DNA from: a virus
Strand: one strand, 5' to 3'
IMG/VR virus record: IMGVR_UViG_3300020471_000041
Location: 1 to 25,777 of that record
DNA: 25,777 nt
This document shows positions 1-25,777 of the stretch, one piece after another; the stretch's first letter is position 1; each line of letters opens with the position of its first letter. The position numbers and the translations under genes were made by a program. The notes under the pieces were generated by a model. It had not been told where the DNA came from, did no database searches, and was given only the letters and a program-made list of their open reading frames with translations.

Positions 1-153
1 GTTGTCTGCGATGCTTGCAGAGCGTACAACTACACAGATATATATACGACAGGGTTGACAGCAGTTATGACCCCGTAGGGGGTCAAAAACTGCACAGGCA
101 TGTCGATGCGATGGTCTTGCCCTGACATTATTTTTCAAAAAAGGAGTTTCAAC
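1..153. other. Leader region before the late gene run
   Basis: No coding sequence starting inside this stretch is supported. It holds a short imperfect inverted repeat at its very start (GTTGT at 1-5 against ACAAC at 26-30, with CTGC at 6-9 against GCAG at 17-20), an AT-rich alternating patch around 36-46, and the strong hairpin at 61-93 listed separately. A TTGACA hexamer lies at 55-60, but no -10 box follows at the usual distance. The stretch is probably the 5' untranslated leader of the structural transcript. The window starts inside it, so its promoter may lie further upstream. Confidence 0.5.
61..93. promoter_or_regulatory. Strong 13-bp hairpin upstream of the late genes
   Basis: GCAGTT (61-66) pairs with AACTGC (88-93), and TGACCCC (68-74) pairs with GGGGTCA (79-85). 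The loop is GTAG, and a small internal bulge separates the two helices (A67 opposite A86-A87). No T-run follows on either side, so it does not look like a standard intrinsic terminator. It sits about 60 bases before the first good ribosome binding site. Plausible roles are an RNase III processing site or a 5' stabilising structure for the late mRNA, as known in T7-type phages. The role is inferred; the pairing is read directly. Confidence 0.6.
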
Positions 154-483
154 ATGAGAGTTGGTGTAATGATGGCTGGTCTACTTAAAAAGTTATTGCA
201 AACAAAACAGAACGTAGATAGTCTTTCTGAAAAGGAGATTGTTCATGGCGAAGACACCACTGTGGCAACGCAAGGGAGGAAAGAACCCAAAGGGAGGGCT
301 AAACGCGGCAGGAAGAGCGTCAGCTCGAAAACAGGGAATGAACCTCAAAGCACCAGTAAAGTCAGGAGACAATCCTCGAAGAGCAAGCTTCCTAGCAAGG
401 ATGGGGAACGCAAAAGGTCCAGAGTACAAGGACGGAAAACCAACAAGGCTTCTTCTAAGTCTAAGGGCATGGGGAGCAAGTAG
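154..483 (+). CDS. Small basic protein overlapping the next gene in another frame
   Basis: ATG at 154 has an excellent ribosome binding site (AAGGAG at 141-146, seven bases before). The frame stays open for 109 codons. The first 30 residues (MRVGVMMAGLLKKLLQTKQN, then SLSEKEIV) look like a normal amphipathic small protein. From about residue 31 the frame overlaps the well-supported gene at 245-562, and the protein becomes a Lys/Arg/Ser-rich low-complexity tail. Either both frames are translated, or an original stop near 245 has been lost and the tail is incidental. I do not recognise the N-terminal part. The translation start is fairly convincing; the biological reality of the whole 109 residues is not. 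Confidence 0.42.
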   Translation: MRVGVMMAGLLKKLLQTKQNVDSLSEKEIVHGEDTTVATQGRKEPKGRAKRGRKSVSSKTGNEPQSTSKVRRQSSKSKLPSKDGERKRSRVQGRKTNKASSKSKGMGSK

Positions 484-562
484 TAAGGCTGATGCTCGAG
501 CAAAGGCAAAAGCTATTAGTAAGCGTAATAAGGCTAAGAGTTCAAAGAAAAAAGTAGGGTGA
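245..562 (+). CDS. Small conserved basic phage protein (MAKTP..WQRK type)
   Basis: The protein has 105 residues, with AAAGGAG at 231-237 placed well before ATG 245. It starts MAKTPLWQRKGGKNPKGGLN and contains FLARMGNAKGPEYKDGKPTR and a basic C-terminus rich in KAKAISKRNK. This pattern resembles a small marine-phage family that I tentatively link to DUF6321; the family name is from memory and unchecked. The function is unknown. The charge and the Gly/Asn/Pro-rich start suggest binding to nucleic acid or to the virion interior, which is inference. It is the first of five consecutive small basic genes before the terminase. The 154 ORF overlaps it in another frame. Confidence 0.8.
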   Translation: MAKTPLWQRKGGKNPKGGLNAAGRASARKQGMNLKAPVKSGDNPRRASFLARMGNAKGPEYKDGKPTRLLLSLRAWGASSKADARAKAKAISKRNKAKSSKKKVG

Positions 563-587
563 AAATCCAGAACCAAAGGAGAATCAA

Positions 588-1412
588 ATGGCTGAAGAAA
601 AAACCGCAGAGTTTAAAAGAAGTGGCAAAGCACCACCGAGACCTAAGATAACCTATCACAAAAATTATACTGCATCGAGAAGGGCGGCAAAAGCTTGGGA
701 TAAGAAATATGGTAAGACCCATAATAAAGATGGGACTCCAAAGAAATCAAACGAAGCATTAAGAGCTAGAATAAAAGCTTCATTAAAGACCAGCAGAGAA
801 AGTGGTGGTATTGGCAAAGAGATGAAGAGACGTGCTTCTGGTGAGGGAGAAGTAGATAAACAAGCTGTAAGAACTTTATCTGGTTCTGCTGAGAGAACAA
901 AGAGAATGACTGAGGTAGCTAAGTCATCTAAATCAGATGCTGGTAAAAAATTATCTCAGGTAAGAAAAGCAAAGAGTTCTATGCCTGATGCTCAAAAAGC
1001 AAATAAGATGGATGCTTCTGATTCTATGAGTGATAAGCAAAAGAGAAGTACGCTCAACAGAGCTTCATCTACAATGTCTGATGCACAAAGAAGAACTAGG
1101 AGAGCAACATCTACTATGTCAGATGCTCAGAAGAGAGGAGCTGTACGAAGGTCTAAAGCGGCGATGTCTGACAGCCAGAAGTCTAGAATTGGTACTTCTT
1201 CTACAACCTCTGGCAAGAGTGACATGACATTTAAAGAAGCGTTTAGACAAGGCTTGAAAGATAGGAAAGCTGGTAAAGGTATGAACTTTACTTGGAGAGG
1301 AAAGTCTTATGCCGCCGTTACTCAAGATGAAATTGACAAAGCGCAGAAAGCTGGCAAGATAAAAAAGAATACTTTGAGAGCTTTCTTAAACATGAAAAGG
1401 AAAAAGAAATAA
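588..1412 (+). CDS. Repetitive Lys/Arg-rich protein with FTWRGKSY C-terminal motif
   Basis: The protein has 274 residues, with AAAGGAG at 575-581 and ATG at 588. It is extremely basic. Residues 130-199 hold five related nonapeptides of the form S-T-M-S-D-A-Q-K-R, spaced 14 to 16 residues apart (methionines at 132, 147, 163, 177, 193). Residues 214-245 form a separate unit, TFKEAFRQGL, a Lys-rich linker, then FTWRGKSYAAVT. I recall this (F..AF..A...G...F.W.GK.Y) recurring in hypothetical proteins of marine podoviruses, often near a C-terminus. The function is unknown. A DNA-condensing or packaged internal protein is possible. Its stop overlaps the next start by one base (TAATG). Confidence 0.82.
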   Translation: MAEEKTAEFKRSGKAPPRPKITYHKNYTASRRAAKAWDKKYGKTHNKDGTPKKSNEALRARIKASLKTSRESGGIGKEMKRRASGEGEVDKQAVRTLSGSAERTKRMTEVAKSSKSDAGKKLSQVRKAKSSMPDAQKANKMDASDSMSDKQKRSTLNRASSTMSDAQRRTRRATSTMSDAQKRGAVRRSKAAMSDSQKSRIGTSSTTSGKSDMTFKEAFRQGLKDRKAGKGMNFTWRGKSYAAVTQDEIDKAQKAGKIKKNTLRAFLNMKRKKK

Positions 1413-1531
1413 TGCCTGGACTTACTGATAAACAAAAAACTTTACCTGAATTTCTAAAGAAAAAAATTATGAAATCTAAGATGAAGAAAAAGAAACCTTT
1501 GTATGACAAGGGGAAGATGAATGGCAGTTAA
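1412..1531 (+). CDS. 39-residue Lys-rich protein
   Basis: ATG 1412 shares its A with the previous TAA stop, and an AAAAGGA ribosome binding site lies at about 1395-1400. The peptide starts MPGLTDKQKTLPEFLKKKIM and ends in a Lys-rich stretch. The pattern MPG(L/M)T.KQK.LP..L...IMK is one I associate with a small family seen in the same position in marine podoviruses, but the assignment is from memory. Its last 11 bases overlap the start of the next gene. The function is unknown. Confidence 0.68.
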   Translation: MPGLTDKQKTLPEFLKKKIMKSKMKKKKPLYDKGKMNGS

Positions 1532-1688
1532 CGCGGCTGGTAACTATACCAAACCAAAGATGCGTAAAGCCTTGTTCAATCGAATCAAAGCGGCGAATGT
1601 TCAAGGCACAGCGGCTGGCAAATGGTCTGCTCGAAAGGCACAGTTACTAGCAAAAAGATATAAAGCGGCTGGAGGTGGCTATACCTAA
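1521..1688 (+). CDS. 55-residue protein with WSARKAQLLAK and GGGY motifs
   Basis: ATG 1521 lies inside the end of the previous gene and has AAGGGGAAG about five bases upstream (1508-1516). The product begins MAVNAAGNYTKPKMRKALF and carries KWSARKAQLLAKRYK followed by AAGGGYT at the C-terminus. The W-S-A-R-K-A-Q followed by G-G-G-Y signature matches a small phage family that I tentatively equate with DUF5872. The role is unknown. The protein is short, basic and probably helical, and may bind nucleic acid or pack inside the capsid. The stop overlaps the next start as TAATG. Confidence 0.78.
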   Translation: MAVNAAGNYTKPKMRKALFNRIKAANVQGTAAGKWSARKAQLLAKRYKAAGGGYT

Positions 1689-1930
1689 TGAAGAGGTCAC
1701 AGAGAAGTCTCAAAGCTTGGGGAGAACAAGACTGGCAAACGAAAAGTGGCAAGAAGTCTTCCGTGACTGGGGAAAGGTATCTACCAAAGAAAGCAATACA
1801 AGCTTTGTCAGCAGAAGAGTACGCACGAACCACAGCAGAGAAAAGAAAAGCAAAGAAGAAAGGGAAACAATTTTCTTCTCAACCAAAGCAAATAGCAAAA
1901 AAGACGGCACTCTATAGGAGATTTGCATGA
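1688..1930 (+). CDS. Small basic conserved phage protein (MKRSQRSL type)
   Basis: The protein has 80 residues. ATG 1688 overlaps the previous stop, and GGAGGTGG (1671-1678) serves as ribosome binding site. It begins MKRSQRSLKAWGEQDWQTKS and contains GERYLPKKAIQALSAEEYA, then a Lys-rich helix and QPKQIAKKTALYRRFA. I recall similar MKRSQKSL..W..Q.WRTKSGK proteins in marine phages, without a function. It completes the set of small basic proteins. Another frame (GTG 1675 to 1917) is also open, but it gives low-complexity sequence and has a weaker start, so this frame is preferred. Confidence 0.75.
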   Translation: MKRSQRSLKAWGEQDWQTKSGKKSSVTGERYLPKKAIQALSAEEYARTTAEKRKAKKKGKQFSSQPKQIAKKTALYRRFA

Positions 1931-2130
1931 GCTTTATAAACAACCTCAAACCAGAAGAGCATAGATATTTAAGACGCATAGTAAAAGAAATACACTTTCA
2001 ATACTTTGATGAAAAACATGGAGCTTCTTTCGTTACTAATAAAATGCTAGATAATGTCATCGAGAACATTGGACCTGAGGTTGCAGAAGCAATGATAAGA
2101 ACTGGCGTAGATAAAGGTGACAGACTTTAA
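1927..2130 (+). CDS. 67-residue helical protein preceding the terminase
   Basis: ATG 1927 overlaps the previous TGA (ATGA) and has AGGAG (1917-1921) upstream. The product is predicted to be mostly helical (EEHRYLRRIVKEIHFQYF, then FVTNKMLDNVIENIGPEVAE and AMIRTGVDKGDRL). It is less basic than the proteins before it. The last 14 bases overlap the GTG start of the large terminase, which points to translational coupling. In T7 the small terminase gp18 (89 residues) sits just before gp19, so this is a positional candidate for the small terminase subunit. It is short for one, and no DNA-binding motif is obvious. Confidence 0.72.
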   Translation: MSFINNLKPEEHRYLRRIVKEIHFQYFDEKHGASFVTNKMLDNVIENIGPEVAEAMIRTGVDKGDRL

Positions 2131-3637
2131 GTACAAACCTGATGGGGATATTCTCAAAGGGTTTATGAAAGATGATAGTTTTTTTCGTGGTATCCGAGGT
2201 CCAGTTGGTTCTGGTAAATCTGTTGGATGTTGTGTTGAAGTATTCCGAAGGGCTCTCGAGCAGAAGCCAAATGATGATGGAGTTCGGAAATCTCGATGGG
2301 CTGTTATCCGAAACACCAATCCCCAGCTAAGAACTACAACAATAAAGACATGGTTAGACTGGTTTCCAGAATCGGACTGGGGTAACTTTAAGTGGTCAGT
2401 TCCTTATACTCATCACATTACTGTTAATGACTTAGACCTAGAAGTTATATTCTTAGCGTTAGATAGACCAGAAGATGTTAAAAAACTTTTGTCTTTGGAG
2501 CTTACTGGTATATGGGTCAACGAAGCAAGAGAGATACCAAAAAGTATTATTGATGCGTGTACAATGCGTGTTGGTAGATACCCAAGTATGAGAGATGGTG
2601 GCGCTAGTTGGTCTGGTGTAATATGTGATACAAACGCACCAGAAGAAGACCATTGGTGGGCAATCATGTCAGGAGAAGTTCCGATACCTGACCACATTCC
2701 TCGAGAACAAGCTACGATGTTAGTGAAGCCAGATAACTGGAGATTCTTTGTCCAGCCACCAGCAATGACAGAAATATTCAATGATAAAAAAGAAGTAACT
2801 TCTTATTCTCTGAATAAAGACGCAGAAAACAAAAAAAATATTCTTGCAACATATTATCCTAATCTCATAAGAGGTAAGACCAAAAGCTGGATAGATGTTT
2901 ATGTAATGAACAGACTAGGATTGATTCAAGAGGGTAAGCCAGTTTATCCTGACTTTGTAACTGAAACACATCTTGCTACTGAAGAAATACCAGTTGCCGC
3001 TGGAATACCTTTATATGTTGGTATTGACTTTGGACTAACTCCTTCTGCTGTATTTGGTCAAAAGGTTCGAGGTCGATGGCTGGTGCAAGCTGAGATAGTT
3101 GCAATTGATATGGGTGTTGTACGATTTGCTGAGTTACTGCGACAAGAAATAGCTACACGATTTAGTGGTCTCGATGTCTACATATATGGCGACCCAGCTG
3201 GTGACTTCCGAGCGCAAACAGATGAATCAACTCCTTTTCAAATACTTCGAGGAGCTGGGCTAAAAGCTGTACCAGCTCCTAGCAATAGTGTAGACCTACG
3301 GCTTGAAGCTGTTGCTTCTCAACTTACTAAGATGTCTGAGGGACTGCCATCTTTCTTGATAGACAGAAGATGTCAGACATTAGTCAAAGGTTTTCAAGGA
3401 GGCTACTGCTATAGACGTATGCAAGTATCTGGAGAACGCTATGACGATAAACCTGAGAAAAATATGTACTCTCATATCCATGATGCCTTGCAATATATGA
3501 TGCTTGGTGCTGGTGAGGGTCGTAGTTTGATAGCTGGTCAAAAGCCAGTCAAAGCTTTCAATGCGAGAAAAGGCTTTGATATTTTTAAAAGAACGGCTAA
3601 TGTTAGAAAAAGTGGTTCATTCTGGAATAGACTATAA
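2117..3637 (+). CDS. terL: Terminase large subunit (packaging ATPase and nuclease)
   Basis: The protein has 506 residues from a GTG start inside the end of the previous gene, with AAAGG just upstream. It drives DNA into the prohead and cuts concatemers. The Walker A loop is GPVGSGKS at residues 28-35, and a Walker B-like strand ends in GIWVNEA (131-137) with the expected catalytic Glu at 136. The C-terminal RNase H-like nuclease shows its three acidic positions: D304 in GIDFG, D359 in YGDPAGD and D456 in HIHDA. T7 gp19 has 586 residues, so this is a compact member. In T7 the gene lies at the end of the late region; here it precedes the portal, an order common in other podoviruses. It is complete with no frame damage. 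Confidence 0.95.
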   Translation: MTDFKYKPDGDILKGFMKDDSFFRGIRGPVGSGKSVGCCVEVFRRALEQKPNDDGVRKSRWAVIRNTNPQLRTTTIKTWLDWFPESDWGNFKWSVPYTHHITVNDLDLEVIFLALDRPEDVKKLLSLELTGIWVNEAREIPKSIIDACTMRVGRYPSMRDGGASWSGVICDTNAPEEDHWWAIMSGEVPIPDHIPREQATMLVKPDNWRFFVQPPAMTEIFNDKKEVTSYSLNKDAENKKNILATYYPNLIRGKTKSWIDVYVMNRLGLIQEGKPVYPDFVTETHLATEEIPVAAGIPLYVGIDFGLTPSAVFGQKVRGRWLVQAEIVAIDMGVVRFAELLRQEIATRFSGLDVYIYGDPAGDFRAQTDESTPFQILRGAGLKAVPAPSNSVDLRLEAVASQLTKMSEGLPSFLIDRRCQTLVKGFQGGYCYRRMQVSGERYDDKPEKNMYSHIHDALQYMMLGAGEGRSLIAGQKPVKAFNARKGFDIFKRTANVRKSGSFWNRL

Positions 3638-3648
3638 GGAGATTGGAT

Positions 3649-3945
3649 ATGTGTTTTGGTGGTGGTGGTGGTCGAGAACCTGAGAAAACAAGCCCAGTTG
3701 TAAGTGAAGAACAAAAATCAAAAGAAGCTGAAGAAAAAAAGAAAACTATCGAGCGTAGACAAGATGAGCTTGAAGATACGATAGCTCAAGAACAGCCAAT
3801 AAAAACTTCTTTAACTTATGAAACTGGCAAGAAAAAAGGTCAAACTGTTATGAGAGGAACGCGAGGTAGAAGAGCTTTGTACACTTCTAATCGTGGTGGA
3901 ATAGGATTCAGAAGTCCTCTTAGTGGTGGAGGAATGTACGGCTAA
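3649..3945 (+). CDS. Small Gly-rich protein between terminase and portal
   Basis: I place the start at ATG 3649 because AAGGAG (3636-3641) lies seven bases before it; an in-frame TTG at 3643 is too close. The product of 98 residues begins MCFGGGGG, continues with a charged, Lys/Glu-rich coiled segment, and ends with RGTRGRRALYTSNRGG and a Gly-rich tail. The MCFGGGG start and GRR(S/A)L(L/Y)T end are features I recall from a small protein that commonly sits beside podovirus portals. The function is unknown. The stop overlaps the portal start (TAATG), so it belongs to the head gene operon. Confidence 0.82.
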   Translation: MCFGGGGGREPEKTSPVVSEEQKSKEAEEKKKTIERRQDELEDTIAQEQPIKTSLTYETGKKKGQTVMRGTRGRRALYTSNRGGIGFRSPLSGGGMYG

Positions 3946-5519
3946 TGCATGGCGATGAAGAGCTAATAAATTCATTCTTAAAAAAGTATGAAAGTGCAAA
4001 GTCAGTACGACAACGCTGGGAAAGTTTATTCGATGAGTGTTATGAGTATGCATTACCTATGCGTCAAACTTTCGCTACACAATCAATAGGTGAAAGAAGA
4101 GATGATAAAATCTTTGATGAGACTGCTGTTGTTGGAGTACAGGAGTTTGCGTCGCGACTACAAGCTGGTCTTGTTCCTAACTTTGCTCGTTGGGCTGACT
4201 TTACTGCTGGTAGTGAGGTGCCTAAAGAACAACGCGATGGCGTAAATAACGAACTCGAAGAGGTAACTGAATATGTCTTTGAGGTTATTCAGAACTCAAA
4301 CTTTGGTCAGGAAGTACATGAATCATTTATGGACTTGGCACTTGGTACTGGTGTTCTTCATGTCGAGGAGGGCGATGCTATTAATCCTGTTAATTTTACA
4401 GCTTTGCCTCTTCCTCATGTTGTTTTGGATGTTGGTCCTGACGATAGGATTGACCATGTTTATCGAGAGAGGGATGTTCGGTATTCTGACTTGAAGATAC
4501 TATATCCTAAAGCAAAAATAAATCCACGACTTCAAAGTCAAATGACAGCTACTCCAGATGCTAGAACAAAGGTTCTTGAGATTATCTGTCGTAACTATAC
4601 TAAGCCAAATGAAGATGCATATTACTGCATTATCTTTGATATCAATACAAAGTGTCTTCTGAAGTATGAAGAGTACAAAGGTACTGGAAGTAACCCTTTT
4701 ATTTGTTTTCGTTGGAGCAAAGACCCCGGTGCGGTCTATGGTCGAGGTCCACTTATCAATGCATTAAGTGCAATTAAGACTACCAATCTTACAATAGAAC
4801 TTATATTAGAAAATGCACAAATGGCTATATCTGGTGTGTATCAGATGGATGATGATGGTGTTATCAATCCTGATACAATTAATCTAGTGCCTGGGACAGT
4901 CATACCAAAAGCGCCTAACTCTGCTGGACTGCAACCAGTTAAGGCGGCTGGGTCATTTGATGTAGCAAACATCATACTCTCAGACATGAGACTAAATATA
5001 AAGAGAGCATTGTATAATGATATGCTTGGCAATCCAGATAGAACGCCAGCAAGTGCTACAGAAATAGCAGAACGTATGGCAGATTTGTCAAGACGTATTG
5101 GTTCTGCATTTGGTCGACTGCAAGCTGAGTTGGTACAGCCAGTTCTCCAGCGTGTGGTGTACATATTGAAGAAGCAAGGGCGTATAAAAATACCGACAAT
5201 CAATGGCAGACAAATCAAAGTTCGTTCTGTTTCACCACTATCGCAAGCGCAATCAAACCAAGACATCACATCAATCAATAGGTTTTTAGAAATGGTTGGT
5301 GTTCGTTTTGGACCTGAGTTAGTTAATATTCTTATCAATTCAGAAGAAACTGCTGTATATCTAGCCAAGAAGTTTGGCGTTCCAGATTATCTCTTGAGAG
5401 ACTTGGAGGAACGTAAACAGATTATTGCTATGGCACAACAGCTACAACAACAACAAGCAATGATGCAACAACAAGGTATGATGCCACAAGAAGGGACTAT
5501 GAATGAACAAGCCAACTAA
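3945..5519 (+). CDS. Portal / head-tail connector protein
   Basis: The protein has 524 residues, close to the 536 of T7 gp8. As a dodecamer it forms the vertex channel through which DNA enters and leaves the capsid. The N-terminus (FLKKYESAKSVRQRWESLFDECYEYALPMR), the DETAV.G...FASRLQAGL..NFARW segment and the mid-protein FRWSKDPGAVYGRGP stretch are typical of the head-to-tail connecting protein family (PF12236). The last 30 residues are Gln/Met-rich low complexity, as often seen at the portal C-terminus. ATG 3945 overlaps the previous stop, and GGTGGAGG lies upstream. The end overlaps the next gene by 17 bases. Confidence 0.95.
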   Translation: MHGDEELINSFLKKYESAKSVRQRWESLFDECYEYALPMRQTFATQSIGERRDDKIFDETAVVGVQEFASRLQAGLVPNFARWADFTAGSEVPKEQRDGVNNELEEVTEYVFEVIQNSNFGQEVHESFMDLALGTGVLHVEEGDAINPVNFTALPLPHVVLDVGPDDRIDHVYRERDVRYSDLKILYPKAKINPRLQSQMTATPDARTKVLEIICRNYTKPNEDAYYCIIFDINTKCLLKYEEYKGTGSNPFICFRWSKDPGAVYGRGPLINALSAIKTTNLTIELILENAQMAISGVYQMDDDGVINPDTINLVPGTVIPKAPNSAGLQPVKAAGSFDVANIILSDMRLNIKRALYNDMLGNPDRTPASATEIAERMADLSRRIGSAFGRLQAELVQPVLQRVVYILKKQGRIKIPTINGRQIKVRSVSPLSQAQSNQDITSINRFLEMVGVRFGPELVNILINSEETAVYLAKKFGVPDYLLRDLEERKQIIAMAQQLQQQQAMMQQQGMMPQEGTMNEQAN

Positions 5520-5769
5520 TATCTCAAGCTTAGATGGATTCCCAAGAGGAACATCTGATGAACAGAATATATCATTAAATTTTGTTTCTCTGTTTTCATC
5601 TCCAGCTGGAGCAGAAGTTCTCAAGTATTTAAGAAGTGTAACAATAGAAGCTGTACATGGTTCAGCTGTAACTAACGATACACTCCGACATGCAGAAGGT
5701 CAGCGATATATTGTTGGCTTAATAGAAAGACGTATTCAACATGGACATAAGGTGAAAACAAATGAGTGA
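5503..5769 (+). CDS. Small Bbp19-like structural protein
   Basis: The protein has 88 residues. ATG 5503 lies within the portal C-terminal coding region, with AGAAGGGA just upstream. Residues 31-80 (FSSPAGAEVLKYL, then AVTNDTLRHAEGQRYIVGLIERRI) resemble the short domain typified by Bordetella phage Bbp19, in which a phage-encoded F..P.G..VL..L start is followed by an EG.R..v..I helix. That similarity is judged by eye. Proteins of this kind commonly lie between portal and scaffold genes and are described as structural. The first 30 residues look disordered. Its stop lies past the scaffold start, an 8-base overlap. Confidence 0.75.
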   Translation: MNKPTNISSLDGFPRGTSDEQNISLNFVSLFSSPAGAEVLKYLRSVTIEAVHGSAVTNDTLRHAEGQRYIVGLIERRIQHGHKVKTNE

Positions 5770-6475
5770 AGAACAATCAGAACCACAAGAGCAACAAACA
5801 ATAGAAGTTCCTCAGGAATATGCTGATGCAAGACCTGAATGGCTACCTGAAAAATTTAACTCTCCTGAAGATTTAGCTAATAGCTACACTAATTTAGAAT
5901 CTAAGATTGGTCAAAAAGAAGAAGAAATACGCAATGCTGTTATGGAAGAGATACAAGCTGAAGCATATGCTGATAGACCAGCAGAAGTAGGTGATTACAT
6001 ATTACCTGATGTAATTGATGACGAAGCGGCGCAAGATAATGAACTTCTCAACTGGTGGGCTGACCATGCTTTTGAAAATGGTTTTAGCCAAAAAGAATTT
6101 GAAGAAGGTATTATGATGTTTCATGAAGCTGTCAATGATGGCTATGATGTTGAGTATGAAATGCAAGAACTTGGTGACCATGCAGAAGAGCGTGTAAGTG
6201 CAGTTGGTTCTTTTGTAGAAGCAAACTTTCCAGAAGACTTACGACCAGCTATTGATGATTTATGTGCTACAGCAGATGGCATTAAGGTTGTTGAGTTTAT
6301 GATGGAGTCTCTCAAAGAAAATCCAGTATCAGGAACTGGTCAACCAGTTGCAGTTCTTACAGATGATAAGTTAAAAGAAATGATGCAAGACCCTCGATAC
6401 TACAGTCCTAACCAACGCGACCCAGCCTTTGTCAAAATGGTTGATGAAGGATTTAAGAAGATGTATAACAGATGA
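5762..6475 (+). CDS. Scaffolding (capsid assembly) protein
   Basis: The protein has 237 residues and is strongly acidic, with an N-terminal EEQSEPQEQQ tract and the characteristic PEWLPEKFNSPEDLANSYTNLE motif found at the start of podovirus scaffold proteins. The middle is helical, and the C-terminus carries DPRYYSPNQRDPAFVKMVDEGFKKMY, a basic terminal helix of the kind that contacts the coat protein. T7 gp9 is the functional counterpart (307 residues). Position between portal and capsid genes fits. An AAGGTG ribosome binding site precedes ATG 5762. The stop codon overlaps an ATG (ATGA at 6472-6475) that probably serves the next gene. Confidence 0.92.
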   Translation: MSEEQSEPQEQQTIEVPQEYADARPEWLPEKFNSPEDLANSYTNLESKIGQKEEEIRNAVMEEIQAEAYADRPAEVGDYILPDVIDDEAAQDNELLNWWADHAFENGFSQKEFEEGIMMFHEAVNDGYDVEYEMQELGDHAEERVSAVGSFVEANFPEDLRPAIDDLCATADGIKVVEFMMESLKENPVSGTGQPVAVLTDDKLKEMMQDPRYYSPNQRDPAFVKMVDEGFKKMYNR

Positions 6476-7031
6476 CCAAAAAAAAAGTAAAAAAACCGAT
6501 AAAGTATTGACATATATAACCAGAGGCAACCTTGAGTTCAGACCATGCGTTGTATCTGATGTTGATATTATTCTCGATAATATGCGCTTACCTGATATCA
6601 GGGAGTGTGCATTGGTTGGGGTAACACCCATGATTGCTCTTCATGTGCCATTTGAAGAAGAAGGTGCAAGAGGATTTACAATCTGTCATAAGAAAAAACC
6701 AATAGCTATGTGCGGCATCACTTCTATGGATAAGTACATGCATACTGGAAAGATTTGGTTTCTCGGTACTGATGAAGTGGATGATATTTGGAAATCATTC
6801 TACAAACATAGCAAACTTATACTTAGTTTTCTTGCTATAGGCTACGATGTAGTAGAAAATTATGTGCCAATTGACCATGAAAAAACTATTAGATGGCTGA
6901 AATGGATAGGCTTTCAGGTAGAAAATCAGCAGTATTTTATCAATGACCATGAGTTTGTGCGAGTTTTCTATTGCAATTTAAATAAATTTGAGTCTAATAA
7001 TAGATTAAGTGAAAGACCCGTACTGCATTAG
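6444..7031 (+). CDS. gp13-like (GNAT-fold) protein, start uncertain
   Basis: From ATG 6444 this reads 195 residues. The conserved part begins about residue 25 (LTYITRGNLEFRP). The body matches the T7 gp13 / DUF2833 type, with an acetyltransferase-like fold: KPIAMCGI, then IWFLGTDEVDDIWKSFYKHS, and VENYVPIDHEKTIRWLKWIGF near the end. T7 gp13 (138 residues) is needed for virion morphogenesis. The start is odd. ATG 6444 has no clear ribosome binding site and lies inside the scaffold gene, whereas ATG 6472 forms a neat ATGA overlap but is in another frame and meets a stop at 6508-6510. A run of nine A (6478-6486) lets a -1 slip join the two frames. Confidence 0.8.
   Translation: MKDLRRCITDDQKKSKKTDKVLTYITRGNLEFRPCVVSDVDIILDNMRLPDIRECALVGVTPMIALHVPFEEEGARGFTICHKKKPIAMCGITSMDKYMHTGKIWFLGTDEVDDIWKSFYKHSKLILSFLAIGYDVVENYVPIDHEKTIRWLKWIGFQVENQQYFINDHEFVRVFYCNLNKFESNNRLSERPVLH
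6472..6510 (+). CDS. Possible slippage leader of the gp13-like gene
   Basis: ATG 6472 overlaps the scaffold stop as ATGA, the coupling style used throughout this operon. It encodes MTKKKVKKPIKY before a TGA at 6508-6510. Codons three to five are AAA in a run of nine A (6478-6486). A -1 slip there gives MTKKKSKKTDK and continues into the conserved gp13-like frame (VLTYITRG). This may be programmed -1 slippage, a recent single-base change, or a homopolymer error in the assembly. Confidence 0.35.
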   Translation: MTKKKVKKPIKY

Positions 7032-7115
7032 AGAAGCCCTACACGGATAACTTCGTTGAAAATAGCAAAGGACAATCGGAAGCGGAAACTGAAACTTAAC
7101 TTATGAGGTGCTAAT
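7032..7115 (+). promoter_or_regulatory. Capsid gene leader
   Basis: This is the longest gap in the structural operon (84 bases). It ends with AGGTG about seven bases before the capsid ATG. It contains CTACACGGATA at 7039-7049, which matches CTACACAGATA at 30-40 in the first leader at 10 of 11 positions, hinting at a shared promoter or processing element. Another frame stays open through it (EKPYTDNFVENSKGQSEAET), so it could also be the remnant of a longer upstream reading frame. No terminator hairpin was seen. Confidence 0.35.
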
Positions 7116-7931
7116 ATGGCGAGTACTATTGACACAGCCTTTATTAAGCAGTTCGAATCTGAAGTTCACCTTGCTTATCAGCGTATGGGTTCTAAGCTTA
7201 GAAACACTGTACGAATGGCAAACAATGTGACTGGTAACGTTGTACGTTTCCAGAAGATTGGAACTGGAAGTGCGAGTACCAAGTCCAGAAATGGTCTTGT
7301 GACTCCCATGGAACTAGCGCATACAAACGTCGAGGCGACAATGAGTGACTTCTATGCCGCAGAATATATCGACAAATTGGATGAGCTAAAAACAAACATC
7401 AATGAAAGACAAGCAGTTGCGACTTCAGCGGCGGCGGCTCTTGGTCGTAAGACTGATGAGATTTTGTATACAGCAATGGATGCTGGTGCAAACTCAACTC
7501 AGATTCATGACACAAGTGGTGCTGTTGAAAAAGCAGACTTGTTGACATTGTTTGAAACCTTCGGTACTGCAAACATCCCTGAAGATGGTGGCAGATATCT
7601 TGCGATGCATCCAAAGGGTTTTGCAGATTTATTTAACATAAATGAGTTTGCATCGTCCGATTTTGTGGGTGAGCAGAATCTACCATTTGCTGGTGGTATG
7701 ACCATGAAACAATTTCTTGGTTTCCAAATCTTTTCAACTGCGGCAATCACAGCTGGAAAGAATATGGCATATCATACTACAGCCGTAGGTCTTGGTATTA
7801 ACTCTGATGTTCAAACTGAACTTAACTATGTTCCAGAGAGAGCGTCACATCTTGCAACGTCTATGATGTCTATGGGTGCTACTGTCATTGATGACAATGG
7901 TATCTATGAAGTCCTAGACAATAACACATAG
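7116..7931 (+). CDS. Major capsid protein
   Basis: The protein has 271 residues beginning MASTIDTAFIKQFESEVHLAYQ. An early helix (QRMGSKLRNTVR) is followed by a stretch rich in Val and Thr and the AEYIDKLDELKTNINERQAVATSAAAALGRKTDEILYTAM segment, which matches the spine helix of HK97-fold podovirus coat proteins (Phage_capsid_2 type, by eye). It forms the icosahedral shell and is normally the most abundant protein. It is shorter than T7 gp10A (345 residues). Position directly after the scaffold and gp13-like genes and its own leader with AGGTG agree with high expression. No frameshifted longer form is evident. Confidence 0.92.
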   Translation: MASTIDTAFIKQFESEVHLAYQRMGSKLRNTVRMANNVTGNVVRFQKIGTGSASTKSRNGLVTPMELAHTNVEATMSDFYAAEYIDKLDELKTNINERQAVATSAAAALGRKTDEILYTAMDAGANSTQIHDTSGAVEKADLLTLFETFGTANIPEDGGRYLAMHPKGFADLFNINEFASSDFVGEQNLPFAGGMTMKQFLGFQIFSTAAITAGKNMAYHTTAVGLGINSDVQTELNYVPERASHLATSMMSMGATVIDDNGIYEVLDNNT

Positions 7932-7942
7932 GAGATATTGAC

Positions 7943-8206
7943 ATGGCTTATAGTGCTAGTGGATTATCTCGATTAGCTGGTGCATCTAATCTCAATCTTT
8001 GGGCTTATACAACTACAGACGCTATTGCGGCTGTAAACTCTGAAGGTTATTTTAATGATGCCGCAAACATGCTAGCTGTTCGAGATGTTATTATTGTTGC
8101 TGATACAAACACTCCTACGACAAACTTTGTGACCGTTTTGTCAAATACTGGGACTGTAGTAGATGTATCTAATGGTACACCTATTGCTGAAACAGACAGC
8201 GACTAA
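7943..8206 (+). CDS. Small putative head accessory protein
   Basis: The protein has 87 residues with GGAG before ATG 7943. The sequence is rich in small residues and predicted beta strands (DVIIVADTN, FVTVLSNTGTVVDVS). The core LWAYTTTDAIAAVNSEGYFNDAANML is of a type I recall immediately downstream of capsid genes in marine phages, usually left as hypothetical. Its place between the capsid and tail tubular A genes suggests a capsid-surface or head-completion role, which is inference. The stop overlaps the next start (TAATG). Confidence 0.78.
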   Translation: MAYSASGLSRLAGASNLNLWAYTTTDAIAAVNSEGYFNDAANMLAVRDVIIVADTNTPTTNFVTVLSNTGTVVDVSNGTPIAETDSD

Positions 8207-8793
8207 TGACTTCAACTGCGGCAGATAGCGCAATAGATATATCGAGTCGCGCTCTTATCTTGATAGGAGCTGAACCGATAACTTCTTTTACTGATGGTAC
8301 AACAGAATCATTAGTAGCTGGGAGTCTCTATGAAGATATCTGCCGCAGTGCTTTATCAAATACACGTTGGAGATTTGCAACTAACCAAGCTGTTCTTAAC
8401 AGATTGACAGACGCTCCAACTGGTCGATATGACTTTGCATATCAATTACCAGCAGATACATTGCTGGTTCATGCCGTTACTGTAAACGATGCACAAATCC
8501 AATATCAAATATATGGTGACATGGTATTTGCTGATACATCAACTCAAGATGAAGTTATTGCTGACTTCACATTCCGAGCGACAGAAGAAAACTTTCCAAG
8601 TTATTTTACTATTGCTCTTGAGTATGGATTGGCTTCTGCTTTCGCTACTTCTATTGCAAGAGATGGACAGCTTATGCAGTTAATGTCAACGATGGCAGAT
8701 AGAGCTATGTTGAAAGCTCGAAACATAGATTCACAACAACAAACAACAAGGACTATACCTCAAACAAGATTTAGTGCTTTTAGGAGAAGCTAA
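8206..8793 (+). CDS. Tail tubular protein A (T7 gp11-like adaptor)
   Basis: The protein has 195 residues, against 196 for T7 gp11. It forms the ring joining portal and nozzle and binds the tail fibres. Visible signatures are the N-terminal AIDISSRALILIGAEPITSF, LYEDICRSALSNTRWRFATN, and a C-terminal helical EYGLASAFATSIARDGQLMQLM segment before a basic tail. Start ATG 8206 overlaps the previous stop, and its own stop overlaps the next start. Confidence rests on the strong length and motif agreement and on the gene order A then B. Confidence 0.92.
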   Translation: MTSTAADSAIDISSRALILIGAEPITSFTDGTTESLVAGSLYEDICRSALSNTRWRFATNQAVLNRLTDAPTGRYDFAYQLPADTLLVHAVTVNDAQIQYQIYGDMVFADTSTQDEVIADFTFRATEENFPSYFTIALEYGLASAFATSIARDGQLMQLMSTMADRAMLKARNIDSQQQTTRTIPQTRFSAFRRS

Positions 8794-11057
8794 TGCAGAA
8801 AGCAAGAGTACCTCTTACAAACTTTCAGTTTGGTGAAGTTAGTCCTAGTTTGATATCAAGAACAGATACAAGAGTATACAATAACTCTGCACAAAAGATT
8901 GAGAACTTTTTTCTAAGAGCAGAAGGTGGTGTTATCAAACGCGCTGGTCTCAAGAAGATATATGAGTTCGATACATCAATTGATACTGCGAAAGTCCAGC
9001 AACATAGGCTGGTGCCATTTATATTTTCTGATGATGAGAGATATATTGTTTCTCTGGAACACCAGAAGATAAGAGTATTTCAAATAGATACGAGTAACAA
9101 TGTGACGTTAGCGGCAACTCTGACAGCAGATTCAAGTGGTGCAAATATTCCAATTACAAATCTAAATATGCATGAGGTTACTTATGCACAAGCTGGTGAT
9201 GTTATGTTTATAGCACATCAAACATTTATGGTGCGTAAGCTTGTGCGTACTGGACTAACATCATTTCAAATGGAGACAAAAACATTTGATACACAATCTG
9301 CTGGTGCAAAGATTTACCAGCCTTATTTTCAGTTTCAAGACTTGGGTGTTACACTTGACCCATCAGCTAGTTCTGGTAACGGCATTACTCTTACAACAAG
9401 TGAAGCCTATTGGGATTTAACTGGCTCACAATCAGGTGGTAACTATCCTGATTCAAAACATGTTGGTCTTACAATAAAGTACCATGACCAAGAAATAACA
9501 ATTACTTCTGTTCAGTCAGCAACTCAGGCAACTGGTAATGCTCTTGCTACTTTGAAGAAAAAACTAAAGGTTGATTCTTTTCGGACTGACAATGGCGTGG
9601 CTACTGTTACAGTTACGTTAGTAAATCATGGATTCTCTGCTGGTGATGCTTTTGTGGTATCAAATGCAAATACAGTTGGTGGCATTGCCGCAAGCAATCT
9701 CAATGGCTCAAGAACAGTTCTTGAAGTAATTGATGATAATGTTTTTACTTTTAATGCGGCGGCAAATGCAAACGACTCTGTAGCTGGTGGTGGCACTCCC
9801 TTCCTCGAAACACATGCGCCAGCTACGAACTGGTCTGAGCAGTCTTATTCTGTTCTTCGAGGATTCCCTGGAGCTGTTACATTTCATCAAAACAGATTGT
9901 GGTATGCTGGAACTATTGCACAACCTGACGGATTGTGGGCAAGTAAATCAAATCAGTTTTTTAATTTTGATATAGGCGATGGTAGTGATAATGACTCTAT
10001 TGATATTCGTGCGGCAATCGGAGAAGTAAATACAATCAAACATCTGGTATCAAACAGAGACCTACAAGCATTTACATCTACTGATGAATTTATTGTGCCA
10101 GCTTTTGTCGAGAAGCCTACAACCCCTACAAATGCTACAATCAAAAGACAGACACCTTTTGGTTCTTCTTTCGTAAGACCCTATGTGTTTGATGGTGCTA
10201 CTGTTTATGTTCAAGGTTCAGGTGAGATAGTAAGAGAGATGCTGTTTGATGACGGACAAAATGCTTATACTGGACAACCGATATCAAGCCTCGCCTCTCA
10301 TTTGATACAAAATCCTATACAAGCTAGCACTCTTGCTGGTGGTATAGACAGAGCTGAAAGTTATTATTTTCTTGTAGATGCCAATGGAACTCTTGGTGTT
10401 TTCAATTCTAACAGAGGTGAACAGAGATATGGCTGGACACAGTTTACCAGTCAAGGAACATTTCATTCTATTTGCACAGTCGATACAAGAGTGTATGCTG
10501 TAGTTAAGTTTGATAAGGGAGATGGTACAAATAAATATATTCTATGTGAGTTTGACAGTAGCTTTAATACTGATATGGCTAAAACATATTCTGGCTCTAA
10601 CGGAGTCTTCTCCGTCAGTTCTGATTTTGCTAACGGTGCAGTCCTCGATGTGGTCTCTGGCACTCATTATCTTGGTCAGTTTACTGTGGCTGGTGGGAAC
10701 ATCGATGTATCAGCTGTGGACAACTCTCTTTCATCAGCAGAAATAGGATTCAAGTTTGATGTAACTTTAAAAACCAATCCAATCGATACACTGGCACAAC
10801 AAGGTCCAATGACTGGAGAGCCAAGAAGCATGAACAAAGTAATATTAGATTTGTCGAATACATTGTCAGTATCTGTAAATAGTAATAATTTAATTATTCG
10901 TCAGGTAACTGATGATTTAAGTTTGGCAAGGCAAGCTGTAACTGGCAAGAAAGAATTTAGATTGTTGGGATATTCTAAAGACCCACAAGTAACAATAAGT
11001 CAGTCAGCTCCGTTGTCATTACAAGTCAACTCATTGGTAGCAGAGGTAACATTCTAA
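8793..11057 (+). CDS. Tail tubular protein B (T7 gp12-like nozzle)
   Basis: The protein has 754 residues, close to the 794 of T7 gp12. It forms the hexameric nozzle at the tail tip. The N-terminus FQFGEVSPSLISRTDTRVY, then NFFLRAEGGVIKRAG, is the hallmark of the family. Later RGFPGAVTFHQNRLWYAGT and a beta-propeller-like body follow. Residues about 265-335 (VTVTLVNHGFSAGDAFVVSN, then LNGSRTVLEVIDDNVFTFNA) form an inserted beta domain of a kind that recurs in phage tail proteins. Genes on both sides overlap by one base. The protein is complete. Confidence 0.92.
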   Translation: MQKARVPLTNFQFGEVSPSLISRTDTRVYNNSAQKIENFFLRAEGGVIKRAGLKKIYEFDTSIDTAKVQQHRLVPFIFSDDERYIVSLEHQKIRVFQIDTSNNVTLAATLTADSSGANIPITNLNMHEVTYAQAGDVMFIAHQTFMVRKLVRTGLTSFQMETKTFDTQSAGAKIYQPYFQFQDLGVTLDPSASSGNGITLTTSEAYWDLTGSQSGGNYPDSKHVGLTIKYHDQEITITSVQSATQATGNALATLKKKLKVDSFRTDNGVATVTVTLVNHGFSAGDAFVVSNANTVGGIAASNLNGSRTVLEVIDDNVFTFNAAANANDSVAGGGTPFLETHAPATNWSEQSYSVLRGFPGAVTFHQNRLWYAGTIAQPDGLWASKSNQFFNFDIGDGSDNDSIDIRAAIGEVNTIKHLVSNRDLQAFTSTDEFIVPAFVEKPTTPTNATIKRQTPFGSSFVRPYVFDGATVYVQGSGEIVREMLFDDGQNAYTGQPISSLASHLIQNPIQASTLAGGIDRAESYYFLVDANGTLGVFNSNRGEQRYGWTQFTSQGTFHSICTVDTRVYAVVKFDKGDGTNKYILCEFDSSFNTDMAKTYSGSNGVFSVSSDFANGAVLDVVSGTHYLGQFTVAGGNIDVSAVDNSLSSAEIGFKFDVTLKTNPIDTLAQQGPMTGEPRSMNKVILDLSNTLSVSVNSNNLIIRQVTDDLSLARQAVTGKKEFRLLGYSKDPQVTISQSAPLSLQVNSLVAEVTF

Positions 11058-11500
11058 TGAATCCATTCGCAATATTAGGTTTTGCTGGTTCTCTTCTAAG
11101 CGCAAGCGCAACGATTGCTCGAGGTAAAGAGATAAAACGACAGAAAGAAATGGAAGCGGCACAGCTTGAACAAGAAAGAGTACAGCGTAAGATACAAACT
11201 ATGGAAGCGCACAATGATATTCTTGACCAGCTTGATGAAGCAGAAGAAGTAAATGAAGCGCAGTTTGCTTTTATGAATAGAGATGATGATAGGTCATTGA
11301 AAGCATTTAAGGATTCTCAAAAGTCATTAGCTAGTTCCGATATAAAAAGACTAGACTTTCAAGGTCTTGCACAAATGGAACAACTTCGATTGAGAAGGTT
11401 GGGAGCATTACGTGCTGGTGATGCCGCATTGAGAGCATCTCAAGTTTCTGCACTTAGTACAATCGTTGGTGGAGCTGGTGATTTTTATAGAAGCATGTAG
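11057..11500 (+). CDS. Internal virion protein B (T7 gp14-like)
   Basis: The protein has 147 residues. A hydrophobic start (NPFAILGFAGSLLSASATIA) is followed by a long charged coiled-coil (residues about 24-75) and an Ala/Leu-rich C-terminus ending in VSALSTIVGGAGDFYRSM. T7 gp14 (196 residues) has the same plan; it is ejected into the outer membrane to start the DNA transit channel. Position after tail tubular B and before two very large proteins matches gp14-gp15-gp16 in T7. ATG 11057 overlaps the previous stop. The assignment combines organisation and context; direct sequence similarity is modest. Confidence 0.8.
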   Translation: MNPFAILGFAGSLLSASATIARGKEIKRQKEMEAAQLEQERVQRKIQTMEAHNDILDQLDEAEEVNEAQFAFMNRDDDRSLKAFKDSQKSLASSDIKRLDFQGLAQMEQLRLRRLGALRAGDAALRASQVSALSTIVGGAGDFYRSM

Positions 11501-11506
11501 GTTGTT

Positions 11507-14362
11507 ATGGTTGCAAAATATAGAAGACAAGTAAGAACTGGTGAGATAGGAGTAATCCGAGCTGACATGAGTGTCGCTAATTCTCTTGGTGAGATATCAA
11601 ATGCTGTAAGTAAAATGTCAAACGATGCATTTAAGTTTGCGGCAGACCAAGCAGAAGAGCGTGGTCGTGATTACATCTCTAGCAAAAGTGATGACCAAAT
11701 ATTTGGTATCGACCCTGAGACTGGTAAAGCAAAGAATGTAATGACAGAGTTGCTGGCAGACTTACCAGCTAAAGGCTATGGTATGATTGCTCAAAATGTT
11801 ATTAAGTCAGAAGCCGCTAAAAGATTTGGTCTTATTCTTGAAACAAAGTTTCGTGAGCAAGGAGCAAATGCTCAAGCTAAGTTCCCACTCAATCCGGGCA
11901 AAGCAAGTGCAATGCTCGAGGAGTTTACCGATGAGCTAGCTTCAAAGTATGAAGGCGAATATAAAAACAAAATACTTTCCTACGGAACTTCTTATACTTC
12001 TGGAGTTCGGAATACTTTACTTATACGTCAAGCAAACAATCAAATGCAGATTGGTGCAATGAATAATGCTCGTATTAAAACGAGCTTTGTACAAAATGAG
12101 CAATCAATCGCTGAAACAAGTGACCACTCTACAGTTCAAAAATTAATAAAAGAAGCTGATAATCCAACTGGAGATAAGCTAAAAGATATTCATAGCACAT
12201 CTAATAGTGACCATCAGTTTACTGGTGGTAAGGCAGAAAACGCAAATCAATTTAAGAAACGTCACAAGTCAAATATAGCTGTTGCCAGAATAAAAGGAAT
12301 ACTTCGTCAATATAGTGAAACAGACCTCAAGCCTCACATGACAATAGTTCAGGTTGCTAATGGTGCCGCCTTCAAAAATATAGAAGGTGTTTCCGCAGTA
12401 CATAATAAACAAATAAGAGAAATGCTCACACATGTTACTGCTTATGAAGAAGGTCGAAGTGATTTAAATTCAGCTGTAAAATCGATGGTAGCAAATCAAA
12501 ATGCTATTAATAATTATGTAAATCAGCAGACTGCAACAAACGAATCTGAACTTATAGAATCTCTTGGTGAGCAAGCATATAATCAGAGAGTTGATTATTT
12601 ATCTTTACTTGGTGGAGAAAGACAAGATAAGTTTGTAGCAGACCTAAACGCTCTCACAAACATTCCATCAAAGATTGAACTTGCGCAAAAACTCAAGAAT
12701 GAAATAAGAACAAGAGGTGCAGAGTTTGTAGAAAAGACTGTTGATGGTGAAACTGTCAGGTCAAAGAAACCAATACTTACTCAACCAGAGATAAATAAAA
12801 TTGATACACAAATAGATAAGATAGTTGCTTCTTCTGTTTCATCTAATCTCATAGAATCTTTTACAGAAAACGGCAGACTAAATACAGCGGAACTTAGAAG
12901 AGTTATCTCAGCTATCAAGTCTGGTAAAATGCCAGACATTCCAAACATGACATCTGGACAGAAGAAAGCTGTTCAAGATATTGTTCCTTTATTTACAAAA
13001 GAAAGAGCTGTTGGACCTGGGGGTGTTGAGACTGTTGAGGGAGGTACACCTAATCTAGATTTTGATGCAAGAAAAATGGTAAACAGCCATCTTGAGTCTG
13101 AAATAAATAATGCAACTCAGCTTGCAAGTGCAGAGAAACAACAGATAAAACTTGAACAATTTACTCGAGCAATAAGAGAAGGCGAACCAGTAGAGAGAGG
13201 CAAGGAAAATGAAGACAATGCTGATTCTTATATTCTGGCTCTAGCACAAGATAACCCAGCTCTTCAAGGAATGTCTGTTCGACAAATATTATTAAGTCGT
13301 GAATTTGCAAATCCAGATAGCAATATAAGAAAAGCTGTTGATTCAATGCTTAAAAATAATCAGATTGTTTCTACATCAATCAAAGAATTAATTAAAGACA
13401 CACGCAAAGGTCTGGTTGCAAGTGGTCCAGCAAACATGTTTTTAGATTTTATTGTCAAAGGTACTACTCTTATGACTGAACGAGATAGAGATGGTGCTTT
13501 TAGATATACTGAGTTCAATTTATTTTCTTTTGATGAAGACCTAGAGAAAGATGTTATTGCAATACAAAATGCTTTTAAGATAAGTCAGATTGCTGGTGGC
13601 ACATTAACTATATCTCAAGTCCTTGCTAATGAAAGAACCTATCGTAATAGTAACGAGTATGAAATGAAGTTAAGAGCTATCACTGGTGAGGACACTTTCC
13701 AGAAAGCAGAAAACGCATTGAAAGATGAAATCGCAAAGTATACTGGTGGTAAAGATACACTTTTTTACAAACGTATTCTTAATGCAATGCCTCATATTAT
13801 TTATAGAAATCGAAATGCAGAAGTTGATTTAGATGATTTAGAGCAAGAAACAAAAGCAATAATGACAGAGTTTTTTCCTGTTACTGAAGACTTTGTTCTC
13901 GACCCTCAGTCAGTATCATTTGATGGAAACATTAGGTCACCTTTTGCCATGAATAGATTGTTCAATACACCTGAAATGAAAGATAGTTTTTTAGAGTACG
14001 TTCAAGAAAAACTTCAAACCTATGGAGACTATAGCATAAGAGATGGAGACCGTGATGGAATTGAATCTCGAGATGCTGGTTTTTTTGCTGGTCTTGTTTC
14101 TGCTTTTAGTTTTCGTGGAGATAGGGAGGACAATGTAGGTAGAAAGAAAGCTTGGCTTACTCCTTCACAATTCTCTTCAACTGATTCTTTTCAGGAAAAT
14201 ATGCTGGGTGCAGATAAGCACAATGTTACTTTTTTCTTAACTACTGGAGTAAATAGCGAGTTAAGTTTTATTGTTAGTGAGCAAGAGGTTGCACAAGTAT
14301 CGATGAAAGAGTTTAGACATTGGCGCAAAACTGGTGAGTTTCTCAAAGAGGACGATAAATGA
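11507..14362 (+). CDS. Internal virion protein C (T7 gp15-like)
   Basis: The protein has 951 residues, overwhelmingly alpha-helical and polar, with no membrane segment or known enzyme motif that I can see. T7 gp15 has 747 residues; it forms the periplasmic part of the DNA ejection channel with gp16. The basic start MVAKYRRQVRTGEIGVIRAD is followed by SVANSLGEISNAVSKMSNDA, a typical gp15-like beginning. Start ATG 11507 has only a weak ribosome binding site (GTAGG), suggesting translation linked to the gene six bases upstream. The stop overlaps the next ATG (ATGA). The call rests mainly on size, composition and order. Confidence 0.78.
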   Translation: MVAKYRRQVRTGEIGVIRADMSVANSLGEISNAVSKMSNDAFKFAADQAEERGRDYISSKSDDQIFGIDPETGKAKNVMTELLADLPAKGYGMIAQNVIKSEAAKRFGLILETKFREQGANAQAKFPLNPGKASAMLEEFTDELASKYEGEYKNKILSYGTSYTSGVRNTLLIRQANNQMQIGAMNNARIKTSFVQNEQSIAETSDHSTVQKLIKEADNPTGDKLKDIHSTSNSDHQFTGGKAENANQFKKRHKSNIAVARIKGILRQYSETDLKPHMTIVQVANGAAFKNIEGVSAVHNKQIREMLTHVTAYEEGRSDLNSAVKSMVANQNAINNYVNQQTATNESELIESLGEQAYNQRVDYLSLLGGERQDKFVADLNALTNIPSKIELAQKLKNEIRTRGAEFVEKTVDGETVRSKKPILTQPEINKIDTQIDKIVASSVSSNLIESFTENGRLNTAELRRVISAIKSGKMPDIPNMTSGQKKAVQDIVPLFTKERAVGPGGVETVEGGTPNLDFDARKMVNSHLESEINNATQLASAEKQQIKLEQFTRAIREGEPVERGKENEDNADSYILALAQDNPALQGMSVRQILLSREFANPDSNIRKAVDSMLKNNQIVSTSIKELIKDTRKGLVASGPANMFLDFIVKGTTLMTERDRDGAFRYTEFNLFSFDEDLEKDVIAIQNAFKISQIAGGTLTISQVLANERTYRNSNEYEMKLRAITGEDTFQKAENALKDEIAKYTGGKDTLFYKRILNAMPHIIYRNRNAEVDLDDLEQETKAIMTEFFPVTEDFVLDPQSVSFDGNIRSPFAMNRLFNTPEMKDSFLEYVQEKLQTYGDYSIRDGDRDGIESRDAGFFAGLVSAFSFRGDREDNVGRKKAWLTPSQFSSTDSFQENMLGADKHNVTFFLTTGVNSELSFIVSEQEVAQVSMKEFRHWRKTGEFLKEDDK

Positions 14363-17300
14363 GACAACTTGAAGGTAGAATATATGCCCATGAACCTGAG
14401 TATCAATTCAATACAAGACCAATAGATAGAGTTGTTTCTGCTCCTACATGGACTGAGACGCTAAGTGCAAGTATTGGATACAACTACAAATCTTTTCTTA
14501 ACGCGGCATATCTGCAATCAAGATATGGAGATGTTGATTTTGATGATTCTCTGAATGTCATGGATGAGATAAAAGGAACTCAGTATGAGCAGTATTACAA
14601 TGATTTTAAAGATGCAAAAAACATTAATCACCTGAATGATTTGAAAGCACAGGTTGATGCTATGCAGAGAAGAAGACAGATATTAGCAAACTCTTCTTTG
14701 TTTGCACAGTTTACTGTTGGTTTGTTTGACCCACTCAATCTTATTGCTTTGCCTTTTGGCGGCCCAGCTCTTGGCGTTCTTCGTTCTGCTGGTAGAGTTG
14801 GTCTTGGTGTTGCGGCAATCCAAGCTCCTATCGAGGTTGGTCGTCAGCTGTTTGACCCTTCAGCTACTGGAGTTGAGTCAGCGGTAAACATTGGTGCTGG
14901 TTTTTTTGTTGGTGCAACTCTTGGTGGATTAACTTCTGTTGCTGGGAATGTCAGAGTAAATGCAATATTTAAAACTCAAGAAGAGATATCTGAGATGGCA
15001 AGAGTAACAAATGCTGTTGACGCTGAACAAATGGCTCTCGTTGGGCAACGTTCTCAACGTATAACTACACCTGAGTTTTTTAGCTTACGAATGGATGAGC
15101 TTTCTGATGCTGATGTAAACAAACTATCTACACGAGATGGTGCTGTTGATTATCTGCGTTCAAGAAGACGTAAAGATGGTACACCTCTGTATACTGAAGC
15201 TGACTTACGTGGTCGTTTAACAAAAGATAATTTATCTGCAATGAATAAATATTTTGCTGGAGAAAAACAATTACGAACTCTTGAAGATACAAAAGGAAAT
15301 ATAAAAAATAATTTTAACTTAGCAGAAAATTTATTTACTAAGAGCTGGTTTTATAAAGGTGTTACGAATCCATACAAAAGAGTTTTGCAATCAAAAGAAT
15401 ATTCTCAAGAGTCTAAGTTAGCTATGATACGTTTGATTGGTGACCATGGTACAGCACTCGAGGCTCAACAGAACGGCATGAAAGCTCCTGATAGTGTATA
15501 TATAAATGCTTCTGCATACGAAGGAGAATGGGTCAGAAGATATGATGAACTGTTAGATATCTATGGTCAGATAACTGGCAAGGGTAAACCAGTTGAGGCA
15601 AAGTTTGATTATTTATTTAGACGCAAAGGTTTCGAAGGTTGGCTCGAAGAAACTTGGAAGAAGAGTTTAGCAGACCCAAAAGGTTTGAGTATGACAGAAC
15701 TTGAGAAAAAAGCTGTTCGTAGTTGGAACGAGTTTTTTGAAACATGGGAAGATAGACTGAAGAAGACTGGTCATCTTGCAACAAAAGAAAACTTGATGGC
15801 AAGAAATCAAACAGCGGCAAGACGTATTGAAAGTATAAACGAACGACTTGCAAAGGCTGGTAACAATAAAGACTTAATCGAAGAACTAAATTTTCAAAAA
15901 GATAAGTTAGCTAAAGAAATACAAAAGAATGACAGAGCTATGGAGCTTACACCAAGTGAAGCAACATACAATACACAGGCTGGTAAAGATAGTTTCTTTC
16001 CACGATTTTGGAATAAAAATAAAATTAAAGAACAGCGTCAGGCATTTAAACAAATACTTATTAGTGAGTTCCGAAAGAATCCAGAGCAGATAGCGTATGT
16101 CAAACGCTATGCAAAGGATGGTAAAAAAGTAGCGCGTGAAGATTTGACTGGCACACAAGCTAGAACATTTATGAGTAAAGAATATGTAAGACTAGCTGTT
16201 AATGAAGCAGATTTAGAAAAGAGAGCTGATGAAGCTATCGAAGCTATACTCGGTGAGGGCGACCCATTCCAAACTATGTCTTATGGTTTTGGTCAGTCCA
16301 AGCATTTCAAACATAGAAATATTGATGTTCCAAATGAAGTTGTAAAAGATTTTATTATTACAAATCCTGTTCAAGTTATGATGGCATACACAAACAGAAC
16401 TGCATCGCAGTATGAGTTTTATAAAGCATTTGATTTTGAAGACCCTGAGATTGTTATTAGTGAGCTGGTATCAAAAGAACTAGCTCGAGGAGTAAGTAAA
16501 AAATCAGTAAACAAACTACGCAGAGATTTTTTACATAGTTATGATAGAGTTGCTGGCGTTGTTCTACAGAATCCAGAAGCTCTTAATCTAAGAATAGCAA
16601 CTGTTATGAAAGACCTTGCTACTCTCAACTATCTTGGCAGTGCTGGTTTTTCTACACTACCTGATGCCGCCGTTGTAATGATGACTAATGATTTGAAGCC
16701 GTTATTTAGTCAGCTCATTCGTGTTCTCGATAATCAGAAAGTACGGATGAACGCTATGGAGGCTCGTTTATCTGGTGAGATGCTCGAGATACTCAAAGGT
16801 GATGTACACTTGCGTCTTATGGAAGACATGCTTAACAACCCATTCCAAAGCACATGGACATCAAAAGCAAAGAATGTTTTCTTTCAGCTTAACTTGCTGG
16901 GTCCAATGACTCGTACCTTTAAAATGTTTTCATCAATGGCAAACAGTCATACAATCATTGACTACTCTATCAAAATGGCTAATGGTACTGCAAAAGATAA
17001 AGAAATAAAATGGTTGTTGAAAAATGGAATCAACAAAAGAGATGCAACAAAAATTAACAACATGCGTAAAAAAGGATTCATTGAGGATTCTGATGGTTTT
17101 TATCTTGCTAACTCAGAAGCGTGGGATGATGCAGACGCTACGCAGATATTTAGAAGAACGCTAAATGCTACTGTAAAGAATACAGTTCTTATGGGTTCGC
17201 CAGCTGATAAGCCTGTTGCTGTTGATGGTGTCTTCTATGTTCCAATGTCTATCGGACGATTGATGAGACTTACTGAAGACCAAAGAATTAAAGGCTATGC

Positions 17301-17853
17301 TAGAATAGAAAATGCAATGCTTGGATTACCATTCCAATTTTATTCTTATTCTTTCGCCGCTCTAAACAAGATAACAACGCTGTACGCTCAAGACCAAGTA
17401 ACAAATAGATTGACCGGAATCATTGCCGCAATGGGATTAGCTTATATGGGTATGCAACTCAAGTATCGCAGTAATCCTTTTGTTCTCGAGCAGATGACTC
17501 TTGAAGATAAAATGGCTAGAGCTTTTGATATGTCAGGTCTTGCCGCGTTGTATTCTGATACATTCTATACTGCTATGCATACATCAATGGCTCTTGGTGG
17601 ACCTGACATTGGAATGGGAATGATAAGTCCAAAATTTCCACAAGAAGAAAGCTATGTCGATGCTATTGCTGGTATCGGTGGTAGTGGTGTAAGCATTACA
17701 GCTGACTTGCTGAAGTCTATGAAAATGTTTATGGATGGCGATTATGGAGAGGGTGCAAAAGAATTTATTAGCAATTTACCTGGAGCTAGGTTATGGTTTC
17801 TAAGAGATTATGTAAATGACATGAGCCGTGGTATTGCTGGAAGATTGGGGTAA
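14359..17853 (+). CDS. Internal virion protein D (T7 gp16-like)
   Basis: The protein has 1164 residues, compared with 1318 in T7 gp16. The family spans the inner membrane during ejection and pulls DNA into the cell. Three hydrophobic Gly/Ala-rich stretches lie at about 113-143, 146-160 and 176-196, and a further hydrophobic patch lies near the C-terminus. T7 gp16 begins with a lytic transglycosylase domain; I see no such domain here, as the N-terminus (EPEYQFNTRPIDRVVSAPTW) leads directly to helical sequence. The stop is followed after three bases by the fibre start. The gp16 assignment is by size, membrane segments and context. Confidence 0.8.
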   Translation: MRQLEGRIYAHEPEYQFNTRPIDRVVSAPTWTETLSASIGYNYKSFLNAAYLQSRYGDVDFDDSLNVMDEIKGTQYEQYYNDFKDAKNINHLNDLKAQVDAMQRRRQILANSSLFAQFTVGLFDPLNLIALPFGGPALGVLRSAGRVGLGVAAIQAPIEVGRQLFDPSATGVESAVNIGAGFFVGATLGGLTSVAGNVRVNAIFKTQEEISEMARVTNAVDAEQMALVGQRSQRITTPEFFSLRMDELSDADVNKLSTRDGAVDYLRSRRRKDGTPLYTEADLRGRLTKDNLSAMNKYFAGEKQLRTLEDTKGNIKNNFNLAENLFTKSWFYKGVTNPYKRVLQSKEYSQESKLAMIRLIGDHGTALEAQQNGMKAPDSVYINASAYEGEWVRRYDELLDIYGQITGKGKPVEAKFDYLFRRKGFEGWLEETWKKSLADPKGLSMTELEKKAVRSWNEFFETWEDRLKKTGHLATKENLMARNQTAARRIESINERLAKAGNNKDLIEELNFQKDKLAKEIQKNDRAMELTPSEATYNTQAGKDSFFPRFWNKNKIKEQRQAFKQILISEFRKNPEQIAYVKRYAKDGKKVAREDLTGTQARTFMSKEYVRLAVNEADLEKRADEAIEAILGEGDPFQTMSYGFGQSKHFKHRNIDVPNEVVKDFIITNPVQVMMAYTNRTASQYEFYKAFDFEDPEIVISELVSKELARGVSKKSVNKLRRDFLHSYDRVAGVVLQNPEALNLRIATVMKDLATLNYLGSAGFSTLPDAAVVMMTNDLKPLFSQLIRVLDNQKVRMNAMEARLSGEMLEILKGDVHLRLMEDMLNNPFQSTWTSKAKNVFFQLNLLGPMTRTFKMFSSMANSHTIIDYSIKMANGTAKDKEIKWLLKNGINKRDATKINNMRKKGFIEDSDGFYLANSEAWDDADATQIFRRTLNATVKNTVLMGSPADKPVAVDGVFYVPMSIGRLMRLTEDQRIKGYARIENAMLGLPFQFYSYSFAALNKITTLYAQDQVTNRLTGIIAAMGLAYMGMQLKYRSNPFVLEQMTLEDKMARAFDMSGLAALYSDTFYTAMHTSMALGGPDIGMGMISPKFPQEESYVDAIAGIGGSGVSITADLLKSMKMFMDGDYGEGAKEFISNLPGARLWFLRDYVNDMSRGIAGRLG

Positions 17854-17856
17854 AAC

Positions 17857-20307
17857 ATGACAATATCAGTTTCAAATAATACACCTAGAGTATCGTATAC
17901 TGTATCTGAGGGTGCAACACAGACATCGTTTACAGTTAATTTTGAGTTCTTTGCAGACGCAGACCTTAGAGTTTTTGTAGATAATACGCTCAAAACAATC
18001 ACCACTCACTACACAGTATCAGGAGGTAACGGCTCAACTGGTACAGTTACGATGAGTGTGACTGGTGCTAGTGGTGGCTCGACTGTTGTGATTGTAAGAG
18101 CGATTGCACTTGAGAGAACTACTGACTTTCCTACTTCTGGTGCTTTTAATATTTCTTCTCTGAATACAGAACTGGATAGAATCATAGCAATTCATGCTGA
18201 TGTGGATGATACTGCAGAGCGAGGATTAAGATTACAAGAATCTGATGATGCTGTATCAACAGAACTACCCTTGAAAGATACACGAAAAGGTACAGTTCTT
18301 GCGTTTAACGCTTCAACTGGTGTGCCAGAAGCTGGACCAAGCATATCTTCTGTAACGACTGTAGCAACGCAGTCAGCCAACATAAATACTGTTGCTGGTA
18401 TAAGTGCAAATGTAACCACTGTGGCTGGTATAGCGGCGAATGTGACGACTGTAGCTGGTATATCGAGCAATGTTACGACAGTTGCTGGAGTTTCTAGTAA
18501 TGTTACGACAGTTGCTGGGATTCAAGCTAACGTTACAACAGTTGCTGGCATAGCTAGTGACGTTACAGCTGTTGCTGGTATCTCGAGTGATGTTGCCGCT
18601 GTTGAAAATATCAAAGCAGATGTTTCAACTGTTGCTGGGATTGCAAGTAACGTTACTACTGTTGCTGGAATATCATCGAATGTAACAAGCGTAGCTAACA
18701 TAGCATCGAATGTGACTACAGTTGCTGGCATAAATACAACGCATTTATCGAATGTATCTGGTGTTGCTTCTAATGTTGCTCTTCTCGGTACATCTGACGC
18801 AGTATCTGACCTTAATACTTTGGCGGCAATCTCTGGTGACATAACATCTCTAGCTAATTCTCTTGAGAAAACATATACAGTTACTGTTGCAAATCCTGGA
18901 AGTGGTAATGTGTTTGTTCTTGATAGCTCTAATGCACCAGCTATCGAGATGTTTAGAGGTAATACTTATATATTCAATCAGAACGACGGAACAAACGATG
19001 GACATCCATTAGTATTTAAGAATGGTAGCTCTGCATACGAAGTTGGTGTGACTTACTTTTTGAATGGCTCTGCGACTACACAGTCAAACTATGTAAATAC
19101 TACGACTTTCAATGCTGGTGCAAGCTCTGGCGATAGAAAAATACAGATAGAAGTTGCAACAACAGCACCATCTTCTGGATTGAGATACTACTGCTACATT
19201 CATGGTAATGGAATGGGTAATACAATCACAGTCAAAGATAGTAATATATCTTTGGTTGCTGGTTCGATTGCAAATGTAAACTCAGTCGGTGGTGCTTTGA
19301 CAAATGTCAATACAGTAGCTGGGTCAATCTCAAACATAAATACAGTTGCTGGTGCAAACTCTAATATAACTACTGTTGCTGGTGCGAACTCAAATATTAC
19401 AGCAGTTGCTGGTGCGATAACAAATGTAAATAATGTAGGTGGTGCGATATCTGCTGTAAATACAGTTGCATCAAACATATCCGGTGTAAACAGTTTTGCT
19501 GATAGATACAGAATCGCATCTTCTGCACCGACCTCATCATTAGATGTTGGTGATTTATATTTTGATACGACTGCTAATGAGCTGAAGGTGTATAAGTCTT
19601 CTGGTTGGGCGGCGGCTGGTTCTACAGTAAATGGAACGTCTGCTCGATTTACTTATAATATATCTGGGACGCCAACCTCTGTTACTGGGAGTGATGCCAA
19701 TGGTAATACTCTTGCTTATGACGCTGGTTTTGTTGACGTTTATCTTAATGGTGTAAAACAAGTCAATGGTACAGATGTGACTGTTACAAGTGGTGATACA
19801 GTTACGTTTGCTTCTGCTCTTGCTAATGGCGATGTGGTAGACATAGTTGGTTTTGGTACGTTTAATGTTGCGGCAATAAGTGCATCAAACATCAACTCAG
19901 GTACTTTACCAAATGCAAGACTGTCATCAGTTCCAAACTCAGCATTAGCTAACTCTTCTATTACAATCAATGGTTCTGCTATTGCTTTGGGAGGTTCGGT
20001 AACTGTTGAGACGGATTTTACTTGGGAAACAAAAACATCTGCATTCAATGTATCTGCTAGTCGAGGATACTTTGTTGATACCTCGAGTGGAGCTGTAACA
20101 GCTACGCTACCAGCCAGCCCTACTGCTGGCGATACTGTTAGATTTATTGACTTGAGTGCAACATTTGATACTGCTAATTTAACTGTGGCTCGTAATGGAA
20201 AGAAGATACAAGGCGATGCTAGTGATATGACAGTTGCTACAGAACGAGCTGGATTTGCTCTGGTATTCTCAGGAGATACTCAGGGCTGGCTATTGATGGA
20301 GAAATAA
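17857..20307 (+). CDS. Tail fibre with T7-type N-terminus and cupredoxin-like insert
   Basis: The protein has 816 residues. Residues 1-165 match the T7 gp17 N-terminal attachment domain (RVSYTVSEGATQTSFTV, a strand-rich part, then ALERTTDFPTSGAFNISSLN and LDRIIAIHADVDDTAERGLR). Residues 171-290 are twelve decapeptides of the NVTTVAGIAS type. Residues 337-460 form a separate beta domain with H383, C446, H449 and M453 in a plastocyanin-like arrangement. Eight more decapeptides follow (464-547). Then come a GDLYFDTTANELKVYKSSGW unit (565-584), a beta domain of the DVYLNGVKQVNGTDVTV type, an SGTLPNARLSS motif (681-691) and a C-terminal beta region. It recognises the host surface. Two receptor-binding-type genes follow. 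Confidence 0.9.
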   Translation: MTISVSNNTPRVSYTVSEGATQTSFTVNFEFFADADLRVFVDNTLKTITTHYTVSGGNGSTGTVTMSVTGASGGSTVVIVRAIALERTTDFPTSGAFNISSLNTELDRIIAIHADVDDTAERGLRLQESDDAVSTELPLKDTRKGTVLAFNASTGVPEAGPSISSVTTVATQSANINTVAGISANVTTVAGIAANVTTVAGISSNVTTVAGVSSNVTTVAGIQANVTTVAGIASDVTAVAGISSDVAAVENIKADVSTVAGIASNVTTVAGISSNVTSVANIASNVTTVAGINTTHLSNVSGVASNVALLGTSDAVSDLNTLAAISGDITSLANSLEKTYTVTVANPGSGNVFVLDSSNAPAIEMFRGNTYIFNQNDGTNDGHPLVFKNGSSAYEVGVTYFLNGSATTQSNYVNTTTFNAGASSGDRKIQIEVATTAPSSGLRYYCYIHGNGMGNTITVKDSNISLVAGSIANVNSVGGALTNVNTVAGSISNINTVAGANSNITTVAGANSNITAVAGAITNVNNVGGAISAVNTVASNISGVNSFADRYRIASSAPTSSLDVGDLYFDTTANELKVYKSSGWAAAGSTVNGTSARFTYNISGTPTSVTGSDANGNTLAYDAGFVDVYLNGVKQVNGTDVTVTSGDTVTFASALANGDVVDIVGFGTFNVAAISASNINSGTLPNARLSSVPNSALANSSITINGSAIALGGSVTVETDFTWETKTSAFNVSASRGYFVDTSSGAVTATLPASPTAGDTVRFIDLSATFDTANLTVARNGKKIQGDASDMTVATERAGFALVFSGDTQGWLLMEK
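18367..18726 (+). repeat. Twelve decapeptide-coding repeats in the fibre gene (array 1)
   Basis: These are twelve consecutive 30-base units encoding variants of NVTTVAGIAS (fibre residues 171-290). The amino acid pattern is tightly conserved, while third codon positions vary freely, so the repeat is kept at the protein level. Such arrays form extended trimeric shafts in marine phage fibres. Confidence 0.85.
18865..19236 (+). other. Cupredoxin-like domain inside the fibre
   Basis: This segment encodes fibre residues 337-460 and is flanked on both sides by decapeptide arrays. It has a strand-rich pattern starting KTYTVTVANPGSGNVFVLDS, then FRGNTYIFNQND, a DGHPLVFK motif (H383) and YYCYIHGNGMGN (C446, H449, M453). 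The order His, then Cys-x2-His-x3-Met, matches the ligand set of type 1 copper sites in plastocyanin-like proteins. I recall similar YYC..H.GMGG segments in cyanophage structural proteins. Copper binding is inferred, not shown. Confidence 0.65.
19246..19497 (+). repeat. Eight decapeptide-coding repeats in the fibre gene (array 2)
   Basis: This second run of 30-base units encodes variants of NINTVAGANS (fibre residues 464-547). It uses the same period as array 1 but a distinct consensus (ALTNVNTVAG, NSNITTVAGA), with silent-site variation. Together the two arrays place the cupredoxin-like domain in the middle of a shaft. Confidence 0.8.
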
Positions 20308-20308
20308 T

Positions 20309-21070
20309 ATGAGTACATACGAAGCAAATAGATATGCGTTCCCAGCATCAGCTATAACCTCTGGTACGTTTGCAAATGCTAGATTGTCGAGTGGGTCAGT
20401 TACACAGCATGTAGATTTATCAAATCTTAACGCAAGTAATCTTACAAGTGGCACAGTTCCAGATGCACGAGTTGCGTCTAGTTCTGTAAATCAGCATGTT
20501 GACTTGTCTAATCTAAATGCTAGCAATCTGACATCTGGCTCTATACCAAACGCAAGAGTGCCAAGCGGTGCCGTTACTCAACACGTTAGTTCTGTTACAA
20601 ATACTTCTGGCACATGGACACCTGGGGTTGTTACTGGAAGTATTAGCGTTATAAATGGTCACTATCAGCGAGTGGGTGATATTGTATACGCTACAGCACA
20701 TTTTGCATCAACTGGTAATTCTGGCACTAGCAACAATCTTTGGTATTTCAGTGGTTTACCAATTACATCTCGCAATCTTGGTAATGCTCACCGCAATGCT
20801 GGTCTTGGAGATTTAATATGTAATGGTAGTGGAGGGGCAGGAAGATTAATAGTAAAATCATCTTCAACTTTAATGTATTATATTAACGGAGGTGATGTGC
20901 GTAACCTCAATGATATGCAAGGTCTTGCCACAAGTGGTGGTATGCGTCAGCCTTATGAAGTGAAACACTATGCCACTCAAAATAATTTTTTTAATTCTAC
21001 AAAAGGTATTTATCCTTGGTCAACAAATACAAACGCACATTTTATGCTTTCAATTGCTTACTTAGTTTAG
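20309..21070 (+). CDS. Receptor-binding-type tail protein, copy 1
   Basis: The protein has 253 residues starting one base after the fibre stop, with GGAG upstream of ATG 20309. Residues 17-92 are about 30-residue repeats (ASNLTSGTVPDARV, then SSSVNQHVDLSNLN) that form a shaft. The C-terminal half is a globular domain with GTWTP (101-105), YQRVGD (119-124), FSGLPITSRN (147-156) and a final MLSIAYLV. It is clearly paralogous to the protein at 22120-22983, with which it shares shaft and domain landmarks but few residues in the tip. Its short N-terminus (MSTYEANRYAFPAS) lacks the TKARDLANVISG start of copy 2. It probably docks on the fibre or tail and contacts the host. Confidence 0.85.
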   Translation: MSTYEANRYAFPASAITSGTFANARLSSGSVTQHVDLSNLNASNLTSGTVPDARVASSSVNQHVDLSNLNASNLTSGSIPNARVPSGAVTQHVSSVTNTSGTWTPGVVTGSISVINGHYQRVGDIVYATAHFASTGNSGTSNNLWYFSGLPITSRNLGNAHRNAGLGDLICNGSGGAGRLIVKSSSTLMYYINGGDVRNLNDMQGLATSGGMRQPYEVKHYATQNNFFNSTKGIYPWSTNTNAHFMLSIAYLV

Positions 21071-21079
21071 GAGAAATAA

Positions 21080-21421
21080 ATGAGTAAATATACAATAACA
21101 AAACATGAATTTTCAATAGATGTCATTAGGAACTCTGACAATCATGCGTGTGGTTTTATGTGTTCTAATGTTTGGGAAGATGGTGGTGAATACACTTATT
21201 ATGAAGCAGAAGATGCCGAGGTAAAATCAGGTGAAAAAAAAGAAGGTGATTTAAAAGCAGAAATACGAAAGCCAGAAGGTTGGAAACAAGAAGATTATAA
21301 CTGGGATGATGAACTGAAAAAAGTATTTGGTGAAGTTGATGCTGACCTAAAGAAAGAGCTTACAGATTATTTTACGACAGATATGAAAGCAAAGTATTTA
21401 GCAAATCAAAAAGGTAGTTGA
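21080..21421 (+). CDS. Acidic protein between the two receptor-binding genes
   Basis: The protein has 113 residues with AGGAG before ATG 21080. It is strongly charged, with few hydrophobic clusters after residue 45: EDAEVKSGEKKEGDLKAEIR, then GWKQEDYNWDDELKKVFGEV. I do not recognise a family. Size, acidity and place directly after a receptor-binding gene would fit a fibre assembly chaperone, as in other phages where such chaperones follow the fibre gene; this is inference only. Its base composition looks richer in A and T than that of the fibre genes, like the gene after it, and both may have been acquired together. Confidence 0.75.
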   Translation: MSKYTITKHEFSIDVIRNSDNHACGFMCSNVWEDGGEYTYYEAEDAEVKSGEKKEGDLKAEIRKPEGWKQEDYNWDDELKKVFGEVDADLKKELTDYFTTDMKAKYLANQKGS

Positions 21422-22123
21422 GTGTTATTTAATAATTTTAAAACGTCTAGTGTTGGCTATATCATAAATGATATTGAATGTCCTAAAGGTATTGTTCCCA
21501 ATATAGAAAAGTATTCTAATCTTATTTACAAAACTAAATGTCCATCAGTATCAAGTATTCACAATAGATTATATTACGCAAATTCTATTCTGGATATTGA
21601 TATTGAATTTGGTATCAAAGATAATCAGGGATACTTTAATTATAATTTTACTAATGAGCATCCACCAAGTGACCTAATGCACAACTTGGTAAGAAAAATT
21701 GTCAGTGTTGAATCGTTAACATCTAATGCTACTGTTCACTTACAAGTTCATTCACCATATTCTTTTGTAACAGATGTAAAAGATATAGAGCTTGTATCTT
21801 TGCCCGTTAATGTCGAAACAGAAAACTGTGTGTATGTTCCTGGGGGTTTAAAACCCTATTACTGGATAAGAAATTTTAGTTCTGCTTTTTTACTTAATGA
21901 CCAGACAAAACAAGCCAAAGTTAAGTTGCGTATTGATAAACCAATTTTGTCCTTTTATTTCAATAAGCCAGTAAATCTCAAACTTATAGAAGAAACCGAA
22001 GCCATCAAATTTTATAAGGCACAAAATCATGGGATTGTAAATTTTAGAAACAACCTAGAAAAATATTACATGAATGTGATTAGCAGAAGACCAAGAAAAC
22101 TTTTACAAGGAATAGCAAAATGA
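21422..22123 (+). CDS. Unknown protein in the adsorption module
   Basis: The protein has 233 residues. The start is GTG 21422, immediately after the previous TGA, with AAAGGTAG as ribosome binding site. It has no signal peptide or membrane segment. Residues 39-43 read KCPSV, and the later part has YVPGGLKPYYWIRNFSSAFLL followed by strands ending in LSFYFNKPVNLKLIE. The layout reminds me of a hypothetical family found among tail genes of T4-like cyanophages (a KCP motif near the start, a W.R...AF.L segment and a FY.NF.....L strand), but this is a weak impression. The gene is markedly AT-rich. Its last bases overlap the next start as ATGA. Confidence 0.75.
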   Translation: MLFNNFKTSSVGYIINDIECPKGIVPNIEKYSNLIYKTKCPSVSSIHNRLYYANSILDIDIEFGIKDNQGYFNYNFTNEHPPSDLMHNLVRKIVSVESLTSNATVHLQVHSPYSFVTDVKDIELVSLPVNVETENCVYVPGGLKPYYWIRNFSSAFLLNDQTKQAKVKLRIDKPILSFYFNKPVNLKLIEETEAIKFYKAQNHGIVNFRNNLEKYYMNVISRRPRKLLQGIAK

Positions 22124-22983
22124 CAAAGGCAAGAGATTTAGCAAATGTAATTAGTGGGTCTGGTACACTCAATGCAAATGTAATACCAGCGTTACCAGCA
22201 TCGAAGATAACGTCTGGTACATTTGCTGATGCCAGGCTTTCTTCTAGTTCTGTTACGCAGCACGTCGATTTAACTGCGCTATCGGCAAGCAATCTAACGT
22301 CTGGCACAGTGCCATCTGCGCGATTGTCATTATCAGCTAGTGACATTCCAGACTTAGCCACATCAAAGATTACTAGCGGTACGTTTGCCGATGCTCGACT
22401 GTCATCTTCTTCTGTTACACAACATGTAGACTTGTCTAATCTTAACGCATCAAACTTGACCTCTGGTTCAATTCCAAATGCACGAGTTCCATCTGGTGCA
22501 GTTACCCAGCACGTTAGTGCGGTTACAAGCACAACAGGAACATGGACACCTAGTCCAAACTCAGGGTCTTATGTTGTTCTTAAAGCAAGATATCAGCGAT
22601 TAGGTGACTACTGTTTAGCAATGTGTTGGGTTAGAGGAAACGCTCGTTCTAGTACAAACTCTGGAAGCTCATACATCTATAACATAAGTGGTCTTCCTAT
22701 CACTGCTCGTAATACTGGGGATAGTTCAGAATGTGTTGGTCAAGGATTTGTGATGTCAAAAGGTTCAGGTGGTTTAGCTGTAAAATGTATTGTTATGTCA
22801 GGTGCTACTTCACTTCAACTTGTCCATTCAAACACAGACCATCAAGCACCCTCCTCAACTTATTCTGCGGGTAATGGTTATGACGTATACGCTATTAATG
22901 GAAAGGCTTCATTTAGAAATATGAGGTCAATAGAAAACAACGCTAATGGGCATATGTCTTTACAGATACTGTATTTAGTTTAG
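22120..22983 (+). CDS. Receptor-binding-type tail protein, copy 2
   Basis: The protein has 287 residues beginning MTKARDLANVISGSGTLN, a common start of phage fibre and tip proteins. Residues 31-132 hold a longer set of the same shaft repeats as copy 1 (SKITSGTFADARLSSSSVTQ, twice; then ASNLTSGSIPNARVPSGAVT). The C-terminal domain has GTWTP (140-144), YQRLGD (158-163), SGLPIT (190-195) and a final MSLQILYLV, matching landmarks in copy 1, while the intervening tip sequence differs and carries several Cys. Shaft codons differ silently between the copies, so the duplication is not recent. ATG 22120 overlaps the previous stop. Confidence 0.85.
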   Translation: MTKARDLANVISGSGTLNANVIPALPASKITSGTFADARLSSSSVTQHVDLTALSASNLTSGTVPSARLSLSASDIPDLATSKITSGTFADARLSSSSVTQHVDLSNLNASNLTSGSIPNARVPSGAVTQHVSAVTSTTGTWTPSPNSGSYVVLKARYQRLGDYCLAMCWVRGNARSSTNSGSSYIYNISGLPITARNTGDSSECVGQGFVMSKGSGGLAVKCIVMSGATSLQLVHSNTDHQAPSSTYSAGNGYDVYAINGKASFRNMRSIENNANGHMSLQILYLV

Positions 22984-22987
22984 GTAA

Positions 22988-23485
22988 ATGCTTGACCCAT
23001 TAACAATAAGTGCGGCTGTCGCAACAGCAAACACAGCATTTAATGGGCTGAAGCGTGCCTTTCAGGTTGGCAAAGATATTCAGAGTATGGGGAATGACCT
23101 ATCCAAATGGATGAGTGCCGCATCGGATATCGAGAACGCACAGAAGAGAGCTAAGAATCCTTCTTTTATTACTAAACTTACACGCAGAGGTAGTATCGAA
23201 CAAGAAGCTGTTGAAGCATTGACTGCTAAGAAACGACTTGAAGAACAGCGGTACGAACTCCAGCAGTTTATTAAGTTTAGACATGGTGTTAATGCTTGGA
23301 ATGAACTACTTAAAATGGAAGGTGACATACGCAAACGTAGACAGAAAGAAATATATGATAAACAAGTATTGCGACAAAAGATAATTACAGTTATCGTTTT
23401 GATACTTTGTGTTATACTTGGAGGAGCTTTATTACTAGCTTTTGTATATGGATTGGTACAACTCGATAGGGGAAACATAGGCTGA
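22988..23485 (+). CDS. Single-pass membrane protein with coiled coil
   Basis: The protein has 165 residues. The first 50 contain an Ala-rich helix (TISAAVATANTAFNGLKRAF), followed by QVGKDIQSMGNDLSKWMSAA, then a charged coiled-coil to about residue 125 (VEALTAKKRLEEQRYELQQF). One strong membrane segment lies at about 131-153 (IITVIVLILCVILGGALLLA), with a short tail. I recall closely similar hypothetical proteins in marine podoviruses just before the lysis genes. A role in lysis (spanin-like or holin-associated) is possible, but a virion role is not excluded. The stop overlaps the next start (TGATG). Confidence 0.8.
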   Translation: MLDPLTISAAVATANTAFNGLKRAFQVGKDIQSMGNDLSKWMSAASDIENAQKRAKNPSFITKLTRRGSIEQEAVEALTAKKRLEEQRYELQQFIKFRHGVNAWNELLKMEGDIRKRRQKEIYDKQVLRQKIITVIVLILCVILGGALLLAFVYGLVQLDRGNIG

Positions 23486-23694
23486 TGACACCAGAAACGC
23501 TCGACAAGTGGCGAATCCTCCCACGCTTGATGATGCTAGCTATGACCTGTGTTTACATAAGGTGTATCGAGTGGGCATTGAGTCAGCCTGACCTTACCAC
23601 TCAACAGGCTGGCTTAGTGTCCGTTGTAACTGGAGCTATGACTGGCTCTTTTGCTATCTGGTTAGGTAAGGAGACTAATAATGAAGTACGCTAA
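23485..23694 (+). CDS. Two-TM holin candidate
   Basis: The protein has 69 residues, about the size of T7 holin gp17.5 (67). It has two hydrophobic segments, about 12-32 (LPRLMMLAMTCVYIRCIEWA) and about 42-61 (AGLVSVVTGAMTGSFAIWLG), and a short charged tail. The start MTPETLDKWR is of a type seen in small marine-phage holin-like proteins. Holins permeabilise the inner membrane so endolysin can reach the wall. Place in the lysis cassette supports it, but another clear holin-type gene lies at 23836, so one of the two may act as an antiholin or second holin. Confidence 0.7.
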   Translation: MTPETLDKWRILPRLMMLAMTCVYIRCIEWALSQPDLTTQQAGLVSVVTGAMTGSFAIWLGKETNNEVR

Positions 23695-23839
23695 GTTAAC
23701 CGAACGACAGAATAAAACTATGGAGAAGCATAAGAAACATCATTCTAAAAAACACATGGTTGCTATGGCTAAGATGATGGCTAAAGGAAAGTCATTCACA
23801 GCCGCACATAAAAAAGCAATGAAAGATGTAGGTAAATGA
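23681..23839 (+). CDS. 52-residue Lys/His-rich peptide
   Basis: ATG 23681 lies inside the end of the holin candidate and has AAGGAG at about 23668-23673. The peptide begins MKYAKLTERQNKTMEKHKKH and continues SKKHMVAMAKMMAKGKSFTA with a Lys-rich end. It has many Lys, His and Met residues and no acidic cluster, so it is very basic. I recall similar short peptides (KLTE.QK...KHKKHH...HM..M) in marine phages near lysis genes; the function is unknown. Its stop overlaps the next ATG (ATGA). Confidence 0.7.
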   Translation: MKYAKLTERQNKTMEKHKKHHSKKHMVAMAKMMAKGKSFTAAHKKAMKDVGK

Positions 23840-24201
23840 TATTCAAAGCACTACAACTTGTAGGTGGTATGGCATCTACATGGATAGAATCCAAAGCTGA
23901 GTCACAAAAACTTAACCTGGAGATAAAAAAGAAGCAGTTGACTGGAGATATTGACTGGGATTTGGAGGCTATGAAGGGCTCACAGTCTTCTTGGAAGGAC
24001 GAATACCTTGTAATTTTATTTAGTATTCCTCTGATTCTTTGTTTCTGTGGTTCTTGGGGGAGGAATATTGTAGAACAGGGCTTCAGAGCCTTAGAAACGA
24101 TGCCTGAGTGGTATCAAGTAACTTTGGGTTGTATTGTAGCCGCCAGCTTTGGCATACGCTCAGTGACTAAATTCTTTGGGCTACGAAAGAATGGGAAATA
24201 A
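23836..24201 (+). CDS. Holin of the GTA_holin_3TM type
   Basis: The protein has 121 residues. An amphipathic start (MIFKALQLVGGMASTWIESK) and charged helix precede SSWKDEYLVILFSIPLILCF (a membrane segment, about 52-72), then ALETMPEWYQVTLGCIVAAS with FGIRSVTKFFG at the end (second membrane segment). The WKDE(Y/F)LV.......L..F, then MPEWY......I.AASFG.R pattern is that of the three-helix holin family first described in gene transfer agents (PF11351). It should form the membrane lesions that release the endolysin encoded next. ATG 23836 overlaps the preceding stop. Confidence 0.85.
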   Translation: MIFKALQLVGGMASTWIESKAESQKLNLEIKKKQLTGDIDWDLEAMKGSQSSWKDEYLVILFSIPLILCFCGSWGRNIVEQGFRALETMPEWYQVTLGCIVAASFGIRSVTKFFGLRKNGK

Positions 24202-24215
24202 TTGGGATAAACGTC

Positions 24216-24371
24216 GTGAGAACCTTCGCATACATAGGGATTGGGATATTAGAAACTTTAGGAGAAAAGATATGGCATTTAAATTATCACAACGGTCGCT
24301 GGATAGACTGGATGGAGTACATCCTGACCTTGTTAAGGTTGTTAAGAAGGCGATTGAGTATACGGATGTAG
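24216..24371 (+). CDS. Possible small membrane protein overlapping the endolysin start
   Basis: This frame is open from 24171 to a TAG at 24369-24371. From GTG 24216 it gives 51 residues beginning MRTFAYIGIGILETLGEKIW, then LNYHNGRWIDWMEYILTLLR and a short Arg-rich end. This is an amphipathic, membrane-prone sequence with Trp and Tyr at likely interface positions. It fills the otherwise unused gap between holin and endolysin and overlaps the first 33 endolysin codons in another frame, an arrangement typical of small lysis proteins such as spanins. No good ribosome binding site precedes the GTG. It may be an accidental frame. Confidence 0.38.
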   Translation: MRTFAYIGIGILETLGEKIWHLNYHNGRWIDWMEYILTLLRLLRRRLSIRM

Positions 24372-24739
24372 ACTTTGGAGTTATCTATGGTGTTCGTGAC
24401 CTAGAAACTCAGAAAAAATTATATGAGGCTGGCAAATCACAGACTATGACCAGCAAACATTTGATTCAGGAAGATGGTTATGCACACGCTGTTGACCTTA
24501 TGGCTTATGATGGCAGTAATCCATCTTGGGATATTGTGGATTATGATAACATAGCTGATGCTATGCGTAAGGCTGGTAAAGAAGTTGGAGTTGATTTGGT
24601 TTGGGGTGCGGCATGGCACAAGCTACTTACCATGTCACCGGATAGTGCAGAAGATTTGATGAATGACTACATCGACACAAGACGAAAAGAAAATAGACGA
24701 CCCTTCATCGATGGACCTCACTTCCAGCTCCACACCTAG
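24272..24739 (+). CDS. Endolysin, peptidase M15 type (VanY-like)
   Basis: The protein has 155 residues. ATG 24272 is chosen because AGGAG lies at 24260-24264; an upstream in-frame ATG at 24191 would add a charged 27-residue extension without a good ribosome binding site. It cleaves peptide bonds in peptidoglycan. Zinc ligands fit H63 (SKHL), D75 (HAVD) and H150 (GPHF), with W111/W115 nearby. The N-terminal FKLSQRSLDRLDGVHPDLVK is the standard start of this phage endolysin group. The spacing between the first His and HAVD (SKHLIQEDGYAHAVD) is a few residues longer than the usual SRHLTGHAVD. It ends the plus-strand operon. Confidence 0.92.
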   Translation: MAFKLSQRSLDRLDGVHPDLVKVVKKAIEYTDVDFGVIYGVRDLETQKKLYEAGKSQTMTSKHLIQEDGYAHAVDLMAYDGSNPSWDIVDYDNIADAMRKAGKEVGVDLVWGAAWHKLLTMSPDSAEDLMNDYIDTRRKENRRPFIDGPHFQLHT

Positions 24740-24741
24740 CC

Positions 24742-24954
24742 TTACTTTTCCCATAGCTTCTTGCGTTCTATGTAGAGAGCAATGATATCCTCGAAGTTGT
24801 CTGGCTTGCGAGGTGGTATTGTGCTGTAGATATTGTATGCCTCGAAACATCTGTTCTCATTGTATACTTGTTCGCTTAGTTTCTGACATTCTCTTGCAGA
24901 TTCAAGGTCGATAGTGAGCATGAGAATGATAGTGTGGGTCATCTTTTCTATCAT
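24742..24954 (-). CDS. 70-residue unknown protein
   Basis: Reading leftward, ATG at 24954-24952 is preceded by a good GGAGG five bases away, which supports a real gene. The product starts MIEKMTHTIILMLTIDLESA and continues with charged helices (QKLSEQVYNENRCFEAYNIY, then FEDIIALYIERKKLWEK). It shows no membrane or enzyme signature that I recognise. It is the last gene of the minus-strand unit, lying just beyond an intrinsic terminator, and its stop is 2 bp from the endolysin stop on the opposite strand. Confidence 0.72.
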   Translation of the reverse strand: MIEKMTHTIILMLTIDLESARECQKLSEQVYNENRCFEAYNIYSTIPPRKPDNFEDIIALYIERKKLWEK

Positions 24955-24969
24955 AGTATCCTCCGTTGA

Positions 24970-25008
24970 TAAAAACTAGGAGGTCTGAGCAGTATAAGAC
25001 CTCCTAGT
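24970..25008 (-). terminator. Intrinsic terminator (minus strand)
   Basis: A perfect 12-bp stem (ACTAGGAGGTCT at 24975-24986 against AGACCTCCTAGT at 24997-25008) has a ten-base loop. On the minus strand it is followed by TTTTT (24975-24971), the classic rho-independent form. It lies after the SSB-like gene and before the 70-residue gene, about 20 bases from that gene's start, so it would attenuate expression of that gene. On the plus strand the stem is followed by ATGTTTT, so it might also stop late transcripts coming from the endolysin gene. Confidence 0.85.
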
Positions 25009-25047
25009 ATGTTTTAGGATGTAGTTATTTTGGAGAAAACTATGTCC

Positions 25048-25425
25048 CTAAAACGGTATTTCATCTGAATTGTCGTCATTGTCAACATCATTATTGGACG
25101 ACATTGCATTTTTCTCAGTCAGTTTCATGGACAGAATATTACCTTTTTCTGTCTGCTTGACCCAAGCGGCAACTCTCTTTTCTCCAGAAGAGATTTCCGC
25201 TACACCAGTAAACGTTGGTGCGTTTGGTGTATCGCTGTTGTTATCCCACAGCCTACCTACCTTGACATAGATGTCTCGGATTGTAGTGCCATCAGGCATT
25301 ACATCTTTGACCATTGCTATGCGTTTGGTTTCGCCCTCATCGTTAAGGCTACCAGTACCAACTAAGATTAGCTGGTCACTCTTGCTATTGAATATAGCAC
25401 CAGTGTTAGTGTTATCGTATTCCAT
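25048..25425 (-). CDS. SSB-like single-stranded DNA-binding protein
   Basis: The protein has 125 residues; reading leftward, GGAGG stands five bases before ATG (25425-25423). It has a beta-rich core (DQLILVGTGSLND, RIAMVKDVMPDGTTIRDIYV, RVAAWVKQTEKGNILSMKLT) and then an Asn/Asp-rich linker (NNDVDNDDNSDEIPF). The acidic tail ending in IPF is the signature of bacterial-type SSB, where the last residues recruit replication and repair enzymes. The core is shorter than E. coli SSB and I cannot confirm an OB fold by eye. Neighbouring an annealing protein, it belongs to the replication/recombination module. Confidence 0.72.
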   Translation of the reverse strand: MEYDNTNTGAIFNSKSDQLILVGTGSLNDEGETKRIAMVKDVMPDGTTIRDIYVKVGRLWDNNSDTPNAPTFTGVAEISSGEKRVAAWVKQTEKGNILSMKLTEKNAMSSNNDVDNDDNSDEIPF

Positions 25426-25437
25426 ATTACCTCCGTA

Positions 25438-25777
25438 TTAGAATGGATTCAGGTCTGACTTTTTGTCATCAGCCATGTGTTTGTTGTCGTGCTTACCAAG
25501 AAACACATCAGCATCACAACCGAGATGAGACAGACCTTTGGTTAGTGCATCAGTCAATGCCATTTTGCCAGCGTCTTCGGCTGGTCGTTTCATGTCCTTG
25601 TGCCAGAATGTTCTACTGCCAGCAATCGGACCAAAAATATTTTCAGGTAGACGAGTCCAGATACTTACCTTCGCTACAATCAGTATGACATCACCATTAG
25701 CTGGATAGTCATACTCTACATTGTATCCCCACCCTTCACCTACTGGACCAAACTTCTCAGTCATTTTCATTACCTGA
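25438..25777 (-). CDS. Rad52/ERF-like single-strand annealing protein, 5' end cut off
   Basis: The C-terminal part (at least 110 residues) is visible, and the frame stays open through the window end. An internal ATG at 25770 is not a convincing start, since the conserved block M.MTEKFGPVGEGWGY normally lies well inside the protein. Further landmarks are FWHKDMKRPAEDAGKMALTD and LTKGLSHLGCDADVFLGKHD, matching the DA.TKALS.LGF.ADVF.G..DD signature of phage Rad52-like annealing proteins. These pair complementary single strands in recombination and concatemer formation. It ends in ADDKKSDLNPF. It lies 12 bases upstream of the SSB-like gene in the same unit. Confidence 0.82.
   Translation of the reverse strand, partial: QVMKMTEKFGPVGEGWGYNVEYDYPANGDVILIVAKVSIWTRLPENIFGPIAGSRTFWHKDMKRPAEDAGKMALTDALTKGLSHLGCDADVFLGKHDNKHMADDKKSDLNPF

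Follow-up and report, generated by a model that had tools for sequence, protein, structure and literature searches.

A predicted cupredoxin-fold domain with a putative type 1-like copper site in a T7-like phage tail fibre, and its relatives in virion proteins

The analysed window was the whole stretch of 25,777 nucleotides of IMG/VR virus record IMGVR_UViG_3300020471_000041 (positions 1 to 25,777), and its tail fibre gene raised the following question: does the globular domain within the fibre shaft form a copper site, and what would such a site do in a virion? A sequence-only reading of the window had described a plastocyanin-like set of residues, His383 and Cys-x2-His-x3-Met (446, 449 and 453), in a domain between two repeat arrays. 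The four residues were confirmed at these positions in the ORF and the domain is flanked by an array on each side (Table 1).

Table 1. Features of the window fibre and of proteins carrying related domains (window coordinates unless a locus is given)
Feature	Location	Strand	Evidence or remark
Tail fibre ORF	17857..20307	+	816 aa, ATG start; PHROG tail fibre families phrog_21412 (E 2e-58) and phrog_1640 (E 9e-11)
First array of the 10-residue (30-base) shaft repeat	18388..18668	+	Tandem Repeats Finder
Predicted cupredoxin-fold domain, fibre residues 337-460	18865..19236	+	AlphaFold2, Foldseek, VIA-align
His383, predicted first copper ligand (motif GHPL)	19003..19005	+	Invariant in 19 relatives; pairs with the first ligand His of PF00127
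Cys446, predicted thiolate ligand	19192..19194	+	Invariant in 19 relatives; pairs with PF00127 ligand
His449, predicted second His ligand	19201..19203	+	Invariant in 19 relatives; pairs with PF00127 ligand
Met453, predicted axial ligand	19213..19215	+	Invariant in 19 relatives; pairs with PF00127 ligand
Second array of the 10-residue (30-base) shaft repeat	19309..19417	+	Tandem Repeats Finder
C-terminal fibre module, residues 724-816	20026..20304	+	phrog_31104 (E 7e-26); phrog_9383, tail protein (E 4e-12)
gp9 with C-terminal domain	L208:1350-2531, L210:576-1802, L211, L217, L219
phrog_708 protein with two domain copies	L210:1809-5969, L211, L217, L219
SAR86 proteins	L300, L301, L304, L306-L312		Mostly lipobox lipoproteins

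Fibre gene, optional module and predicted fold

The fibre ORF is located in the structural cluster of a T7-like podovirus, together with genes for the terminase large subunit, the head-tail adaptor, the major head protein, the tail tubular proteins and an internal virion protein with an endolysin domain. A marine bacterial host is likely, because the nearest relatives of the tail tubular protein B are those of Pelagibacter and Methylophilales phages. A 951-aa ORF adjoining the internal virion protein (window 11507-14362) gave no PHROG match at E 1e-3. The putative T7-type N-terminal region of the fibre was recognised more clearly by PHROG families than by PF03906 (T7 tail fibre N-terminal domain), which matched residues 16-84 weakly and below cut-off (E 1e-3). 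This region is followed by the first repeat array, the cupredoxin-fold domain, the second repeat array and a C-terminal module that is common to other fibres, according to the PHROG matches.

Fibres with the same N-terminal anchor were collected (80 sequences, 51 of them complete). The domain was present in eight of the 51 complete fibres, in each case with four ligands (8/8; one of these fibres, L283 (HTL), lay outside the regular expression and was assigned by eye), and the remaining 43 were without it. Up to residue 335 the fibre of L221 matched that of the window at 84%; from there on it diverged, directly before the domain start at residue 337. Optional presence and this point of divergence therefore indicate that working fibres gain and lose the domain by exchange.

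AlphaFold2 prediction of residues 337-460 (19 sequences) yielded a beta-sandwich with a pLDDT of 95.8 and a pTM of 0.89, in which (domain numbering) C110 ends the strand 106-110 and M117 stands at the start of the last strand, 114-123. The best PDB rows obtained with Foldseek were rusticyanin (1rcy, E 3.5e-4), multicopper oxidase, nitrite reductase, laccase and plastocyanin, with some arginine deiminase rows at higher E-values. With VIA-align, the top rank went to the Hyphomicrobium nitrite reductase cupredoxin domain (2dv6, Z 9.1, rmsd 2.6 over 98 residues), and laccase domains came next. Nearly all of the matches listed by the two aligners were cupredoxins; TM-scores against single PDB chains were moderate (0.4-0.6). 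A compact relative, modelled separately (pLDDT 93.6), matched 2dv6 (Z 9.5, rmsd 2.4, 95 residues), rusticyanin 2cal (Z 8.9) and a fungal laccase (Z 8.9). Structure prediction, which had been proposed as the check on the sequence-only reading, thus returned a confident model, and on this model residues 337-460 almost certainly adopt a cupredoxin fold. The description as plastocyanin-like held for the predicted fold and the four predicted ligands. The domain is not plastocyanin proper; rusticyanin, laccase and nitrite reductase domains score higher. With these best structural matches of the model the identity is about 10-20%, and neither a trinuclear cluster nor an enzyme partner domain was seen with the fibre domain.

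An immunoglobulin-like domain had been considered because of the YYC motif and was ruled out by the fold and the ligands. A single-sequence search of the PDB returned nothing of value. The profile search of PDB sequences gave antibody chains and a SUMO construct as top rows, matched by chance via the YYC..H stretch, and reached plastocyanins at E 1.2. In the BFVD, the domain model matched metagenomic beta-sandwich proteins of Pithovirus and Marseillevirus; the module or the fold may therefore also occur in giant viruses.

Copper-site signature and joint retention of the ligands

Cys446 is the sole Cys among the 816 fibre residues, which include five His and six Met. Shuffling the fibre sequence 100,000 times produced the pattern H-(35..90)-C-x2-H-x2..4-M in only four cases. 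In an alignment of 19 relatives with identities down to 36%, all four ligand residues were invariant. In a more divergent set of 37 domains, the Cys, the second His and the Met never varied, nor did the Pro that follows the first His; the first His itself was nearly invariant, its sole exception (L072) being an alignment shift. Among close relatives, dN/dS within the domain was 0.03-0.14, as under purifying selection. The fibre spacing is C-x2-H-x3-M, whereas most relatives have the amicyanin-like C-x2-H-x2-M, which is shorter by one residue.

For comparison with known copper proteins, 31 PF00127 loci were drawn from cyanobacterial genomes and from the genomes to which six of the bacterial loci belong, and 16 domains were aligned. 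With hhalign, the domain family matched these 16 proteins with a probability of 94.6 (P 7e-8) and all four ligands were paired; the score was 46.4, against a maximum of 23.0 over 60 column shuffles. When the four ligand columns were masked, the score dropped to 20.2, which is the null level. The sequence signal is therefore the copper-site signature itself; beyond the ligands, the shared fold rests on predicted structure and homology is unsupported by sequence.

The domain and its 19 relatives were without a PF00127 match in Pfam, and no family of Pfam or NCBIfam was over cut-off, the plastocyanin model being reached by only two of the 19 relatives (best E 0.033); below cut-off, weak plastocyanin and amicyanin echoes were present in Pfam and NCBIfam. 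The domain is a new family inside a known fold and site type, absent from both databases. It resembles the PF00127 proteins (plastocyanin, amicyanin, pseudoazurin) in its predicted cupredoxin fold and in the order His...Cys-x2-His-x2..4-Met, and its C-x2-H-x3-M spacing also occurs in the PF00127 protein L203. It differs from them in the residue after the first His, which is Asn there (PHN) and Pro in the fibre domain (HPL), in its greater length (124 aa, with an extra hairpin and helix) and in being carried by virion proteins. The type 1 His of laccase is also within an HP motif.

Ligand counts were taken over 129 domains, non-redundant at 90%. All four ligands were present in 116 domains and none or one in the other 13, while two or three were found in no domain (0/129), the relatives having been collected mostly by motif-favouring searches. 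Such a detection bias cannot explain the gap, because it favours partial over complete losers. If losses were independent, 39.9 domains with two or three ligands would be expected (20,000 permutations, minimum 28). The degenerate domains comprised seven without any ligand, three with only Met, two with only the first His and one with only Cys; they can be traced to about five lineages (L065, L068, the second domain of phrog_708 proteins, PSS2 gp080 and Syn1) and therefore reflect few independent loss events. The same contrast was seen in a giant SAR86 adhesin, with one intact copy and one copy retaining Met only. The all-or-none pattern is as expected from selection for a metal site, and such selection is well supported. 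The ligand order of type 1 copper proteins, as first read from the fibre, is thereby upheld: the residues pair with those of PF00127, and the family retains or loses them as a set.

Of two giant ORFs, L065:3-9341 contains six and L068:3-6431 three diverged copies of the fold, most of them without the ligand set, and PSS2 gp080 (L215:3492-3830) is a free-standing ligand-less copy directly after the tape measure genes.

Relatives in virion proteins and bacteria

The earlier suspicion that related YYC..H.GMG segments occur in cyanophage structural proteins and that the fold may be widespread was borne out on both counts. The domain is spread over hundreds of marine viral contigs: a scan of viral contigs with the compact member recovered at least 580 relatives, and tblastn matched 305 phage records, nearly all of cyanophages, plus pelagiphages and Methylophilales phages. 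Besides T7-like fibres, the domain is present in pelagiphage and methylophage fibres. Cyanophage gp9 (wedge/tail-fibre connector, phrog_677, PF07880) carries a four-ligand copy at its C-terminus (C-x2-H-x2-M), and in a separate scan all 48 distinct gp9 C-terminal domains had the four ligands. The gene next after gp9 encodes the phrog_708 baseplate wedge protein with two domain copies, the first intact and the second ligand-less (Cys, the second His and Met are gone). A portal-proximal virion protein of S-TIM5 also carries the domain. Cultured phages with four-ligand copies include S-SSM5, which also has a ligand-less second copy, P-SSM2, S-TIM5 and the pelagiphage HTVC028P. The cyanophage baseplate and fibre families phrog_708, phrog_677 and phrog_30742 thus contain relatives of the fibre domain; they are named by virion location only, and their PHROG descriptions mention neither a copper site nor a cupredoxin fold.

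At L069:4755-5798, a phrog_399 virion structural protein is split by a cupredoxin domain (residues about 85-195), which suggests insertion of the domain into an existing structural protein.

In bacteria, the domain was found in 31 of 61 SAR86-order genomes. The SAR86 proteins examined were mostly lipoproteins with a lipobox (ACGGGGG) and a four-ligand domain, plus giant adhesins.

A search of openly available journal articles turned up no report of a cupredoxin or type 1 copper domain in a phage virion. The copper-binding motifs of a viral contig in PMC8115048 were considered as a precedent and set aside, as they belong to a viral NirK enzyme and not to a virion protein. As far as can be checked, the setting, a cupredoxin domain in virion proteins, is undescribed before.

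Proposed role and significance

The domain is probably an accessory cupredoxin module in which His383, Cys446, His449 and Met453 form a mononuclear copper site resembling type 1, and it would serve for docking or stiffening in the T7-like fibre shaft. The parts of this proposal differ in strength: that the metal (copper) site is functional is very probable, while the docking or stiffening role is put forward tentatively. Copper is the likely metal, because the predicted ligand set includes Cys and Met. No published copper measurement of any domain-bearing virion was found.

T7-like fibres are trimers. If the present fibre is trimeric, it would carry three copper sites, one copper per chain. 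The domain would fold during assembly and then take up copper from the lysate or from seawater after release. Bound copper would lock the ligand loop and rigidify the surface-exposed module, which could act as a spacer and a docking surface at the host cell and stiffen the fibre. An accessory surface module loaded with copper outside the cell is favoured because the domain is optional and yet keeps its ligands when present, and because the same module is found on lipoproteins and adhesins of bacteria, proteins that lie outside the cell and meet the copper of seawater.

Three other readings were weighed against this one. Ligand-less copies in the phrog_708 proteins of T4-like cyanophages, in PSS2 gp080 and in the two giant ORFs imply that the fold also has a use in the absence of metal. 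The fibre domain could accordingly be a metal-free, immunoglobulin-like decoration, with the fold used for its shape and the ligand residues present by inheritance or for structural reasons. In tailed phages, immunoglobulin-like decoration domains are small beta-sandwich modules, variably inserted in virion proteins, and in these respects the fibre domain resembles them; they belong to another fold class and have no metal site. The metal-free reading is improbable, given that the ligands are lost jointly and never singly (two or three remained in none of the 129 domains, where about 40 were expected) and persist in highly diverged phage and bacterial copies. It is similarly unlikely that a cupredoxin-fold site holds zinc, iron or nickel in vivo as a purely structural clamp like the HxH iron sites of T4 gp37, even though metal-binding tail fibres with such sites are known (PMC11705849) and virion metals need not be redox active. 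The conserved axial Met and the Cys-x2-His-x2/3-Met loop follow the order that is specific to type 1 copper sites, and Met is no usual ligand of zinc or iron(III). The HxH fibres (T4 gp37; alterophage R22Y, PMC11705849) share with the fibre domain a metal site in a phage fibre, but there three chains supply the His residues of each site along the fibre axis, whereas the site predicted here is complete within one globular domain, includes Cys and Met and is of the copper type. The window fibre contains no HxH motif, its five His being at 51, 113, 296, 383 and 449.

A redox or copper-sensing device, in which electron exchange with host surface proteins, or copper from them, triggers adsorption or DNA release, would suit type 1 sites, which usually transfer electrons, and the four-ligand copy at the C-terminus of the gp9 connector. 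Such a device is nevertheless unlikely: the domain is optional (8/51 fibres), sits within many unrelated virion proteins and has ligand-less paralogues, and no gene for a redox partner came to light. Because the domain varies in position and has ligand-less copies, redox triggering, though possible, ranks below the main reading.

On a broader and doubtful view, many marine tailed phages might be copper proteins, T4-like cyanophages at the gp9 connector and T7-like phages mid-fibre, using type 1 centres in attachment or triggering through host-surface contact or redox state and amounting to an unrecognised pool of organically bound ocean copper. The HxH iron fibres have been suggested to be important for adsorption and for ocean trace metals (PMC11705849). 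If the site holds copper, cultured cyanophages and pelagiphages would be open to a direct test, namely copper determination in purified virions, and the domain would be the first cupredoxin family seated in virion proteins, as far as the literature searched shows, and a common one; copper would join the iron-based ideas on metals in marine phage fibres, and phages would gain a metal-dependent surface module.
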